Positions 1 to 59,986 of a stretch of 59,986 nucleotides of DNA are shown here, in pieces. Position numbers and translations under genes: made by a program. The stretch covers positions 1 through 59,986 of the forward strand of contig JAGVCW010000024.1 of the NCBI GenBank assembly GCA_020059045.1, in the 5' to 3' direction. Each line of letters opens with the position of its first letter. Within the stretch, counting starts at the first letter, position 1. The notes beneath the pieces are model-generated. The model was not told where the DNA came from. It saw only the letters and a program-made list of their open reading frames with translations, and did not search any database. The stretch is from Minisyncoccota bacterium (GTDB taxonomy: Bacteria; Patescibacteriota; Minisyncoccia; Phycocordibacterales; Zambryskibacteraceae).

Positions 1-247
1 CCGCCTTTATAACAAGGAAAAACGATACCGAAGCAAGAATTGCACCACCAAGTGTTAATAGTAGAGACAAAGGAGAAACGAAACTCCAGTCAACAAAAAA
101 GACAAAGGGTATAGAAATCACTAAATTAGTGAAAGCGATAGCGGCTGTAAAATCTATTGAGTGTATTCGTACAAGAGCCTTCTTTTCCACTAAGGCAGAC
201 GCGGCGAGGAATACTGCGGCAAGAAGTGCGTATATGAGCCAGGACAT
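1..247 (-). CDS. EamA/DMT-type transporter, N-terminal part (partial)
   Basis: The reverse strand from the ATG at 247 reads MSWLIYALLAAVFLAASALV and stays open to the window edge, giving 82 residues. Three hydrophobic stretches are visible (about residues 3-19, 38-51 and 58-80) separated by short charged loops such as EKKALVRIHS. This pattern, with a helix followed by a small basic loop, fits the first half of a ten-helix drug/metabolite transporter of the EamA family, which exports small metabolites. The C-terminal half lies outside the window, so substrate and exact family are inferred. No Shine-Dalgarno is visible before the ATG. Confidence 0.6.
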   Translation of the reverse strand, partial: MSWLIYALLAAVFLAASALVEKKALVRIHSIDFTAAIAFTNLVISIPFVFFVDWSFVSPLSLLLTLGGAILASVSFFLVIKA

Positions 248-375
248 TGGGGTAGTAATTAGTAGTTAGTAGATAGAAATTTATAGAAATCATCGCCCCT
301 CTTCAATTTTGCTTTTACACTACCACAAGAAGTGCGGGTGGCGAATGACCACATACCTTTTGGCTCGATTATCTT

Positions 376-879
376 CTACGGCTGTACATGGCATGCTCCG
401 TGACCCGTCTTTTCCACGTATTTCTGATGATACTCTTCAGCTCTAAAAAACTTTTGAGCAGGTACTACTTCCGTAACTATCTTATTATTGTAGGCGCCCA
501 CTGAGTTTAGTTTTTCAATTTTATTTTCTGCAATTTGCCTATGAATATCATCTGTATACAAAATTATTGACCTATACTGACTTCCAATATCAGGACCTTG
601 GCGGTTGGGTGTAGTCGGGTCATGAATCTTGAAATAATGATCTAGAAGATTTTCATATGAAATAACTTGCGGATCAAACTTGATACGCACAACTTCTGAA
701 TGTCCTGTAGTACCTGTGCAAACATTTTCATATGTTGGGTTTTCAGTGTGACCACCTGCATACCCCACTTCAGTTTCTGTCACTCCAGGAATTTTAGAAA
801 AATAATCTTCCACACCCCAGAAGCATCCTGCTCCAAAAATTGCTTGCCCGCCTAAACTTTTTTCTGATTTATCTTCCAC
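376..879 (-). CDS. msrA: Peptide methionine sulfoxide reductase MsrA
   Basis: MsrA reduces methionine-S-sulfoxide in proteins back to methionine. The catalytic motif GCFWG is at residues 18-22 with the nucleophilic cysteine, followed by family signatures EVGYAGG (about 37-43), YENVCTGTTGHSE and GSQYRSII. At 167 residues it has the usual length for a stand-alone MsrA. The C-terminal GACHV may supply the resolving cysteine. No MsrB is fused or adjacent. The start codon lies inside the loop of a 17-bp perfect inverted repeat (847-935), so translation of this gene may depend on that structure. Identity is secure; regulation is inferred. Confidence 0.95.
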   Translation of the reverse strand: MEDKSEKSLGGQAIFGAGCFWGVEDYFSKIPGVTETEVGYAGGHTENPTYENVCTGTTGHSEVVRIKFDPQVISYENLLDHYFKIHDPTTPNRQGPDIGSQYRSIILYTDDIHRQIAENKIEKLNSVGAYNNKIVTEVVPAQKFFRAEEYHQKYVEKTGHGACHVQP

Positions 880-935
880 TATCTGTTATTAATTACTAAT
901 GCTAAAAATAATTTAATTAAAAAAGTTTAGGCGGG
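847..935. repeat. 17-bp perfect inverted repeat spanning the msrA start
   Basis: CCCGCCTAAACTTTTTT at 847-863 is exactly complementary to AAAAAAGTTTAGGCGGG at 919-935. The left arm encodes MsrA residues 6-11; the msrA ATG (877-879) sits in the 55-base AT-rich loop. A transcript starting upstream could fold into a hairpin that presents or hides the start codon. Confidence 0.8.
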
Positions 936-968
936 TGAATTCATTTTTTTCGCTTTCCATTTTAATTT

Positions 969-1709
969 TTAATTTTTAAAAAAATACTCGACTCCGTCCC
1001 ACCATCCGTCTTTGTCAGTATCACGGAGCTTTGGATCTGTAAGGGTACAGTGCGGGTCGCCTAGATACGAGCCGGAGCATGACTCTTGTTCGTCTGGCAA
1101 ACCATCTTCGTCAGTATCGAGCATCATAGCTTCAAACCTCAATTTTATTGACTCTGAGGTGGTCGTACCCACTTTCGGATCTATGTACCACCCGCGATTG
1201 GGATTGAAATTTAGCACTTTAATATTATTATCTTCATCCACAGTGAAGTACGCATAGCCTCGTTCATAGCCATCTAGATCTTCTACCTTTACCTTTTCCA
1301 ATTCAGTTGAAAGGATTATCTGATTTTTGTCCTGCCATACATTTACGAAGTTTTCTTTCTTCATTTCTTTGCTAATCTCGAAAACATTGTCCATGAGAGC
1401 GAAGCACTCTTTCTGCAGCTTGGCATCGGCACAGGTTGCAGACTGCTCGTGCGAAAGTGCCTTAACCCCGGCAATATCATGATTTCTTGCTCTGTCTAAG
1501 TAAGATGTGAGTACATTCCAGGCTCTGTCCCTTATAGAAAGATTTGTAATTGCTTCTGCTTCTGAGATTTCTACTTCTTCTGTGCTTGTAGCTATACCTC
1601 CCAAACCATCATCATTTCTAGCCACGTCGACATTTCTTGGTCTAAACCATAGGAAAAGAGCAATTAAAGCCACGAGAACAAGAACAAAAGTTAAGAGTTT
1701 TTTATTCAT
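969..1709 (-). CDS. Membrane-anchored protein with C-terminal DxDxDG calcium-type repeats
   Basis: I do not recognise a named family for the whole protein. It has an N-terminal signal anchor (about residues 4-22) followed by an acidic linker and a soluble domain. The C-terminal 50 residues hold two thrombospondin type 3-like loops, DTDEDGLPDEQE and DTDKDGWWDGVE, with a cysteine pair between them; such loops bind calcium. The same repeat type occurs in the secretion-locus proteins at 45.1-46.2 and 56.3-57.3 kb. A TATAAT box lies six bases before the ATG, with no Shine-Dalgarno. It probably sits on the outer face of the membrane. Confidence 0.7.
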   Translation of the reverse strand: MNKKLLTFVLVLVALIALFLWFRPRNVDVARNDDGLGGIATSTEEVEISEAEAITNLSIRDRAWNVLTSYLDRARNHDIAGVKALSHEQSATCADAKLQKECFALMDNVFEISKEMKKENFVNVWQDKNQIILSTELEKVKVEDLDGYERGYAYFTVDEDNNIKVLNFNPNRGWYIDPKVGTTTSESIKLRFEAMMLDTDEDGLPDEQESCSGSYLGDPHCTLTDPKLRDTDKDGWWDGVEYFFKN

Positions 1710-1747
1710 ACATGTATTATATCAAAATTATCTCTTTGACTTTTCTA

Positions 1748-2494
1748 CTACTTCTTTGCCACTTCTTTCGGCAAAATGTATGAAAGTGGCATTACAACCT
1801 CTTGCGATCCGGCTGAGTATGGAGCAACTTGGTATTCCTCAAAGTAGAATGTGATTGTGTCGAGTGCCCTGAGTGTAAAATTGTCGAAATTTTCTTTATT
1901 TGGACCAGCTCCGTCGTGAATCATGCTCATGTTTGGCAGAGTGTCTCCAGAAACTCTAAGTCTACTTTCGAGATAATTTATGGCAAACTGAGAAACTTTC
2001 TGTAAATAATCTGGGCTAGATGAAAAGAGAAATTCTAGGGTAACATCTCTATCATTTCGCAAATCATAATTAAATGTATAAATGTTTTCACCACCATGAG
2101 CTCCCCCGATGTAGAAATGCGTTTTAATTACGAAGCTCACAACATCATCTGAAAGTGTGGCGGGTGCCCAAGAAGTACCGAAAGTGTAGTCGAACTTGAG
2201 ATTCTCTCCACCTTTAGATGTTTCGATACGTCGAGATCTGCTCTCATCTGCCGACTTCTTGAACCCATCACTTGCCCCAAGGACAACAGTTTCTATCTTT
2301 TCATTGAAGTCATCTGGAAGGTCTGGAAATTGCGGATACTCAATGTAAATACTATAAACATCATTTGATTCCTCAAAAGTTTTCGTAACAATACGCAGTT
2401 CATTGTCGTTCGGCAAAGCGATGATATAAAAAATGACAAAACCAACTACAAAAAAAATTACTGCGACTATTAATTCTTTTCTGAAATTCTTCAT
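1748..2494 (-). CDS. Membrane-anchored DUF4163/DUF3298 (RsiV/PdaC-like) protein
   Basis: One N-terminal transmembrane segment (about residues 8-27) precedes an extracytoplasmic domain. The phrases FYIGGAHGGENIYTFNYDL and ITFYFEEYQVAPYSAGSQEV match the hallmarks of the DUF3298 fold found in anti-sigma factor RsiV and deacetylase PdaC; the region before it fits the usual DUF4163 partner. RsiV senses lysozyme and PdaC acts on peptidoglycan, but no polysaccharide deacetylase domain follows here, so function is unassigned beyond a likely cell-surface role. It forms a minus-strand cluster with the two neighbouring membrane proteins. Confidence 0.8.
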   Translation of the reverse strand: MKNFRKELIVAVIFFVVGFVIFYIIALPNDNELRIVTKTFEESNDVYSIYIEYPQFPDLPDDFNEKIETVVLGASDGFKKSADESRSRRIETSKGGENLKFDYTFGTSWAPATLSDDVVSFVIKTHFYIGGAHGGENIYTFNYDLRNDRDVTLEFLFSSSPDYLQKVSQFAINYLESRLRVSGDTLPNMSMIHDGAGPNKENFDNFTLRALDTITFYFEEYQVAPYSAGSQEVVMPLSYILPKEVAKK

Positions 2495-2531
2495 TAAGGT
2501 AAAATTACTTTTGTATTGTACAACAAAGTTT

Positions 2532-3626
2532 TCAATATACTTCTACCCACTCAAATTTAGTAACAGGCAATGGGGTCGCAATATTTATTACATTAAAGTT
2601 TAAGCGCCCGATAATCTGCCCTCGAATGTTTTCTACATTCACGCGCCACTTTCCTTCTGTTGCATTCGCTTTAAACGTGTACCCCCTATATCCTCCATCA
2701 CGTCCACCACGAATTGGAAAGCCAACGCGACTTACTGTAGCCCACTCATTATTAGTTTTACTCAGATACTGCCAGTGGTGAACAATTTGGGTATTTAGGT
2801 CGGTCGGTGCAAACACAGAGCTGTAAACATACACATGCTCCCCAGGGGCCACATGAACTGTTTCATCTCTTCCCCACCACTTAGATCCGGAATCGGTTTC
2901 TGCAAGAGCCCGGTAGCCAGTCGAGGTCCTCTCCACTAGCTTGTATACACCCGATTCCTTGAGTGATAGAGGAATGGGAGGAAGAATATTTGTAAAATAG
3001 AGAATGTTTACAGTAGTAAATGCTATAAATACTCCTGCAATTATCATTTTCCTACTTGCAAGAATGAGGGCAGGTACGAGTTTTGTTAAGTAACGAACTA
3101 GCAAGTAGAAAAGGCCGAGTGCCAGTACACCACTTAGTAAGAAAGTCCACTCATTCATGTGATGAATGAGAACTGGTACATAAAATATTAGGAAAGAAAA
3201 AAGTGCGACGAAAAATATAGTTAACTGATAACTCAAACGTTCATAGAACTTTCTCTGTGTTTCCCCTGTAATAAGAACAAGAAGTATAAGTATGAGAAAC
3301 GGCCAGCTCGTAAGCAGAGATGCGCTTCGTGAATAAAATACTAAAAATCCGCTGAAAAGCCCGCCGAATGTAAATTGTATTACGACAGGAAGTACGAAAA
3401 TGAATTTATCAAAGATACTATGTCGCAAGACACCACCCTTATGTAGATTGAATAGGATGATTGAAAGACATGAAATAGTTAGGTAGAAAAGTAAAATCAG
3501 ATTCTCAAACAAAAGATCGATACGTCTTAAAGTAAGGTTGTCTATCACAAACCCAGTGAGAAGTGAGGCTGAAGAAATATGCCTATCGTATTTTATGAAC
3601 CACTCCTTAATCTTTTGTATATTCAT
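2532..3626 (-). CDS. Polytopic membrane protein with C-terminal DUF2914 domain
   Basis: The first 210 residues contain about seven hydrophobic helices. The last 140 residues form a soluble domain with HVYVYSSVF, then IVHHWQYL, then GYRGYTFK and GKWRVNVENIRGQIIGRL, a pattern typical of DUF2914. Related proteins are common in Patescibacteria and gammaproteobacteria; the biochemical role is unknown. A TATAAT box lies seven bases before the ATG, predicting a leaderless transcript. Length (364) is normal for this architecture. Confidence 0.8.
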   Translation of the reverse strand: MNIQKIKEWFIKYDRHISSASLLTGFVIDNLTLRRIDLLFENLILLFYLTISCLSIILFNLHKGGVLRHSIFDKFIFVLPVVIQFTFGGLFSGFLVFYSRSASLLTSWPFLILILLVLITGETQRKFYERLSYQLTIFFVALFSFLIFYVPVLIHHMNEWTFLLSGVLALGLFYLLVRYLTKLVPALILASRKMIIAGVFIAFTTVNILYFTNILPPIPLSLKESGVYKLVERTSTGYRALAETDSGSKWWGRDETVHVAPGEHVYVYSSVFAPTDLNTQIVHHWQYLSKTNNEWATVSRVGFPIRGGRDGGYRGYTFKANATEGKWRVNVENIRGQIIGRLNFNVINIATPLPVTKFEWVEVY

Positions 3627-3644
3627 TGCAAAAATTATACCAAC

Positions 3645-3679
3645 AAAAAAGCTTGCCGAAGCTTATAGCATTGGCAAGC
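3645..3679 (-). terminator. Rho-independent terminator
   Basis: On the minus strand GCTTGCC and GGCAAGC form a 7-bp stem (3651-3657 with 3673-3679), followed by six T (3645-3650). It lies directly after the stop of the 3687-4109 gene. Confidence 0.85.
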
Positions 3680-3686
3680 ATCCACA

Positions 3687-4109
3687 CTAACGTTTCAAAA
3701 ACAATCGGCTGAGCCCGCTTACAACTCCATTGAATAGGTGGCTCATTGCCAGGCGGAGTTCAAACAGAGCCCACACCAATAGACCAACAAAGACTACTAC
3801 CCACACCATGAAACGAGCAAGAACCACTGTCACCTCTTTCGTCACTGCGTAAGTCATTTCACCCCCAACTTGCCCCACCCTGTTCACAAGTCCCTTGACT
3901 CTTTCACCTATGGTAGTTGGCACTGTAGAGACCAATTTTACTTCCTCTGGTTCAAGCCATGCAAGAGCTTGCTGTACCCCTCGATCAACAAGGAATGACC
4001 CTGCAATAAAACCCGGTGCACAAGTGCTCATGTAGAGGAGTATTGCTGACACAAAAAGGTGCTCAAACATCTTTCTTGTCCGGACTTTCCCACTTGGTTC
4101 CGTAGACAT
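3687..4109 (-). CDS. Orphan small membrane protein with Shine-Dalgarno
   Basis: No family recognised. The 140-residue protein starts MSTEPSGKVRTRK; a longer reading frame upstream exists but GGGAG four bases before this ATG fixes the start. There are two hydrophobic regions, around residues 17-38 and 95-120, with a soluble stretch between them and a basic C-terminus ending LFLKR. The gene stands alone: it has a near-consensus promoter (4152-4180) and a terminator directly after its stop. This style contrasts with neighbouring leaderless genes and suggests a separately acquired or separately controlled unit. Confidence 0.65.
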   Translation of the reverse strand: MSTEPSGKVRTRKMFEHLFVSAILLYMSTCAPGFIAGSFLVDRGVQQALAWLEPEEVKLVSTVPTTIGERVKGLVNRVGQVGGEMTYAVTKEVTVVLARFMVWVVVFVGLLVWALFELRLAMSHLFNGVVSGLSRLFLKR

Positions 4110-4151
4110 CTGTCTCCCGCGAAGAAGGTTTGAGTTATTCAGTCTACAGAT

Positions 4152-4180
4152 ATTATACAATATATAAATCTAATATGCAA
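4152..4180 (-). promoter_or_regulatory. Sigma70-type promoter for the 3687-4109 gene
   Basis: On the minus strand TTGCAT (4175-4180) and TATAAT (4152-4157) are separated by 17 bases. It is about 45 bases upstream of the Shine-Dalgarno start at 4109. Confidence 0.7.
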
Positions 4181-4212
4181 GTATATACGTTATACCAATT
4201 TAATTCACCCAA

Positions 4213-4240
4213 ATAAAAACCTCCGTTACGCTTGCGGAGG
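4213..4240 (-). terminator. Terminator overlapping the stop codon of the 4226-4798 gene
   Basis: CCTCCG and CGGAGG (4235-4240 with 4220-4225) form a 6-bp stem on the minus strand, followed by TTTTTATTT. The stop codon TAA (4226-4228) lies in the loop, so the coding end and terminator are fused. Confidence 0.85.
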
Positions 4241-4798
4241 TTGTATTTCTACTGCTTTACCTTTTCTTCCTATTCTTACCCAAACACTCTGCACTACCTC
4301 ACCATCGTTTATCTTTCCTACAAGCAAACTCACGAGCTGAGAGTATAAGTTCCTGTCCTTACGTAAATCTTCTAGATCATGGTATGTTCCTTCGGGCAGC
4401 ATACCAAGTCCTACCGCTCTTATTGTTCCTTTTGAACCTTGTAGATAAGCACTGAACCAGAATGCCGAGCCTCGACTAGTAAACACGGGAGCGGTAGGCT
4501 TTACTTCTCCAAGTGCAATCCTTCTTGCCAGTTGAAGAGCCTCCGAGGAAATTCGCCATCTGTTGTGATAGTTATGCGGTAAAACTGTTACAAGCTCTCC
4601 AGTGGACTCATCTTGTACTGCTACAAACCAATTTGCATCAACCATGCTAAAGAACAACTTGTGCGCCTTGTTTGTGCTCTCATCTTTCCCAATTAGGACA
4701 ACGAGTCCATTATCAATCAACTTCTTAACTTCTTGTGGGTCTAAATTGAGTCGTTTGCTTGCTTGCCTAAACGAGTGCACAGTAAAACGTGCTTTCAT
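4226..4798 (-). CDS. Orphan protein with N-terminal HTH-like segment
   Basis: No family recognised with confidence. The 190-residue protein begins MKARFTVHSFRQASKRLNLD and residues 8-30 look like a helix-turn-helix (FRQASKRLNLDPQEVKKLID). The middle contains an aromatic patch around residues 110-120 (SAFWFSAYLQ). GGGAGG three bases before ATG marks the start. Upstream, TTGTGG and TATAAA are spaced by 16 bases (about 4837-4864), and a terminator overlaps the stop, so the gene is a complete solitary transcription unit like its two neighbours. A DNA-binding role is only suggested. Confidence 0.6.
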   Translation of the reverse strand: MKARFTVHSFRQASKRLNLDPQEVKKLIDNGLVVLIGKDESTNKAHKLFFSMVDANWFVAVQDESTGELVTVLPHNYHNRWRISSEALQLARRIALGEVKPTAPVFTSRGSAFWFSAYLQGSKGTIRAVGLGMLPEGTYHDLEDLRKDRNLYSQLVSLLVGKINDGEVVQSVWVRIGRKGKAVEIQPPQA

Positions 4799-4971
4799 TT
4801 TCCTCCCAAGTAGCGGGGCAGAATTGCCTTAATTTTTTTATACCACAAAGAATCGCACCCACAAAGTTTTTATAAGAAAACCCTCAAAGTACACATACCA
4901 GCCATGGCGTATATACGTATTACTTGCCAATACTAAACGCAACCTAGAGCATTTTTGCACTAAAAAGGGTG

Positions 4972-5181
4972 CTAACTCTTTTCGGTTAACACCCACTTGG
5001 TTTCACCAGCTTTTCCGCCAACAGGAGATACATACTCTCTTAGCACCCCGAGAGATTGTGACACACCGTTAACAGACAGCTGGGCCTTATCTGCAATTTG
5101 GCGGGTAGTTGCTTCCCCACCAAGATCTGATAGTGCTCGCAAAATAAGCCGCTGACGCCTCTTAAGCTTTTTCTCGGTCAT
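4972..5181 (-). CDS. Small winged-helix-like DNA-binding protein
   Basis: The 69-residue protein starts MTEKKLKRRQRLI; GGAGG six bases before this ATG favours it over an in-frame ATG seven codons upstream. Residues 9-50 fit a winged helix: a basic first helix, then a recognition unit EATTRQIADKAQLSVNGVSQ and a wing region. It resembles MarR/ROK-type or phage-type small HTH proteins but no family is certain. A TATAAG box at 5223-5228 with TTGTAA 15 bases upstream may be its promoter. It is the third Shine-Dalgarno-led solitary gene in a row here. Confidence 0.65.
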   Translation of the reverse strand: MTEKKLKRRQRLILRALSDLGGEATTRQIADKAQLSVNGVSQSLGVLREYVSPVGGKAGETKWVLTEKS

Positions 5182-5268
5182 ACCAAGCCTCCATGTATGC
5201 AAGTTTGTTAATCTATAAAAACCTTATACCAACAAGTGCCATTTTACAAATCAAAAATTTGAACCGTT

Positions 5269-5826
5269 TTACCTGCCCATCATATCCATTAAACCCTTGA
5301 AACACTGCGGAAGTTTATACCAGCCAGCAGAACCATTTAGATGCCCACCTTTTCTAATAACTACAAGTTTTCCCCTTAACTCTTTGGCCAAATATTTCCC
5401 TTGATCTAGAGAAACACTTTGATCATTATCACCGTGAATGATTAAGAAACTTTTTGTTTTTGATTTAATAATTTTAAAGTTGAAAGGTTTTTCCAGGAAT
5501 ATTGCCACTTTTTTCTTTTTGGTTTTGTATGCAGGACTAGAAACAAGTACTACTCCTTTTACATTCTTTGCATTTGTACTTTCCAGAAAACGTAGTATTG
5601 CTGGAGAACCTAAACTATGCCCCACGAGATAAATTTGATCTCTCGGGTTACTTTCTACATGTCTCTTGATCTCTTCAACCCATTCAGAAGGAACGGGGTT
5701 ACTGGGGCTTGGCATAGCCAAAGCACAGGAGTAAACACCTTGTTTCTCAAGTTCTACCATAAGCCAAGGACGCCATCCTCCATTGGGACTACCCTCAAAG
5801 CCGTGAACCAAAAAAACTTTTTTCAT
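5269..5826 (-). CDS. RBBP9/YdeN-type serine hydrolase
   Basis: An alpha/beta hydrolase of 185 residues. The start KKVFLVHGFEGSPNGGW carries the oxyanion region; the nucleophile elbow is GHSLGS near residue 70; an acid follows in HGDNDQSV and the catalytic histidine in GGHLN near 160. Order and length match the RBBP9/YdeN (Ser_hydrolase) family, whose bacterial substrates are mostly unknown. TATATT lies eight bases before the ATG with no Shine-Dalgarno. It diverges from the methyltransferase gene on the plus strand. Confidence 0.85.
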   Translation of the reverse strand: MKKVFLVHGFEGSPNGGWRPWLMVELEKQGVYSCALAMPSPSNPVPSEWVEEIKRHVESNPRDQIYLVGHSLGSPAILRFLESTNAKNVKGVVLVSSPAYKTKKKKVAIFLEKPFNFKIIKSKTKSFLIIHGDNDQSVSLDQGKYLAKELRGKLVVIRKGGHLNGSAGWYKLPQCFKGLMDMMGR

Positions 5827-5925
5827 ACTGACAGAATATACCTGTGGAGATTAAAAGAGAAGCAAGGTTTTACTCTTTTTCTTGCTGTGAAAGCTTACAA
5901 CTGGCTAGTATGGTATGTTGTCCTT

Positions 5926-6456
5926 GTGAAAAAAGAACTACGAAAGGTCAAGAAATATCGTTTTCAGCTACTTCACGCATGGATTGTAGAACATTTTGAT
6001 CCGTGTCGGGTAGCTGATATAGGAGGAGGAAAAGGACTTCTTGCTCTTTTCCTTAACCAAAGTGGATTCCAGTCTATTGTCATAGACCCCTTTGACCAGT
6101 CACTCCCTGTAAAATACAAAAACTTAAATAAGCAAAAATTTAAGATTTCTAAAGAAGAATCCGTGCCAAGAATTAACGCTATATTTGAAAAAGAAATGGC
6201 TAAAGATTTTAACCTTCTCATTGGCCTACACGCACATGGCTCCAATATGAAAATTATAGAAGCTACTGCGGAACATAAGAAGGATTTCATTCTCTTGCCA
6301 TGCTGTGTGATTGATGAACCAATTACTCCTCATGCAGACATAAACTGGTTTGATTCTCTGGAACAATATGCAAACCTGCTTGGACTTAAAACAAAAAGAT
6401 TTGAACTAAACTTTAGAGGACAAAATAAAGGTTTCTATTCAAAAAGAGAGACGTAG
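5926..6456 (+). CDS. Class I SAM-dependent methyltransferase-like protein
   Basis: The frame is open far upstream, but that part lies antisense to the hydrolase gene and has no likely start; the first plausible in-frame start after the hydrolase is GTG at 5926, giving 176 residues. The SAM-binding motif I is VADIGGGKGLLALFL near residue 23, followed by an acidic motif II end (VIDPFD) and a motif near LLIGLHAHG. A later segment FILLPCCVID resembles methyltransferase-like METTL25/TRM13-type sequences. Substrate unknown. The 3' end overlaps the convergent P-loop gene by 22 bases. The start is uncertain. Confidence 0.65.
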   Translation: MKKELRKVKKYRFQLLHAWIVEHFDPCRVADIGGGKGLLALFLNQSGFQSIVIDPFDQSLPVKYKNLNKQKFKISKEESVPRINAIFEKEMAKDFNLLIGLHAHGSNMKIIEATAEHKKDFILLPCCVIDEPITPHADINWFDSLEQYANLLGLKTKRFELNFRGQNKGFYSKRET

Positions 6457-6965
6457 GCTTCCTCTAACTTTTGCTCTCTATTTTCTGACATGTCAAAATA
6501 GGATACCCCATATTTTTCTGACTCAGATTCGAACATTTCACTCATAGAAACAAGTTCTGCTGGTAACTTCTTTTGTTCTTCTTCAGGTAGCCCACTCACC
6601 CAATCATCGTGCTTTGCAAAACCTTTTATTTCTTCTAGCGACACTTTGCTTGTGCCGAGAAAAACTGCCTTGATTGGAAATTCTTCCTGAAGCATCTTAA
6701 TGTGCTCTGGGAAGAACGAGTCTCCTTCAATCAAGTAGCTGGGCAAAGTCCATGTCATAGACCTTACAAACTCTTTTAAGTAAGGGAAAAATTGTGCAGG
6801 TATAGTCTCCCACTTACCAACACGTATACCCAACTCTTTATAAGCACGGTCGAGTGAGTGTGTCAGCACATCAGCAGGAATAAAGGGAATCTTGTTTCTT
6901 TCCAAGATCATAGTAGCGAGCGTCGTCTTACCTACACGTGGAGTGCCTCCAATAAAATAATACAT
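6435..6965 (-). CDS. P-loop nucleotide kinase-like ATPase
   Basis: MYYFIGGTPRVGKTTLATMI begins the protein with a Walker A motif (GTPRVGKTT, residues 7-15). IEGDSFFP near residue 80 may be the Walker B/acceptor site. The size (176) and layout resemble adenylate kinase-like or 2-phosphoglycerate kinase-like small-molecule kinases; a specific substrate cannot be named. TATACT is six bases before the ATG. It overlaps the convergent methyltransferase gene. Confidence 0.7.
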   Translation of the reverse strand: MYYFIGGTPRVGKTTLATMILERNKIPFIPADVLTHSLDRAYKELGIRVGKWETIPAQFFPYLKEFVRSMTWTLPSYLIEGDSFFPEHIKMLQEEFPIKAVFLGTSKVSLEEIKGFAKHDDWVSGLPEEEQKKLPAELVSMSEMFESESEKYGVSYFDMSENREQKLEEAYVSLFE

Positions 6966-7110
6966 ACTCTAAGTATAACCAGAATAAAAATTTATTCTTC
7001 CCCTCAAAAGTTACTTTTTTGTTTAAGTAAGGAGTAAATGGGTTTGAAATTTAAATAAAAGAATCACAAAATGTTAGGAAATAAAATACAGTTAGCCTCA
7101 ATTAATAGTA

Positions 7111-7566
7111 CTAAAACAATTTAACACACTCCTTTCTCATAAATGGTCCAGTAATCTCAACTTGCGGTTCGCCGTGCAATAAAATTTCTGATGCGGGTAT
7201 ATCATTTACTTTTCGTACCCTTTTCTTTATTCGATCTTCGTTCATATCCGCAATGGTTGCACCATACACTACTCCTTTTAATTTTGACCAAACAGCAGCA
7301 CCAGCACACATCGGGCAAGGTTCGTGTGTGGTATAGAGGATACAACCTTCCAAACTTTTTGAATTTAATTTTCTAGAAGCTTCACGAATAACATTTACTT
7401 CAGCATGTGACGTCGGATCTTGGTCACGGTTAATATATACGCCTGCTTTAGCAATTACTTCCCCATCTTTTACAATAATAGCTCCGACAGAATATTCTCC
7501 CTCGGCTTGAGATCTAATTGCCTCTTCTATCGCAAGTTTCATAAATTTTTCTTCAGGCTTAAGCAT
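7111..7566 (-). CDS. CMP/dCMP-type zinc deaminase (GuaD/TadA-like)
   Basis: A 151-residue cytidine/deoxycytidylate-type deaminase. Zinc ligands and the catalytic glutamate are seen in SHAEVNVIREA (HAE) and EPCPMCAGAAVW (PCxxC). The DPTSHAEV and LYTTHEPCPMC wording is closer to guanine deaminase-type enzymes than to tRNA adenosine deaminase, and the window encodes a tRNA-Arg with anticodon GCG, which would not need TadA. Either guanine or cytosine deamination in nucleotide salvage, or tRNA editing, remains possible; the family assignment itself is secure. Confidence 0.85.
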   Translation of the reverse strand: MLKPEEKFMKLAIEEAIRSQAEGEYSVGAIIVKDGEVIAKAGVYINRDQDPTSHAEVNVIREASRKLNSKSLEGCILYTTHEPCPMCAGAAVWSKLKGVVYGATIADMNEDRIKKRVRKVNDIPASEILLHGEPQVEITGPFMRKECVKLF

Positions 7567-7580
7567 GAAAGTGCATATGT

Positions 7581-8114
7581 CTAAATTAGGTGCATTCTCT
7601 TATATTTAACTGAAATATAGATTCTCATACATACCCATAATAAGATAACTGCTACTGTTAAAAAAAGGTGCATACCAGGGTTTATTAAAGTTAATATAAT
7701 TGCTAAACCTCCGACAGCCGCTTCGATAGCATTGAATTTCAACCACTTTTTAATCTGTAAACCTTCCTCTGGATATTCTTTTATTGCACGTCCAATCCAA
7801 ATCATATCGAGAATGCGAAGTAGAACAAACGAAACCAGGAAATATAATGATGTTTCTTTCTGTGTTGAGAATATATACAAAAACAAGTTAAACATAATTA
7901 TCACGTCAAGAATAAGATCGAATTCTTTCTTTGGAGGATATTTCCTAAGTGATGGACCGTAGTCGATCCAATAATCAATAATATCCACATAAACAAATAC
8001 AAATGCCATATACTGCCAAGGAGCTGTGAGTGCCGTCCACCATTGGAAACCAAGACCAAGCACTATACCAATCATTATGTCTATGAACTTCAAGCTAAAA
8101 TCTTTTGTATTCAT
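7581..8114 (-). CDS. Integral membrane protein, about five to six helices
   Basis: No named family recognised. The 177-residue protein has hydrophobic segments near residues 10-25, 32-48, 66-84, 88-104, 128-146 and 148-168. Conserved-looking charged and aromatic positions sit between them (DIIDYWIDYGPSLRKYPPK). TATACT lies six bases before the ATG, predicting a leaderless mRNA. It lies 14 bases upstream of the deaminase gene and could be co-transcribed with it. Confidence 0.6.
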   Translation of the reverse strand: MNTKDFSLKFIDIMIGIVLGLGFQWWTALTAPWQYMAFVFVYVDIIDYWIDYGPSLRKYPPKKEFDLILDVIIMFNLFLYIFSTQKETSLYFLVSFVLLRILDMIWIGRAIKEYPEEGLQIKKWLKFNAIEAAVGGLAIILTLINPGMHLFLTVAVILLWVCMRIYISVKYKRMHLI

Positions 8115-8212
8115 AGATAAAGTATATCAGTTTGAATAACGCGTGAGTGTCCTACATAGCAAATTTCTCAGGACACTCCAAAAATATAGTCGTCTTCACC
8201 TCCTTATTTTTG

Positions 8213-8286
8213 GGTGACCGACGGGGCTCGAACCCGCAACAACCAGATCCACAATCTGGGACTCTACCAGTTGAGCTACGGCCACC
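8213..8286 (-). tRNA. tRNA-His (GTG)
   Basis: The reverse strand folds as a cloverleaf: an 8-bp acceptor including the extra G-1:C73 pair typical of tRNA-His, anticodon loop TTGTGGA, and T-arm GCGGG-TTCGAGC-CCCGT. A complete CCA is not encoded. A 9-bp hairpin (8145-8153 with 8170-8178) follows downstream without a T-run. Confidence 0.95.
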
Positions 8287-8346
8287 ATAAAACATCACAG
8301 TTATAGCACACTTCAAACAAAAAACTAAATGTTATAGTCTAAAGTC

Positions 8347-8871
8347 ATGTCCCGAATGCTAAATAAAAAATTCTTTGATAGAAAAACTGCTGTGGTGGCA
8401 GAAGATCTGCTTGGAAAATTCCTGGTGCGAAAAATCGGTAATAAAATTACTAAGGTAATGATTACGGAAGTGGAAGCATACGTAGGCCCACACGATCTGG
8501 CTTGCCACTCGGCAAGAGGACGCACTCCGCGCAACACACCAATGTTTTGTGAGGCCGGAACAATATATGTCTATTTCACTTACGGCATGCACTGGATGCT
8601 TAATATTGTGACAGAAGAAAGGGATTACCCAGCTGCAGTTCTAATACGTGGCACAGAAAGTATCACTGGTCCTGGCAGACTAACAAAGAAGTACAAGATT
8701 GATAATAAACTAAATGGAAAAATGATAGGCAAGAAAACTGGGCTTTGGATTGAAGATGGAAGCATAGATCGTAAAGTATGGAGAGTAATGCATACACCTA
8801 GGATTGGAATCGATTCAGCCGGACCAGTTTGGGTAAATAAAAAGTTAAGATTTGTGTTGGAAGAAAAGTAA
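8347..8871 (+). CDS. 3-methyladenine DNA glycosylase, MPG/AAG family
   Basis: This base-excision enzyme removes alkylated purines such as 3-methyladenine. The family core is plain: TEVEAYVGPHDLACHSARGR, followed by RTPRNTPMFCEAGTIYVYF and TYGMHWMLNIV, then AVLIRGTE and GPGRLTK. At 174 residues it is a slightly compact member (usual about 190-200). TATAGT lies eight bases before the ATG. A second in-frame ATG three codons later is possible. It is solitary, between tRNA genes. Confidence 0.95.
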   Translation: MSRMLNKKFFDRKTAVVAEDLLGKFLVRKIGNKITKVMITEVEAYVGPHDLACHSARGRTPRNTPMFCEAGTIYVYFTYGMHWMLNIVTEERDYPAAVLIRGTESITGPGRLTKKYKIDNKLNGKMIGKKTGLWIEDGSIDRKVWRVMHTPRIGIDSAGPVWVNKKLRFVLEEK

Positions 8872-8878
8872 TTGATTC

Positions 8879-9033
8879 GGGGAGGACTTGAATCTTACAG
8901 ATTCTGTACACCTTTCGTATCGTGCTCGTGTACTCCGCGCGATATACTCAAGGTCTTCGAGTCCTATCACACAAGCAAAATCTTTTGCTTGCTCCGCTCA
9001 CAATTTTAAAACCCCTTTCGGAGTTTAATTTTG
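8879..9033 (-). repeat. tRNA-linked structured element, copy at tRNA-Leu
   Basis: Read on the minus strand from the tRNA 3' end: a hairpin that includes the tRNA terminus, a perfect 9-bp hairpin (8972-8980 with 8983-8991), a 10-base inverted complement of this tRNA's T-arm (8956-8965 against 9044-9053), a GGAG region, a GGTGTAC motif followed by hairpin GAATC-TGTAA-GATTC (8890-8904), and a degenerate copy of the tRNA 3' end (8879-8894). No coding potential. Confidence 0.7.
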
Positions 9034-9115
9034 TGCCCGGGACAGGACTCGAACCTGCATGCCTTTCGGCGCTACCACCTCAAGGTAGTAAGTCTACCAA
9101 TTTCTCCACCCGGGC
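9034..9115 (-). tRNA. tRNA-Leu (GAG)
   Basis: Class II tRNA with long variable arm. Acceptor GCCCGGG pairs with CCCGGGC, discriminator A; anticodon stem CTACC/GGTAG encloses TTGAGGT, anticodon GAG. T-loop TTCGAGT is standard. Confidence 0.95.
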
Positions 9116-9217
9116 ATTTATAAATTTCTACTAACTTTTTGCCTGTCTTGCAACGCAATAATAGCTAAAGACTGATCGATTTTCAATCTTTTTTACAAAG
9201 CAACAGAAAAATTGGTT

Positions 9218-9655
9218 TTATTTTTCTGAGGTAGGAGTAGTTTCAACTAGTGCAGGTTCAGCTGTTACATCTTCAACAATTTCTTCTTCTGGAGCAATGA
9301 ACTGAACGTTTCTCATCTGGCGCTTGATGTCCTTGGCCGCCTTCTTACGAATATGGTAAAGCTTAGAACGTCGAACCTTTGATCTCTTAGTAATCTCAAT
9401 CTTATCTATCATAGGAGAATATAGTGGGAAAATCTTTTCTACCCCCACTCCACTTGCTACACGGCGTACAGTAAATGTCGAACCAGCTTCCTTGCCATGC
9501 TTAACAGCAAGCACTAAGCCTTCAAACATCTGAAGTCGAGTCTTGCCCTTCTCTTTAATCTTCTGGGAAACCTTGACCGTGTCCCCGGATCGAATATCGA
9601 GTTTGGCTCGGGCAGAAATATTGACTGGAGAGATTGTATAAGAAATATCTGTCAT
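9218..9655 (-). CDS. rplS: 50S ribosomal protein L19
   Basis: L19 sits at the interface between ribosomal subunits. The core FEGLVLAVKHGKEAGSTFTV, the IEKIFPLYSP-type segment (EKIFPLYSPMI) and RRSKLYHIR identify it. The longer open frame upstream overlaps the RluA gene in another frame, so the start is the ATG at 9655 (MTDISYTISP), giving 145 residues. The last 25 residues form an acidic tail (EEEIVEDVTAEPALVE) beyond the usual L19 end. It lies just after the RluA gene, and the two are probably co-transcribed. Confidence 0.95.
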   Translation of the reverse strand: MTDISYTISPVNISARAKLDIRSGDTVKVSQKIKEKGKTRLQMFEGLVLAVKHGKEAGSTFTVRRVASGVGVEKIFPLYSPMIDKIEITKRSKVRRSKLYHIRKKAAKDIKRQMRNVQFIAPEEEIVEDVTAEPALVETTPTSEK

Positions 9656-9689
9656 GTTGTTAGGAAAATACCTTAACACAGCCCATCCC

Positions 9690-10433
9690 CTAAGGCAACT
9701 TCGATATAAGGCCTTTTGCCACTTCGAAGTCGGCAGGATAGGGAGATGTAACCTCAATTGATTTGCCTGAAACGGACTTAAAAATAAGCTTATGCGCGTG
9801 AAGTGCAAGTCGCTTAAAACCAAGCAGGGGCAGGCCTTTAGACGCATAAAGCTTATCGCAAACAACTGGATGATTGATAGCTTTTAAGTGTACTCTGATC
9901 TGGTGAGTCCGCCCGGTCTTCGGCGACAGCTCTAGAAAACTCACTTCTTTCTTTGATACCAAAACTTTATAATGTGTAATTGCATCTCTCGCCTCACCCC
10001 TTGCCCCACGCTGAGCAGACCACTGCCTGAAATCACTTCTGCTTCTTGCAATTGGACGATCTATGATGCCATCTCTTTCTTCAAAGTTCCCATACACAAA
10101 AGCATGATATGTTTTCTCTATTTCTCTGTCTTGAAATTGTTTTTTTAGAAATTCAAAAGATATTTGATTTTTAGCAAGAATCAATACACCAGAAGTGTCT
10201 TTATCAATCCGGTGAACGATTCCGGGACGGATAATAGGAATTTTGGAGTTTGGGTCATTAATAATTAGTGGCTCCCCTACTTCTTTCATTTGTGGAAAGT
10301 TGCGAAGCACCCAGCTTGCAACACTAACTTCATCCCGCTTGCCATCAGGGTGAACGATGAGTCCTGCGGGCTTATCAATACATAGTACTTCTTCGTCTTC
10401 GTACAAAATTTTAATTTTTTCTAGTTCCAACAT
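9690..10433 (-). CDS. RluA-family pseudouridine synthase
   Basis: Converts uridine to pseudouridine in rRNA or tRNA. The catalytic aspartate motif is GIVHRIDKDTSGVLILAK near residue 75; later signatures are EKTYHAFVYG and GRTHQIRVHLKAI. There is no N-terminal S4 domain, so it resembles the short RluA/RluD group (247 residues). The exact target base is not predictable. TATATT lies six bases before the ATG. It is followed by rplS, a common ribosome-linked pairing. Confidence 0.95.
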   Translation of the reverse strand: MLELEKIKILYEDEEVLCIDKPAGLIVHPDGKRDEVSVASWVLRNFPQMKEVGEPLIINDPNSKIPIIRPGIVHRIDKDTSGVLILAKNQISFEFLKKQFQDREIEKTYHAFVYGNFEERDGIIDRPIARSRSDFRQWSAQRGARGEARDAITHYKVLVSKKEVSFLELSPKTGRTHQIRVHLKAINHPVVCDKLYASKGLPLLGFKRLALHAHKLIFKSVSGKSIEVTSPYPADFEVAKGLISKLP

Positions 10434-10507
10434 AGCTCCAATATACTTTTCCTCGTAAATATTACAAACTTGATCATAGTGCCTGAGTAATATAATGTAG
10501 TAGCATC

Positions 10508-10580
10508 GGGCGATTAGCTCAGTTGGTAGAGCGCTTCATTTACACTGAAGATGCCAGGGGTTCGAGTCCTCTATCGCCCA
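10508..10580 (+). tRNA. tRNA-Val (TAC)
   Basis: Acceptor GGGCGAT/ATCGCCC, D-arm GCTCAGTTGGTAGAGC, anticodon stem CTTCA/TGAAG with loop TTTACAC, T-loop TTCGAGT, discriminator A. All helices are complete. Confidence 0.95.
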
Positions 10581-10599
10581 CTGTTATACTGGGAACATG

Positions 10600-10660
10600 G
10601 CCCGAACAAATTTTAGGGTAAAATTTTAACGGGTAAAGGGAAATTAATTTTGTCCCGTTC
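10600..10660. repeat. CCCGAAC-hairpin-AACGGG palindromes between tRNA genes
   Basis: CCCG-AAC, then AAATTTTA-GGG-TAAAATTT, then TAA-CGGG forms one hairpin; AACGGG and CCCGTT enclose a second overlapping one. Similar CCCGAAC...GAACGGG hairpins recur at 17576-17646, again next to tRNA genes. Confidence 0.6.
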
Positions 10661-10665
10661 ATTTA

Positions 10666-10749
10666 GCCGAGGTGGTGAAATCGGTAGACAAGCAGCGTTC
10701 ATAACGCTGTCATCGTAAGGTGGAAGGAGTTTGAGTCTCTTTCTTGGCA
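10666..10749 (+). tRNA. Class II tRNA with anticodon CAT (Leu-like body)
   Basis: The body is that of tRNA-Leu: GCCGAGG start, D-loop GGTAGAC, three bases before the anticodon stem as in the tRNA-Leu(GAG) of this window, long variable arm, discriminator A. The anticodon stem CAGCG/CGCTG encloses TTCATAA, so the anticodon is CAT, normally Met or lysidine-modified Ile. The T-loop is TTTGAGT, with T in place of the nearly invariant C56, and the acceptor has three G-T pairs. It may be a decaying or altered-identity tRNA. Confidence 0.75.
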
Positions 10750-10790
10750 CAGATAAATGATTCGGGTGTTTGATTGACCACATTTATATT

Positions 10791-10862
10791 GCCCCCGTAG
10801 CTCAATGGATAGAGCAGCGCTCTTCTAAGGCGTTGATGTAGGTTCGATTCCTGCCGGGGGCA
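10791..10862 (+). tRNA. tRNA-Arg (TCT)
   Basis: Acceptor GCCCCCG/CGGGGGC, anticodon stem GCGCT/GGCGT with loop CTTCTAA giving TCT, T-loop TTCGATT, discriminator A. Its last bases also form the first stem of the structured element that follows. Confidence 0.95.
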
Positions 10863-11060
10863 CATGAGCGGAAAATATGAACTGCTTAATATTTTCCGAT
10901 ACATGTGCTGAACGGAGGCATGTTTTTTGAGCACAAAAAACAGCCGAGTTGGGGTCGCAGAAACTTTGTTTTGACGAAAACAAAGTTATCCGTGACCACA
11001 TACTGGAAACCAAACTCTTTTGAGTTGAGGGGGACACTCCTGTCCAACCACCAACCCTAA
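10863..11060 (+). repeat. tRNA-linked structured element, copy at tRNA-Arg(TCT)
   Basis: Stem 1 pairs the tRNA end GCACATG (10860-10866) with CATGTGC (10902-10908); inside it GGAAAATAT pairs with ATATTTTCC. Stem 3 is TTTTTTG-AGCA-CAAAAAA (10923-10940). Stem 4 pairs GGTCGC (10953-10958) with GTGACC (10992-10997) around AACTTTGTTTT-GACG-AAAACAAAGTT. A last hairpin ends in a GAGTTGAGGGGGA motif also found at the tRNA-Lys copy. No gene is visible here. Confidence 0.75.
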
Positions 11061-11066
11061 GCAATT

Positions 11067-11396
11067 TTATATCGACGGGTCTGGGGTGGTGGAACGAACT
11101 GTTTTAAGTTCATTAAGCTTTACCTTCTTGCTTTCGTAGTAATCCACTGTGGATTCCAAAACTTTTTTGTCTAGTGTATTCTTTTTATCATTTGATAGAG
11201 CAGACACAGTAAATATTTCACCACGACTTATCTCGATGAATATATACATGCTGCCAGCCATAATAAGTATCCAGGCAAGAAAAAAGAAAATTATCATAAA
11301 CTTCCAATCGTGATGCGCCTTAGAGCTTACTGTTCTGTATTCAGTAGGTCCTCGCTTAAGTTTCGAAAAAATTTCTTTTATCCTTATGTCTTTCAT
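11067..11396 (-). CDS. Small bitopic membrane protein at the end of the pilus operon
   Basis: The 109-residue protein starts MKDIRIKEIFSKLKRG at 11396, four bases after the PilO-like stop; the longer frame upstream overlaps that gene and is not used. One transmembrane helix (about residues 34-54) is preceded by a basic cytoplasmic part and followed by a helical extracytoplasmic tail rich in Lys and Glu. No family recognised. Its position directly after pilM-pilN-pilO suggests a PilP-like or accessory alignment role, which is inference only. Confidence 0.65.
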   Translation of the reverse strand: MKDIRIKEIFSKLKRGPTEYRTVSSKAHHDWKFMIIFFFLAWILIMAGSMYIFIEISRGEIFTVSALSNDKKNTLDKKVLESTVDYYESKKVKLNELKTVRSTTPDPSI

Positions 11397-11400
11397 GTAT

Positions 11401-11967
11401 TTATTTGAGTTTAAGTGCAACAAACTCGAACTCTGCTTGCCATCTACTTGGAGAACCCTTGGTTCCAGCAGAGGAAGACTGACCCGCATCACTTCCAAGA
11501 CTTACACTTACTTGATCAAGTCTTACCTTGTATGGAAGATTTTCAAGGGCAGACAGAAAGTCTATTACATTTGCCCAAGGACCATTAATACCAACTTTTA
11601 GCCTTAGAAATTCTTTGAAATCATCTTTCCCTTTGTCTGGCTCAACCGCAACTGATCCGACACTTAGGTTTACTCCCATATCCTTCCCCAAAGTCTCCAT
11701 ACTTCCTATAAAATCATCTACTTCTTCTTGAGATACAAAATAAGAGTCAAGCAAAAGAATATCGTTACCACTTTCACTTAATGACGTTTTTATTATTCGA
11801 AGAGTTTCGTCTTTCTTGGTTTCATTTTCTGCTTCACTCGAAAGAACTGAAACATTTTGAGTTTGTGCTCTAATCTGCCAGAAAACTACTGAGTAAAGCC
11901 CCCATACAACAATGTTTAGAACCAGGCCTGTTGTCAATATTTTTTTTATTCCTTTGGTTGCATTCAT
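11401..11967 (-). CDS. pilO: PilO-like type IV pilus alignment protein
   Basis: The 188-residue protein has a single N-terminal transmembrane helix (about residues 12-31), a coiled-coil stretch (VSVLSSEAENETKKDETLRI) and a C-terminal ferredoxin-like region ending in beta strands (WQAEFEFVALKL). This is the PilO architecture. PilO pairs with PilN in the inner-membrane alignment complex of type IV pili. Sequence is divergent, so the call rests on gene order (pilM, pilN, pilO) together with topology. It starts two bases after the PilN-like stop. Confidence 0.75.
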   Translation of the reverse strand: MNATKGIKKILTTGLVLNIVVWGLYSVVFWQIRAQTQNVSVLSSEAENETKKDETLRIIKTSLSESGNDILLLDSYFVSQEEVDDFIGSMETLGKDMGVNLSVGSVAVEPDKGKDDFKEFLRLKVGINGPWANVIDFLSALENLPYKVRLDQVSVSLGSDAGQSSSAGTKGSPSRWQAEFEFVALKLK

Positions 11968-11969
11968 GG

Positions 11970-12512
11970 TCAGAAAGTTCCCTTAAGTTGTATAGAAAAT
12001 GTTGCATTTACTCCCTTTGTAAGATCAGACACGGGAAGATTAACCTCCTTAAACAAAGGCTCTTTCTTCAGGTCCTCTACAAAGGTAGAGAGTGATTCCC
12101 TGTTAAGCGCCACTCCTGTTAGCTGTATGGTGCTTGAATCTTTATTTGCGCTTCGCTTATACACCAAATTTCGAAGTTTAATATTTGTACTCTTCCTTGC
12201 TATAACCCGATCAAAGAGATCTTCGATAAGAATTTCATTTGGCGGCGGTGAAAGTGCAGCTAACTTTAGATTGGCCGCTGATAAAGTGCTTATCAGAAGT
12301 TCTGATTCTGCAAGAATCGGAGATTTCTTTGTTGTTTCGATCCGTGCACGAATATTCTCCTCCTTTGTCTGAGAAAGCAACTTGGAAGGAAATATACAGA
12401 TAAGAGCAATTAACCCAGAGACCAGTAGAAAAAATAGTAAAACAACGAGCCTTCTCATTGAATACTCTTTGAGTATGTGCTTCTTCTCTGTTTCTGGTAG
12501 TAGGTTAAACAT
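11970..12512 (-). CDS. pilN: PilN-like type IV pilus assembly protein
   Basis: The first residues MFNLLPETEKKHILKEY resemble the cytoplasmic NLLP tail by which PilN docks onto PilM. A transmembrane helix follows (about residues 22-44), then a coiled coil and an extracytoplasmic alpha/beta domain (ENSTIQLTGVALNRESLSTF-type segment near 130-150). Length 180 is usual. It is nine bases after the pilM stop and leads into the PilO-like gene. Confidence 0.85.
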   Translation of the reverse strand: MFNLLPETEKKHILKEYSMRRLVVLLFFLLVSGLIALICIFPSKLLSQTKEENIRARIETTKKSPILAESELLISTLSAANLKLAALSPPPNEILIEDLFDRVIARKSTNIKLRNLVYKRSANKDSSTIQLTGVALNRESLSTFVEDLKKEPLFKEVNLPVSDLTKGVNATFSIQLKGTF

Positions 12513-12521
12513 TTGATTACT

Positions 12522-13586
12522 TTATTGTACTATTTGTTGCTTATGACTTAGCGCGAGACCCACAGCTGATGCGTATCCGAGCGAATCCTTAAGCGAAATC
12601 TCTGGGATATAATCCTTGAAAGAAAAAGTATTGACCCAGACATTGCCAAGCACTGTAGCAATTCTAAGCTTGGTGAAAAAGTAATCTGTTATACCCGGGC
12701 GATAGCTTTCTTGCCCACACACTATTATCTTCTCTATCCCGTGTGTTTCAACTAAGTAATCTGTCTGACTTCCCCAGTATAGAAGAATTTTTTTGATCTC
12801 TTCGATAGTAGTATCAAGACCCATATATACACCTCCCCCGCTTTCGTCTGTCACATGATTTACTGCGGCTTCTGCCTTGTGCTCCAGATCACTTGAGGGT
12901 AAGTCAATTTTTTCTGGCAACGAAATTGGGACACTTGAAGAAAAGGCAACACCATTTTGGAACACTAGATAAAGACCTGCTTTATTTAAACTTATATTTA
13001 TTACAAGGATTGGGCTTGGATCATTGACTGGTACCACGGCCTTAGAAATAGCCTGGGACTCAACCTCGAAATGTAGTGGGCTGAACCCTGCTTCACGAAA
13101 CACAGACAGGTAGTCGGAGACAATTTTCTCTGGAAGAACTGTTACTCCCACTTGAGAGATTTTAGCCTCTCCATCTGGCTTTGAAGATAGTACTGTGTAG
13201 TCGAAAACAGCATCTGCAACAGAAATGGGAACATTTTCTTCTATACTAAATTCTATACTTGTCTTTATGTCTCTATCAGGAGCCTCTGTAATAGAAGTTC
13301 TAAACAAGTAAGCTTGCTCTTCAGGAAGAAGAGTGCGAACGTGCTCTAAGCCATATTGGTTACGAAAATCCTGCAACACCTTAACAAGTACATTTCGATT
13401 TGTAATTATTCCAGATTCTATTGTCCCAGGAGGAAGACTTGCTTCTCCGTATTGCCTAACGATGTGACCGTGCTTCCCTTTGCCAAATTCAAGAAATTTA
13501 ATTCCATTTTCAGTAAGAGCAAGGCCGGGAGACGGCATTTCAAGAAACTTTGGTGCTGGAAAAAAGTCAAAAAAACTTTTGGTCAT
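12522..13586 (-). CDS. pilM: Type IV pilus assembly protein PilM
   Basis: PilM is an actin-like cytoplasmic ATPase-fold protein that links PilN to the pilus motor. The 354-residue protein shows PGLALTENGIKFLEF near the start, TLLPEEQAYLFR, IEFSIEENVPISVADAVFDY and a late actin-like segment KIIVCGQES. It heads the operon pilM-pilN-pilO-unknown. TATAAT sits seven bases before the ATG, a clear leaderless promoter. The extension ATPase PilB is encoded separately at 30.4 kb. Confidence 0.9.
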   Translation of the reverse strand: MTKSFFDFFPAPKFLEMPSPGLALTENGIKFLEFGKGKHGHIVRQYGEASLPPGTIESGIITNRNVLVKVLQDFRNQYGLEHVRTLLPEEQAYLFRTSITEAPDRDIKTSIEFSIEENVPISVADAVFDYTVLSSKPDGEAKISQVGVTVLPEKIVSDYLSVFREAGFSPLHFEVESQAISKAVVPVNDPSPILVINISLNKAGLYLVFQNGVAFSSSVPISLPEKIDLPSSDLEHKAEAAVNHVTDESGGGVYMGLDTTIEEIKKILLYWGSQTDYLVETHGIEKIIVCGQESYRPGITDYFFTKLRIATVLGNVWVNTFSFKDYIPEISLKDSLGYASAVGLALSHKQQIVQ

Positions 13587-13614
13587 CCCGTTTATTATAT
13601 CTCAAATATAGAAA

Positions 13615-13971
13615 TTATTTCACCAAAGTACCTGGTGCAACAAAGTCCGGCACTTCAAATAGAATTATACTTTCCTCACTTGTAACAGCGAGAATCATTG
13701 CCTGGCTTTCCATCCCCATTATCATTCTAGGCTCAAGGTTTGCAACGAAGGCACACCGCTTTCCTACAAGAGATTGTGGGTCAGGAAAGTAGGCTGCGAT
13801 ACCTGAAAGAACTTGCCTAATATCTGCTTCTACAGAGCTCTCAACAAGAGGAAGCTTCGAGCCGAAATCTACACTTAGTTTAATAAGCTTGTCTGATCCA
13901 GCTACGGCTTCTGCTGACAGGATCTCTCCAATCTTTATCTCTACTTTTTTGAAATCATCTATTGTAATCAT
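13615..13971 (-). CDS. Stand-alone tRNA-binding (MetRS beta/EMAP-II) domain protein
   Basis: The 118-residue protein starts MITIDDFKKVEIKIGEIL at 13971; the ORF extends 12 codons further but the domain begins here. It is a complete OB-fold tRNA-binding domain: VEIKIGEILSAEAVAGSDKL, then VGKRCAFVANLEPRMIMG and SQAMILAV. Such domains occur at the C-terminus of methionyl-tRNA synthetase or free as MetRS beta or CsaA-like proteins. A role in helping MetRS bind tRNA is likely but the synthetase itself is not in the window. Confidence 0.9.
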   Translation of the reverse strand: MITIDDFKKVEIKIGEILSAEAVAGSDKLIKLSVDFGSKLPLVESSVEADIRQVLSGIAAYFPDPQSLVGKRCAFVANLEPRMIMGMESQAMILAVTSEESIILFEVPDFVAPGTLVK

Positions 13972-14058
13972 GCTGCGAATAATAACGAATGAGATGAAAT
14001 GACACAACAGGAGTATTACGATTTTGGACCGAATGATACGAAAGTGAAAATGGTGCGG

Positions 14059-14457
14059 CTATGCGTTTCGTACTTTGTTCTTCTTTTTGTCTAAATAGCT
14101 CTTAAGGATTATCGCAGCTGCTGACGCGTCAAGCATACCGTGCTTACCTTGCAATCGTTCTGCCTCAGCTGAGGTGTAGAATTCTGGTTCCCAATGTAGT
14201 GGTAGAGTTACAGACTTCTTGAGAAGTCGACAAAACTCTTTCGCATCCTTCATTATGGAATTGTTTTCACCACCAAAATCCTTCGACTCCCCGAGAACTA
14301 TGCTTTCGATTTTTTCCTTGGCACAAATCTGCTTAATACGTTGGATAAGACGCTTGTCGTTTGACAAGACGTCTAGAGGAAAGGCCACTTTGTTATCCTC
14401 GTCAGAAACCGCGATTCCTACACGTTTTATGCCATAGTCTATACCTAGATATTTCAT
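14059..14457 (-). CDS. ruvX: RuvX/YqgF-type pre-16S rRNA nuclease / Holliday junction resolvase
   Basis: RNase H-like fold of 132 residues. The motifs MKYLGIDYGIKRVGIAVSD (catalytic D6), SIVLGESKDFGGE with the second acidic site, and LDASAAAIILKSYL at the end define YqgF. In other bacteria it trims the 5' end of 16S rRNA. TAAAAT lies nine bases before the ATG. It is divergent from the GIY-YIG gene. Confidence 0.93.
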   Translation of the reverse strand: MKYLGIDYGIKRVGIAVSDEDNKVAFPLDVLSNDKRLIQRIKQICAKEKIESIVLGESKDFGGENNSIMKDAKEFCRLLKKSVTLPLHWEPEFYTSAEAERLQGKHGMLDASAAAIILKSYLDKKKNKVRNA

Positions 14458-14518
14458 ATTTATGCCATTTTACCATATATTTTGCAATAATGCTAGTTTT
14501 TGGTATCATGTCGAAACT

Positions 14519-14557
14519 TGCCCGCCAAAGGGTCGGCGGGTCCGCCTGTGGCGGAGA
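14519..14557 (+). promoter_or_regulatory. Double GC-rich hairpin in front of the GIY-YIG gene
   Basis: CCCGCC-AAAGGGTC-GGCGGG and TCCGCC-TGTG-GCGGA are adjacent, and the second ends seven bases before the ATG at 14564. The hairpins are much richer in GC than the surroundings and carry no T-run. They may control translation or be part of a mobile GIY-YIG unit. Confidence 0.6.
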
Positions 14558-14563
14558 ACAATT

Positions 14564-14806
14564 ATGTCTTGTATTTATGTATTAAAGAGTACAGTAAACG
14601 GGAAACTCTATACTGGTTCATCTAGAAAAGATAACCCGGACGATAGACTGGCAGCACACAACAGAGGTTCGACACGAACAACAAAGAACGGAAAACCGTG
14701 GAAATTACTTTATGTAGAAATGTATAATACATACACTGAGGCACGAAAAAGAGAAATATATTTGAAATCAGGCAAAGGAAGAGCGTTGTTAAAGCAAATA
14801 ATATAA
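14564..14806 (+). CDS. Small GIY-YIG nuclease domain protein
   Basis: Starts MSCIYVLKSTVNGKLYTGSS, where IYVLKS...KLYTGSS is the GIY-YIG motif, followed by the catalytic arginine region (DDRLAAHNRGSTRTTKNGKP), an aromatic strand LLYVEMYNTYTEA and the helix ARKREIYLKSG with a conserved glutamate. At 80 residues it is the typical free-standing UPF0213/YhbQ-like form, abundant in Patescibacteria and thought to behave like a small mobile or repair nuclease. The gene ends five bases before tRNA-Ser. Confidence 0.92.
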   Translation: MSCIYVLKSTVNGKLYTGSSRKDNPDDRLAAHNRGSTRTTKNGKPWKLLYVEMYNTYTEARKREIYLKSGKGRALLKQII

Positions 14807-14810
14807 AATT

Positions 14811-14897
14811 GGAGGAGTGGCGGAGTGGTCTAACGCACTTGTCTTGAAAACAAGAGGGCTCGTAAGGGTCCCGTGAGTTCGAATCTCACCTCCTCCG
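14811..14897 (+). tRNA. tRNA-Ser (TGA)
   Basis: Class II tRNA. Acceptor GGAGGAG/CTCCTCC, anticodon stem CTTGT/ACAAG with loop CTTGAAA giving TGA, long variable arm, T-loop TTCGAAT, discriminator G. Its 3' end is the source of the direct repeats at 15029, 15077 and 15836. Confidence 0.95.
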
Positions 14898-15086
14898 CAA
14901 CGACTCGCAAGTAGAGCTCGGTAGCTCTACGAGCGAGATGTCGGCGCGTGAGAGGTGGGATTCGAAAGCCGGAGCGCGACGGAGCGAGGCGGGGTCGCGG
15001 AAATTTTCAACAGAAAATTATCTGTGACCGAATCTCACCTCAATTTTTAGCCAAAAGGTGTACTGAAACTGTAAGTTTCGAATCTC
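14898..15086 (+). repeat. tRNA-linked structured element, copy at tRNA-Ser
   Basis: Hairpin CTCG-GTAGAGCT-CGGT-AGCTCTAC-CGAG (14904-14937) is followed by an inverted complement of the tRNA T-arm and acceptor (14952-14966 against 14878-14892, one mismatch). Stem 4 pairs GGTCGC (14993-14998) with GTGACC (15024-15029) around AATTTTC/GAAAATT. Partial copies of the tRNA 3' end follow at 15029-15041 and 15077-15086, the second preceded by GGTGTAC and hairpin GAAAC-TGTAA-GTTTC (15065-15079). Confidence 0.75.
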
Positions 15087-15119
15087 TCTATTCTTTAAAG
15101 CTGATATACTTTTTATCAT

Positions 15120-15815
15120 ATGTCCTATAACTACACTTACATATTGATGGGAGTTGGTTTCGGTTTAATTTGGTTATCTTTTTATTTTATAAACAGCAAA
15201 CTACGCAGGGAGATGTTGGTGATGTCTATAATTTTTGGCATACTGGGTCCAATCTCCAACATTCTCTTTATTAAAGATTGGTGGGCGCCATTAACTATTG
15301 ATGGGACATCTGTTGGAATAATTGACTCTGCCTTTGTTGGTTTTGTCATTGGAGGTGTAACAGGAGTTTTGTATGAATTTTTTCAGCATCTCACCTCCAG
15401 AAAATCTTCAAAGCTTTTAAGTAAAAATGAACATGTCTGGTTCCTTCTTATGGTTCCCATATCGCTGGGAATTTTCTTTGGGGGTTTCTACCTTCTGCAT
15501 CTTAATAGTTTTATTACAAGCACCCTCGCACTTTTTGTTCCAACAGTTGTTATTTTGTGGAGAAGAAAAGATTTAATAATTGATGCTTTTGCTAGCGGCA
15601 TTTTATTAACTATTACTGCAGTGTTTATATATAACTTATTGGAAATCTTAACCCCAGGTTGGGTTAATGAATTTTGGCAATGGCAAAATACTTCTAAAAT
15701 TATCGTGATAAATACTCCTATTGATGATGTAGCGCACTACTTTTTTCTCGGGTTATTTGGTGGTCCTCTATATGAATATTGGGAAGGAAGACGTCTAGCC
15801 AGAAGAGCTAGGTAA
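15120..15815 (+). CDS. Multi-pass membrane protein, possible lycopene-cyclase-domain fold
   Basis: The 231-residue protein has about seven hydrophobic helices. Two halves each end in a similar unit: IDSAFVGFVIGGVTGVLYEFF and PIDDVAHYFFLGLFGGPLYEYW. A tandem helical repeat with a P-I-[DE]-[DE]-x3-[FY]-F motif recalls the lycopene cyclase domain (CrtY/CarR type), but no carotenoid gene is near, so the biochemical role is open. TATACT ends ten bases before the ATG. The gene is bracketed by copies of the tRNA-Ser 3' end (15077 and 15836), as if it were a cassette. Confidence 0.6.
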   Translation: MSYNYTYILMGVGFGLIWLSFYFINSKLRREMLVMSIIFGILGPISNILFIKDWWAPLTIDGTSVGIIDSAFVGFVIGGVTGVLYEFFQHLTSRKSSKLLSKNEHVWFLLMVPISLGIFFGGFYLLHLNSFITSTLALFVPTVVILWRRKDLIIDAFASGILLTITAVFIYNLLEILTPGWVNEFWQWQNTSKIIVINTPIDDVAHYFFLGLFGGPLYEYWEGRRLARRAR

Positions 15816-15830
15816 TGAAGACAGAATCTT

Positions 15831-15857
15831 TAAGTTTCGAATCTCACCTCCTCCGCA
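15831..15857 (+). repeat. Perfect second copy of the tRNA-Ser 3' end
   Basis: Bases 15836-15857 repeat tRNA-Ser 14878-14899 without a mismatch (22 bp, T-loop to the CA of the tail). The 15-mer TAAGTTTCGAATCTC at 15831-15845 also occurs at 15072-15086, so the membrane-protein gene lies between direct repeats. Confidence 0.9.
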
Positions 15858-15995
15858 CTTAGAATCAAGTAGCCGGGTCCGCTCTACTTACACAAGACAG
15901 CTCAACCGAGCGATCTTCGTTTTTAATCTAGACAGTTCACTTTGGAAGTCCTATCATTGGAATGTATATATTATTAAAGCTTTTAACACTTTCTC

Positions 15996-16253
15996 ATGAC
16001 GAATGAAGAGGCTCCAAAATCTATAGAATCGACAGAAGAAAAGATAACTAGGGCAAGTAATCTTAATTTCAATGATTTTGTTCAAGAAATAAGCATATGG
16101 CCTGAGGATGAAATTAGATCAATGGTAGATTTTCTAGAAAACAGGAAAAAGAATATTGATGCTCACTACCAAGACTGGCTACCTGCTGCAGCACAACCAG
16201 GGAGGAAAAGGGATGATGCTTTCTTAGATGCTCTAAAGGCACGACTCAGCTAA
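15996..16253 (+). CDS. Small acidic/helical hypothetical protein (second tRNA-Ser cassette gene)
   Basis: No family recognised. The 85-residue protein is highly charged and predicted helical in its centre (FNDFVQEISIWPEDEIRSMV then DFLENRKKNIDAHYQDWL). The C-terminal RKRDDAFLDALKARLS could be a short amphipathic helix. No signal peptide or membrane segment. It lies between two copies of the tRNA-Ser 3' end, at 15836 (perfect) and 16363 (degenerate), like a second cassette. Coding status rests on the intact frame and ordinary composition. Confidence 0.55.
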   Translation: MTNEEAPKSIESTEEKITRASNLNFNDFVQEISIWPEDEIRSMVDFLENRKKNIDAHYQDWLPAAAQPGRKRDDAFLDALKARLS

Positions 16254-16362
16254 TCACTCGCAGAGTCCATTAAGAGAAAAGAGCCTCATATTGAAGAGAG
16301 GGTTACCATTGTTTAACAATGTCAAAATGAGTCAGGTCTATGAGCATTAAATAGGTTCTAAC
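16254..16362. other. Intergenic stretch with short palindrome
   Basis: No gene seen. CATTGTTTAACAATG (about 16310-16324) is a palindromic hairpin. The stretch joins the small cassette gene to the degenerate tRNA-Ser end copy. Confidence 0.5.
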
Positions 16363-16497
16363 TTCGTCTAACACCCTCCGCAACGAACGAAGTGAGTGAA
16401 TGAAGGAGGAGAGCAATGTGTCTACACACATTGCGTGTAAGATTCGAAAGGCGCAGACATGTTTTGTCAGTAGACAAAACGGTCAAGCGTCAGACTA
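16363..16497 (+). repeat. tRNA-linked structured element, distal tRNA-Ser copy
   Basis: It begins with a degenerate copy of the tRNA-Ser 3' end (16363-16384). CCTCC pairs with GGAGG around ACGAACGAAGTGAGTG (16383-16398), a 16-mer identical to 24955-24970 after tRNA-Lys. Then hairpin GCAATGTGT-CTAC-ACACATTGC, an inverted T-arm complement GTGTAAGATTCGAA (16435-16448), and GTTTTGTC-AGTA-GACAAAAC (16461-16480), which corresponds to stem 3 of the other copies. Confidence 0.7.
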
Positions 16498-16560
16498 TTT
16501 TTTATAAAATAATTGTTACCGATCCCAATCTCTTAAAATTTTTATGATAAACTCATATGC

Positions 16561-17010
16561 ATGCTCGAAGAAGTTGGAAAGATAATAATCATGGCACTTG
16601 GCTTTGGTGGTTTTCTACTTGCAAATTATATTCTTGATACCAAAAAAACTTCTAAACCATTGGTCTGTCCCCTTGAAGGAAGCTGCGAGACGGTGTTACA
16701 AAGCGAGTACTCGAAGATATTAGGAATCCCTGTCGAGATTCTCGGTGTACTCTACTATGGTTTCATTACTCTCTTCTACTTCCTGCTTTCATTCTTCCCA
16801 AGTGTTTTGCCGGAACAACTTTACCTAATAGTAGTTGCTCTAACAGCCTGTGCCTTTCTGTTTTCAATTTACCTAACCGTTGTCCAATCCATACTTATTA
16901 AACATTGGTGTACATGGTGTCTGGTATCAGCATTCATCTGCTCTATAATCTTCATTCTTGCAATATATATTGCAAACACTGAGATTATAGAACTATTGCG
17001 ATTTGCTTAG
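16561..17010 (+). CDS. Vitamin K epoxide reductase family (VKOR) thiol oxidoreductase
   Basis: Bacterial VKOR proteins re-oxidise DsbA-like partners during disulfide formation. The 149-residue protein has four transmembrane helices, a loop cysteine pair CPLEGSCETVLQSEYSK with the conserved serine-like segment, and the catalytic CxxC in KHWCTWCLVSAF. GIPVEILGVLYYG is also family-typical. No thioredoxin domain is fused. The partner DsbA is not in the window. TATGAT lies just before the ATG; no Shine-Dalgarno. Confidence 0.93.
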   Translation: MLEEVGKIIIMALGFGGFLLANYILDTKKTSKPLVCPLEGSCETVLQSEYSKILGIPVEILGVLYYGFITLFYFLLSFFPSVLPEQLYLIVVALTACAFLFSIYLTVVQSILIKHWCTWCLVSAFICSIIFILAIYIANTEIIELLRFA

Positions 17011-17041
17011 AACATATAAACTCTTGTGTTAAAATAATTTA

Positions 17042-17515
17042 ATGGCGAAAAAGGCACCTTCTCTTCATTGGCAAACATTTGAATACGAGCTTCGTGAGCG
17101 AAGTACTGATTGGTTTTGGGCAGTAGGAATAATCTCTATTGCTGTAGCAATCACTGCAATCATCTTCAATAATGTATTGTTTGCGATTGTCATACTTATT
17201 GGCGGGTTCGCATTATCTCTGTATGCGGCACGTCCACCAAAAGAAATAGATATTGTCATAAGTGATAAAGGAATTCTCCTTGAGAAATACTTTTATCCTT
17301 ATCGAACACTAGAATCATTCTGGGTAGAGGAAAGAGGTGGTGGATCCAGGATTCTCGTCAAATCCCAAAGACTTGTTATGCCATATATTGTAATTCCAAT
17401 TAACGAAGAAGAGGCTGACATAGAAACAGTCAAAGGTATTTTGAGAAAATACCTGCCTGAAGTTTTCCACAGTGAATCAATCTTTCATCGACTCATGGAG
17501 TATCTCGGATTCTAA
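17042..17515 (+). CDS. Two-helix membrane protein with cytoplasmic PH-like domain
   Basis: The 157-residue protein starts MAKKAPSLHWQTFEYELRER and carries two transmembrane helices (about residues 24-41 and 46-63), followed by a beta-rich domain (IDIVISDKGILLEKYFYPYR, then RILVKSQRLVMPYIVIPI) resembling bacterial PH or DUF5673-like domains. Function unknown; similar proteins are frequent in Patescibacteria. TAAAAT lies six bases before the ATG. It follows the VKOR gene closely. Confidence 0.7.
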   Translation: MAKKAPSLHWQTFEYELRERSTDWFWAVGIISIAVAITAIIFNNVLFAIVILIGGFALSLYAARPPKEIDIVISDKGILLEKYFYPYRTLESFWVEERGGGSRILVKSQRLVMPYIVIPINEEEADIETVKGILRKYLPEVFHSESIFHRLMEYLGF

Positions 17516-17562
17516 TTTATAAAGCTTGATGCTTTTCGCTTAAAGCCATAAGCTTTTAGCAC

Positions 17563-17708
17563 GCTCCCATCGTTCCCGAACAACTTTGTTTCACAAACTT
17601 GAACGGGCAAGCAATGGACCCGAACAGTTTTGCAGAACTGAACGGGTACGGTAGGACATGTTGGTTGTGTGATTCTTGTTTTAATAAAATAATAAGCTCC
17701 CATCGTTC
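17563..17708. repeat. tRNA 5'-end-like direct repeats and CCCGAAC palindromes
   Basis: GCTCCCATCGTTC occurs at 17563-17575 and 17696-17708; the second continues AATGGAAC and resembles the first 20 bases of the nearby tRNA-Arg. Between them lie two CCCGAAC...GAACGGG hairpins (17576-17609 and 17620-17646). No gene in the 337-base interval 17516-17852; its last part also contains an AACAC...GTGTT hairpin and GTACGGG/CCCGTAC just before the tRNA. Confidence 0.6.
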
Positions 17709-17852
17709 AATGGAACCCAACACGAAGTTTTAAATAAGAAATTTTGTGTTAACTTAGTTTATATCAATAATTTTGTAAACAGTTAAATCTTGTTATATTG
17801 TGAACTTCGTACGGGACAGGTAGGACCTTAATTTGTTTACCCCGTACAATTT

Positions 17853-17924
17853 GTCCCCATAGTTTAATGGATAGAATGCGAGCTTGCGGAGCTTGCGATC
17901 GAGGTTCGATTCCTCGTGGGGACA
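17853..17924 (+). tRNA. tRNA-Arg (GCG)
   Basis: Acceptor GTCCCCA/TGGGGAC, D-arm with AATGGATAG, anticodon stem CGAGC/GCTTG with loop TTGCGGA giving GCG, T-arm CGAGG-TTCGATT-CCTCG, discriminator A. Most bacteria read CGN with ACG edited to ICG; GCG here is unusual. Confidence 0.9.
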
Positions 17925-17965
17925 CAATTTAAACCACAAATTGTTTGGGGCGAAAGTTAAAATGT

Positions 17966-17989
17966 AGGTTCGATTCCTACTGGGAGTAC
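17966..17989 (+). pseudogene. Detached tRNA 3'-end fragment
   Basis: GTAGGTTCGATTCCTAC forms a full T-arm and is followed by TGGGAGTA, an acceptor 3' strand. That strand does not match tRNA-Arg(GCG) but can pair with GCTCCCA at 17563 and 17696, so it looks like the 3' part of a broken tRNA whose 5' part lies upstream of the intact tRNA-Arg. Confidence 0.6.
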
Positions 17990-18073
17990 GTGGCAGAAAA
18001 CATGAACTTCTTCATACACAAAAGCCCAGGTATAACCAAAAAAAATACGATTTTTTAGTGGCCAGAATTTTAC

Positions 18074-18102
18074 TTGACTTCAGAAAATAGGTATGCTATA
18101 CT
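18074..18102 (+). promoter_or_regulatory. Near-consensus sigma70 promoter
   Basis: TTGACT (18074-18079), 17-base spacer, TATACT (18097-18102). It drives the leader hairpin and small gene that follow. Confidence 0.85.
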
Positions 18103-18128
18103 ATCATTAGTGAATTGATGACCAGTAC

Positions 18129-18182
18129 TCCCGCGACACAAACGCTTATAATCATTTTTTTCTTGGTTATTGTGTCGCGGGA
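18129..18182 (+). promoter_or_regulatory. 5' leader with 13-bp perfect hairpin
   Basis: TCCCGCGACACAA (18129-18141) pairs without mismatch with TTGTGTCGCGGGA (18170-18182) around a 28-base AT-rich loop containing seven T. It lies between the promoter and the Shine-Dalgarno of the 18212 gene and could stabilise the mRNA or act as a regulatory leader. Confidence 0.75.
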
Positions 18183-18211
18183 ACTCACAACATTCAAACA
18201 GAGGTGCTGAA

Positions 18212-18424
18212 ATGCTGAAGCGCTACATCGTGTTCACTCCTGTCCCCCACGAAGCTCGGGGCGGCTGGGATGATATTCTCCGTGATAAGAATCACGACAC
18301 GGCCTCCTTCGACACAATCGAGGAGGCCGTTACGACGGCTAACTTGGCCGTGAAGGAATCTCCTTTCAACCCTTCTTTCCACGTAGTGGATCTTCACAGC
18401 GGTGAGGCTGTCGAATACGGTTAA
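18212..18424 (+). CDS. Orphan small protein, complete SD-led unit
   Basis: No family recognised. The 70-residue protein starts MLKRYIVFTPVPHEARGGWD; GAGGTG six bases before this ATG fixes the start, although the frame is open further upstream. Predicted as alternating strand and helix (FDTIEEAVTTANLAVKESP then FHVVDLHSGEAVEYG), a compact soluble domain. Composition is clearly richer in G and C than neighbouring genes. With promoter, structured leader and terminator it is an autonomous transcription unit. Confidence 0.7.
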   Translation: MLKRYIVFTPVPHEARGGWDDILRDKNHDTASFDTIEEAVTTANLAVKESPFNPSFHVVDLHSGEAVEYG

Positions 18425-18457
18425 CCGCAACAATTACCGTGTAGTAAACCAGCTGCC

Positions 18458-18491
18458 CCGCCATGTCTTCGGACCTATGGCGGTTTTTTTT
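18458..18491 (+). terminator. Rho-independent terminator
   Basis: CCGCCAT (18458-18464) pairs with ATGGCGG (18477-18483), followed by eight T (18484-18491). It closes the 18212-18424 unit. The following 190 bases hold no gene, only the promoter of the next unit. Confidence 0.9.
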
Positions 18492-18616
18492 AACATCCCT
18501 TCCACTAGATAAGTAATGTGGTAGATCTCAGCAAGAAGTTTCTCAAAATTTGAATCTTTGGCTTCAAATCTATTTGAACCAAGCAAGTTGCATTGCTCAT
18601 ACACTTTTCTCTATTC

Positions 18617-18642
18617 TTGACATGTTTGTCTCTCGGTATACT
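18617..18642 (+). promoter_or_regulatory. Probable promoter of the 18683 gene
   Basis: Perfect TTGACA (18617-18622) and TATACT (18637-18642) with a 14-base spacer; TACTCT two bases further gives 16. A similar 14-base arrangement (TTGACC, TATAGT) precedes the 19162 gene at 19093-19118. Confidence 0.6.
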
Positions 18643-18682
18643 CTGTTACATAGGCAGGCACATTCCAAACATGTGAGGACAT

Positions 18683-19021
18683 ATGCATCCTGAAGTTCCC
18701 TTTCCAACCACTGGAGCACATTGGTTGGAAATTCAAGACGGACCAATGCAAGGTGGTAGAATTTTTGTTGACCAATTTGAAGCCTCGAGATTTCAAAATG
18801 GATATTTTCCAATAGCCGCAGAAGAAGTTGGTCTCATATTCTGGCACTCCTCTGGGTGCTGGTGTGGTACTGCCGAAGACGGTCTCCCTATTTATACCTT
18901 AGACTATGAGGGGATTACGAACTTGAAAGAAAGCTGGCCACCCAGAGAAGAAGAACTTGTTGTAAGCAAGGAGTCATGGAGAGATATCTTCACAAAAATC
19001 AAGCACTTCTTTTGGCAATAG
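18683..19021 (+). CDS. Orphan 112-residue protein, SD-led unit
   Basis: No family recognised. The start MHPEVPFPTTGAHWLEIQDG follows a GAGGA site by three bases. The sequence is soluble and beta-rich with two cysteines in SGCWCGTAED; the C-terminus has many aromatic and basic residues (WRDIFTKIKHFFWQ). The gene has its own promoter upstream and a terminator 8 bases after the stop. It is the middle of three such solitary units. Confidence 0.65.
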   Translation: MHPEVPFPTTGAHWLEIQDGPMQGGRIFVDQFEASRFQNGYFPIAAEEVGLIFWHSSGCWCGTAEDGLPIYTLDYEGITNLKESWPPREEELVVSKESWRDIFTKIKHFFWQ

Positions 19022-19028
19022 CACACAT

Positions 19029-19058
19029 GACCGCATAACTCTTGCGGTCTTTATATTT
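19029..19058 (+). terminator. Rho-independent terminator
   Basis: GACCGCA (19029-19035) pairs with TGCGGTC (19043-19049), followed by TTTATATTT. Confidence 0.8.
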
Positions 19059-19161
19059 AAAAAATACTTTTATTCATGAATACACGAACCCATTGACCTT
19101 ATAGAAAAATAATATAGTCTGCTAAATAGAGCATCGTTATTTACCCCTTCTGGAGGAAGCT

Positions 19162-19686
19162 GTGGACATTGAAAATGATGGCTCCCCCGTTGGACCCTCC
19201 ACCATTTACAATATGGTGGCACCACTCATGCCATACATACTCGACCGGACGTTTGAGCATGCAAGGCAGGTTCTGCCAGCAGAAAGCTTCCGCAGGCAAA
19301 CCGCTGGTGGCTACATTTCAATTCACAGAGAGGTCGGGGATACCTTTGATTTGCAACACATTGCAACGTGGCCAGTGGGACATGTTCCGGACCGGTCTGA
19401 GTCTTGGAAGACTGTAATAGAAAAGGTCAACCGGCTACATCAATATGTCAGTCACATAACTAGTTGGAGAAGCAGAGATGAAGAGCAAGCACGTTTTGGA
19501 GGGGCAGTGAGAACCCCATCAAGAATCATACTTTCATTTTCTGGGCTTCCTGAGTATGCAGATGAAGCACTTGTATGTCACCTGGCGCTTCACCTGAAGC
19601 TGGTTGACCCCATGTGGGCACTAAAGGTTCAAGTAGTTAGCAATAACCCAATGAATTTCGAAACACTTTGGGCTCCAATTTCGTAG
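19162..19686 (+). CDS. Orphan 174-residue protein with GTG start, SD-led unit
   Basis: No family recognised. GGAGG five bases before GTG at 19162 selects this start (V/M-DIENDGSPVG). The protein is soluble with a helical N-terminal half (IYNMVAPLMPYILDRTFEHA) and mixed C-terminal half; no signal peptide. TTGACC and TATAGT lie upstream (19093-19118), and a strong terminator follows (19700-19726). Codon use is richer in C and G than adjacent core genes. It completes the row of three autonomous orphan units before rpsT. Confidence 0.65.
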   Translation: MDIENDGSPVGPSTIYNMVAPLMPYILDRTFEHARQVLPAESFRRQTAGGYISIHREVGDTFDLQHIATWPVGHVPDRSESWKTVIEKVNRLHQYVSHITSWRSRDEEQARFGGAVRTPSRIILSFSGLPEYADEALVCHLALHLKLVDPMWALKVQVVSNNPMNFETLWAPIS

Positions 19687-19699
19687 CACAAAACGCGAC

Positions 19700-19726
19700 A
19701 AGCTGTCCTTCGAGGACAGCTTTTTA
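19700..19726 (+). terminator. Rho-independent terminator
   Basis: AAGCTGTCC (19700-19708) pairs with GGACAGCTT (19714-19722) over a five-base loop and runs into TTTT. Confidence 0.9.
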
Positions 19727-19746
19727 ATTAAATAAGTATTTGAAAT

Positions 19747-20013
19747 TTACTGACTAATCTTTTTGATTTGGGCGGAAAGACGAGATTTCTTACGGGATGC
19801 AGTGTTCTTCTTTATATATCCACTCTTTACAGCTTTGTCTAAAGCTTTTTGAACAGTTTTGAGAAATTCAGATGCTTCTTTCCCCTTCTTCTCAGCGATT
19901 AGTTTCCTCAATTTTTTTGTATTATCGAGAATGTTACTTTTCAGACGCGAGTTCACCTTCCTCTTCGATAGAGATCCGCGTAGTGCTTTCTTGGCTGAAG
20001 TTGTTATTGGCAT
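19747..20013 (-). CDS. rpsT: 30S ribosomal protein S20
   Basis: S20 is a three-helix protein that binds 16S rRNA early in assembly. MPITTSAKKALRGSLSKRKV, SRLKSNILDNTKKLRKLI and KAVKSGYIKKNTASRKKSRL are the family's basic helices, here 88 residues. The start is taken at 20013; the upstream 12 codons are not part of the family. The start carries no Shine-Dalgarno. Confidence 0.93.
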   Translation of the reverse strand: MPITTSAKKALRGSLSKRKVNSRLKSNILDNTKKLRKLIAEKKGKEASEFLKTVQKALDKAVKSGYIKKNTASRKKSRLSAQIKKISQ

Positions 20014-20150
20014 GGGAGGAATGCTAACGCAATACTTGATAATAATCAAGTTTGCGCGAATAAGGAATGAAGAATGATGAATAATGAGTTTCCTTCGACG
20101 GCTCGTTTATCTTCATTCGTTAATCGAATAATTTCAGGTATTATATCTCC

Positions 20151-20723
20151 ATGATTGGCTATATATCTGGGAAAATTATTGATAAAAGTGAGGGTTTCCT
20201 AATCCTTGAGACAGGTGGCGTGGGATACAAGGTATTTGTCACTGGAACTACCTTAGAAAAGGTATCCGTCTCCGGAGCAACAGCCCTATGGACTCACCTT
20301 GCAGTAAGAGAAAACTCTCAAGATTTGTTCGGTTTTGAGAGAAAAGATGAACTAGAATTCTTTGAACTACTCATATCTATTTCCGGTATTGGACCCCGCA
20401 CAGCACTTTCCATACTAAACGTGGCAAACATTGAAACTTTGAAGCAGGCTGTGGCTACTGAAAACTCTGCTCATCTTACAAAAGTGGCAGGAATAGGACG
20501 GAAAACTGCTGAAAAAATTGTGCTTGAACTTCGAGACAAACTTGGAGGTATATATTCACCTGAAGGTAATCTAACAGAGGAAGGAGACGCGCTTGAAGCA
20601 CTTACTTCTCTTGGATACAACCCTAGAGAGGCTCGTGACGCATTACGAGAAGTGCCCAGTGACACAATGGGGACAAGTGAGAAAGTTAAAAGAGCATTAA
20701 AAATTCTCTCCGGAAATAAATAA
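20151..20723 (+). CDS. ruvA: Holliday junction branch migration protein RuvA
   Basis: RuvA tetramers hold Holliday junctions for the RuvB motor. The OB-fold N-terminus (MIGYISGKIIDKSEGFLILE), the helix-hairpin-helix pair SISGIGPRTALSIL and KVAGIGRKTAEKIVLELRDK, and the C-terminal RuvB-binding helices (ALTSLGYNPREARDALREV) are in the usual order over 190 residues. TATTAT lies seven bases before the ATG. The stop overlaps the start of the Mur ligase gene by one base, so both are translated from one message. Confidence 0.97.
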   Translation: MIGYISGKIIDKSEGFLILETGGVGYKVFVTGTTLEKVSVSGATALWTHLAVRENSQDLFGFERKDELEFFELLISISGIGPRTALSILNVANIETLKQAVATENSAHLTKVAGIGRKTAEKIVLELRDKLGGIYSPEGNLTEEGDALEALTSLGYNPREARDALREVPSDTMGTSEKVKRALKILSGNK

Positions 20724-22048
20724 TGAAAGATTTTATACGTAAACTAATACCTGCTCCAATATTTCGAGCTTTGCAACCTGCATACCACTTCATGCTTGCT
20801 CTAACTGGTGCTCTTGTTTACAGATTTCCAGCACGAAAAATTAAAATTGTTGGTATCACAGGAACTAAGGGAAAAACTTCAACCACAGAGTTTGTAAACG
20901 TCATCTTAGAAGAAGCTGGATTTAAAACGGCACTTGCAAGCACATTACGATTTAAAATTGATACCAAATCTTCTCCGAACATGCATAAGATGACCATGCC
21001 TGGACGCTTCTTCATGCAGAAATTCTTGCGACATGCAGTAGACAGCGGATGTGGTTGGGCAGTGGTCGAAATGACTTCTGAAGGTGCGAAGCAATCAAGA
21101 CACAAGTTCGTTCACTTAGATGCACTAATATTTACAAATATTTCACCTGAGCACATAGAATCACACGGATCGTTCGAGAAATATCTTGAGGCGAAGCTCT
21201 CTATAGGACACGCTCTAGAGAAATCCCCGAAGGCTGAAAAAATTATTGTAGCGAATAAGGACGATCCTCACGGCAGGGACTTTCTCGAATTACATGTAGG
21301 AAATAAATATCCGTTTTCGCTACTAAATGTGAAGCCATATGGTGCACATGAAACTGGGACTGAATTTCGTTTCGAAGGTGAGCTTATTTCCTCATCCCTC
21401 AAAGGTCTTTTCAATATTGAAAACATGCTTGCGGCAGCCACATTTGGAAGTGCGTTAGGCATTCCACCAATAACAATAAAAAAAGCCCTCGAAAAAATAA
21501 AATCTATTCGGGGAAGAGTGGAGTTTGTGAGACTTGATCCACAACCGACAACCCACAACCGACAACAACTGATACAAAATTTTGATGTTGTAGTGGATTA
21601 CGCACACACCCCTGACTCACTTGAAAAACTTTATCAGGCTTTCCCCCGTCAGCGAAAAATATGTATTCTAGGCAACACTGGAGGAGGAAGAGACACATGG
21701 AAAAGAGCAGAGATGGGCAAAATTGCTGATCACTACTGTGACGAGATAATACTTACAAATGAGGACCCTTACGACGAAGATCCGATGAGTATTGTGGAGG
21801 ACATGCGAAGTGGAATATCTGAGAAACCTTGTGAAACAATTATAGATAGACGTGAAGCCCTTCGATTCGCTCTAAAAAGAGCCCACGAGCTCACTCAAAG
21901 TAAACAAGAAAAAAAGGACAGTGTAGCTGTTTTGATAACAGGTAAGGGTACTGATCCATACATTATGGGACCAAATGGCACTAAGCAAAGGTGGGATGAT
22001 GCAGAAACTGTACGGCAGGAACTAAAGAAACTACTAAAGCAAGAATAA
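20723..22048 (+). CDS. MurE-like Mur ligase
   Basis: Adds an amino acid to the UDP-MurNAc peptide in peptidoglycan synthesis. GITGTKGKTSTTEFVN is the ATP loop (about residue 46), followed by TSEGAKQSRH, FTNISPEHIESHGSFE, and the central domain end VVDYAHTPDSLEKLYQAF. The C-terminal domain has GGGRDTWKRAEMG and TNEDPYDEDP at the place of the amino-acid-selecting motif, differing from the DNPR of diaminopimelate enzymes. The UDP-binding N-terminal domain is short. About 15 residues (DPQPTTHNRQQLIQ) look encoded by an intergenic-type repeat. Confidence 0.88.
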   Translation: MKDFIRKLIPAPIFRALQPAYHFMLALTGALVYRFPARKIKIVGITGTKGKTSTTEFVNVILEEAGFKTALASTLRFKIDTKSSPNMHKMTMPGRFFMQKFLRHAVDSGCGWAVVEMTSEGAKQSRHKFVHLDALIFTNISPEHIESHGSFEKYLEAKLSIGHALEKSPKAEKIIVANKDDPHGRDFLELHVGNKYPFSLLNVKPYGAHETGTEFRFEGELISSSLKGLFNIENMLAAATFGSALGIPPITIKKALEKIKSIRGRVEFVRLDPQPTTHNRQQLIQNFDVVVDYAHTPDSLEKLYQAFPRQRKICILGNTGGGRDTWKRAEMGKIADHYCDEIILTNEDPYDEDPMSIVEDMRSGISEKPCETIIDRREALRFALKRAHELTQSKQEKKDSVAVLITGKGTDPYIMGPNGTKQRWDDAETVRQELKKLLKQE

Positions 22049-22105
22049 GGAATAACGAATCGTTTAATAACGACTTAGGGTGGTAAAATCGTTATTCTTT
22101 GCACA

Positions 22106-22134
22106 AATTGTTAAACACTCGGTGTTTAACAATT
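22106..22134. repeat. 13-bp perfect palindrome upstream of mutM
   Basis: AATTGTTAAACAC (22106-22118) and GTGTTTAACAATT (22122-22134) flank TCG. It ends 17 bases before the mutM ATG. No T-run follows, so a leader or protein-binding role is as likely as termination of murE. Confidence 0.7.
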
Positions 22135-22151
22135 CAATCAAAATCAACCAC

Positions 22152-23111
22152 ATGCCAGAACTTCCTGAAGTACAAACTACAGTAAATGGAATCAACCGCT
22201 CATTGAAGGGGTTAAAGATTGTAGATGTTTGGACGGACTACCCCGTACGAGATCACGACCATAAAAAATGGTCGATCTCTAACGGGGTTAAACATCAGCA
22301 AATAAAAAATCAATATTACTTTAAAGAATTTAAAAAGACAGTAGTAGGTGCAAAGATTGTAAAAGCAGAAAGAAGAGCCAAAAATATTTTGATCTATCTA
22401 TCCAACGACCAGGTGATTCTAGTACATATGAAGATGACGGGACATCTTCTGTACGGAAAATATGAAAAGAAGTTAAAAAATAAAAATGGAAAATTTAAAA
22501 ATGGATACTGGCAAGCAAAAGTGGCGGGGCCACTGCGTGACGACCCGTACAATCAGTTTATACATTTAGTTTTCACACTTTCGAATCAGAAACAACTGGC
22601 GCTTTCTGATGTTCGCAAGTTTGCAAAAGTAACAATATTTCCTGTAAATAAACTACCAAACTATCTCTCGCATCTCGGACCTGAGCCCCTCGATGAAGAT
22701 TTCGGAACAAGAACCCTGAAAGACCGGCTAGCAAAAAAGCCTACATGGAAAATAAAATTGGCACTCATGGACCAAACAGTTATCTCTGGAATTGGCAATA
22801 TATATTCTGATGAAATACTATGGGCATCCAATATTCATCCTGAGTCCCAAGTTCAGTCACTAAAAACAAAAGATTTGAATTTGATTTTGAAAAATATTAA
22901 AAAAATTTTGCGTAAAGGAATAGATTTTTCTGGTGACTCGATGTCAGATTACCGCAATATTGATGGAAATAAAGGAGGGTTTCAAAACGAGCATAATGTA
23001 TACAGAAAGAAAGGGATCCCCTGTTCTAAACCTGGCTGTAAGGGTATTATCGAGAGACGGAAAGTGGGCGGCAGAAGTGCTCATTTTTGCCCTGTGCATC
23101 AATCCCGTTAG
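22152..23111 (+). CDS. mutM: Formamidopyrimidine-DNA glycosylase
   Basis: Removes 8-oxoguanine and related lesions. The mature N-terminus MPELPEVQTTVNGI supplies the catalytic proline and glutamate, so translation starts at 22152, not at an upstream in-frame ATG. ILVHMKMTGHLLYG carries the conserved lysine; ISGIGNIYSDEILWAS is the helix-two-turn-helix. The C-terminal zinc finger reads CSKPGC...FCPVHQ: spacing in the first pair is CX4C and the last cysteine is replaced by histidine, an odd variant. At 319 residues it is longer than usual (about 270), with an insertion around residues 115-135. Confidence 0.95.
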   Translation: MPELPEVQTTVNGINRSLKGLKIVDVWTDYPVRDHDHKKWSISNGVKHQQIKNQYYFKEFKKTVVGAKIVKAERRAKNILIYLSNDQVILVHMKMTGHLLYGKYEKKLKNKNGKFKNGYWQAKVAGPLRDDPYNQFIHLVFTLSNQKQLALSDVRKFAKVTIFPVNKLPNYLSHLGPEPLDEDFGTRTLKDRLAKKPTWKIKLALMDQTVISGIGNIYSDEILWASNIHPESQVQSLKTKDLNLILKNIKKILRKGIDFSGDSMSDYRNIDGNKGGFQNEHNVYRKKGIPCSKPGCKGIIERRKVGGRSAHFCPVHQSR

Positions 23112-23224
23112 AAGCCGCGGTCGCAGTATAGATACATGATGAAACACACAGATTTTAGTATATAAATAATTATCAGAGTAAAGTTAAAGATCAGGCGTTG
23201 GCCGCGACCTGCTTCTAACGGGAT
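23102..23224. repeat. REP-like inverted repeat after mutM
   Basis: ATCCCGTTAGAAGC (23102-23115) is complementary to GCTTCTAACGGGAT (23211-23224), and inside it GGTCGC (23119-23124) pairs with GCGACC (23204-23209). The 79-base centre is AT-rich without a gene. The left arm includes the mutM stop codon. Confidence 0.75.
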
Positions 23225-23247
23225 GAACCCGCTAAAAATTACATAAA

Positions 23248-23817
23248 ATGTTGGAGCTGCTTACAAGTCACTACTACTGGAGTATATTTATTGGAATGTT
23301 TTTTTTCGGTGACTTGGCTGTAGTCCCTGCAATTTATCTAGGAGTAACAGGCAAACTTGATTTCTCGACGATAGCTTGGTTCACCTTCTTTGCAAACCTT
23401 GCATCAGACATAATATGGTATTACATTGGGCAGATCATTCCACAAGAAAAAATCAAAAACTCATTCCTTTTCAAATCCAAGAAAGATGAGTTCGACAATC
23501 CATCGCCCTATTTTAAGCTCCATGGAATGAAAATTCTTTTTTATTCTAAATTTGTATACGGCATTCGTCCGCTTGTAAGAGTACTCTGTGGTATATACAA
23601 ACTTTCTTTTGCAGAATATATGGGAATAAACATTGTAACGACCGCACTCTGGATTGGTCTTGTAACTGTGGGGGCAAAATTCTTCAACACGAGCTTAGAG
23701 TCACTAAAACATGTAGTTCTTGGCGGTGAGATAGTGTTCACCATTTTCATCATATGCTTTTTCGTATTCGAATTGTGGGCAAAAAAATATTTCAAAAAGA
23801 AATGGGGCTCACGCTAA
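23248..23817 (+). CDS. DedA/VTT-domain membrane protein
   Basis: DedA-family proteins act in membrane lipid translocation and homeostasis. The 189-residue protein has a helical N-terminus, a re-entrant-like region (FGDLAVVPAIYLGVTGKLDF), and the diagnostic segment FYSKFVYGIRPLVRVLCGIY with the conserved arginine, followed by two more helices. Length is typical. TAAAAAT lies just before the ATG. Its stop overlaps the convergent TrmH gene by four bases. Confidence 0.85.
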   Translation: MLELLTSHYYWSIFIGMFFFGDLAVVPAIYLGVTGKLDFSTIAWFTFFANLASDIIWYYIGQIIPQEKIKNSFLFKSKKDEFDNPSPYFKLHGMKILFYSKFVYGIRPLVRVLCGIYKLSFAEYMGINIVTTALWIGLVTVGAKFFNTSLESLKHVVLGGEIVFTIFIICFFVFELWAKKYFKKKWGSR

Positions 23818-24293
23818 ATATCTAGTATTCTAAAGAGCGCAACCCCAAACGCAACAGACACATTTAGCGACTCTTTGTTGCCTCTCATGGGAATCTCGGC
23901 AATTATATCTACTGCTTTAAGTACACTCTCATTTAAACCTTTGACTTCGTTACCAAAAATAAAAGCGCAAGGAAACTTTGGCATTACTTTTTTGTAACCT
24001 TGCGACTCCGACGACTGCTCTATGGCAATAACCTGATATGACTTTTGCTTAAGAGCCTTAATTAGTTTTGATATGCTTTTTTCTTTCTCCCAACTTACTG
24101 ACTTCTCAGCCCCCAGAGCAACTTTTGCAATCTCCTTGACCGTGCGCCCAAATCTATCTAAGGGTGCAGGTGTATAGCCTGTAAGATAAATCTTGTCTAC
24201 GCCCATTGCATCTGCCGAGCGAAATATTGACCCAACGTTATACTCACTTCGAATATTATGTAGTACTACCACCACATCTGTAGTTTTACTCAT
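23814..24293 (-). CDS. SpoU/TrmH-family RNA 2'-O-methyltransferase
   Basis: The 159-residue protein consists only of the SPOUT catalytic domain. Motif 1 is LHNIRSEYNVGSIFRSADA, motif 2 CAFIFGNEVKGL, and motif 3 IAEIPMRGNKESLNVSVAFGV, which together build the knotted SAM site. It methylates ribose in rRNA or tRNA; with no substrate-binding extension, the target cannot be named. TATAGT lies seven bases before the ATG. Confidence 0.93.
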   Translation of the reverse strand: MSKTTDVVVVLHNIRSEYNVGSIFRSADAMGVDKIYLTGYTPAPLDRFGRTVKEIAKVALGAEKSVSWEKEKSISKLIKALKQKSYQVIAIEQSSESQGYKKVMPKFPCAFIFGNEVKGLNESVLKAVDIIAEIPMRGNKESLNVSVAFGVALFRILDI

Positions 24294-24403
24294 AGCATCA
24301 ACTATATCTTGAGTGCCATATTTGGTGAAGTGAGAAGAATGAATAAGGAATAAGCCGTAGCATCATTATTCGAAATTCATCATTATTGTGATATTATCTT
24401 TTA

Positions 24404-24808
24404 ATGCTTTCAGTTTTCCCAGAATTACTCACTTTTGAACTACTTGCGCCATTTCTACTTCGTGTGGTTGTAGGCCTCATTCTCATAAATCTTGGGTGGA
24501 TGAAGTTTAAAGGCGAAAAAGCAAGATGGGAAGGATTCTTCGATGCTATAGGATGGAGGCCAAAGGAAACATTTGTAATAGTGTTTGGTCTTATTGAAAT
24601 TGTAGGAGGAGGTCTGCTTCTAATTGGGCTCTATACCCAGGTGGCGGCCCTAGTTATCGCAGTGATTAACTTCGCAGAACTTCACGTGGAACGAAAGGAA
24701 TCAGTGTTGCTTAAGCGAGACGCCATTTTCTACCTATTTATTTTTGTTATTTCTATTTCGCTTCTTCTCACTGGTCCAGGATTTTTCGCCTTTGACTTAC
24801 CACTGTAA
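24404..24808 (+). CDS. DoxX-family membrane protein
   Basis: Four transmembrane helices over 134 residues. LLRVVVGLILINLGWMKFKG is the characteristic first helix, followed by GLIEIVGGGLLLIGLYTQVA and a third helix ending near ELHVERK. DoxX proteins are membrane components linked to redox or detoxification; no partner is seen here. TATTAT lies six bases before the ATG, another probable leaderless transcript. Confidence 0.88.
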   Translation: MLSVFPELLTFELLAPFLLRVVVGLILINLGWMKFKGEKARWEGFFDAIGWRPKETFVIVFGLIEIVGGGLLLIGLYTQVAALVIAVINFAELHVERKESVLLKRDAIFYLFIFVISISLLLTGPGFFAFDLPL

Positions 24809-24880
24809 CATGGACGTCTGTTTGAGGTTTAGTGTTTTCGTGTTATAAATTTCCCATTCCGCCATTAGTAATAGTTTTTA

Positions 24881-24953
24881 CCGCCCATAGCTCAGTTGGT
24901 AGAGCAGGTCCCTTTTAAGGACAAGGTCGCAGGTTCGATCCCTGCTGGGCGGA
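24881..24953 (+). tRNA. tRNA-Lys (TTT)
   Basis: Acceptor CCGCCCA/TGGGCGG, anticodon stem GGTCC/GGACA with loop CTTTTAA, T-arm GCAGG-TTCGATC-CCTGC, discriminator A. It is followed by two tandem structured elements. Confidence 0.95.
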
Positions 24954-25107
24954 CACGAACGAAGTGAGTGTCGCCCAAGTTCGGCGATCGCTCGCCGAAC
25001 GTGCAGGGATCGAACGGCGGAGTATATTTTTCAGAACACTGAAAAATTCGAGCCGGTGCCCAGACCAAAATTGTTTGACGAAACAATTTTGAGTCGAGGG
25101 AGATGCC
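24954..25107 (+). repeat. tRNA-linked structured element, first tRNA-Lys copy
   Basis: The tRNA end GGGCGGACAC pairs with GTGTCGCCC; then hairpin GTTCGGCG-ATCGCT-CGCCGAAC; then a 13-base perfect inverted complement of the tRNA T-arm (25003-25015 against 24933-24945). GGAG/GAG brackets a TTTTTCAG/CTGAAAAA hairpin and CAAAATTGTTT-GACG-AAACAATTTTG follows. The unit ends with a GAGTCGAGGGAGA motif. Confidence 0.75.
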
Positions 25108-25260
25108 CCCTGCTGGGCGGACACGATTGAAAAATATGAACTACTTCATATTTTTCGATACGTGTCCGAGACGGAGCGATGTCCCTCAAGTATGAGGGAC
25201 CGCGAGTCGGGGTCGGGGAAATTTCATTTTGACGAAAATGAAATTATCCGTGATGACAGG
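25108..25260 (+). repeat. tRNA-linked structured element, second tRNA-Lys copy
   Basis: It begins with a 19-bp perfect copy of the tRNA-Lys 3' end (25108-25126 equals 24940-24958). GGACACG pairs with CGTGTCC, inside it GAAAAATATG with CATATTTTTC; stem 3 is TCCCTCA-AGTA-TGAGGGA; stem 4 has AATTTCATTTT-GACG-AAAATGAAATT. The layout matches the tRNA-Arg(TCT) copy with different stem bases. Confidence 0.8.
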
Positions 25261-25300
25261 TAGAAAAATATTCCTGACAACAAGTTGTTTAATTCGCCAC

Positions 25301-25326
25301 AAAAAAACACCACCTCCCAGGCAGTG
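25301..25326 (-). terminator. Rho-independent terminator
   Basis: On the minus strand CACTGCC pairs with GGTGGTG (two wobble pairs) over TGGGA, followed by seven T (25301-25307). It closes the 25331-25819 unit. Confidence 0.75.
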
Positions 25327-25330
25327 CGTA

Positions 25331-25819
25331 CTAACTAATCCAATCTGCAGTTGGGCGCACAATGCGCAGTCCACTGTTAGATTTTTCTAGAATCCATCCC
25401 CGTCCACGCTCAAATCCTCGACCTTTGCCCTTCAAAATCTCTGAACACCACAAAACGATTATTACTTCCAAACTATCAGCCTGCCCACTTGTATTTATCC
25501 TGAATGAATAACCAAGTCTGTCAGTTATGGTATTACCGTAAGAATTAGTGCTTCCCGGGCAAACTGTGCCAGAAGTATAGTTGTCAGCTGGGCCAAGAAG
25601 ATGCCGTATATCCATCCTTCTTGCTAGTTCAAAGCTAGTGGAATCCCTAGCAACCCAAAGCAGGCTTTCGGGAACAGCGGTATTTGCAAGCGGCGAATAC
25701 CCTGTAAGAAACGGCTTCAGAGCTTGCGGCAATTCACGAGGGCGCTGGGCCATCAGATCACTAAAGGCGATTAGGAACATTGCAGTTCCCACGAGTAAAA
25801 AGCTACTTGGCTTTTTCAT
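25331..25819 (-). CDS. Orphan secreted protein, SD-led unit
   Basis: No family recognised. A signal peptide is clear: basic MKKP start, hydrophobic core FLLVGTAMFLIAF, and a likely cleavage near LMAQ. The mature part (about 138 residues) holds two cysteines and two segments that look like surface beta structure (SYGNTITDRLGYSFRINTSG, SLEVIIVLWC). AAGGAGG five bases before ATG is one of the best Shine-Dalgarno sites in the window, and a terminator follows the stop. Another solitary orphan, here exported. Confidence 0.65.
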   Translation of the reverse strand: MKKPSSFLLVGTAMFLIAFSDLMAQRPRELPQALKPFLTGYSPLANTAVPESLLWVARDSTSFELARRMDIRHLLGPADNYTSGTVCPGSTNSYGNTITDRLGYSFRINTSGQADSLEVIIVLWCSEILKGKGRGFERGRGWILEKSNSGLRIVRPTADWIS

Positions 25820-25882
25820 AGTGCCTCCTTGGTTGAGAGCGGTCTACTTACAGTAGATCATACAAGTTCCTTTGGATCAAAC

Positions 25883-26605
25883 TTAAACAGTCAAAATAAA
25901 CCTCTCGAGCGCTGTATCGAGTTCGTGTACCCCGCGTCGGGAATCCTGATAAAGACGCACCAACTGTGATGAGAGGCTGAAAAGTTCTTCTTTTGTATAA
26001 TTTTTTACAAAACCTTGAGATTTTCTATACACAAACGGGTTGAGTCCAGCTTCTGTTGCGTTCCCAGACGAAAGAGTTGTAAGCATTGCCTTTACCTGCC
26101 AAAAAAGAATTCTATGCATTTCTTCTGAGCTCACCTGCGCGTGCAAACCCATCTCATACAGAAGCCAAAGCCTTTTCTTGTCTCTAGAACCAAGTGCATC
26201 AGTAAGTGAAAATATATTAAATTCTTTTTGTTTTTCTTTTGACACCTCCTTCGCCGAAAATTCTTGTACTTTTTCTGCCTTTTTCTCGATCTTCTTTATA
26301 ATCTCCTTTGTAAGGGTCTCCTCAATTATTATAAAAACGTTCTCTGATTCTTTAAGGGTTGAGAGTTGCCCAAGGAGCTCTTCCTGTATGTCTTTGAGAG
26401 ATAAAAGGGAGTCTAAAACAACAATGTACTTGTTCTGGAAAAGTCCCTTGCCACGAATGAAGGTTTCGAGTCCATCTAGATTCCAATTTTCAGGGGTAAG
26501 CTTGAAATAAGATGCATCAGGGTTCTTGCCCATTTGTGAGGCAATAATCTCACGAAGTTTCTCGCGAGACTTAGCGAAGTTGTTGCCGTGGAGAAGATAA
26601 AGCAT
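25883..26605 (-). CDS. holA: DNA polymerase III delta subunit-like clamp-loader protein
   Basis: HolA opens the beta clamp during loading. MLYLLHGNNFAKSREKL fits the start of the domain, FQNKYIVVLDSLLSLKD the clamp-binding region, and the C-terminus KSQGFVKNYTKEELFSLSSQ ... DSRRGVHELDTALERFIL is characteristic of the delta family. At 240 residues it is shorter than usual (about 340) and has no intact Walker A, as expected for delta. It is likely co-transcribed with polA upstream. The family call is good, the gene name less so. Confidence 0.8.
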   Translation of the reverse strand: MLYLLHGNNFAKSREKLREIIASQMGKNPDASYFKLTPENWNLDGLETFIRGKGLFQNKYIVVLDSLLSLKDIQEELLGQLSTLKESENVFIIIEETLTKEIIKKIEKKAEKVQEFSAKEVSKEKQKEFNIFSLTDALGSRDKKRLWLLYEMGLHAQVSSEEMHRILFWQVKAMLTTLSSGNATEAGLNPFVYRKSQGFVKNYTKEELFSLSSQLVRLYQDSRRGVHELDTALERFILTV

Positions 26606-26678
26606 AAGGGAGAATAAAGAAGTAAGAATGAGGAATCATGAAGAATAATACGTTTAGTTATTCATAATTCTTAATTCA

Positions 26679-29114
26679 TTATTCCTTATTAGGAACTTGC
26701 TTAGCAAGTTCCTGCATATCCCCCCATGAAGGGCCGAGGGAGGCGTTCGTTGCGGGAACGACACCCTTTGACTTCTCTTTCGGAAGGACACTTTCCATTA
26801 TTTTTTGTAGCTCCTTTGCAATAAGCTTGGACTTGCCTTTCTTGATTTCAAAGAGAAGTTCATCATGAACCTGCAGTGTCATAAAAACGTCTTTTTCAAG
26901 TTTTTTTGTTGTAATAAAATCATCTAGAGCAATCATCGCGAGCTTAATTATATCAGCAGCTGTACCTTGTACTGGCGCGTTAATCGCCATCCTTTCAGAT
27001 GCAGCTTTAATATATGGAATTTTTGATTTGAGACCTTCGAAATACCTTCGTCTGCCAAATAAAGTTTCCGTGTACCCCCTTTTTTCTGCGTCCACTTTCA
27101 CCTTGTCCAAATAATCTTTTAGTTCACTGAATTCGCTGAAATATTCATTATAAAATTTCTGAGCCTCTTCCCTACTTACTCCTAGATTTTGCTTTAGAGC
27201 ATTCACTCCCATCCCATACAGAATTCCAAAGTTGATAGTCTTGGCTGCTCTACGCATCTCCTTTGTGACTTTATCCTTCGATACTTTAAACATGTAGACC
27301 GCCACTTGCTCGTGAACATCTTCACCCCCCTTAAAAATTTCAAGAAGCTTGTGATCGTTAGACAAAATCGCTGCCACTCGAAGCTCAATCTGAGAATAAT
27401 CTATAGAAACAAGATCAAATTCTGGATCAACAACAAAAGCATTTCTTATAGACCTACCCAACTCTGTTTTAATTGGGATATTCTGAAGATTCGGATTTGT
27501 GGAAGACATCCTTCCAGTCGTTGAGCCCATTTGCCTCATGTTTGTATGCAATCTATCCTTGGAATCAAGGAGGGGTGGAATACTATCGATATATGTAGAG
27601 AGAAGCTTTTGAAGTTCACGGTACTCAAGAATTTGAGAAATTATAGGATGCGTTTCCTTCATCTTTTCAAGTTCGGATTCCTTGGTTGATTTCATTCCTG
27701 TACTCGTCTTCTTCTGATTCTTGCCACCAAGTTGCATCTTTTCAAATATCACATCTCCAAGCTGCTTCGGAGAGTTTATATTAAACTCAAGTCCTGCCGA
27801 TTCCCAGATTTTACTTTCAAGAGCAGAAAGTTTCTTATGATAATCCTTTGAGAGGGTTTTCAGATATCTACTGTGAATCTTTACACCTCTCGTTTCCATT
27901 TTCTTTATAATAGGAATTAAAGGTTTTTCAATGTTTTCATACACAAAGGAAAGGTTTCTCTTTTTTAATTCGGTAAAAATAAACTCTTTTGCTTTTGCAA
28001 ATGACTCTGCTTTTGCAAATTGCAAAATATCAGTTAGTGAGGGATTCATAATATTTGAATCAAGTACAGACAGAGCTAAAGCAGTTTCTGCGAGATCCAC
28101 CGGCTCTATGTTTTCCATTATGCTGATTGGCAGAGTCTCCTCACTCTTGCTTTCTGGGTTACCTTTTTGAGAAACCTTGTTATCTAAAATTGTTTTCAAC
28201 CTTGCACCTAGAGTTTTAAACTCAAGCTCGGCAAACAAGGCTTGCGCAGCGCCTTCATTAAATCCGTCTCTCCAGTTTTTGTCGGGAAGGACGAAGTCGA
28301 TAGGGGCGTCGCGTCTGATTGTCGCTAGCATTTTAGAAAAAACTGCTTCCTCTTCGTTTTCTTTCAAAAGATTGATTATTCTATCTGTAAGCCCAACGAC
28401 TTTTAGCTTTTCCGGATCCTTCTTAATCGCTTTGTACATGGACTCGATTGTTCCAAAAGTTTTTATAATTGTTGTTGCTGTTTTTTCTCCTATACCTTTA
28501 ACCCCAATAATATTGTCGGACGGATCTCCGCGTAAACCTTTGTAGTCTGGCAAAAGAGCTGGAGTAAACTCGAATCTTTCTACAACCTTTTTTTTGTTAT
28601 ATAAAATAGTGTCATTAATTCCCTTTTTCAATGTGTAAACGAGAACTTCATCATCTCGGACAAGCTGTAAGGTGTCCATGTCGCCCGAGGCGATAATTAT
28701 CTTCGTGTCTTTATCATCTTTAAGTGTTTCAACAATTGTGCCTAAAACGTCATCAGCCTCAAATCCTGCAAGAGAGTACACTGGGATATTGAAAGCTTTA
28801 AAAACATCGAGTGACCTTGTGATCTGAAAAGACAGGTCGTCGTCAGTTTTCTTGCGCTGGGCCTTATAGGCATCATATGCCTCGTGACGATATGTAGGTC
28901 CTGGAAGGTCATAGGCGGCAACAATGTAGTCTGGCTTAAGCTCAGTGACAATTTTAAAAAGCATGGCAATGAGGCCGTATAGTGCCCCGGTTGGCTCACC
29001 CTTTGAAGAAGCAAACTCTGGCAAAGCATGGTAGGCGCGATGAAGAATCGCGTGGGCATCGAGGAGCACAAGTGTATTGCGTTTGCTGTCTTTTTTAACT
29101 ATAGATTTCACCAT
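26679..29114 (-). CDS. polA: DNA polymerase I
   Basis: Repairs DNA and removes RNA primers. Domains: 5'-3' exonuclease in residues 15-290 (LLDAHAILHRAYHALPE, YDLPGPTYRHEAY, GFEADDVLG, ASGDMDTLQLV); a short, degenerate middle region without 3'-5' exonuclease motifs; polymerase domain with motif A LVSIDYSQIELRVAAIL, motif B RRAAKTINFGILYGMG and motif C LQVHDELLFEI near 747. The 811-residue length, against about 930 in E. coli, reflects the reduced proofreading domain. TATAGT lies 12 bases before the ATG. Confidence 0.97.
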   Translation of the reverse strand: MVKSIVKKDSKRNTLVLLDAHAILHRAYHALPEFASSKGEPTGALYGLIAMLFKIVTELKPDYIVAAYDLPGPTYRHEAYDAYKAQRKKTDDDLSFQITRSLDVFKAFNIPVYSLAGFEADDVLGTIVETLKDDKDTKIIIASGDMDTLQLVRDDEVLVYTLKKGINDTILYNKKKVVERFEFTPALLPDYKGLRGDPSDNIIGVKGIGEKTATTIIKTFGTIESMYKAIKKDPEKLKVVGLTDRIINLLKENEEEAVFSKMLATIRRDAPIDFVLPDKNWRDGFNEGAAQALFAELEFKTLGARLKTILDNKVSQKGNPESKSEETLPISIMENIEPVDLAETALALSVLDSNIMNPSLTDILQFAKAESFAKAKEFIFTELKKRNLSFVYENIEKPLIPIIKKMETRGVKIHSRYLKTLSKDYHKKLSALESKIWESAGLEFNINSPKQLGDVIFEKMQLGGKNQKKTSTGMKSTKESELEKMKETHPIISQILEYRELQKLLSTYIDSIPPLLDSKDRLHTNMRQMGSTTGRMSSTNPNLQNIPIKTELGRSIRNAFVVDPEFDLVSIDYSQIELRVAAILSNDHKLLEIFKGGEDVHEQVAVYMFKVSKDKVTKEMRRAAKTINFGILYGMGVNALKQNLGVSREEAQKFYNEYFSEFSELKDYLDKVKVDAEKRGYTETLFGRRRYFEGLKSKIPYIKAASERMAINAPVQGTAADIIKLAMIALDDFITTKKLEKDVFMTLQVHDELLFEIKKGKSKLIAKELQKIMESVLPKEKSKGVVPATNASLGPSWGDMQELAKQVPNKE

Positions 29115-29188
29115 AACATCCTAAGAACTATACACCAAACTTAGCTTGCACAAATAGGTAACTAAGAATGAACGGAAATCGCCATTCA

Positions 29189-29671
29189 TTATTCCTTATT
29201 CTTCATTCTAATCTTCCTCGTTGTCTCGTTAACAAATTCAAAATATATGGTCCTTGTGTGCTCTGGCAAGATTTCAGCTACGATCTCAGGCCACTCGATC
29301 ATAATTAAGTTCTCTCTGTTACTACTTATTTCTTCCCAACCAAGATTTAGAAGTTCCTTAGGATCCTCGAGTCTGTAGGCATCAATATGGATCAAGCGTT
29401 TGAATGATGAATGTCGAGCGGCAAATGACGAGAGTTTGTAAATTTTTTCTATTACAAATGTAGGGCTTGTAATGTTCTCTTTATTTAATCCTAAATGATG
29501 CGCAACTTCTTTTACAAAAGCAGTTTTGCCAGATCCGAGATCACCAGAAAGACCGTAAATGGTTGCGTGATCATTTGCAGGGACAATATTAGAAAGAAAG
29601 CCCTTTGCGAACTTTGACATTTCGGAAAGACTTTTTGAGTTGATTACCTTTGGTTGTTTCTTCATGCCCAC
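29189..29671 (-). CDS. tsaE: tRNA t6A biosynthesis ATPase TsaE
   Basis: TsaE drives turnover of the TsaBDE complex that makes threonylcarbamoyladenosine at A37. The Walker A is GLSGDLGSGKTAFVKEVA (about residue 41), followed by SPTFVIEKIY, the conserved HIDAYRLEDPKEL and IMIEWPE. At 160 residues it is a full-length member. The start at MGMKKQPK could also be the second Met. TAGAAT lies seven bases before the ATG. It is downstream on the opposite side of the lipoprotein unit and precedes polA. Confidence 0.95.
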   Translation of the reverse strand: MGMKKQPKVINSKSLSEMSKFAKGFLSNIVPANDHATIYGLSGDLGSGKTAFVKEVAHHLGLNKENITSPTFVIEKIYKLSSFAARHSSFKRLIHIDAYRLEDPKELLNLGWEEISSNRENLIMIEWPEIVAEILPEHTRTIYFEFVNETTRKIRMKNKE

Positions 29672-29687
29672 TATTCTAGTTTTTTAG

Positions 29688-29742
29688 TACAAAAAGAAAA
29701 GGGCACCCTTTGTGTACACTTGTGTGCACACGAAGGGTGCCC
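29688..29742 (-). terminator. Long stem terminator of the lipoprotein gene
   Basis: GGGCACCCTT (29701-29710) is complementary to AAGGGTGCCC (29733-29742), with GTGTACAC/GTGTGCACAC extending the stem. On the minus strand TTTTCTTTTTG follows. Confidence 0.85.
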
Positions 29743-29759
29743 GTGATCCTCATCATGTT

Positions 29760-30146
29760 CTACCTGAGGTTGTAGCTATATACATGCCAGACATACTGTT
29801 GCGGGTAACTGCAACTTGCGTAGAAATGGTAGTCCTCGGTGACCTGACGACTTGTTGCCGTTTCTGTTACCCGCGCCGTGTAGGTCCGGTTGACGGACCC
29901 GCTTGAAACTGAACAGAACATCACGGGGGTGAAGGACTTAGGGTTGCCTTGCCGGATGTTCCCTTCGATTAGGGTTTGGCCGTCGAACACATCTACCACT
30001 GTCCCCGCCCGTTCGTTCCAAACCGTAACCTTGTTGTTGTTGAGGCCAAGAACAGCCTCGCCGGGCGACACGATCGACGCCAGCTGGCCGTTGCAGGCCG
30101 AAAGAAGTGCGAGAGCTAAAACGAGTGAAAAGGACATGCGAAACAT
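29760..30146 (-). CDS. Orphan lipoprotein, GC-rich SD-led unit
   Basis: No family recognised. The 128-residue protein begins MFRMSFSLVLALALLSACNG; LSAC is a lipobox, so Cys18 should be lipidated and anchored on the membrane surface. The rest looks beta-rich (VTVWNERAGTVVDVFDGQ, VNRTYTARVTETATSRQV, YVWHVYSYNLR). AGGAGG five bases before the ATG, a TTGACT-18-TATAAT promoter and a long terminator make it self-contained. Its base composition, about half G+C by eye, differs sharply from its neighbours and suggests transfer. Confidence 0.7.
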   Translation of the reverse strand: MFRMSFSLVLALALLSACNGQLASIVSPGEAVLGLNNNKVTVWNERAGTVVDVFDGQTLIEGNIRQGNPKSFTPVMFCSVSSGSVNRTYTARVTETATSRQVTEDYHFYASCSYPQQYVWHVYSYNLR

Positions 30147-30197
30147 TAGAGCCTCCTGAAAGTATGTGTCCGAATGGTGGCCTGCTACTCTTATAGT

Positions 30198-30227
30198 ATT
30201 ATACCATACCTTATATTAAAAAGTCAA
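30198..30227 (-). promoter_or_regulatory. Sigma70 promoter of the lipoprotein gene
   Basis: On the minus strand TTGACT (30222-30227), 18-base spacer, perfect TATAAT (30198-30203). Confidence 0.85.
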
Positions 30228-30267
30228 GCACAAAATACCCTCTTTTTGTGGCTCTAAATCATGCTAA

Positions 30268-30386
30268 AATAGGATGCGAAATACTACACATTACGAATCA
30301 AGCAGAGTGCCCATTCCGAACTCGGACGTTCAACGTCTGGCCCAGAGAAGACGTTGAACGTCTTGGGTGGTGGTAACTTCCTATAT
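30268..30386 (+). ncRNA. 5S rRNA-like sequence in the pilB leader
   Basis: GCCCATTCCGAACTCGGACG (30309-30328) strongly resembles the loop C region of 5S rRNA. ATAGGA (near 30269) can pair with TCCTAT (near 30380), enclosing about 115 bases, and GACGTTCAACGTC pairs with GACGTTGAACGTC. However helix III does not pair in the normal register and helices II and IV are not convincing, so this may be a degenerate 5S, a derived leader or chance similarity. Confidence 0.4.
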
Positions 30387-30390
30387 TCAT

Positions 30391-32073
30391 ATGATCATAG
30401 AATTTAACGAAGAAAAACAGAACAAACGCGTGGCCGACCTAAAGCAACACGAAGAGGAGGAGCTTGCCCAAACACTCTCATCTAAATACGGACTTCAGTA
30501 TGTTGATCTGACGGCTCTGCCAATAAACATTGATGCCCTTAGAATTGTAAAAGAAAGTGATGCTCGTGACGCAGAGCTTGGTGTGTTTGATATAACAGAT
30601 AAGAAAATTGATGTGGCCGTCATATCACCAAACAAAGATAAAACTATTCAGAAAATTGGAGACCTGAAGACTCTTGGATACTTGCCAACTTTGTATATGG
30701 TTTCACACGCAAGCCTTGCGAAAATTCACGAGAGGTACAAGGATTTATCTTATTCACTTGAGACAAAAAGCGGAGCACTCGACATCTCGAATGACGAAAT
30801 AATGGATTTACTAAAAAATGTTACTAGTGTCGCGGCTGTAAAAAAAGAAATTGAAGCAGTTCTTGGTGCAAAGAAAAGTTACCGCATTTCTAAAATTCTT
30901 GAAATCATAATCGCTGGTGCACTTGCAACTGATGCGTCAGACATTCACTTGGAACCTGAAGAAGGTTACGTGCATCTGAGATACAGACTTGATGGAGTGC
31001 TTACTGACATCTTAGATTTTGATCACGAAACATACAAACTACTTTTATCTAGAATTAAACTAATATCAGAACTCAAACTAAACCTTACCGGGGCTCAAGA
31101 CGGCCGTTTCTCTATCAAACTTGCCGAAGGCGACGTAGAGGTTAGAACCTCCCTATTGCCCGGAGCATACAGCGAATCGGTAGTGCTTAGAATTCTAAAC
31201 CCAAAAGCGGCATCCATTGGTCTAGAAGGTCGTGGGATACACCCGCGCCTTCTTGAGATATTCATGCGTGAGATAAAAAAGCCTAACGGAATGATACTTG
31301 TCACTGGTCCTACTGGGTCTGGTAAAACAACCACCCTTTACTCGTTTCTAAAGAAAGTTCACTCGCCAGAAATTAAAATAATAACGATAGAAAACCCTAT
31401 CGAGTATCACCTACCCGGCATAGTACAAACCCAAACTGATCCAGATAAAAATTATACCTTTGCCCTAGGACTACGATCAGCACTAAGACAGGACCCTGAT
31501 GTAATAATGGTTGGAGAAATTCGTGACGAAGAGACCGCAGAAGTTGCAGTGAACGCGGCTCTGACTGGACACCTAGTGCTCTCTACACTTCACACAAATA
31601 ATGCGGCCGGATCATTTCCACGACTAATTGACCTCGGTGTAAATCCAAAAGTTATAACATCGGGAGTAAATATTTCTATTGCCCAAAGATTAGTGAGAAC
31701 GCTCTGTCCAGATTGCAAAAAAGAACACACACCTACGCCTGAAGAGAAAAAAATTATTGATGAAACTCTCACACAAATTAGCGACAAAACATACTTAGAG
31801 GGTGTACAAACCGTTCTTATTTGGGATGTGGCCGGATGTGAGAAATGCAATATGAGTGGGTTCGTTGGAAGAATCGGCATATACGAGGCCGTGCTTGCTG
31901 ATGAAGCGATAGAACGCGTTGTGCAGGAAAACCCAAGCGAAAGAGAAATAATGCGTGCCGCAGCACCACAAAACATTCTCTCAATGAGACAAGATGGTGT
32001 AATAAAAGTTTTACAAGGACTTACTTCACTTACAGAACTCGCGCGAGTTATAGATCTTGAAAAATCTACGTAA
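30391..32073 (+). CDS. pilB: Type IV pilus/type II secretion ATPase (PilB/GspE)
   Basis: Hexameric motor for pilus extension or type II-like secretion. Residues 1-150 form an MshEN-like N-terminal domain; DASDIHLEPEEGYVHLRYRLDG marks the N2 domain; Walker A is GPTGSGKTTTL; RQDPDVIMVGEIRDEETAEV holds the Asp box and Walker B; STLHTNNAAGSFPRLIDLGV follows. The tetracysteine zinc motif CPDCKK ... CEKCNM is present, as in GspE/PilB. The start MIIEFNEEKQNKR is at 30391, directly after the 5S-like leader. It should work with PilM/N/O of 11-13.6 kb. Confidence 0.95.
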   Translation: MIIEFNEEKQNKRVADLKQHEEEELAQTLSSKYGLQYVDLTALPINIDALRIVKESDARDAELGVFDITDKKIDVAVISPNKDKTIQKIGDLKTLGYLPTLYMVSHASLAKIHERYKDLSYSLETKSGALDISNDEIMDLLKNVTSVAAVKKEIEAVLGAKKSYRISKILEIIIAGALATDASDIHLEPEEGYVHLRYRLDGVLTDILDFDHETYKLLLSRIKLISELKLNLTGAQDGRFSIKLAEGDVEVRTSLLPGAYSESVVLRILNPKAASIGLEGRGIHPRLLEIFMREIKKPNGMILVTGPTGSGKTTTLYSFLKKVHSPEIKIITIENPIEYHLPGIVQTQTDPDKNYTFALGLRSALRQDPDVIMVGEIRDEETAEVAVNAALTGHLVLSTLHTNNAAGSFPRLIDLGVNPKVITSGVNISIAQRLVRTLCPDCKKEHTPTPEEKKIIDETLTQISDKTYLEGVQTVLIWDVAGCEKCNMSGFVGRIGIYEAVLADEAIERVVQENPSEREIMRAAAPQNILSMRQDGVIKVLQGLTSLTELARVIDLEKST

Positions 32074-32185
32074 GAAAAAATTATTAATAGATTCTGTAGC
32101 TTTACAAACAGTTTATTTTGTATCTGAAACCTTAAAACTGAACAATTTCGTTGCAAGAACTAGTGGAGTGTGAATAATGAAAGTA

Positions 32186-32430
32186 GGTTCATCAAAATTT
32201 AGTTTGGAAAATCTCTGCGGTTATCCAAGGCATGAATCTCTAAGCAACACTTTTAATAGAAGTACCAAAAGTCCAGCAAATCCCAAAGGATAACTCCAGT
32301 ACAAGTTAAACTTGACCAGAATGTCCTCGAAGAAGAGCTTGATTAAGCCAAAGGCCCGTTGCTTAGAGATTTATATCTTGGATTGTGGGAGTACATGCAA
32401 AAGTGACAACTCTGGCTTCACTTTTTTAAT
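32186..32430 (+). ncRNA. Probable structured non-coding RNA (unassigned, 6S-like outline)
   Basis: The 459-base gap 32074-32532 has no gene. ATCTCTAAGCAAC (32236-32248) pairs perfectly with GTTGCTTAGAGAT (32358-32370), extended by ATCCAAG/CTTGGAT (near 32223 and 32377), around a 110-base interior. A terminator AAGTGA...TCACTT plus six T ends at about 32427. TTGCAA and AATAAT at 32151-32178 could be the promoter. The long closed stem resembles 6S RNA; no tmRNA, SRP or RNase P signature is visible. Confidence 0.55.
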
Positions 32431-32532
32431 ATCATCATAAGTCTATCATAAGACCGCTTACTTGTCAACCCTCTTAAAGGAACTTGCCTATCGAGGTATA
32501 ATGGGCTAGAAGTTTAAAGCGTCCTAGTTTAA

Positions 32533-33573
32533 ATGTCAAAGGGAGAAAAAAAATTAAAAAAAACAGAAACTGAGCCGTCTTCTGACGCCAATCTTAGCTT
32601 TCTTGATAACACATTGCGGCCTGGAAGATGGGATGACTACATTGGGCAAACTACTGTAAAAAATAACTTACAAATCCTTATTCGCGCCGCACGCGAAAGA
32701 TCTCATCCCCCAGAGCATGTGCTCTTCTACGGGCCGCCCGGTCTTGGGAAAACGACTCTTGCTCACATCATTGCCAAAGAAACCGGAGCACAAATGAAAT
32801 CCACCTCTGGTCCTGCAATTGAAAAAATTGGAGATCTCGCTTCCATTCTTACAAACCTCTCAGCTGGTGATATTTTGTTTATTGATGAAATCCATAGACT
32901 AAACAAAACTATTGAAGAAGTGCTTTATCCAGCAATGGAATCGGGCGTCCTGGATATCATCATTGGAAAAGGCCCATCTGCTCGCACAATTCAACTTGAG
33001 CTTCCTGCATTTACTCTTGTTGCTGCCACAACTCGTGTAGGTTCACTTTCTTCTCCACTTAGATCGAGATTCTCGGGTGGAGTGTTTCGCCTTGAGTTCT
33101 ACACCGAAGCGGAAATCGCAAGAATCCTTGCGCGTTCGGCACAAATTCTCGGTGTGAAAATTGATTCCGAAGCAGTAAAAGAAATTGCTAGCCGTAGCCG
33201 CTTCACACCGAGAACAGCAAACTATCTTCTAAAGCGTGTACGCGACTTTGCGCAGGTTCATAAGAAAAAAATTGATTTAGAAACAACACAATCTGCCCTT
33301 GCTTTACTTGGTGTAGACGCTATGGGGCTATCACTTTCGGACATTAACCTACTTCGAATAATTGTGGACAAATTTTCAGGCGGACCTGTGGGTCTAGGAA
33401 CTCTTGCTGCGTCTCTGTCTGAAGAGGAGGAAACAATAGAAGAGTTTCATGAGCCCTATCTTTTGCAGATTGGTTTTATAGAAAGAACTCCTCGAGGAAG
33501 ATCTGTGACTGCGCACGCTTATAAACACTTAAACGAGGTGCCCCCAGCAAATCTTCAAGACAAATTGTTATAA
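32533..33573 (+). CDS. ruvB: Holliday junction helicase motor RuvB
   Basis: AAA+ ATPase that drives branch migration with Ruv[20 protein letters not shown], Walker [17 protein letters not shown], Walker [11 protein letters not shown], sensor [16 protein letters not shown] and the C-terminal winged helix [20 protein letters not shown] are all present; 346 residues is normal. TATAAT lies about 30 bases upstream of the ATG. The three ruv genes are split: ruvA is 12 kb away, yebC and ruvC follow closely. Confidence 0.97.
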
Positions 33574-33664
33574 TTATTGAATCAAGTTGCTCCTCGTTTG
33601 AGACACATAATCAAACTCGGAATGATGATTTTTATACTCATTTCATTCGTTAAAAATCAACCAC

Positions 33665-34189
33665 ATGTCTGGACACAATAAATGGTCAAAAATAAAAAGA
33701 CTGAAGGGGAAAAACGATGCCGAGAAGAGCAAGGTTTTTGGAAAACTTGTGCGTGTAATCTCTATTGAAGCGAAGAGATCTCTTGGCAACACAGACTCGC
33801 CGGCTCTTCGCAGTGCTATAGAAAAAGCCCGCGAAGCAAATGTACCGAACGACAATATTCTAAGAGCCCTAAAGAAAGCAAACGAAACTGGAGACTTGGA
33901 ATCTATAACATATGAGGCATACGGCCCAGGAGGTTCGGCGATCATAATTGAGGCTCTAACGGCAAGCAGGAACAAAGCTGCACAGGAAATAAAATTCATT
34001 TTATCTAAACACTCCTTATCGCTTGCCGGAATTGGTTCTGCGACGTGGGCCTTTGATAAAAAGGAAGGTGAGTGGATACCCAAGACGACAATTGCCCTTA
34101 CTCCTGAGGACGGCGAAAAACTTACACTTTTGCTTGACGAACTTGAGGCAAATGACGAAGTCCAAGAAGTTTTCACTAATGCAGAATAA
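33665..34189 (+). CDS. yebC: YebC/PmpR-family protein
   Basis: MSGHNKWSKIKRLKGKNDAE is the invariant start of the family, followed by RVISIEAKRS and the glycine-rich YEAYGPGGSAIIIEALT. Members act as transcription regulators or, as recently shown in some bacteria, help ribosomes through proline-rich stretches. This one is 174 residues, clearly shorter than the usual 240-250, with the third domain much reduced (ALTPEDGEKLTLLLDELEAN). It lies between ruvB and ruvC, a common neighbourhood. Confidence 0.93.
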   Translation: MSGHNKWSKIKRLKGKNDAEKSKVFGKLVRVISIEAKRSLGNTDSPALRSAIEKAREANVPNDNILRALKKANETGDLESITYEAYGPGGSAIIIEALTASRNKAAQEIKFILSKHSLSLAGIGSATWAFDKKEGEWIPKTTIALTPEDGEKLTLLLDELEANDEVQEVFTNAE

Positions 34190-34255
34190 AAACCAAAGAA
34201 GATCTGTTGCGTTTCCCAATTTGCTCTTAATTCTTAATTCTATATTCTTAGTTCC

Positions 34256-34750
34256 ATGCGAATATTAGGAATAGACCCGGGCTACGAAAGGGTTGGTGTT
34301 GCAGTGCTTGAAAAAAAGAACGCTCCCCAAGAAGTTCTTATTTTTTCTGATTGCATTCAAACATCAAAAAAACTTTCCCACGAGAAAAGGCTTTTAATAA
34401 TTGGCACCAAACTTAGTGAGATAATAAAAAAATATAAACCTGACGCTGTCGCAATTGAAAAGCTTTTCTTCAACGTTAACCAAAAAACTGCTTTAAATGT
34501 TGCAGAAGCGAGAGGAGTGTTGCTTTATTCTGTTTCTCTCGACCAAATACCAGTACAAGAATATACTCCACTCCAAATAAAAGTTGCCATAACCGGCTAC
34601 GGGCGAGCTGACAAGAAGCAAATGCTTACGATGATTGAGAAACTCGTTGAAATAAAAAAAGAAATATCTACTGACGACGAGTATGACGCTATTGCTTGTG
34701 CTCTAACTGCCTATGCCTACAAAGGGGCAAATAAAAAGTTTTCCACATAG
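34256..34750 (+). CDS. ruvC: Crossover junction endodeoxyribonuclease RuvC
   Basis: Resolves Holliday junctions. MRILGIDPGYERVGVAVLE contains the first catalytic aspartate, AIEKLFFNVNQKTALNVAEARG the glutamate, and DDEYDAIACALTAYAY the terminal acidic pair; QIKVAITGYGRADKKQM is also typical. At 164 residues the length is normal. A small acidic gene follows before the bidirectional terminator. Confidence 0.97.
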   Translation: MRILGIDPGYERVGVAVLEKKNAPQEVLIFSDCIQTSKKLSHEKRLLIIGTKLSEIIKKYKPDAVAIEKLFFNVNQKTALNVAEARGVLLYSVSLDQIPVQEYTPLQIKVAITGYGRADKKQMLTMIEKLVEIKKEISTDDEYDAIACALTAYAYKGANKKFST

Positions 34751-34866
34751 GCACGTTTGCCGGCTTGCAAACAAAAAAAGATTTGATACAAATAAAGCAC
34801 TTTATAAGTCCTTTGGGGCAACTTCGATGTTAACCCAGAGAGTTATTAAATCAATAAAGTTACTTT

Positions 34867-35025
34867 ATGAACAATGATGACGAAGTGCGAGACGACGCAG
34901 CGCTTGGTGACGATGATATGCTCCCAAAAAAAGCTGCTCCCGCAGGAATGGGAGACGACGATATTGTTGAGGATGAAGCAGAAGAGGAGGATGAGGATGA
35001 AGCAGAAGAGGAAGCGGCTGTGTAG
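34867..35025 (+). CDS. Highly acidic 52-residue microprotein
   Basis: The frame MNNDDEVRDDAALGDDDMLP, then KKAAPAGMGDDD and a tail EAEEEDEDEAEEEAAV contains about 27 acidic residues among 52 and only three basic ones. It begins after the AT-rich stretch downstream of ruvC and ends before the bidirectional terminator at 35034-35069. No family is named; similar acidic tails occur in DNA mimics and in small nucleoid or chaperone partners, but function is not assigned. It could also be an untranslated repeat; the intact start, stop and position favour coding. Confidence 0.6.
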   Translation: MNNDDEVRDDAALGDDDMLPKKAAPAGMGDDDIVEDEAEEEDEDEAEEEAAV

Positions 35026-35033
35026 TAGGAAAA

Positions 35034-35069
35034 CAAAGAAAAAACCACCAATTGGTGGTTTTTTCTTTT
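35034..35069. terminator. Bidirectional terminator between the acidic gene and tyrS
   Basis: AAAACCACCA and its complement form a perfect 22-bp palindrome (35041-35062), with an A-run before and a T-run after, so it can stop both the plus-strand acidic gene and the minus-strand tyrS, whose stop codon is at its edge. Confidence 0.9.
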
Positions 35070-36447
35070 ACAGAATCACCTTTATAAATCTTTTTTTTCC
35101 GACTCTAAATGTTGCCGTACCAGCTGGAACAAAATCATAAGAATCTATGATTTTTTTCTCATCCATGTGTTCTATAGCTTTACCGTCGACAAGTCTCTTG
35201 AATTCACTCCTTGATTCAACAACGCCGGTACGCACAAGAATATCAACCAACAATTCGAGAGTTTTAGCTTTTATTTCGACGGTATCACTTGGAGGTTTTC
35301 CCTTGCTAAACGTTTCCGTGAAAGCCGTTTCTGCAAGCTTGGCGTTAGCTCCTCCGTGGTACATTTCTACAATTTCTCTTGCAAGGCGTAACTTAATATC
35401 CTTTGGGTTCTTTTTGCTTTTTTCTAAGTCTGTTTTTATTTTCTCAATATCTGTCGTGGGTGTGTAGCTCGCAAGTTCAAAATAATGCGGGATAAGTGTG
35501 TCCGGTAGGGACATTACTTTACCAAACATTAAAGGCGGTTCATCTGTAATGCTTATATAATTCAGAAGACTTTTGCTCATTTTTTCTTTACCATCTAGCC
35601 CTTTCAATATCTCAAACGACATGGTTGCTTGGGGTTTTTGTCCTGAAGCCTTCATCACAGTGCGACCCATGAACATGTTGAACGTTTGATCGCTTCCACC
35701 AACCTCAAGATCGCAGCTTCCGTATATGTGAGCAATGAGTGACGAGTCTATTCCCTGAAGAATCGGATACATCATTTCATGCATATAGAGTTCTTTACGA
35801 GCCTCAATCCGATCTTGGAATAGGTCTCTTCCCACCAGGGCCCCGTGAGTGATGTGCCTGAGTGTTCCAAGAAAGGTTCTTATTGTCACATCGTGAATGT
35901 TGCTTTTCTTAAGATGCGTTTTCTGCATTCGCGACGCATCGTACAAAGCTGTTTTTGCAAAAAACGAGTTGGAAGGAAAAGTAACAGCGGTTTTTGTAGA
36001 ATTGTCTGTGTAGGTTATGGGCTTGTCTACAAAAAGGTCACTAATGTTTAGAAACCAATCAGAGTTGCGTATCCAGGAGAAAACCGCCTCATCGGTACGA
36101 AGAATTTTGCCGACTTGATCTATGTATGTCTGCATGTTCGCCTCAATTTCTTGTTGGCCTAGTTCAGGCCTGACTTTACTTTTGCCAGTAGGATCTCCAA
36201 TTTGAGCGGTAAAGTCGCCAATCAAAAAAACCACCTTGCACCCTATATCTTGGAATTTTCGTAGTTTTCTCAAAACAACAGCGTGGCCAAGATGAATGTC
36301 TGGTTTCGTAGGATCTACGCCGAACTTTATAACAACACCCTGAGGATTGCCTTCGAGTTTTTTCTTGAAATCCCCTTCTGGGTCAACAAAGCCTTCTATT
36401 CCTCGTGTAAATAGCTCGTTTGTTTCACCTTCCTTGGTCATTTTCAT
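35068..36447 (-). CDS. tyrS: Tyrosine-tRNA ligase
   Basis: Charges tRNA-Tyr. The class I HIGH-type motif is DPTKPDIHLGHAVVLRKL (about 46-63) and KMSKS occurs as DGKEKMSKSLLNYIS near 295. The C-terminal S4 RNA-binding domain includes SEFKRLVDGKAI and TATFRVGKKRFIKV. At 459 residues it is longer than the usual 400-420, with insertions near residues 120-150. TAGATT lies six bases before the ATG. It is convergent with the acidic microprotein. Confidence 0.96.
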   Translation of the reverse strand: MKMTKEGETNELFTRGIEGFVDPEGDFKKKLEGNPQGVVIKFGVDPTKPDIHLGHAVVLRKLRKFQDIGCKVVFLIGDFTAQIGDPTGKSKVRPELGQQEIEANMQTYIDQVGKILRTDEAVFSWIRNSDWFLNISDLFVDKPITYTDNSTKTAVTFPSNSFFAKTALYDASRMQKTHLKKSNIHDVTIRTFLGTLRHITHGALVGRDLFQDRIEARKELYMHEMMYPILQGIDSSLIAHIYGSCDLEVGGSDQTFNMFMGRTVMKASGQKPQATMSFEILKGLDGKEKMSKSLLNYISITDEPPLMFGKVMSLPDTLIPHYFELASYTPTTDIEKIKTDLEKSKKNPKDIKLRLAREIVEMYHGGANAKLAETAFTETFSKGKPPSDTVEIKAKTLELLVDILVRTGVVESRSEFKRLVDGKAIEHMDEKKIIDSYDFVPAGTATFRVGKKRFIKVIL

Positions 36448-36526
36448 ATGAATAATCTAGCACATTTTTCTAAAACCCATATGCGAGATCGGAACGGACG
36501 CTTTATGCTATTATTGGTTCCAATTC

Positions 36527-39058
36527 ATGAGAAACTTGGTCAACAAAATCAAAGGAAAGGTTAGAAAAGTAAGCAAGAGAACCTGGAAAAACTATCTCAT
36601 TCTAGTCTTTGCTGTTTGTATCTTCCTGGGAGGAGCTTTCTTTGTGTGGATTTCAACTTTTAAAATACCGACTCTTGATTCTTTCCAAGAGCGCAGAGTT
36701 GTTGAATCAACAAAAATTTACGACAACACAGGTGAAATACTTCTCTACGACGTAAACCAGGATATAAAAAGAACGGTGGTGCCACTAGAAGAAATTTCTC
36801 GTAACGTAAAAAACGCAACTATCGCTATTGAGGATAGAGAGTTTTATGAACACCACGGCATTAAACCCAAGTCGTTTCTTCGAGCCGTGTTTGCTAACAT
36901 ATTCTCTCTAAGTTTTAGCCAGGGAGGATCCACAATAACACAACAGGTTGTAAAACTTTCTCTACTAAGCACTGAAAAAAAGATTTCAAGGAAGCTAAAA
37001 GAATGGGTGCTCGCCGTAAAGCTTGAGGACATGCTTTCAAAGGACGAAATTTTAAGCTTATATCTGAACGAGATTCCCTACGGAGGAAGCGTCTATGGAA
37101 TAGAAGAGGCAAGTCTGGCTTTCCTTGGAAAAAGTGCTTCTGACCTCACTATTGCAGAATCTGCTTATCTTGCGTCACTTCCTCAAGCTCCAACCTTTTA
37201 CTCTCCGTACGGAAACAACCGCGAAAGACTAGAGGAGAGAAAAAACATTGTACTGCGCGAAATGGAATCAAACGGTTTTATAACCAAAGAAGAGCATGCC
37301 CAAGCAAAAGCGGAGATTGTAGAGTTTAAACCCAAAAATACCGCGGGTATACAAGCTCCACACTTCGTGTTTTACGTAATTGAAAAACTTGAGGAAAAAT
37401 ATGGGGAAGACGTGGTGCAAAGAGGAGGTCTCAGAATAAAAACCACACTCGACAAACAACTTCAAGACTGGGGGGAAGAAATTGCAAAAACATACGCTCT
37501 AGAAAATGAGACTAAGTTTAATGCAGAAAATGCCGCCTTTGTTGCGATTGATCCAAAGACCGGAGCAATACTTTCTATGGTCGGATCTCGTGACTATTTC
37601 GACAAAGAAATTGACGGGAACTTCAACATAGCAACAGCACACAGACAGCCTGGATCTACTTTTAAGCCTTTTGTGTATGCAACAGCATTCAACAAAGGAT
37701 ACACCCCCGAAACGGTCTTGTTTGACACACGGACCCAATTTTCTACAAGATGCGGACCAGACAACCTTACATCAGTGCCGCCATGTTACGCACCTGACAA
37801 CTATGATAACGCATATCGCGGTCCAATGTCCCTGCGAAATGCGCTCGCTCAATCTGTAAACATTCCTTCAGTAAAAGTTCTATACCTTGCTGGAATAAAC
37901 GAATCAATCAAGCTCGCTGAAGAAATGGGAATCAAGAGCTTGGGCAACTCAGGACAGTATGGTCTAACTCTTGTTCTTGGAGGTGGCGAGGTTTCCCTCC
38001 TTGATATGACAAGTGCTTATGGGGTGTTTGCAAACGAAGGCGTGCGGAATCCGTACTTTTCTATACTTGAAGTCAAAGATAAAAATGGAAAGATTTTGGA
38101 AGAATGGAAACCTACACAAAGAAACGTTCTTCTACGTGAAACCGCACTAAGAATATCCGACATTCTTTCAGACAATGTTGCAAGAGCTCCTGCTTTTGGA
38201 GAAAGTTCCTTTCTTCATTTCGGAAATCAAGATGTGGCTGTAAAAACAGGAACCACAAACGACTACAAAGATGCCTGGATAATTGGCTATACACCGAATG
38301 TTGTTCTTGGGTCTTGGGCAGGAAACAACGACAACACCTCTATGGAAAAAAGGGTCGCCGGCTTCATTGTGGCTCCCATGTGGAGAGCCTATATGGACAA
38401 AATTCTTTCAACAAGAGATGCGGAAGTTTTCCCTTCACCAGCAGTGGAAGACTCGTTTGAACTAAAGCCTGTGCTCCGAGGAAAGTGGCTCGGGGGAATT
38501 TCTAACCTAATTGACACCGTTTCGGGGAAAAATGCCACAATATATACCCCAAAAGAAACCACAAAAGAAGTTCTCTCGGGAGGAGTTCACACGATTCTTT
38601 ATTGGTTAAACAAAAATGAACCAAGAGGAGCAAGGCCTTTAAATCCTGGTGAGGACTCTCAGTTTGAACTCTGGGAGAGAGGGGTGGAAAGGTGGATGCA
38701 GTCAACAGGATTTGTGGCTCCTATTGAGCTCCCATTGCCCACAGGAGACGACACGGCTCACGGACCTCAGTTTGCCCCGCAAGTTAAAATAACGAGCCCT
38801 AAAAATGATTCTACTTACAGGCCTAATGAAAAAATTAATGTCATCATAGAAAGTTCTAACAATTACCCTCTTAAGGAAGTCCGCTACTTTATTAACGGTG
38901 TTTTTATTGGCGACAGCAAGAACTTACCTTTTGTGTTCTCATTTACGCCAAACGACCTCGGGTTACTTGAGTCTAAAAATGAGTTAAGTGTTATTGTGTA
39001 TGATTCTATATACAACCAAGGGGAAGCAAAAACTTCTTTCACTGTTTCTTTACCTTAA
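36527..39058 (+). CDS. Bifunctional penicillin-binding protein 1A
   Basis: Class A PBP that polymerises and cross-links peptidoglycan. One N-terminal transmembrane helix (about 22-43); GT51 glycosyltransferase with EDREFYEHHG (102-111) and GGSTITQQVVK (133-143); transpeptidase with catalytic STFKPF, SVN in LAQSVNIPSVK, and KTGTTNDYKDAWIIG. The C-terminal 90 residues form an Ig-like/Big domain (VKITSPKNDSTYRPNEKINV). Total 843 residues. TATTAT precedes the ATG by 12 bases. Confidence 0.95.
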   Translation: MRNLVNKIKGKVRKVSKRTWKNYLILVFAVCIFLGGAFFVWISTFKIPTLDSFQERRVVESTKIYDNTGEILLYDVNQDIKRTVVPLEEISRNVKNATIAIEDREFYEHHGIKPKSFLRAVFANIFSLSFSQGGSTITQQVVKLSLLSTEKKISRKLKEWVLAVKLEDMLSKDEILSLYLNEIPYGGSVYGIEEASLAFLGKSASDLTIAESAYLASLPQAPTFYSPYGNNRERLEERKNIVLREMESNGFITKEEHAQAKAEIVEFKPKNTAGIQAPHFVFYVIEKLEEKYGEDVVQRGGLRIKTTLDKQLQDWGEEIAKTYALENETKFNAENAAFVAIDPKTGAILSMVGSRDYFDKEIDGNFNIATAHRQPGSTFKPFVYATAFNKGYTPETVLFDTRTQFSTRCGPDNLTSVPPCYAPDNYDNAYRGPMSLRNALAQSVNIPSVKVLYLAGINESIKLAEEMGIKSLGNSGQYGLTLVLGGGEVSLLDMTSAYGVFANEGVRNPYFSILEVKDKNGKILEEWKPTQRNVLLRETALRISDILSDNVARAPAFGESSFLHFGNQDVAVKTGTTNDYKDAWIIGYTPNVVLGSWAGNNDNTSMEKRVAGFIVAPMWRAYMDKILSTRDAEVFPSPAVEDSFELKPVLRGKWLGGISNLIDTVSGKNATIYTPKETTKEVLSGGVHTILYWLNKNEPRGARPLNPGEDSQFELWERGVERWMQSTGFVAPIELPLPTGDDTAHGPQFAPQVKITSPKNDSTYRPNEKINVIIESSNNYPLKEVRYFINGVFIGDSKNLPFVFSFTPNDLGLLESKNELSVIVYDSIYNQGEAKTSFTVSLP

Positions 39059-39304
39059 ATCGATTATGTTTGTTAGCCCGCGAACTCTGACACTGTCAAG
39101 AATTTGTTTTTTACTCATGTAAATTTCATTCATTATAATAGGTTTAGCACGTAAAAAAATTATATTGTTTTTTATTTCAATGTCAGAGGAATCAACATTA
39201 AACAGAACTGTTTTCTTGATTTCATCTTTAACAATTTCAATCTGAGAATTGTTTATTCCCAAAATTTGGTTTATTCTACTAAAATAAGAAGAAATGCTTA
39301 TCAT
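39050..39304 (-). CDS. DUF721/DciA-like small protein
   Basis: The 84-residue protein has the outline of the DciA/DUF721 domain: a short helix, two strands (TVLFNVDSSDIEIKNNIIFL) and the end NEIYMSKKQILDSVRVRG with NIIDLR. DciA helps load the replicative helicase in many bacteria lacking DnaC. Its place directly after dnaN, with one base between stop and start regions, agrees. The similarity is weak at sequence level, so this is a moderate call. It overlaps the convergent PBP gene by nine bases. Confidence 0.65.
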   Translation of the reverse strand: MISISSYFSRINQILGINNSQIEIVKDEIKKTVLFNVDSSDIEIKNNIIFLRAKPIIMNEIYMSKKQILDSVRVRGLTNIIDLR

Positions 39305-39305
39305 T

Positions 39306-40409
39306 TTATCTATTCATTGGCATTACAATGTATAAAAAAGATCGGTCAGAAACTCCTCTTACAAGAACAGGTTTTCCTAGGCCAGAAAAAGAAAGGACCA
39401 AGCTGTCTGTATCAATGGATTGAAAACAGTCTACCAAGTATTTGTAATTAAAACTTATAGTTAAATCGTCTCCTGTTAAAGCAGTATCAAGTGAGTTGCG
39501 GGTTTCTCCTACCGTTGAATTCTGTGTGGTCAACTCGAACGTTTTTTCAGAGGGAGATATTTTCATAACAACCTGGTTAAAAGTGTCGGTAAAAACATTA
39601 ATCAATTTAAGAGAGTTAACTAGATCTTTTTTTAAAACAGTCACTTCTGTTTTAAATTCCTTTGGAATAATTTGTTTGTAATCCGGGAAAGTTCCATCTA
39701 TTATTCTTGAAACAAGGTAAACTCCTCCCCAAGAGAAAGCTAGTTGGTTAGATGACATTTTGACGTCTACTTCTCCTTCCGCACTTTCAAGAATTCTCAT
39801 TATTTCTGAAACATTTTTAAGAGGAATGAGAATTTGGCTAATATCCCTACCCTTTTTTATTTTAACTTTCTTTTCTGCAAGTCTAAACGAGTCTGTGGCT
39901 ACAAAAACAAGACTATCCACACCATCATAATAAACATAAACACTCGACAACTCTGGTTTCATACTTGTTTGAGCAGCACCGTACCAAACAGACTTTATTC
40001 CACGTACAAAATCTTTAGCATCGAGCTCAAAACTTTTTTCATCTTTTATTTGAGGGATTATAGGAAAATCATCTGTAGGTTGGGTCTTTATCTTAGTAGA
40101 AGTTTTCTGTCCGTGTATAAAAAGATCATTATTTATTATTTCTAGAACCATTTTACTTTCTCCTGAAAGATTCGATATAAAATTCAGAAAAACTGTTCCT
40201 GGAACTGTAGCTTTTCCTGGTTCTATAACTTTTACTGGAATTTCTATTTCTAAACCTAAATCAAGATTGGTTGCCTTTATAATGCATACTGAATTTTTAG
40301 CTTCCAAATAAATATGCGAAAGTATTGGTAGCGTTAAATTCTTGCCAGTTATCTTTTCAGCTTTGTAGATAGCATCTATTATTTTTTCTTTTACGCATTC
40401 TATTTTCAT
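39306..40409 (-). CDS. dnaN: DNA polymerase III beta clamp
   Basis: Ring-shaped processivity clamp. MKIECVKEKIIDAIYKAEKI opens domain 1, with LPILSHIYLEAKNSVCIIKA and ATNLDLGLEIEIPVKV; domain 2 includes FVRGIKSVWYGAAQTSMKPEL and VATDSFRLAEKKV; the C-terminus ends in the usual FLYIVMPMNR-type strand. Three clamp domains over 367 residues, normal length. It is transcribed in the same direction as dnaA with a 364-base AT-rich gap between them. Confidence 0.97.
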   Translation of the reverse strand: MKIECVKEKIIDAIYKAEKITGKNLTLPILSHIYLEAKNSVCIIKATNLDLGLEIEIPVKVIEPGKATVPGTVFLNFISNLSGESKMVLEIINNDLFIHGQKTSTKIKTQPTDDFPIIPQIKDEKSFELDAKDFVRGIKSVWYGAAQTSMKPELSSVYVYYDGVDSLVFVATDSFRLAEKKVKIKKGRDISQILIPLKNVSEIMRILESAEGEVDVKMSSNQLAFSWGGVYLVSRIIDGTFPDYKQIIPKEFKTEVTVLKKDLVNSLKLINVFTDTFNQVVMKISPSEKTFELTTQNSTVGETRNSLDTALTGDDLTISFNYKYLVDCFQSIDTDSLVLSFSGLGKPVLVRGVSDRSFLYIVMPMNR

Positions 40410-40773
40410 TCTTTTATATATAGATACATTTTGCTAACTTACTTTTATACTGTTCTTTGTTTTTCTTCCCAAGACAGGACTATTGGAATAATAACATTTC
40501 TTGCTTTTTTAAAAATAGAAACCACTTGTAACCAGAAGCTCTTTGTAGGGATTCATTTTCTTATATAAATTTATTACTAATACTATGCTTGTGTATATGT
40601 GGATTTCCTGTAAAACACCTAAAAATATAAGTTGTTTGGGAATGTTTCATTTGGGAATATGTGGACTTTTACTAAGAAGGACTAACTTCTTTATTAAAAA
40701 TATTTATAAAACCCTTCTTTTCAGGAATTAGAAACAAGCTAACCTCCTCTTGCTAGACCTTTCTCCACAGGTT
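40410..40773. other. Candidate oriC / dnaN upstream region
   Basis: AT-rich gap between dnaA and dnaN with no gene. Three NTCCACA nonamers occur: AAATCCACA (minus, 40598-40606), AAGTCCACA (minus, 40659-40667) and TTCTCCACA (plus, 40761-40769), each close to the DnaA box TTATCCACA. AAGAAG-GACTAA-CTTCTT forms a hairpin near 40675-40692. It may be the origin or the dnaN promoter region. Confidence 0.5.
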
Positions 40774-42123
40774 TCACACAATCATTGAACGGAGTTGTCC
40801 TATCTCCTGTGAGAGAGTTGAATCATCTTTTAAATCATTTTTTATTTTCTCACAAGAGTGAATAACTGTGGTATGGTCCCTTCCTCCAAGCTTTTGCCCA
40901 ATAGACGGATAAGAAATATTAAAATCTTCTCTAAGTATGTACATAGCAACTTGTCTAGGTTTTATAATTTCCTTCCTTCTGGTTTTTTCGTATATACTTT
41001 CTTCCTCTATGCGGTAATAGTCTGCTACGATTTTGACAATTTCTTTTACGGATACAGTTTTTTTAGGTTTGGTGTTCGTTCTTATAAAGTTTTTAACTTC
41101 ATTTAGAGAGAGTTCCCTTCCTTTTAGTTGGGCTTGACATGATATTAGATTCAAAACTCCCTCAAGGTCTCTAATATTTCCGTTTATTGTTAATGCCAAG
41201 AAATCAATTGTTTCAGGAGAAATTAATATATTGTTTGTTTGGGCCTTAGTTCTAAGAATGGTGGTTCGTGATTCGTGGTCAGGGGCCGGTATATCAACCG
41301 TCATCCCTGCTCCAAAGCGAGATTTCAACCTGTCTTCAATGCTTGGTATTAGGTTTGGGTGTTTGTCAGAAGAAAAAACAATTTGCTTGTTGTTGTCGTA
41401 AAGGTTATTAAAAAGGTGAAAAAGTTCTTCCTGGGTTTTTTCTTTCTGAGACAAGAACTGGATATCGTCCATTATTAGAACATCATACTTTCGGTACTTA
41501 TCTTTTACCTGTCCAATTTTCCCGGTCTGGATTGCTCCAACCATGTCTGAAGCAAATCGCTCAGAAGTGACGTAAAGGACCCTGCGCTCCTTGTGGTTGT
41601 TTTTGATATAATTACCAATAGCTTGAATTAGGTGGGTCTTTCCGTTGCCGGTGTTTCCGTATATAAAAAGAGGATTATATACAATACCTGGCTTCTTAAT
41701 TATTGCTTGGGACGCTGCGTGGGCAAGCTCGTTAAAAGGACCTACAACAAAATTTTCAAAGGTGTACCGAGGATTTAAGTTGTCTTCCTTGTTTATGTAG
41801 TAATCCTGCAAAGGAAGCTCTTGGTTTGGGGCAATAATCATTCCCTCCTCCCTTTTAACAGCTTCCCGTGGTCGTCCGTCACGAGAAATAACGTATTCAA
41901 CTGCGTGAATGCTGGGAGATGCGTTTCTCAAGTGACGAAGGATAGTTCCGTGGTACTTGTTCTGGAACCACTCTCTCACAAAATCATTAGGAACAGAAAG
42001 AAATACTGTTCCTTCCTCGTGTTTGGCTATGTGGGTGTCCTTAAACCATGTGCTAAAACTAGCCTTTGAAACAGAAAGTTCCATCTCCACAAGTACCCCG
42101 TCCCAAAGCTGTTTGTGATCCAT
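40774..42123 (-). CDS. dnaA: Chromosomal replication initiator DnaA
   Basis: Domain I residues 1-75, linker, AAA+ domain with Walker A YGNTGNGKTHLIQAIGNYI (about 155-173), Walker B DVLIMDDIQFLSQKEKTQ, sensor RLKSRFGAGMTVDI, and domain IV with the DnaA-box recognition helix KLGGRDHTTVIHSCEKI. 449 residues is normal. Upstream (minus-strand sense) a TTATGCACA-like box lies at 42221-42229. Gene order dnaN-dnaA / rpmH-rnpA-yidC is the ancestral origin arrangement. Confidence 0.98.
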   Translation of the reverse strand: MDHKQLWDGVLVEMELSVSKASFSTWFKDTHIAKHEEGTVFLSVPNDFVREWFQNKYHGTILRHLRNASPSIHAVEYVISRDGRPREAVKREEGMIIAPNQELPLQDYYINKEDNLNPRYTFENFVVGPFNELAHAASQAIIKKPGIVYNPLFIYGNTGNGKTHLIQAIGNYIKNNHKERRVLYVTSERFASDMVGAIQTGKIGQVKDKYRKYDVLIMDDIQFLSQKEKTQEELFHLFNNLYDNNKQIVFSSDKHPNLIPSIEDRLKSRFGAGMTVDIPAPDHESRTTILRTKAQTNNILISPETIDFLALTINGNIRDLEGVLNLISCQAQLKGRELSLNEVKNFIRTNTKPKKTVSVKEIVKIVADYYRIEEESIYEKTRRKEIIKPRQVAMYILREDFNISYPSIGQKLGGRDHTTVIHSCEKIKNDLKDDSTLSQEIGQLRSMIV

Positions 42124-42449
42124 AGTTATGGTTATAAAGAGAAAATTATTAACAAGAAGTAGTATATAACGAAAAAAAAATGATAGAACTTGTCCAAACA
42201 GACAGTTTGTGTTGATAGGTTGTGCATAAGCTGGTTATAAAAAGTGGTTGACAACAAACTACAACTATAAACAGGAACGTAGCAAGGAAAAAGTTGAAAA
42301 ACAAACACCGATAAAATGTATGGTAGTATGTTTCCCATAGTAAGGTATTTATTAGTTGCCAAGCTAGGTGCGCGAAACAAACACATAAACTTGTTTATTT
42401 CAGACCAAGTCACGGCAAAACGAAGTTTAAAGCCTTCTATTAAATCAAC
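42124..42449. other. dnaA-rpmH intergenic region, possible origin part
   Basis: Divergent gap of 326 bases. One DnaA-box-like 9-mer, TTATGCACA on the minus strand (42221-42229), is visible; the rest is AT-rich with several A-runs near dnaA. No gene. Either this or the dnaN-dnaA gap may be the origin. Confidence 0.5.
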
Positions 42450-42584
42450 ATGTCTCAAACATACCAGCCAAAAAAGAGAAAAAGAAGCAGGACTCACGGG
42501 TTTAGAAAGAGAAGCAAAACATCAGGAGGTAAAAATGTTTTAAAACGAAGAGCTCGTAAGGGAAGAAAAAGAGTTTCTGTATAA
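42450..42584 (+). CDS. rpmH: 50S ribosomal protein L34
   Basis: The 44-residue frame [20 protein letters not shown], then [20 protein letters not shown] and a short end RVSV is the full L34 sequence: the YQPKKRKR start and RKGRKR end are invariant features. It is the head of the rpmH-rnpA-yidC operon, ending one base before rnpA. It is too short for ordinary gene length cut-offs. Confidence 0.97.
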
Positions 42585-42585
42585 C

Positions 42586-42939
42586 ATGCTTTCAAAAAAA
42601 AGAAGAATAGAGAAGAAAAACTTCACAGCGCTTCAAAAGAAGGGAAAAAGTTTGTTTACAAAACTTTTTTCTGTAACTGTCGGTGCACTTAAAGATAAAG
42701 AAGCCTTTAAGGTGAGTGTGGTTGTTTCAAAAAAAGTGGCAAAAACAGCGGTAACAAGAAATCGCCTAAGAAGGGTGGTGTACGGAGCGTTGGGGGAAAT
42801 GTTGCCACACCTTCAAAAAGGACTATTCTTCATCTTTTATCTAAAGAGTGGTGTGGAAAAAATAACCAAGTCGCAATTAGAGAAAGAGATACAAGATTTG
42901 TTTAAAAATAACGGACTAATCATTGGTTCTAAAGTATAA
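42586..42939 (+). CDS. rnpA: Ribonuclease P protein component
   Basis: Basic protein subunit that helps RNase P RNA process tRNA 5' ends. MLSKKRRIEKKNFTALQKKG opens the family; the RNR motif region is VSKKVAKTAVTRNRLRRVV, close to the invariant arrangement. 117 residues. It is one base downstream of rpmH. The 130 bases between rnpA and yidC, where yidD usually lies, hold no convincing yidD. Confidence 0.95.
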   Translation: MLSKKRRIEKKNFTALQKKGKSLFTKLFSVTVGALKDKEAFKVSVVVSKKVAKTAVTRNRLRRVVYGALGEMLPHLQKGLFFIFYLKSGVEKITKSQLEKEIQDLFKNNGLIIGSKV

Positions 42940-43072
42940 AGTGTTGCTTGGGTTAAGGAAGTTCACAAAACTGCTTTGGGTTTGCCTAGCCACCGGAGCT
43001 TTGTTTTGTTACAAACTTTCTTGCCTAGGAGTGACGCTTTACCTTTCTTGTATAACCCATTAGGATATAGGG

Positions 43073-43810
43073 ATGAGAGAATTTTTCCATGCTTTTTTCT
43101 ACGAACCGCTTTACAACGGCTTCATTTTTTTTATCGATATCTTTCCATGGTTTGATGCGGGTGTTGTAATAGTGCTTTTCACGATCATCATCAAGTTAAT
43201 CCTTTTTCCTCTTTCCCGCAGAGCAACAATCGCTCAACTTGAAATTAAGAAGCTCGAGCCAGAGATGTCACGCATAAAGGAGAAATACAAGGATGACAAA
43301 CAAGAACAAGCTCGCCAAACCATGGCTCTTTATAAGGACAAAAAGATAAATCCTTTTTCAAGCATCTTGCCCGTTCTTATTCAGCTTCCGATTATTTTTG
43401 CTCTATACTTCATATTTCTTAAGGCAGGTCTACCAAAAGTTGATGAAACCTTGCTATACAGCTTTGTTTCAAAACCAGAGAATATAAACATGGAGTTCCT
43501 CGGTTTCATAAATATAACGGCAAAAAGCCTGTTTCTGGCCCTGCTCGCAGGTGTTTCAAGCTTTTTTCAAATAAGGCTCTCAATGCCAGCTTATGTTGAG
43601 AAGAAAGATGGGGTACGCTCCTTTAGTACTGATCTTGCGAAAAGTATGAATATGCAAATGAGGTATGTGTTCCCCGTCATTGTATTTTTTATCGCATACA
43701 GCATTTCTGCGGTTGTTGCTCTGTACTGGCTTACTAGCAACGTTTTTACTATTGTTCAGGACTTTATAATAAGAAAAAGATTTAACCCATCATCAACCAC
43801 CAATCACTAA
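43073..43810 (+). CDS. yidC: Membrane protein insertase YidC/Oxa1
   Basis: Inserts membrane proteins. The 245-residue form lacks the large periplasmic domain of Gram-negative YidC. Helices: about 15-40, 95-115, 150-168, 198-218. Signature segments are VIVLFTIIIKLILFPLSRRA, the coiled EIKKLEPEMSRIKEKYKDDK and KINPFSSILPVLIQLPIIFALY. The hydrophilic arginine of the groove (PLSRRA) is present. It closes the rpmH operon. Confidence 0.96.
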   Translation: MREFFHAFFYEPLYNGFIFFIDIFPWFDAGVVIVLFTIIIKLILFPLSRRATIAQLEIKKLEPEMSRIKEKYKDDKQEQARQTMALYKDKKINPFSSILPVLIQLPIIFALYFIFLKAGLPKVDETLLYSFVSKPENINMEFLGFINITAKSLFLALLAGVSSFFQIRLSMPAYVEKKDGVRSFSTDLAKSMNMQMRYVFPVIVFFIAYSISAVVALYWLTSNVFTIVQDFIIRKRFNPSSTTNH

Positions 43811-43898
43811 CAACAGGAACTTAATCTTGTCTACTTCCTGCGCTACGTCAAGGTTTGTCTGTTTTGTTTCTGCGAAGCTTGCTGTCGGTAGCTGGCGA

Positions 43899-45131
43899 TT
43901 AGTTGTCGGTAAGTTTGAGTGCCCACAAGGAGTAATCTTTTTTGTTCGTAAATATTAATAGAGTTTCCCTTACGTTCGTTTGTAAATTTGAAGCGTCAAT
44001 TTCCTCGCCTGATTCAAGTGAGAGGTCGCTTAACAGGCTTGTTTCACCAGTTTGTGTGTTATAAAACCAGATGTTGTCAGAAAACGATACTAGGCCTTGG
44101 TACCAAACATCTGGGTATTCACCACTAGGCACAATTTTTGGGGACCCGCAATAAAATGTGTTTGTTTTGCCCCAAGTGCACTTATCTGAAAGCGTATAAG
44201 GAAGAATTTCTAAATCCGTAGAATCTTTTGTGTTTAAGAGGCGCAAAGCAAAACCCCCTTCTTTGCTTTCTGAATATAGAATTTGGTTTGTGTCTGAGCT
44301 TACGGTGCTTGTAAGCGCGAGCCTAGACAAAACTTTATTAAAGCTAAAGTTTTTCGTATCAAGAAAAAACAGGTGGCCCTGTATTCCAAATCCAGGTTTT
44401 GTGTTTAACGCGACAGTGTTCTCGTTTGGCCAGGAGGCAATCCATTCGCGGGTAGCAAATCGCCACACAGAAACTGGATTGCCCGCGCTTTTTCCTGCTA
44501 TGAAAGCGCTTATTCCCGAGTCGGTCTCTACTGTATAAAAAGTAGAACTGTAGTTTGGGGAGAAAACGAAGTTGCTAATGTTTGGTAGAAGGTTTGTGGT
44601 GCTCAACTTTGCAAAACCGTCACTAGATGAAGCTGCAGAAACAGACACTGTTCCATAGAGGCTCTCTATCGCCCCGTTTTCAACACGTCTTGCGACTAAG
44701 AAATTTCCGGTATTTCCCCAAACCACTTCGTCAATCTTTGTAATTGTGCTGTTTGTTAGGCGAGACACACTCTTTGACAAAGTGTTTACCTCGTACATAT
44801 TGCCAGTAGATTTTTCAATAAATCGTATAAGTGTTGTGCTTCCATTGTCTAGAATCATTGCTCCTGATACAGGATTTGACGAAACTTTCCAAAGGTTTGG
44901 TGTTTTTTCTAGAATTGTCCCTACAGGAGAGTCCGAGTCGTTCTGAGTGGCGCTAAACTGTCGTACTTCCCCGCTTGCATTAACGCCCGAGCCGTTTCCA
45001 AAAGGGTTTTCGTTTGCGGGAGTAACAGGGCCTTCCTTATCAGAGGAAAAAATTTTATACCCAACAATAGCCAAAATTAGAATTATGGCTACTGCCGAAA
45101 CTGCTACGATAATTTTCTTATTTTTACTCAT
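43899..45131 (-). CDS. Membrane-anchored beta-propeller-like protein of the secretion locus
   Basis: The 410-residue protein has one N-terminal transmembrane helix (about residues 6-25) and then repeating beta segments (GNFLVARRVENGAIESLYGT, FVFSPNYSSTFYTVETDSGI, WFYNTQTGETSLLSD), consistent with a WD40/TolB-like propeller. No family name. It is the last gene of the minus-strand type IV secretion-like locus, overlapping the previous gene by four bases, so an extracytoplasmic structural or sensing role in that complex is inferred. Confidence 0.6.
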   Translation of the reverse strand: MSKNKKIIVAVSAVAIILILAIVGYKIFSSDKEGPVTPANENPFGNGSGVNASGEVRQFSATQNDSDSPVGTILEKTPNLWKVSSNPVSGAMILDNGSTTLIRFIEKSTGNMYEVNTLSKSVSRLTNSTITKIDEVVWGNTGNFLVARRVENGAIESLYGTVSVSAASSSDGFAKLSTTNLLPNISNFVFSPNYSSTFYTVETDSGISAFIAGKSAGNPVSVWRFATREWIASWPNENTVALNTKPGFGIQGHLFFLDTKNFSFNKVLSRLALTSTVSSDTNQILYSESKEGGFALRLLNTKDSTDLEILPYTLSDKCTWGKTNTFYCGSPKIVPSGEYPDVWYQGLVSFSDNIWFYNTQTGETSLLSDLSLESGEEIDASNLQTNVRETLLIFTNKKDYSLWALKLTDN

Positions 45132-46228
45132 GGTGCATATATAGAAAAGTGGGCCGCAGTAATCGCAGTCAGAACAAGAACACCTGATGACCCAGCTCCC
45201 TGAGTCTTGGGAATACCCGCAGCAACCAACTGGTTTGCGAGGTTTTGAGAGTTTGTTTCGTATACAACTCGCAGTCCCAAGCTCCGAGCAGCTCGGTATA
45301 AGGCGACTATATTAGATGTCGTTGGGCTAATAACGTTTACGTCCACACAAGTGCCATCCCTATGGCAAACTGCTTGGTGCCAGTACGTAGGTGGCCAGGC
45401 CTCTGTTACCTGCCATGCCACGCTCGCACTTATTAGTGACTGGTTCATTCCGTTCAAAAGGTTTGCAAGATTCAGGTTAACCTGCTCAGTTTTCTTGCCA
45501 CTGGGCTGAGCTATCTGATTTTTTAGCTTTATTCCATCAAAAGGCGCTTGACCGTTTGGTCCAATAACAATACAACCTGGACAAGTACAAGGTATCGTTA
45601 CAAACTGTCTATTAATATTTGCCTGGCACATGACGGTTCCGGCGGCCAGTGGACAACCCACATTGTTTACTGTGCCTGGGCCGGTGGTAGTCCCAGGACA
45701 CTGGTCAACAGAGTCGGCAACGCCATCATTGTCGAGGTCTGCGATGCCTCCGCTAGGTGGCGCAGGAGTGGTGGAAGCTCTAATACCGCCCAAATCAAAG
45801 CTAAGGGTATTTGGATTAATGGTAAACAAAATTATATAAGCACCAACAGCAAGCAGAAGCCCAATCAAAGCATTGTTAATCGTTTCCTTTCCGTTCTGCT
45901 TGCCTCCTAGGGACTCAGCGGTTATGTATTGAATTCCGCCGACCATTATCATCAGTACAGCAAGCCCCCCAGCAATTTGGATAGAAAGTGTAAATATGTT
46001 TGCTATATAGTCGGTTTTTGAGACATCAATTGCACATCCTAAAGACTGGTTGGCTGCAAAATCTGGGTCACTCGGGTCGCATGTTCCAACTGTTGTGCCG
46101 GGGAGTGGGGCAAGAGGAATATAATTTTGAGCAGATTCTGCTCCACCCGGAATACAGAGAATTGTTACAAGAAACAGAAACATGACAAATATTTTTCTGA
46201 AAGAAGATGTCAACATTTTAGTTTCCAA
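45128..46228 (-). CDS. Pilin-like (VirB2/TrbC) two-helix protein fused to an M15-like peptidase domain
   Basis: Signal sequence (residues 8-33), then a VirB2/TrbC-type unit with two helices (IFTLSIQIAGGLAVLMIMVG and NNALIGLLLAVGAYIILFTI). A linker carries one DxDxDG loop (DLDNDGVADSVDQCPG). The C-terminal 150 residues fit an M15-type peptidoglycan carboxypeptidase fold: HRDGTCVDVNV matches the H-x2-G-x2-x-D metal motif, and AHFSIYAP resembles the closing histidine strand. Such a fusion would tie a secretion channel subunit to cell-wall opening; both domain calls are by eye. Confidence 0.65.
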   Translation of the reverse strand: METKMLTSSFRKIFVMFLFLVTILCIPGGAESAQNYIPLAPLPGTTVGTCDPSDPDFAANQSLGCAIDVSKTDYIANIFTLSIQIAGGLAVLMIMVGGIQYITAESLGGKQNGKETINNALIGLLLAVGAYIILFTINPNTLSFDLGGIRASTTPAPPSGGIADLDNDGVADSVDQCPGTTTGPGTVNNVGCPLAAGTVMCQANINRQFVTIPCTCPGCIVIGPNGQAPFDGIKLKNQIAQPSGKKTEQVNLNLANLLNGMNQSLISASVAWQVTEAWPPTYWHQAVCHRDGTCVDVNVISPTTSNIVALYRAARSLGLRVVYETNSQNLANQLVAAGIPKTQGAGSSGVLVLTAITAAHFSIYAP

Positions 46229-47213
46229 AGTTTATTAGGAGATTTTCTTCTGCTTGTTGGAACCTCTCCTTGAGATTATTGACCGATATTTCGACACTGG
46301 ATTTACCACTAGTTCCGGCTTCATTACGCAAAGTAATTGTATCACCGCTCTCGCCTGCAAAAGGCGATCCATTCACAAGCCACTCCATTATAATATTTCC
46401 GCTTTCGGGCTGTTTACTAAAAAAGTATGGTATTGCAGTTAGCGAGACCTCAGTTTCGAGCAGTCGAAACTGATCAGATATAGCACGATTGTAAATAATT
46501 CCGTATAAAGGGTTGTTTTCATATACTAAAACCTTGGGATTCTCTGGTTTTAGTACGAGACTTGCCGTGGCTTTTACAGTGTTTCCGGCAGACGTAACTT
46601 CAACTTTTATGTTTTCTGTTCCAGCAAGATATGACCCTTTAAACCTTAAAGAGCTCTTGCCTTCTCCTGAGGAAATCCCCACAATGTTGCCGTTGCGAGA
46701 CCACTTGTATGTAAGTGAGGCAGGTGGCAGCTTGCGACCGTTTTCGTCATACACATGAGGAATTGCGGCAAGTACAAGGCCCGCTTCTTCAGTAAATCCT
46801 GCTTTTCCTTTGTAAAATGGTGGAGTATAAGTCTCGGCTTCAAAAATGATATCTACACCAGAAGGGATTATGAGCAGCTGTCTTCTAATGGGCGAAAGTC
46901 CTTCTGGAGATATTGAAACATCAACTAGAGAAAGAGAACCAAGCGCTCCGGTAGTAAATGTGAACTCTGTTTCGCCCACCCCCTCAAGCTCTCTCTTTCC
47001 ATCTAAGGACCACACAATATATGAGTTCTCTACATTGAAAAATACAGTATTACCAAAATGAAGAGTAACTTGTTCACTTGGTTTCGGGCTATCTGGACTT
47101 ACGGTGACAACAAGAGAACGCTCAATTTGAGAAAGTATGTCCCCGCTCTGAGCAATGGTTGCTAATGGAGCAAGTATTATCAAAAGTAAAAGGAATCTAG
47201 CAAAACTCATCAT
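46218..47213 (-). CDS. Secreted beta-sandwich (Ig-like) protein
   Basis: No family recognised. A signal peptide (residues 1-21, ending TIAQS) precedes 310 residues of beta-rich sequence with three probable Ig-like modules (about 35-115, 118-225, 228-325). Phrases such as NSYIVWSLDGKREL, LTYKWSRNGNIVGISSGEGK and IIMEWLVNGSPFAGESG repeat the pattern W-x-x-[DNR]-G typical of polycystic kidney disease or Ig-fold repeats. It overlaps the pilin-like gene by 11 bases and belongs to the same locus. Confidence 0.65.
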   Translation of the reverse strand: MMSFARFLLLLIILAPLATIAQSGDILSQIERSLVVTVSPDSPKPSEQVTLHFGNTVFFNVENSYIVWSLDGKRELEGVGETEFTFTTGALGSLSLVDVSISPEGLSPIRRQLLIIPSGVDIIFEAETYTPPFYKGKAGFTEEAGLVLAAIPHVYDENGRKLPPASLTYKWSRNGNIVGISSGEGKSSLRFKGSYLAGTENIKVEVTSAGNTVKATASLVLKPENPKVLVYENNPLYGIIYNRAISDQFRLLETEVSLTAIPYFFSKQPESGNIIMEWLVNGSPFAGESGDTITLRNEAGTSGKSSVEISVNNLKERFQQAEENLLINFGN

Positions 47214-47275
47214 AATAGATATTATACAACAATATTTTGTTAAGGCATGCTGTGGAAGCCCGAGTTTAGCAATTT

Positions 47276-48004
47276 CTAGGCTGCCTCAGCCATAATCTTT
47301 TGGTGCTTCTTTGTAAGAGTTTGAACGACTTTCATGTCTATTCTTCCACGAGAAGCATTATATGCGGCATCATCTGCTTTTAGGATTGCAAGCTGAAGAA
47401 GTGCGCTGAAGGTCCAAGCGGGTACCGCGTTCACTATTGGGAAAATTTCAATCAAGGGAACAAGCCACTTTGACTTCTTTGCCCATTTTATTAACGTAGA
47501 TTTTGCTGTGTCAGCGAGCCCCCACCCTTTTATCGACGTCCACACGTAAAAAGTTAACCAAGCAAATATATTTAAAAGGGAGGATAGAATCCAACCAATA
47601 AAAGGAATAAATGTTAAGCCGATTTGTATTGCATCAAAAAACATGGCAACACCTATCATAAGAAAGATTGAACCGCCCTCGAGCTGGTTTCGCTTTTGAA
47701 AAGGCTTGCCTTCTAGCATGAGGCTAGGGTACGCTCTTCCGTCAAAAGAATAAGAACTTTGTTGCTCATTTCCATTTAAGTATGATTCCTCTGGGCTGTT
47801 TTCTTCCTCGTCTCCGAAAGAGTTGTTAGAAAAGTTGGGTGCAAGCCGGGTGTTTGAAACTTTTTGTACCAAACTTTGTCTAGTTCGATAAGGTGTTCCA
47901 CTTGATTTTGGCATGGAGCCGCTTTTAACCTGGTCAAATCTTTCTCTGGGAGTAAGACTGCGAGAGATCATTTTGCCCATTGGTTTTTGATTTGAGTTTT
48001 CCAT
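47276..48004 (-). CDS. Secretion-locus membrane protein with disordered N-terminus
   Basis: No family recognised. The first 105 residues are polar and low in structure (many Ser, Asn, Gln). Then come a hydrophobic helix pair (SIFLMIGVAMFFDAIQIGLT, FIGWILSSLLNIFAWLTFYV) and a third near 195-215. The C-terminus is basic and helical (DMKVVQTLTKKHQKIMAEAA). It follows VirB4 by 25 bases in the same operon, which suggests a membrane component of the machine. Confidence 0.6.
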   Translation of the reverse strand: MENSNQKPMGKMISRSLTPRERFDQVKSGSMPKSSGTPYRTRQSLVQKVSNTRLAPNFSNNSFGDEEENSPEESYLNGNEQQSSYSFDGRAYPSLMLEGKPFQKRNQLEGGSIFLMIGVAMFFDAIQIGLTFIPFIGWILSSLLNIFAWLTFYVWTSIKGWGLADTAKSTLIKWAKKSKWLVPLIEIFPIVNAVPAWTFSALLQLAILKADDAAYNASRGRIDMKVVQTLTKKHQKIMAEAA

Positions 48005-48029
48005 ACCGTTTCTTTATCTATGGGAAGTG

Positions 48030-49880
48030 TTACGAACCAGTTTGCGCAGGAGAGGAGAGTTCTAGTCCTTCGCGAGCTTTTTGTATAGCAAGGATTTGAG
48101 AGGGATCAGACGTAATGATTTGGTCCTCAGTATATGAGGCAATAATTTTAATAGCCACGTGTTTCAGGCCAGCAAAGAATATTCCTTCGCCAACATCTGA
48201 TTCAAGTAGTAAATACTTTTCTTCATCTGTTAGATTGAAAATTTGCTGTAACCTATCTATGGCAGTAGGCGACTGCTTGAGTAGTACTTGTATAGAAGAG
48301 TTTGTGATAATGGGCGTTCCGTACGGAGATTTGAGAAAGTCGTCCACGTCTTGGGTGATGGTAGCAAGGCCCAGGTAATACTTTCTTCCGCGTTTCGCAA
48401 CGTTTAAGAGGAAAGATGCGGTATCTTCTGACTTCATCATCCACCAAGCTTCGTCAATAACAAGCAATCTTTTTTTCAACTCTTTTCTTACGGCACTCCA
48501 TATATAATGCGTAATGATATACATCGCAATCGGCTTCAACTCATCTTCCATGTCACGTATAGAAAAAACAACGAATCTCTTGCTTATATCAATGTTTGTT
48601 GGTCTGTTGATGAAGCCTGCCCATGTCCCCTTGGTATACTTGCTTAGTCTTTGAGCAAGCGACTCCCCACCCTCAAGACCAGAAAGCACAAGCTCGAAGT
48701 CAGAAAGAATTGGTGGTTCAATATTTTTAAAATCCGAATCAGCCGTAATATCTTTCAAGGCATATGTCTCTGTGATTGCTCTGTCTATAATTGCGTCTTC
48801 TTCCGAAGTGAGGCCTCCCATCATAAGTCGGAAAAGTCCAACTAGGTTTATTATGTTTGAGCGCAGTACGTTTGCCCACGATTCCCCTTCTGTTGGAGGA
48901 GGTATATCAAATGGGTTGATGTGATGATCAGAGTTTAGAGATATGGCAAAGTGCCGGCCGCCTACTGCTTCGGCCATATATTTGTACTCATCCTCTGGGT
49001 CGATAACCATAACATCAGCGTCAAACATAAGTGTTCTAAGAATTTCGAGCTTGGTTGCATATGATTTTCCTGCTCCAGATTTTGCAAACGTTATAGAATT
49101 GTAGTTTTCAAGTGAAAATCTGTCGAAAAGAATAAGGCTTGAATTGTGTCTGTTGATGCCATAAAGAATTCCTTTGTCTGACGTTAAGTCAAAAGAAATA
49201 AAAGGAAACAGACTTGAAAGGGGTGAAGAGTTTAGTTTTGAGTTTACTGCAAGCTCGTCATTTCCAAGAGGTAAAATGCTTTTATAACCTTGTTCTTGCT
49301 GGAATAGTGCTGGCTTAACATACACAAGCTTAGACTCAAGAATTGACTTGATTTCTGACTCAACTTTGTCGAGTTCGGTGTCGTTGTCTGCGTATATTGA
49401 TATATAGAGTCCAACATCGAATATTCTTTCCTGTGCTTGTTGTAAGCTGTCGCGCAGGTTCTCTAAGTCTTGGTATGCAACATCAAGCATGGGGTCTCTT
49501 ACTAGCCCTTTGTCTTCCCTTGTGCTTATTTGGCTTTGAACCTCGGCTACCTTTTTCTGGAATTGTTTTAAAACGCGGGAAGTTTCTATGGGATGTATAA
49601 AAATTGAAACATCAAACACTCGATCAAGATTAATGATGGGGGCAAACCAGCTTTCTCCTAAAAAACGAGGGTAGGATATTACAAAAAAGCTCCTAACAAT
49701 TTTTTCTCCCAGGTTTAACTCTTTTGGGCTAACTTTAAGGGCGCTTGGAGCTATGATGTCTTTCAGATCAAGAGTGTTTGCCTCGTAAATCTCGTGCGGC
49801 AAAATGTTAATACCTCCACCATTTGAGAGAGGGTTGCTGCCTTCCTTGTTTTTGCTAAATAATTTGCTGAGGATACTCAT
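48030..49880 (-). CDS. VirB4/TraE-type secretion ATPase
   Basis: Energises type IV secretion. 616 residues; Walker A TFAKSGAGKSYATKLEIL (about 268), Walker B DVMVIDPEDEYKYMAEA, a second acidic box LLVIDEAWWMMKSEDTASF and the ITQDVDDFLKSPYG segment near the sensor. The N-terminal half matches the VirB4 CagE_TrbE region. It has two clear neighbours, the TraC-like N-terminal protein and PrgI, as in Gram-positive-type conjugation loci. No relaxase is in the window, so secretion or DNA uptake/transfer cannot be told apart. Confidence 0.92.
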   Translation of the reverse strand: MSILSKLFSKNKEGSNPLSNGGGINILPHEIYEANTLDLKDIIAPSALKVSPKELNLGEKIVRSFFVISYPRFLGESWFAPIINLDRVFDVSIFIHPIETSRVLKQFQKKVAEVQSQISTREDKGLVRDPMLDVAYQDLENLRDSLQQAQERIFDVGLYISIYADNDTELDKVESEIKSILESKLVYVKPALFQQEQGYKSILPLGNDELAVNSKLNSSPLSSLFPFISFDLTSDKGILYGINRHNSSLILFDRFSLENYNSITFAKSGAGKSYATKLEILRTLMFDADVMVIDPEDEYKYMAEAVGGRHFAISLNSDHHINPFDIPPPTEGESWANVLRSNIINLVGLFRLMMGGLTSEEDAIIDRAITETYALKDITADSDFKNIEPPILSDFELVLSGLEGGESLAQRLSKYTKGTWAGFINRPTNIDISKRFVVFSIRDMEDELKPIAMYIITHYIWSAVRKELKKRLLVIDEAWWMMKSEDTASFLLNVAKRGRKYYLGLATITQDVDDFLKSPYGTPIITNSSIQVLLKQSPTAIDRLQQIFNLTDEEKYLLLESDVGEGIFFAGLKHVAIKIIASYTEDQIITSDPSQILAIQKAREGLELSSPAQTGS

Positions 49881-49926
49881 ATTTTTTGATGGTGAAAGAT
49901 GATTGACGAAATTCTTAATTTAGCCC

Positions 49927-50565
49927 CTATTGCAACTGAATTGGTTTCTCCGTTTCTCCTGGATTGAAGATTTTGTAAAACAACTCGATAATCTCTTCGG
50001 TTCCGAGGCGCGCAACGCGGACACCTGTGCGTATTAGACCTTGCTCGACTACTGATAGACGTTGCTCAAGCTGGGTGCGAGACTCCTCGAAGTTTACTTC
50101 TTTATTTGTTTGCCCGCTTCCCTCCTTTTTCCCTGGTAGAAACTTGTCTGTAAAACCTGATTTTTGTTGTAGGATCGCGGGTATATATGGGATCACTACA
50201 AAAAAACTTTTTGTCATAATGTTTGTGTTCTCAGTAAAGCTCTTTATGAAGCCCATATATTCTTCGATCTGAATTTTCATTAGGTTGTTCATTTGATTTT
50301 TCTTCTGATTTTCTAGAAGGGCAATATACGGCCTAATGTCTAACCTTCTTGACTCGATAAAAATCTGAATAGAAAAATCTAGAGAGTTTAAAAAATCTTG
50401 AAATTGAAGAAGTATCGCAGCTTTCTCGTCCTCAGATTTAAGTGAAAAGTTAAGAGACGATGCAAGAATAACCGCCCGCATGCTTCCGTCTTTCATAATG
50501 ATTACACCATCGCGGATTTCTTCGATTGGGACGAATTCCTGTGTTGCTTTTGCAGAAAGGGCCAT
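49927..50565 (-). CDS. TraC-like N-terminal domain protein of the secretion locus
   Basis: The 212-residue protein begins MALSAKATQEFVPIEEIRDG; the segment GVIIMKDGSMRAVILASSLN and the helical FLNSLDFSIQIFIESRRLDI resemble the N-terminal domain that precedes the ATPase core of TraC/VirB4 proteins. Here it is a free gene, just upstream of virB4, as if the two halves were split. It has no transmembrane helix. TATA-like sequence lies upstream without a Shine-Dalgarno. Confidence 0.75.
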   Translation of the reverse strand: MALSAKATQEFVPIEEIRDGVIIMKDGSMRAVILASSLNFSLKSEDEKAAILLQFQDFLNSLDFSIQIFIESRRLDIRPYIALLENQKKNQMNNLMKIQIEEYMGFIKSFTENTNIMTKSFFVVIPYIPAILQQKSGFTDKFLPGKKEGSGQTNKEVNFEESRTQLEQRLSVVEQGLIRTGVRVARLGTEEIIELFYKIFNPGETEKPIQLQ

Positions 50566-50702
50566 AAATAGTGGGGTGTAAAATATAAATAGTTCGAAGT
50601 AGAAGTGCTTTGTTTGCGCAAACTATATTATAAGTAAAATTGGTTAATTAAGCACTATTGTTTACACTTGTTTACACTCTTGCTTCCGTCTTGCAATAGA
50701 TC

Positions 50703-51128
50703 CTATACTTCACGCTCTGGGTCAGGTTCGTTTTTGTTTCCGCTCACATCGATGCTCCATGACAAGTCTTTGAGCTTACTATCAGAAAGTTTAGGAACAA
50801 AAACTTGTGGGTTTGAACTAGCTTCTCCATCTTTCTTCACAACTTTTTTATCAACTTTTTTCCATATGTATAACTTCTCGCCAGCTATATATTTTGCAAA
50901 AGCTTCCACAACCGATATGAATGGTTTGTTGTTTATCTTGTAGAACGCCAGCGCTAGGGCGAGTACAACGACAGGTAATGCAAGGAGGAAGGCAAGAAAC
51001 CCTGGCAATACTCTGAAGAAGACAACCACCGCGCCACCTCCACCAGCAAGATATATGAATTGTCGTAGGGTGAATGGCCCAAAGATTTTGTCTTCTACAT
51101 CAATAAATTGTGGGACTTGGAAGCGCAT
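50703..51128 (-). CDS. PrgI-family membrane protein
   Basis: MRFQVPQFIDVEDKIFGPFT and LRQFIYLAGGGGAVVVFF match the start of PrgI/VirB3-like proteins of Gram-positive type IV secretion. Two transmembrane helices (about 26-43 and 45-66) are followed by a segment that is family-typical (KPFISVVEAFAKYIAGEKLY IWKK) and a charged tail. 141 residues. Position beside the TraC-like gene supports the assignment. Confidence 0.88.
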   Translation of the reverse strand: MRFQVPQFIDVEDKIFGPFTLRQFIYLAGGGGAVVVFFRVLPGFLAFLLALPVVVLALALAFYKINNKPFISVVEAFAKYIAGEKLYIWKKVDKKVVKKDGEASSNPQVFVPKLSDSKLKDLSWSIDVSGNKNEPDPEREV

Positions 51129-51142
51129 AGCAGTTTATTAGC

Positions 51143-51538
51143 TTAATTAGTTTCCTTAGCTGGGCTAGCTTTAGAAAGCTTTCTTATTATAACATTTAGC
51201 ATTCTCATAACCTCGTCTAGTAATACTTCTACACTTATCACACCTTCCGCCGAAGAAAATTTTAGTCGTTTTGTTAGCTCAATCTGAGTTTCAAGCTCTG
51301 CACCAGATCCATAAGCAATTCTCAAAAGTTGTAAGAAATCCTTTCTTGTCCCTCTGAACCTTCTCTCGGCAATATTTGATGGTATTGACACAGAACATCT
51401 TTTCATTTGCGAAGACAAACCAAATTTTTCTTCAGAAGGAAAAGTACTTGTTAATAGATAAACTGCTTCTGCAAGTTCAATCGTTTTTTGCCAAACAATT
51501 AAATCTTTGTATGAATGAATTACTTTTCTCTGTTCCAT
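51143..51538 (-). CDS. Four-helix bundle S23-type protein
   Basis: Belongs to the S23/23S rRNA-associated four-helix family (TIGR02436 type), close to diversity-generating-retroelement accessory Avd in fold. SYKDLIVWQKTIELAEAVYLL, FGLSSQMKRCSVSIPSNIAE, RGTRKDFLQLLRIAYGSGAE and LETQIELTKRLKF are the diagnostic helices. The usual IAEG is IAERR here. The gene is flanked by AGCTAATTAGCTAAGAAGC-type simple repeats (51543-51575), and it interrupts the secretion operon, so it was probably inserted. Confidence 0.92.
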   Translation of the reverse strand: MEQRKVIHSYKDLIVWQKTIELAEAVYLLTSTFPSEEKFGLSSQMKRCSVSIPSNIAERRFRGTRKDFLQLLRIAYGSGAELETQIELTKRLKFSSAEGVISVEVLLDEVMRMLNVIIRKLSKASPAKETN

Positions 51539-51573
51539 AAAGCTAGCAAGCTAATTAGCTAAGAAGCTAAAAG

Positions 51574-52551
51574 CTAACTCGTGGGTTCTCTATACGGATC
51601 TAGGCCTGGAGGATATGTCTTTTTTACTACAGTGTTTTCTGTTCCTGTGGTGGATTGGTTTAGCTTTTGTTCAAGAGGAGAAGTTCCACTTTGTTCATGC
51701 AAAATATTTAATGGAGGCTTTGTTGGGCTAACCACTCCAGGTGAAGCAAAATTTTGGCTGGGTGGGACTGGAGGCGTGGAGTTGTCTGTCGGAAGATTGT
51801 GGGGGACAAAATTAGCTCCGGTTTGAACGTCTATTATGTTCCTACTACTGCTTGCCTCTTGTGGAAGAATTGGGGCCTCGGTATCTTTATTATTCGTCAT
51901 TCTAAATTCGTTATTCGTTTTTTGCCCAGAGGGCAACTCCTCCCTGTAGGGCACCACAGAGTCACTTGCAGTAGAGCGCGGCGCAGAGAGAGTAGCGTTT
52001 GGGGATTTGGGTTCAGGGCTAACAGATTTTGTATTCAGTGCCTCAGATTTTACGTTTTCTGATTCCTCAATCCACCACTTTTTCTCTAGTTTTGCAGGAG
52101 TTTGGTTTTGTGGAGTTGGGGCTTTGCTTATAAGGTTTATTGGAGGTTTGGCGGCAGGTTGCTCTATGGTAATTGGAGTAATGGTTTTTGGAACCGCAGT
52201 TCCTGCGGGACTTGCAGCAGGCACAGCAAAAGAAGTTTGAGGAAGTGTTTTGCGGATGTCATCAAGCTTTACAAAAATCTGCTTTTTGAGTTCCCCAACC
52301 AGCTCAATCACTCTACCTTCTGCAATCCCTAATGACTTTTCAAGCGTAACAATAAGCTCATCGATAGACTGAAGTCCAATTAGAGTGTTATAAACTTCGG
52401 TGTCTAGCATGTCGGAAAGTTCTGCATTCAACTGGTACTTCTTCCCAATAGTCTCAATTATTTCTATATTTTCATTCGACGAAACAAACTCCTTCTCTGT
52501 TTCTGAAAGTTTTTGGTAAGCAGTATTCCTTTGTTCTTTGGTGAAAGGCAT
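51574..52551 (-). CDS. Secretion-locus protein with helical N-terminus and long Pro/Ser-rich tail
   Basis: No named family. The first 105 residues are helical (KLSETEKEFVSSNENIEIIE, then LNAELSDMLDTEVYNTLIGL), like a small cytoplasmic adaptor. Residues 110-325 are disordered and rich in Pro, Thr, Ser and Asn. A stretch SGQKTNNEFRMTNNKDTE reads like the translation of an intergenic AATGACGAATTT-type repeat. It lies between the S23 gene and the VirB6-like gene, with 4 bases to the latter. Confidence 0.6.
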   Translation of the reverse strand: MPFTKEQRNTAYQKLSETEKEFVSSNENIEIIETIGKKYQLNAELSDMLDTEVYNTLIGLQSIDELIVTLEKSLGIAEGRVIELVGELKKQIFVKLDDIRKTLPQTSFAVPAASPAGTAVPKTITPITIEQPAAKPPINLISKAPTPQNQTPAKLEKKWWIEESENVKSEALNTKSVSPEPKSPNATLSAPRSTASDSVVPYREELPSGQKTNNEFRMTNNKDTEAPILPQEASSSRNIIDVQTGANFVPHNLPTDNSTPPVPPSQNFASPGVVSPTKPPLNILHEQSGTSPLEQKLNQSTTGTENTVVKKTYPPGLDPYREPTS

Positions 52552-52554
52552 GTT

Positions 52555-54744
52555 TTATAGAGCATCTTCACCTCCGTGACCCGGACTTAGCCATGTTCGT
52601 ATTGTTGGATTGCCGGCTCCAGCCATGCTGAATATTGCAGCTTTAAGCGCAGCACTCTTTTCTGGGTCTAGCTCTGGAGCAATTCTCCTGATAATTGCTG
52701 GTGTCAGTTGATCAATAAAGGCAGGTGTTGAAAGGCTAAGGGTTCCAGGTGTTGTGGGTGTAATTGGTAAGCCGGCAATTTGTTTAGCACTAGTAGACTT
52801 ACTTTTAATAATTGTTGGGTCAATTGAAGCTGATGTAATAAATGAACTGGTTTTCTCTTCTCGAATTTTGTTTTGTTGGCTTTTGGTAAACTTGGAGCTC
52901 TTCATGATTGAGTCAACTTGGCTTTGTTTCAAATTCTTTATGAAATCAACATCAGCCAAAGTTTCAGGAGAAATCATTTCTAATTCAGTATCAGTTAGAC
53001 CTTGGATTTGTTGTATAGATCTAAGGCTTGGTAATGCTCCGCCTGCTCCTGTTATCGCGTTAGCGTCAGCAAAACGTGTTCTCTTGATAGCGTCTTTTTC
53101 TCTCTCAGAAAACTTATCACTTTTGTTTAGAGCGTCAAGTTGTTGAGTGCTTAATGCATTAGCAAGCTCCATGCTTGTCAAGAGACCTTTATTCCCAGCA
53201 ACTATTGTCTCAATTTCTTTTCCACTCATACGGGCAACTGCAAGTTCCATCTTTTCGATATCCGCATTTGCAAGAGCCAACTGTCGAGGGTTAAGCGGGG
53301 CGCCAGACGCTTTTAATTTTGAGCCCCGTAGTCCATTTTCAATTTCAATTTGATCTTGAGCCTTTCTTGCGCGAGCACTTGCATCCACTCTCTCTTTCTC
53401 TCCCTTTTCCTTTCTGTCAGCAAATCCTCCTACACCAGCCTTGCCTGCTCCTAGATATGTTCCTGCCCCAGTTGCACGGAAGTCGTATGTGCCTGCCGCA
53501 GTTTTCTGGCCTCCACGCAGAGCGGCACGTGCTGCCCAGCCACCACTTAATATTCCCTTCTTACTTGCCCACTCGTTAACACCTTTAGAGTTTACGAATT
53601 TATTAGCGCCCCACCCAACTGTTCTTCTGCCTGCCCAGGCGGTAGTTCCACCAACAAGCTTCCCGGCAAGGGAGCTTCCCCAACCCCCTGCTTTAGCGGA
53701 AAAGCCCTTTGAAATTATAAGAGTACCTATCATTAAGGCGATTATGATAAAGAAGTTCATTATAAGAACAACGGGTTTTTCTCCCGGGGACACAATATCT
53801 GCAAACACCTTTCCACCTGCTGGTAAAGCATTTGTAAGAGACTTTGTAACCTCAAGCACGACCCAGACCATTAACATAAATATTGGTGCAAAGATTGCTT
53901 GATCAAGAAGGTTCCCCCACCATTTCTTGGCTTGGTCTCCAAGGCCGGGCACAACTTGCCCGAGTACTGCAATAGGAGAAAGTATAAGAAGGTATATGAA
54001 TATCACATAACGCACTGCAAACATTACTGCCGCCGCAATGAAGACAAAAGCTGTGATTGAAAAAAAGATGAATGCCATTATAGAAATGAGAAAATATTTA
54101 CTAACACTACTTCCGGCCAATTCACCCAAGACTTTGTTGTTTCCGTCTATGTCATAAAACGATGTTAGCCCTAGAGAGTTCATAAAACAGTTCGAAATTC
54201 CTGGAGCATTTGTGGTGTTTGCAGTTGTTGTTGGTAGTGGTCCTGTGCATTGAACCACCTGATTATGTAAAGTGAGGGCAAGGACATTTGATGAGTCAAT
54301 GATCACCTTTGTGAAGAAGAGACTGAAGTTGATAAGAACTGCGGCAATAACTACTGCACCCAAAGTTTTTTTCCAATTCACCTTCTCAAGCCCAAGAATT
54401 GTTCCGATCGCAACATACACAAGTATGAATATGAAGCTCATATTCATAACGTCACGTATAACTCGCCATGAAACATTGATTCCTGTTATAGAGTCTATGT
54501 TATGGGCAAGATTAACTACGGAATAATCAAGCACAAAGTTGAAGAATACTCCACCAAGACCCATAAGCATCGCACCGAACGCCATAGGTAGTTCAGCCAT
54601 CGTACAGAGAAGGTCTGCCGTAAGCCCTGAACAAGGATTTGCGGCGTTCGCAACGTTAAAGGCGAATGGGAAAATAGTAAAAACTATTACAAATAGTATT
54701 AGTTTTGCAATATTGACCTTTTTTATTTTCCTTAGAATTTCCAT
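52555..54744 (-). CDS. VirB6/TrbL-like polytopic secretion protein
   Basis: 729 residues. A signal-like helix, then about seven transmembrane helices up to residue 350 (for example VMNMSFIFILVYVAIGTILG, LGAVVIAAVLINFSLFFTKV, YFLISIMAFIFFSITAFVFI and FVFIAAAVMFAVRYVIFIYL). The C-terminal 370 residues are soluble and helical with many Ala/Gly, similar to the long tails of TrbL/VirB6 in Patescibacteria. It forms part of the inner-membrane pore of type IV secretion; the family call rests on topology, length and neighbours. Confidence 0.75.
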   Translation of the reverse strand: MEILRKIKKVNIAKLILFVIVFTIFPFAFNVANAANPCSGLTADLLCTMAELPMAFGAMLMGLGGVFFNFVLDYSVVNLAHNIDSITGINVSWRVIRDVMNMSFIFILVYVAIGTILGLEKVNWKKTLGAVVIAAVLINFSLFFTKVIIDSSNVLALTLHNQVVQCTGPLPTTTANTTNAPGISNCFMNSLGLTSFYDIDGNNKVLGELAGSSVSKYFLISIMAFIFFSITAFVFIAAAVMFAVRYVIFIYLLILSPIAVLGQVVPGLGDQAKKWWGNLLDQAIFAPIFMLMVWVVLEVTKSLTNALPAGGKVFADIVSPGEKPVVLIMNFFIIIALMIGTLIISKGFSAKAGGWGSSLAGKLVGGTTAWAGRRTVGWGANKFVNSKGVNEWASKKGILSGGWAARAALRGGQKTAAGTYDFRATGAGTYLGAGKAGVGGFADRKEKGEKERVDASARARKAQDQIEIENGLRGSKLKASGAPLNPRQLALANADIEKMELAVARMSGKEIETIVAGNKGLLTSMELANALSTQQLDALNKSDKFSEREKDAIKRTRFADANAITGAGGALPSLRSIQQIQGLTDTELEMISPETLADVDFIKNLKQSQVDSIMKSSKFTKSQQNKIREEKTSSFITSASIDPTIIKSKSTSAKQIAGLPITPTTPGTLSLSTPAFIDQLTPAIIRRIAPELDPEKSAALKAAIFSMAGAGNPTIRTWLSPGHGGEDAL

Positions 54745-54749
54745 TTAAT

Positions 54750-56339
54750 TTAATAGATAAAGACAGTACTATCGCATCTTTTCTGGTTAACTACTGTGAC
54801 GGTTTTGTCTAGATCAAATACTGTGAAGTTGGCTTCCTTCTCTCCAGGCTGACTATATAAACGCGTATTTCTTATTGTCACCACTGTATTTTTCCCCGTA
54901 CCGGTCCTTGATACCTGGTTTACACCCCACGGAGGGTCACCTATTCTTCCTGTATCTGTTCCACCCCAGGTGAGTGACGGTGGGAATTTCAAAGTTCCTG
55001 ACCCCCCAGCAACTGTTGCCACCCAAGTAATATACTCTCCTACTGTTCCCTGGCTTTGTTCTGGGTAACAGCTCACAACGAGTGGAGCAAAGTTTGCAAC
55101 ATCAATGGTTGTAGGTTGGCATATCGCGGTAGCGGTAAGAGAACCCGCTGTAACTGTGACGCGACCACTTTTTTTATTAGGAGTAGTGTACTGAACAATT
55201 ACAGGGTTAGAAGTTTGCCCACCAAGTGGAGCATCACCTCCCCAGAGAAATGTTGGAGGTGTAGCTGAAAGATCGATACCAGGTGCGATAACAGTTGCTG
55301 TCCAAGTAACGTCTTCGTTTACCAGAACACTTGATGGCTCACCCTGACATGTAACTGCAAGCTGGCGGCTTCCTGCAGGAGGATTTGGGTTGGTGTAGCG
55401 GCCGCCAGAAAGGAGGCCCTGTCCTGATGAGAATACTCTATTGATAAGTTGTCCTGTTAAGGCACTTATTATTTCATCAAGCTCATCTGCAAGCTCAAGC
55501 TCACTTATTTCAGCACTGAGAGTTTTTTCCAGCTGGCTTTCTATTACTGCGCCCGGAGTTTTAACAGTTCGCTGTGTACATATACCATCTGTCATTTTTT
55601 CACATTCGGACCATGAAAATGCTCCGCGGCCCCAATCAAGTTTCACTCCTTCAATTTCAATAACTTTTGTTTGAAGCTCAGCTAACTTAATCGCCGCATC
55701 AATTGTCGTACCGTAAGGGTTGTTTGTCCGCTCTTGTGTGAGAGCAAACCATCCATCCCAACCACCTTGTGAGAAATCTCCCTCAATAAACCTGTCAATG
55801 TCTGTCGCGATTGCTTTAAGTTCACAACTACCTTCGTAAGTTCTCGGCGTGCGTGAGTTGGTGTCTGCTTGAGGCGCGGAATCTCGTATTGCTTTTTCAA
55901 CCGCAGTCTTAAAGGTGCTACATGCAGAACTTGTGGTTATGCTTCTTGAGAAGTCTGCTGTAAAAGCTCGAGTTGTGCTAAGGAAAAACGCTTCAGGATC
56001 TGTTGCAAATGCAGGATTCCCTTCAAAGCCTGTGTTTATCCAGTCCACAGTGTCGTCGGCAATTTTTTCAAGCACTCCTTTCATAAAACGTATCATAATA
56101 GAGTCGAGCGTTACTCCTGTGAGAGTAATACCAAAGAGTGTTATTCCAGTTTCTTTATCTGCTTGCGGCTTATTCTCAATAGGTACGGGTGCCGGGATTT
56201 GCCTTATGGGTGCGAAGCTAGGGACGGCGGCCTCTGCAGTGTTTGTGTTAAACAAAAAAGAAACAGAGATGAAAATATTACTTGCAATTAGAAACGAAGA
56301 AACGATTTTTAATAAAGGAGATCTCATATTGAATTCCAA
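54750..56339 (-). CDS. Secreted protein with beta-sandwich repeats, first gene pair of the locus
   Basis: 529 residues with a signal peptide (about 1-38, ending AEAA). Residues 40-310 are mostly helical and contain cysteines in pairs (CSTFKTAVEKA, GSCELKAIATDIDRF, SECEKMTDGICTQ). Residues 330-529 hold two similar beta modules (VLVNEDVTWTATVIAPGI and QGTVGEYITWVATVAGGSGT, each followed by LxWGG). No family recognised; a VirB5-like or surface-adhesion role is possible by context. It overlaps the upstream gene by 16 bases. Confidence 0.6.
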   Translation of the reverse strand: MEFNMRSPLLKIVSSFLIASNIFISVSFLFNTNTAEAAVPSFAPIRQIPAPVPIENKPQADKETGITLFGITLTGVTLDSIMIRFMKGVLEKIADDTVDWINTGFEGNPAFATDPEAFFLSTTRAFTADFSRSITTSSACSTFKTAVEKAIRDSAPQADTNSRTPRTYEGSCELKAIATDIDRFIEGDFSQGGWDGWFALTQERTNNPYGTTIDAAIKLAELQTKVIEIEGVKLDWGRGAFSWSECEKMTDGICTQRTVKTPGAVIESQLEKTLSAEISELELADELDEIISALTGQLINRVFSSGQGLLSGGRYTNPNPPAGSRQLAVTCQGEPSSVLVNEDVTWTATVIAPGIDLSATPPTFLWGGDAPLGGQTSNPVIVQYTTPNKKSGRVTVTAGSLTATAICQPTTIDVANFAPLVVSCYPEQSQGTVGEYITWVATVAGGSGTLKFPPSLTWGGTDTGRIGDPPWGVNQVSRTGTGKNTVVTIRNTRLYSQPGEKEANFTVFDLDKTVTVVNQKRCDSTVFIY

Positions 56340-57286
56340 ATGATGTAACCAGGTTCAAAGCTTTCAAAAATTATACCACTTGCTTTGAAATATGCCGATA
56401 TTTGAGAGAGAGCAGATACTTCTTCGTTTGATCCTTCTATATATGATTGCATGCCGACTATAGAAAGCACTGGGTTACTATCTAGCTCACTAAAGTTTTT
56501 TGTTCCCGTGCTTATCTTTGCGTAAGCATTTAGAAGCGCCGCGTGAAACATAACTGTTTCACTAGGGACAGCTATGAGAGCAAGTTCGTCTGCCATCTGT
56601 AAATATAGGTCTGAAGTTAAGCTCATTTTATCAATGAAACTTTTGTTGCCATCTATTTCTGCCAAGTCGCTTGCTGTAAGCTGGTTCTTTTCATAGAGCG
56701 ATGTATATTTGTCTCTAATTGATGCAATAAGGTTTCCGTAACTTTTTAATTGCAAGGCAGTGCCTCCACTGAATATTCTCAATGAGGCTTCGGAGTAAGT
56801 TTTGTTGGAAGACCCGGCATTTACATAATCTCCCGAGATTCTGTCCGCAAGCTGATTTATGGTAAGAGGGTTAACATTGTCTGACTGCTTGAGAGCAATA
56901 TACTCTGAAAAAATCTGTTTACTTAACTTCTCTGTTTCATTGCCGGTGAAACTTGTGCCCAAAAGATCGCTACTAGAGACTTCGGGATTTTCTATTTGAG
57001 ACTTGGCCCAACTACCGTCATCGATCCCGTCTCCGTCGGTGTCCTTGTTTAGTGGGTCTGTTTTCCAGAGAGATTCTTCCCAATCTTTAAGACCGTCTCC
57101 GTCGGTATCGTTTTCAGTGATTGCAGAATTCTTTATGTCTATGACACTGGTGGTACCTGGCTCTCCCGGTGTGTTGAGAGACGAGAAAGGTTGTCCTCTG
57201 TAAATTGAAAGAACAACTCCAAGAAGAATAATCGCGGGTATAAAAATAGCAAAAAGTTTTTTTGTAGGAAGATTTGTGGGTGTCAA
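56324..57286 (-). CDS. Membrane-anchored protein with DxDxDG calcium-type loops
   Basis: 320 residues; N-terminal anchor (about 8-26), then two thrombospondin type 3 loops, DTDGDGLKDWEESLWKTDPL and DTDGDGIDDGSW (about 59-94). The rest is helical. It is the first gene of the minus-strand secretion locus and resembles the protein at 969-1709 in layout, so calcium-stabilised surface segments recur in this genome. No named family. Confidence 0.7.
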   Translation of the reverse strand: MTPTNLPTKKLFAIFIPAIILLGVVLSIYRGQPFSSLNTPGEPGTTSVIDIKNSAITENDTDGDGLKDWEESLWKTDPLNKDTDGDGIDDGSWAKSQIENPEVSSSDLLGTSFTGNETEKLSKQIFSEYIALKQSDNVNPLTINQLADRISGDYVNAGSSNKTYSEASLRIFSGGTALQLKSYGNLIASIRDKYTSLYEKNQLTASDLAEIDGNKSFIDKMSLTSDLYLQMADELALIAVPSETVMFHAALLNAYAKISTGTKNFSELDSNPVLSIVGMQSYIEGSNEEVSALSQISAYFKASGIIFESFEPGYIIWNSI

Positions 57287-57398
57287 TTTAACAAATTATA
57301 TCAAGAAAACGATAAAACACCTTGCCCCAGACCGCTTTTCTTGTGGGGACAGTGTTAACTTGAGAGCAATCTGTTTGATACGATGATAAAATAGATAC

Positions 57399-58445
57399 AT
57401 GAAGCATTCTAGTTTGTACAAGAACCTTGCCATACTACTTTTCTTCTCATTTTTGATACCGGGCACTTCTTTTTCACAGAGTACTTTTTCATTTTCAAGT
57501 AATTTATCTCTAGGAGCGAAAGGCGTTGATGTTTTAGAGTTACAAAAGGCTCTAAATATGGACACCAGGACAGCGGTTGCTTTTTCTGGGCCTGGCTCTC
57601 TTGGGGAAGAAACAGATTATTTCGGGGCACTTACTCGACTTGCTGTAATTAAATTTCAAGAAATTTACAAAAATGAGACCCTCGTACCAGCTCAGCTTTC
57701 AAGTGGAACAGGTTTTGTTGGCATATTTACACGTACAAAGCTAAATAATTTGCTAACGAAATCCCCGAGCGCTGTAAGTAATTTACCCGTACATATAGAA
57801 ACCCCAGCATTGCCGAATAACGCCGTTCCTACTTTCAATGAATCGGCACTATCTTCGCTTGGAGTTGGTTTGGGTCCCATGCTTTATGGAATTGAACCGT
57901 ACTTTGTGAAACCTGGTTCGAACATTATTCTTCGTGGGAAAGGGTTTTTTGGTGACAATCAGGTTTTTATTGATGGAAAGTTATTTTTAGACAAAATTAA
58001 AGGAAGCAAAGAAGGAACAGCTATAAATGTCACACTAAACCAAACTATAGCGATAGGTAAGCATTCAGTTTTTGTAAAAAATATAAACGGCACTACCGAA
58101 AACCAACCTAATGCAGTAGATGTTATGGTAGTAAGTGAAGTACCTATTCCTCCGTCTATCACATACATTTCACCTACAACGATTGCTTCTGACTCCACTG
58201 ATGAAATTGTTATAACAGGACAAAACTTTTCCCCTGATGGGAATTTGATAGTGGGAATACTTGGGCCAACCAAGTTATTTCCCTCCCAAAGTAATAATAT
58301 TCGTTTAAAGCTGTCTGATTTCCCTGGCACTGCTCAGTTTAAAAATGTACCAATAGGTTACAAAATCATAGTTCCTGTCTATCTTATAATTCAAAATAGT
58401 AGTGGAACTTCAAATCCGATAAAAATTGATGTTATTGTTAAGTAG
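57399..58445 (+). CDS. Secreted peptidoglycan-binding and IPT/TIG-domain protein
   Basis: 348 residues. A signal peptide (residues 8-26), then a PG_binding_1 domain: SLGAKGVDVLELQKALNM, followed by TDYFGALTRLAVIKFQEIYK and GIFTRTKLNNLL (about 36-120). After a linker come two IPT/TIG-like beta domains (about 150-240, 245-348), for example ILRGKGFFGDNQVFIDGKLF and EIVITGQNFSPDGNL. This is an exported protein likely attached to the cell wall. TAAAAT six bases before the ATG suggests leaderless transcription. It is divergent from the secretion locus. Confidence 0.85.
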   Translation: MKHSSLYKNLAILLFFSFLIPGTSFSQSTFSFSSNLSLGAKGVDVLELQKALNMDTRTAVAFSGPGSLGEETDYFGALTRLAVIKFQEIYKNETLVPAQLSSGTGFVGIFTRTKLNNLLTKSPSAVSNLPVHIETPALPNNAVPTFNESALSSLGVGLGPMLYGIEPYFVKPGSNIILRGKGFFGDNQVFIDGKLFLDKIKGSKEGTAINVTLNQTIAIGKHSVFVKNINGTTENQPNAVDVMVVSEVPIPPSITYISPTTIASDSTDEIVITGQNFSPDGNLIVGILGPTKLFPSQSNNIRLKLSDFPGTAQFKNVPIGYKIIVPVYLIIQNSSGTSNPIKIDVIVK

Positions 58446-58446
58446 C

Positions 58447-58869
58447 ATGACAAATCTGTTACAAAATAAAATAATAAAAGTTTCTGCACTTATACTTATC
58501 TTAGTTTTATTTACCTTTACCTTTGCTTCACCTGTGGCTGCACAAAGTTTGATGCAGTTTGGTGGGTGGGTATCATTTGTATTCTACTGTGCATGCAGTA
58601 ACAGCTGGCTTGTGTCATATATGCCACCATATCCATTAACCTACCCCTGGGTTACAAGACAGCTCGTGCTAACACCCACAACAATACTTCATGCTTATAC
58701 ACAGTTTCTGACAATACCCGTTATTACTTCTTGGCATTTGGGACAATTCGTTCCTGGAGTTCAAATGTGCTGGATTCCTGGAACCCCCTGCATTGTTGTG
58801 CCCTCTGATGGAGCCATCTTTCGTGTAGGGTCTAGTTTCCCTGGGTGGCCATCTCCTCTTGGAACTTAG
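58447..58869 (+). CDS. Small secreted, cysteine- and proline-containing protein
   Basis: Starts one base after the previous stop (MTNLLQNKIIKVSALILILV); the longer frame overlaps that gene. A signal peptide ends near VAAQS. The mature part, about 100 residues, is rich in Trp, Tyr and Pro (SYMPPYPLTYPWV, HLGQFVPGVQMCWIPGTPCI) with four cysteines, suggesting two disulfides. No family recognised. It is coupled to the PG-binding gene and its 3' end overlaps rsmA on the other strand by 38 bases. Confidence 0.6.
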   Translation: MTNLLQNKIIKVSALILILVLFTFTFASPVAAQSLMQFGGWVSFVFYCACSNSWLVSYMPPYPLTYPWVTRQLVLTPTTILHAYTQFLTIPVITSWHLGQFVPGVQMCWIPGTPCIVVPSDGAIFRVGSSFPGWPSPLGT

Positions 58870-59644
58870 ACAACTTCCTCCAGTCCTCAGGTAAAAGGTT
58901 CTCTGGTCGAGACTTTGGATCAATGTGAGTTTTTTCTAGCACGGTTTTAGTTTGTGGCCCGAATACCTTTGTTAGAGTTCTACCAAGAGTTTTTCTTTTA
59001 CCTGCAAAAGCAATTTTAGCTAGTTTAAAAAACTGTTCTTCTGAGGTTCCTTTAAAAAAGTTTTTTGAGATTTTTGTTATAGAAAGAATTGCTGCGTCTA
59101 CATTTGGGGCGGGGCTAAATGATCCACGGCTCACCCTTTTAATAATTTTTGGTACCCCGTAGGCTTTTACCGAAAGTGACAGGAGACTCTCCTTTCCATC
59201 TCGCGCAACTATTCTTTCTGCAACTTCTTTCTGAACCATAAGAAGCATCTCTTGAGGTTGGTGGGTACTTTCAAGAAATTTGCGAAGAAGTACGCCTGTA
59301 ATGTAGTACGGAATATTAGCTACAACTTTGTATGGTTTACCTTTTTCAACAACATTGTCCACTGACAGATCCAAAATATCTGAGTGAATGATTCTAAGTT
59401 TTCCTGTTTCTATTTCCTCCTTAAAGTCCGCAAAAAGTGTAGGTATTAAACGATCGTCTTTTTCAATTGCAATAACTTTTGCCCTAGCTTCAAGGAGTTT
59501 CCTGGTGAGAACTCCCTTGCCCGGTCCGATTTCTACAACAGTGTCCTCGGGTAAAATCCGCGAAGCTTTTATAATTATGTCCAAAATACCCCTGTTTACT
59601 AGAAAGTTTTGTCCTAACGATTTTTTATTTCTGAAATTTTCCAT
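58832..59644 (-). CDS. rsmA: 16S rRNA dimethyladenosine transferase (RsmA/KsgA)
   Basis: Dimethylates two adjacent adenines near the 16S 3' end. Signatures: KKSLGQNFLVNRGILDIIIK, motif I VVEIGPGKGVLTRKLLEA, and the catalytic motif VANIPYYITGVLLRKF; the C-terminal domain includes FKLAKIAFAGKRKTLGRTL. 270 residues, normal. Its start lies next to the REP-type transposase fragment. Confidence 0.97.
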   Translation of the reverse strand: MENFRNKKSLGQNFLVNRGILDIIIKASRILPEDTVVEIGPGKGVLTRKLLEARAKVIAIEKDDRLIPTLFADFKEEIETGKLRIIHSDILDLSVDNVVEKGKPYKVVANIPYYITGVLLRKFLESTHQPQEMLLMVQKEVAERIVARDGKESLLSLSVKAYGVPKIIKRVSRGSFSPAPNVDAAILSITKISKNFFKGTSEEQFFKLAKIAFAGKRKTLGRTLTKVFGPQTKTVLEKTHIDPKSRPENLLPEDWRKLSKFQEEMATQGN

Positions 59645-59676
59645 GACAGTGGAAGCCGAGCTTCCACGATTTAACT

Positions 59677-59986
59677 CTACTCTAATAAATAATTGTCGAT
59701 TTCGGCCAAGGTCTTTTTTCGTTGAATAATGCTTTTTAAAGCATTTTCGGCAAAGACTTTATAGTCCTCATTAGTATCAAATTGTTCAAGTACAATTTCA
59801 GTTTTGCACAATCTTGTTAGAGGATTGTTACTTGTAAATTCTGCCCAACTAGATCTACTTCTAATTTGATTTTCCTTGTCTTCCGTGTGGTGCGCTCGGT
59901 TGTTTAAGTTAACATATGCACTCAAATGAAGTAGATACTCATTCGAATTTACATGGACTGCTTTAAATTTTCCTTCGAACAAAGAG
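59677..59986 (-). mobile_element. REP-associated tyrosine transposase (RAYT/Y1), C-terminal part, runs off the window
   Basis: The frame is open to the window edge. SLFEGKFKAVHVNSNEYLLH then LSAYVNLNNRAHH is the distinctive middle-to-end region of IS200-like Y1 transposases of the REP-associated type, where the segment reads roughly LFQGRFKA...EYLLHLSRYIHLNP. The HUH metal motif and tyrosine would be upstream, outside the window. These enzymes move or excise small palindromic repeats, so the palindromes in this window are candidate partners. Confidence 0.8.

Follow-up and report, generated by a model that had tools for sequence, protein, structure and literature searches.

A tRNA-Ser insertion hotspot in a Minisyncoccota genome and its probable link to large serine recombinases that carry their attachment site in their own gene

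From our analysis of a window of 59,986 nucleotides (the whole stretch of DNA that was analysed), which comes from the 0.9-Mb genome of a Minisyncoccota bacterium, we propose that the tRNA-Ser(TGA) locus is probably an insertion hotspot for elements whose large serine recombinase (LSR) gene itself contains attP, that a short site behind the tRNA, Z, is the far-end scar of such an element, and that two other modules, X and Y, belong to a second class. In the proposed mechanism, integrative elements that carry an LSR would use the terminal ~8 nt of a tRNA gene (acceptor 3' strand and discriminator) for recombination, and their attP would form part of the 3'-terminal LSR coding sequence. On insertion, the LSR body would come to adjoin the tRNA in antisense, and its native C-terminal tail would remain at the opposite end of the element, joined to another core copy. 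Z at 16355-16381 would be the far-end scar, and the DNA from tRNA-Ser to Z may have been delivered by one or more LSR insertions, with the recombinase lost later. X and Y would represent a second, independent class of tRNA-3'-end insertions, of which X has three hairpins and is strand-specific; X and Y and their tRNA copies are not accounted for by LSRs.

The putative anchor, or attB, is tRNA-Ser(TGA) at 14811-14898 on the plus strand (ARAGORN; Rfam tRNA, 62.9 bits). The repeated sequence is its own 3' end (14878-14898, plus strand), and this 21-mer, TTCGAATCTCACCTCCTCCGC, has 2 matches in the window against 0 in 100 dinucleotide shuffles. Behind the tRNA on the same strand lie a spacer with the apex of hairpin H1 (14899-14951, delimited from the sequence and from relatives with the same layout), element X (14952-15041) and module Y (15053-15086), which reads GGTGTACTG-hairpin-TGTAA and ends in a partial tRNA-end copy at 15077-15086. 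Cargo gene 1 (15120-15815, plus strand) encodes a 231-aa membrane protein of the lycopene-cyclase-domain family (PF18916, E=1.4e-10); it is flanked by two Y-type boundaries, the second being a Y-like stretch at 15821-15857 (plus strand), and module Y also occurs at other loci (L011/L033, L032, L031 and L047). Cargo gene 2 (15996-16253, plus strand) encodes an 85-aa protein with no family above the cut-off. Z and a degenerate copy of X follow, and the right border of the variable region is a VKOR-family gene (16561-17010, plus strand; PF07884, E=8.5e-23), which is a conserved neighbor, syntenic in G003, G004 and G006, and not cargo. Directly 5' of the tRNA is a small GIY-YIG nuclease ORF (14462-14806, plus strand; Pfam PF01541, E=1.5e-15). 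Genes of this family also stand beside tRNA-anchored sites in G013, G005 and G042, and small GIY-YIG nuclease genes adjoin tRNA-anchored arrays repeatedly (L126, 4319-4540; L158, 2536-2778; L237, 404-673).

The initial annotation had described the region as an integron-like cassette array with several copies of the tRNA end, and the repeats that it listed are real. The perfect 22-bp copy at 15836-15857 is confirmed and is beyond chance by the shuffles of the 21-mer. A 25-nt direct repeat of 88% identity (15062-15086 and 15821-15845) takes in both the 15-mer repeat (15072-15086 and 15831-15845) and the partial copy (15077-15086). Two copies had been overlooked, both of them inside X: an inverted one, GAGGTGGGATTCGAA, at 14952-14966, and a direct one, D2, at 15029-15041. 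The degenerate copy placed at about 16363-16384 exists as the tail part of a site of 27 bp (16355-16381), which we read as an LSR attachment scar.

Serial insertion at a tRNA attachment site, as had been suggested for this locus, is supported by the orthologous sites, because conserved flanks enclose different content in different genera. Across the family, tRNA-Ser(TGA) keeps RuvX on its upstream side and VKOR and/or DUF5673 on its downstream side, and the DNA between these neighbors changes by genus. The site holds a pilin-like gene and a bPH_2 (PH-domain) gene in G003, with perfect tRNA-end copies on either side at +187 and +2148; purD and an ITPase gene in G009; a single 179-aa gene without repeats in G004; the N-terminal start of a serine recombinase in G006; and two other genes in G018, while in G011 DUF5673 adjoins tRNA-Ser directly. 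Neither window gene is fixed among these relatives, so the outcome that would speak against serial insertion, fixation of both genes in all of them, is absent; the genomes compared are species representatives, not strains, and the order was sampled by searches. Cargo gene 1 is present in 8 of 98 genomes searched, our own counted. A 35%-identical homologue sits in the tRNA-Asp array of G013, a member of another genus, and the homologues outside G013 (in G082, G063, G089 and G076) have no convincing Z and no tRNA near them. Cargo gene 2 has no homologue in any relative locus compared.

Site Z consists of 16355-16373 and an 8-nt tRNA-end core at 16374-16381 (plus strand), and would be the attR scar of an LSR element. 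The 27-bp site reads GTTCTAACTTCGTCTAACA, then CCCTCCGC, and 0 occurrences are expected by chance. A pattern search allowing 2 mismatches found Z in 97 of 197 genomes of the order, and in array-bearing genomes the clusters of Z well exceed a reversed-pattern control (for example, 10 vs 1 in G079). Arrays of such scars also stand behind tRNAs in several further families. The 8-nt suffix of Z tracks the end of the upstream tRNA, with a mean of 5.24 of 8 positions against 4.16 and none of 5,000 permutations as high (n=21). Z varies mostly at the third codon positions of a minus-strand peptide, (L)V[DE][DE]VRT, a subset of which runs on to YIYIPNL and a stop codon. We had considered Z as an attC-like DNA site and dropped this, since the variation falls at positions 9, 12, 15 and 18 and the minus strand gives LSR codons. 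In the window, the minus-strand reading of Z gives LDEVRT and belongs to a putative LSR C-terminal tail, LRRVLDEVRTYLMLIDLTHFDIVKQW* (16303-16386, minus strand), which overlaps Z and has homologous tails in G009 and G043. Z is coding-like, yet most arrays have no long ORF there. Among viral contigs, Z patterns gave 15 stretches whose reverse reading lies within viral proteins with no sign of an LSR, and we judged these to be chance. Of additional note, a variant, GTTCGAACTTCGTCCAAAA, recurs in several genomes (e.g., G044:C8, G034:C16 and G053:C15), with AACACCGCC next to it in those flanks that were read; the minus strand of the variant also gives LDEVRT, and it could possibly mark another LSR target class.

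The link between Z and LSRs comes from relatives in which more of the element is present. G146 has a 535-aa LSR with Resolvase, Recombinase and zinc-ribbon domains that lies antisense to tRNA-Asp and ends ..INLILRG* in the core. A Z located 14.3 kb from the tRNA-Asp core continues the frame of this LSR (...INLILRG|LVDDVRT..YIYIPNL), and the same contig has a reverse ORF that leads from the coiled-coil region of an LSR across the core to LVDDVRTEIIDYKSYIYIPNL. Z is also adjoined in frame by another, homologous LSR fragment, so that two elements stand in tandem. At the same tRNA-Ser as in our window, G009 keeps a truncated LSR, two cargo genes and Z; the LSR remnant behind the tRNA joins the tail in Z in frame, ...NPVMRRVLDEVRT, also written ..CEQNPVMRRVLDEVRTSLMLSDYT. 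Since the reading frame of the LSR body continues through the core into the scar in G146 and G009, the only two loci at which this join was seen, attP would lie within the 3'-terminal part of the recombinase gene, with Z as the far junction. Both junctions share a core: the Z suffix repeats the final 8 nt of the tRNA. Catalytic, recombinase and zinc-ribbon domains are found together in G146 and in other relatives, and the window has the C-terminal tail only, with no remnant of an LSR body. At L326 (15707-16315), the body of one LSR is joined in frame to the tail of another where two elements meet; such a chimeric junction is a possible way to exchange recombinase tails.

LSRs are encoded in 134 of 197 genomes of the order, and the LSR 3' end overlaps a tRNA gene in 12 of 33 LSRs sampled. 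Against the proposed mechanism, no convincing far-end scar was seen for the other tRNA-overlapping LSRs examined, several of them on short contigs, and a search by PF00239 gave no LSR in the array-bearing genomes G013, G003, G097, G210 and G198. Viral contigs held no confirmed LSR relatives, and those in phage and plasmid records are distant, with less than 30% identity among the matches listed.

Our sequence comparisons indicate an LSR, and not a tyrosine recombinase, as the enzyme concerned. A genome-wide search for an integrase, which the initial annotation had recommended, recovered two tyrosine recombinases (an Xer-like protein on contig C25 and a weak 374-aa match to PF00589 on C6), together with a single LSR of 444 aa on C2; none of these enzyme types tracks the arrays in its distribution. 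Y1/RAYT transposases, the other search target of that annotation, do not track the elements either. A dedicated tyrosine integrase was rejected, because there is about one Xer-like protein per genome with or without arrays. The term "integron-like" is at best unproven: membership among integrons is rejected because no integron integrase was recognized, most array genomes having a single Xer-like protein. attC was judged by inspection only; Z varies like a coding sequence and would be an LSR scar, not a hairpin attC, and X is a hairpin that was not recognized as attC.

How the arrays with one gene per interval came about can be understood in more than one way. Within our preferred explanation, it has close to an even chance that they are fossils, full-size LSR elements that were inserted serially and eroded down to the gene nearest the far-end scar. 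The full 14.3-kb element of G146 followed by a second LSR fragment, the truncated LSR with its two cargo genes and Z in G009, and the gene nearest Z in G146, which is oriented as array genes are, all agree with erosion. It is also favored by what remains at the array boundaries, which is one half (P') of the LSR site; the sequence 3' of the core at these boundaries is terminator-like and not common between them. Against it, repeated similar deletions would be required to give about one gene per interval so often, with clustered sizes. This clustering, together with gene direction and a repeated unit, favors single mobile units instead. A true cassette system, in which a recombinase from another locus, either an LSR or the single Xer, acts in trans to move single genes with a terminal Z (or X/Y) site into integron-like arrays at tRNAs, is possible but rather unlikely. 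It would fit the series of Z behind tRNA-Asn, Met, Gln, His, Asp and Gly, which have a spacing of about 0.1-1.4 kb and usually one gene between them, and the orientation of the genes between consecutive Z sites (12 on the plus and 2 on the minus strand; p=0.013, n=14). It would also fit a RelB / ParE-YafQ toxin-antitoxin pair between scars in G210; other cargo includes DapB, a GDSL lipase and a serine hydrolase. The tRNA-Asp array of G013 is ordered GIY-YIG gene, tRNA, X, tRNA end, gene A, Z, X, tRNA end, membrane gene, Z; it therefore repeats the unit X-tRNA end-gene-Z, its second X being 98% identical to the first, and the same order occurs at tRNA-Asp in G000. However, mobility of LSR-less units driven by an LSR is doubtful, because only the P' half is conserved at the boundaries and the DNA after the core is terminator-like and unshared, and the distribution of no enzyme tracks the arrays. 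The G210 array (L240) contains more RelB-like/RelE-like pairs besides the one between Z scars, and recalls the toxin-antitoxin cassettes of integrons. A wider picture would have Patescibacteria with self-splitting LSRs (attP in their own gene, the C-terminal tail swapped for tRNA-antisense codons on insertion, with a possible switch of direction) build and exchange integron-like single-gene arrays behind tRNAs in trans, together with a structured element that copies tRNA ends; we regard it as speculative and unlikely to hold as a whole.

Element X is an order-wide, strongly covarying three-hairpin element that is uncatalogued and absent from Rfam. In the window (14952-15041, plus strand), it consists of the inverted tRNA-end copy, hairpins H2 and H3, of which H3 has a bulged A, and D2. 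Of the two structured elements that had been noted before, this one is strong, scoring 104 bits with its own model (E=3e-29), and the other, a degenerate copy at 16434-16532 (plus strand), is weak (cmsearch, 13.9 bits, E=0.029). The inverted and the direct copy pair to form the base stem of the fold, which also has a GC-rich hairpin and a long one that holds the bulged A and a conserved G.U pair; by the bulged A and the G.U pair, the folded strand can be identified. Double changes occur in 13 of 22 pairs (RNAalifold), 86.7% of cells pair when the base stem is included, against 36-47% with the partner slid, and on each of five measures the observed value was reached by 0 of 500 shuffles. Against Rfam, X itself has no match at E<=1; a sub-threshold match to sX4 across tRNA and spacer scores 19.6 bits, where the cut-off is 70.

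By DNA search, X recurs across families of the order. In most cases beside tRNA-Ser, Val, Glu, Leu, Tyr, Met and Asp, the 3' end of the particular tRNA is present in X twice, once inverted and once direct, and tRNA-end copies at X loci number 63 against 0 in shuffled sequence, a comparison that is biased since the loci were picked by X matches. The covariance model has matches in 50 of 61 genomes (our own counted), with 0 to 58 copies per genome; in our own genome it gave 17, one being a reverse-strand shadow, and 9 of the remaining 16 lie directly 3' of a tRNA on the same strand. Further matches in the window are at 10898-11009 behind tRNA-Arg(TCT) and at 25170-25255 behind tRNA-Lys(TTT), the latter preceded by a perfect 14-nt copy of the tRNA-Lys end at 25109-25122. 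In a second array of the same genome, on contig C12 (L112, 9479-12210), tRNA-Met has an X enclosed by a direct repeat of 47 bp, and the series tRNA-Asp - X - gene - Z - X - gene - Z follows. Some copies of X, in G046 and in other genomes, lie inside disrupted tRNA copies that have an intact counterpart shortly downstream, or are set in palindromic repeats. At L104, L041, L038, L042, L098 and L043, X splits a tRNA gene copy in the T-loop or D-loop and the intact same tRNA follows immediately 3', as if the target had been duplicated. The 58 copies of G046 (L094-L105) include several within a palindromic repeat family, GTCATCCTCGCGAATGCGAGG, and others in a longer, near-identical repeat. The exact pattern of X had 0 occurrences in viral contigs. 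A RAYT/Y1 transposase was rejected as the mover of X, since many X occur without Y1 in G040 and G048 and the reverse is found in G016, and tyrosine recombinase counts do not follow X copy number across genomes.

That X and Y are functional RNA modules of the tRNA transcript, for processing or termination, with unrelated flanking genes, would suit the covarying, strand-specific fold with its G.U pair and bulged A and the sense orientation behind tRNAs, but is improbable given that related genomes differ so widely in copy number, that many copies in G046 are away from tRNAs and some lie within broken ones, that the direct and inverted copies are tRNA-specific and that content differs between loci.

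If the LSR explanation is correct, it predicts that the tail of the LSR, and perhaps its direction, changes on insertion. It would also give very small, host-dependent bacteria a route, with the enzyme class named, to acquire single genes such as metabolic enzymes and toxin-antitoxin pairs at tRNAs, and the 27-bp signature is recognizable and can be scanned for across Patescibacteria. In the literature searched, we found neither tRNA cassettes nor LSR splitting nor X described for Patescibacteria.

Among known systems, X is similar to REP/MITE-like palindromic elements in being a short, strand-specific hairpin without a gene of its own, and differs in that it copies the end of the local tRNA in both orientations, direct and inverted, and in showing no correlation with Y1. 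Tycheposons carry tyrosine recombinases. Like tycheposons and tRNA-anchored islands, the locus described here is a tRNA site refilled with cargo, but the enzyme would be an LSR and the units are much smaller; these islands are mentioned in PMC10872708. Integron cassette arrays are likewise head-to-tail series of mostly single genes in one direction, with toxin-antitoxin genes and a boundary site after the gene; here, there is no IntI, no attC-type boundary was recognized at Z and the anchor is a tRNA. LSR phages and integrative elements (PF00239, PF07508 and PF13408) share the domain architecture and a core common to both junctions, whereas in the present case the target would be a tRNA 3' end, attP would lie in coding sequence and scars would accumulate serially. 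A parallel in working is seen with the "suicidal" tyrosine integrases of the archaeal SSV type, which have attP in the recombinase gene and are split by insertion, with fragments at both ends of the element (PMC8371274). The in-frame joins in G146 and G009 point to the same arrangement, but the enzyme here would be a bacterial serine recombinase, of which the extreme C-terminal tail alone is split off and the catalytic domain stays whole; the LSR system would thus resemble the SSV-type integrases without being a member. A 2021 review held self-disrupting recombinases to be exclusive to archaea (PMC8371274), and a serine recombinase with its attachment site in its own gene would be, in the literature searched, the first bacterial counterpart of the archaeal suicidal integrases.
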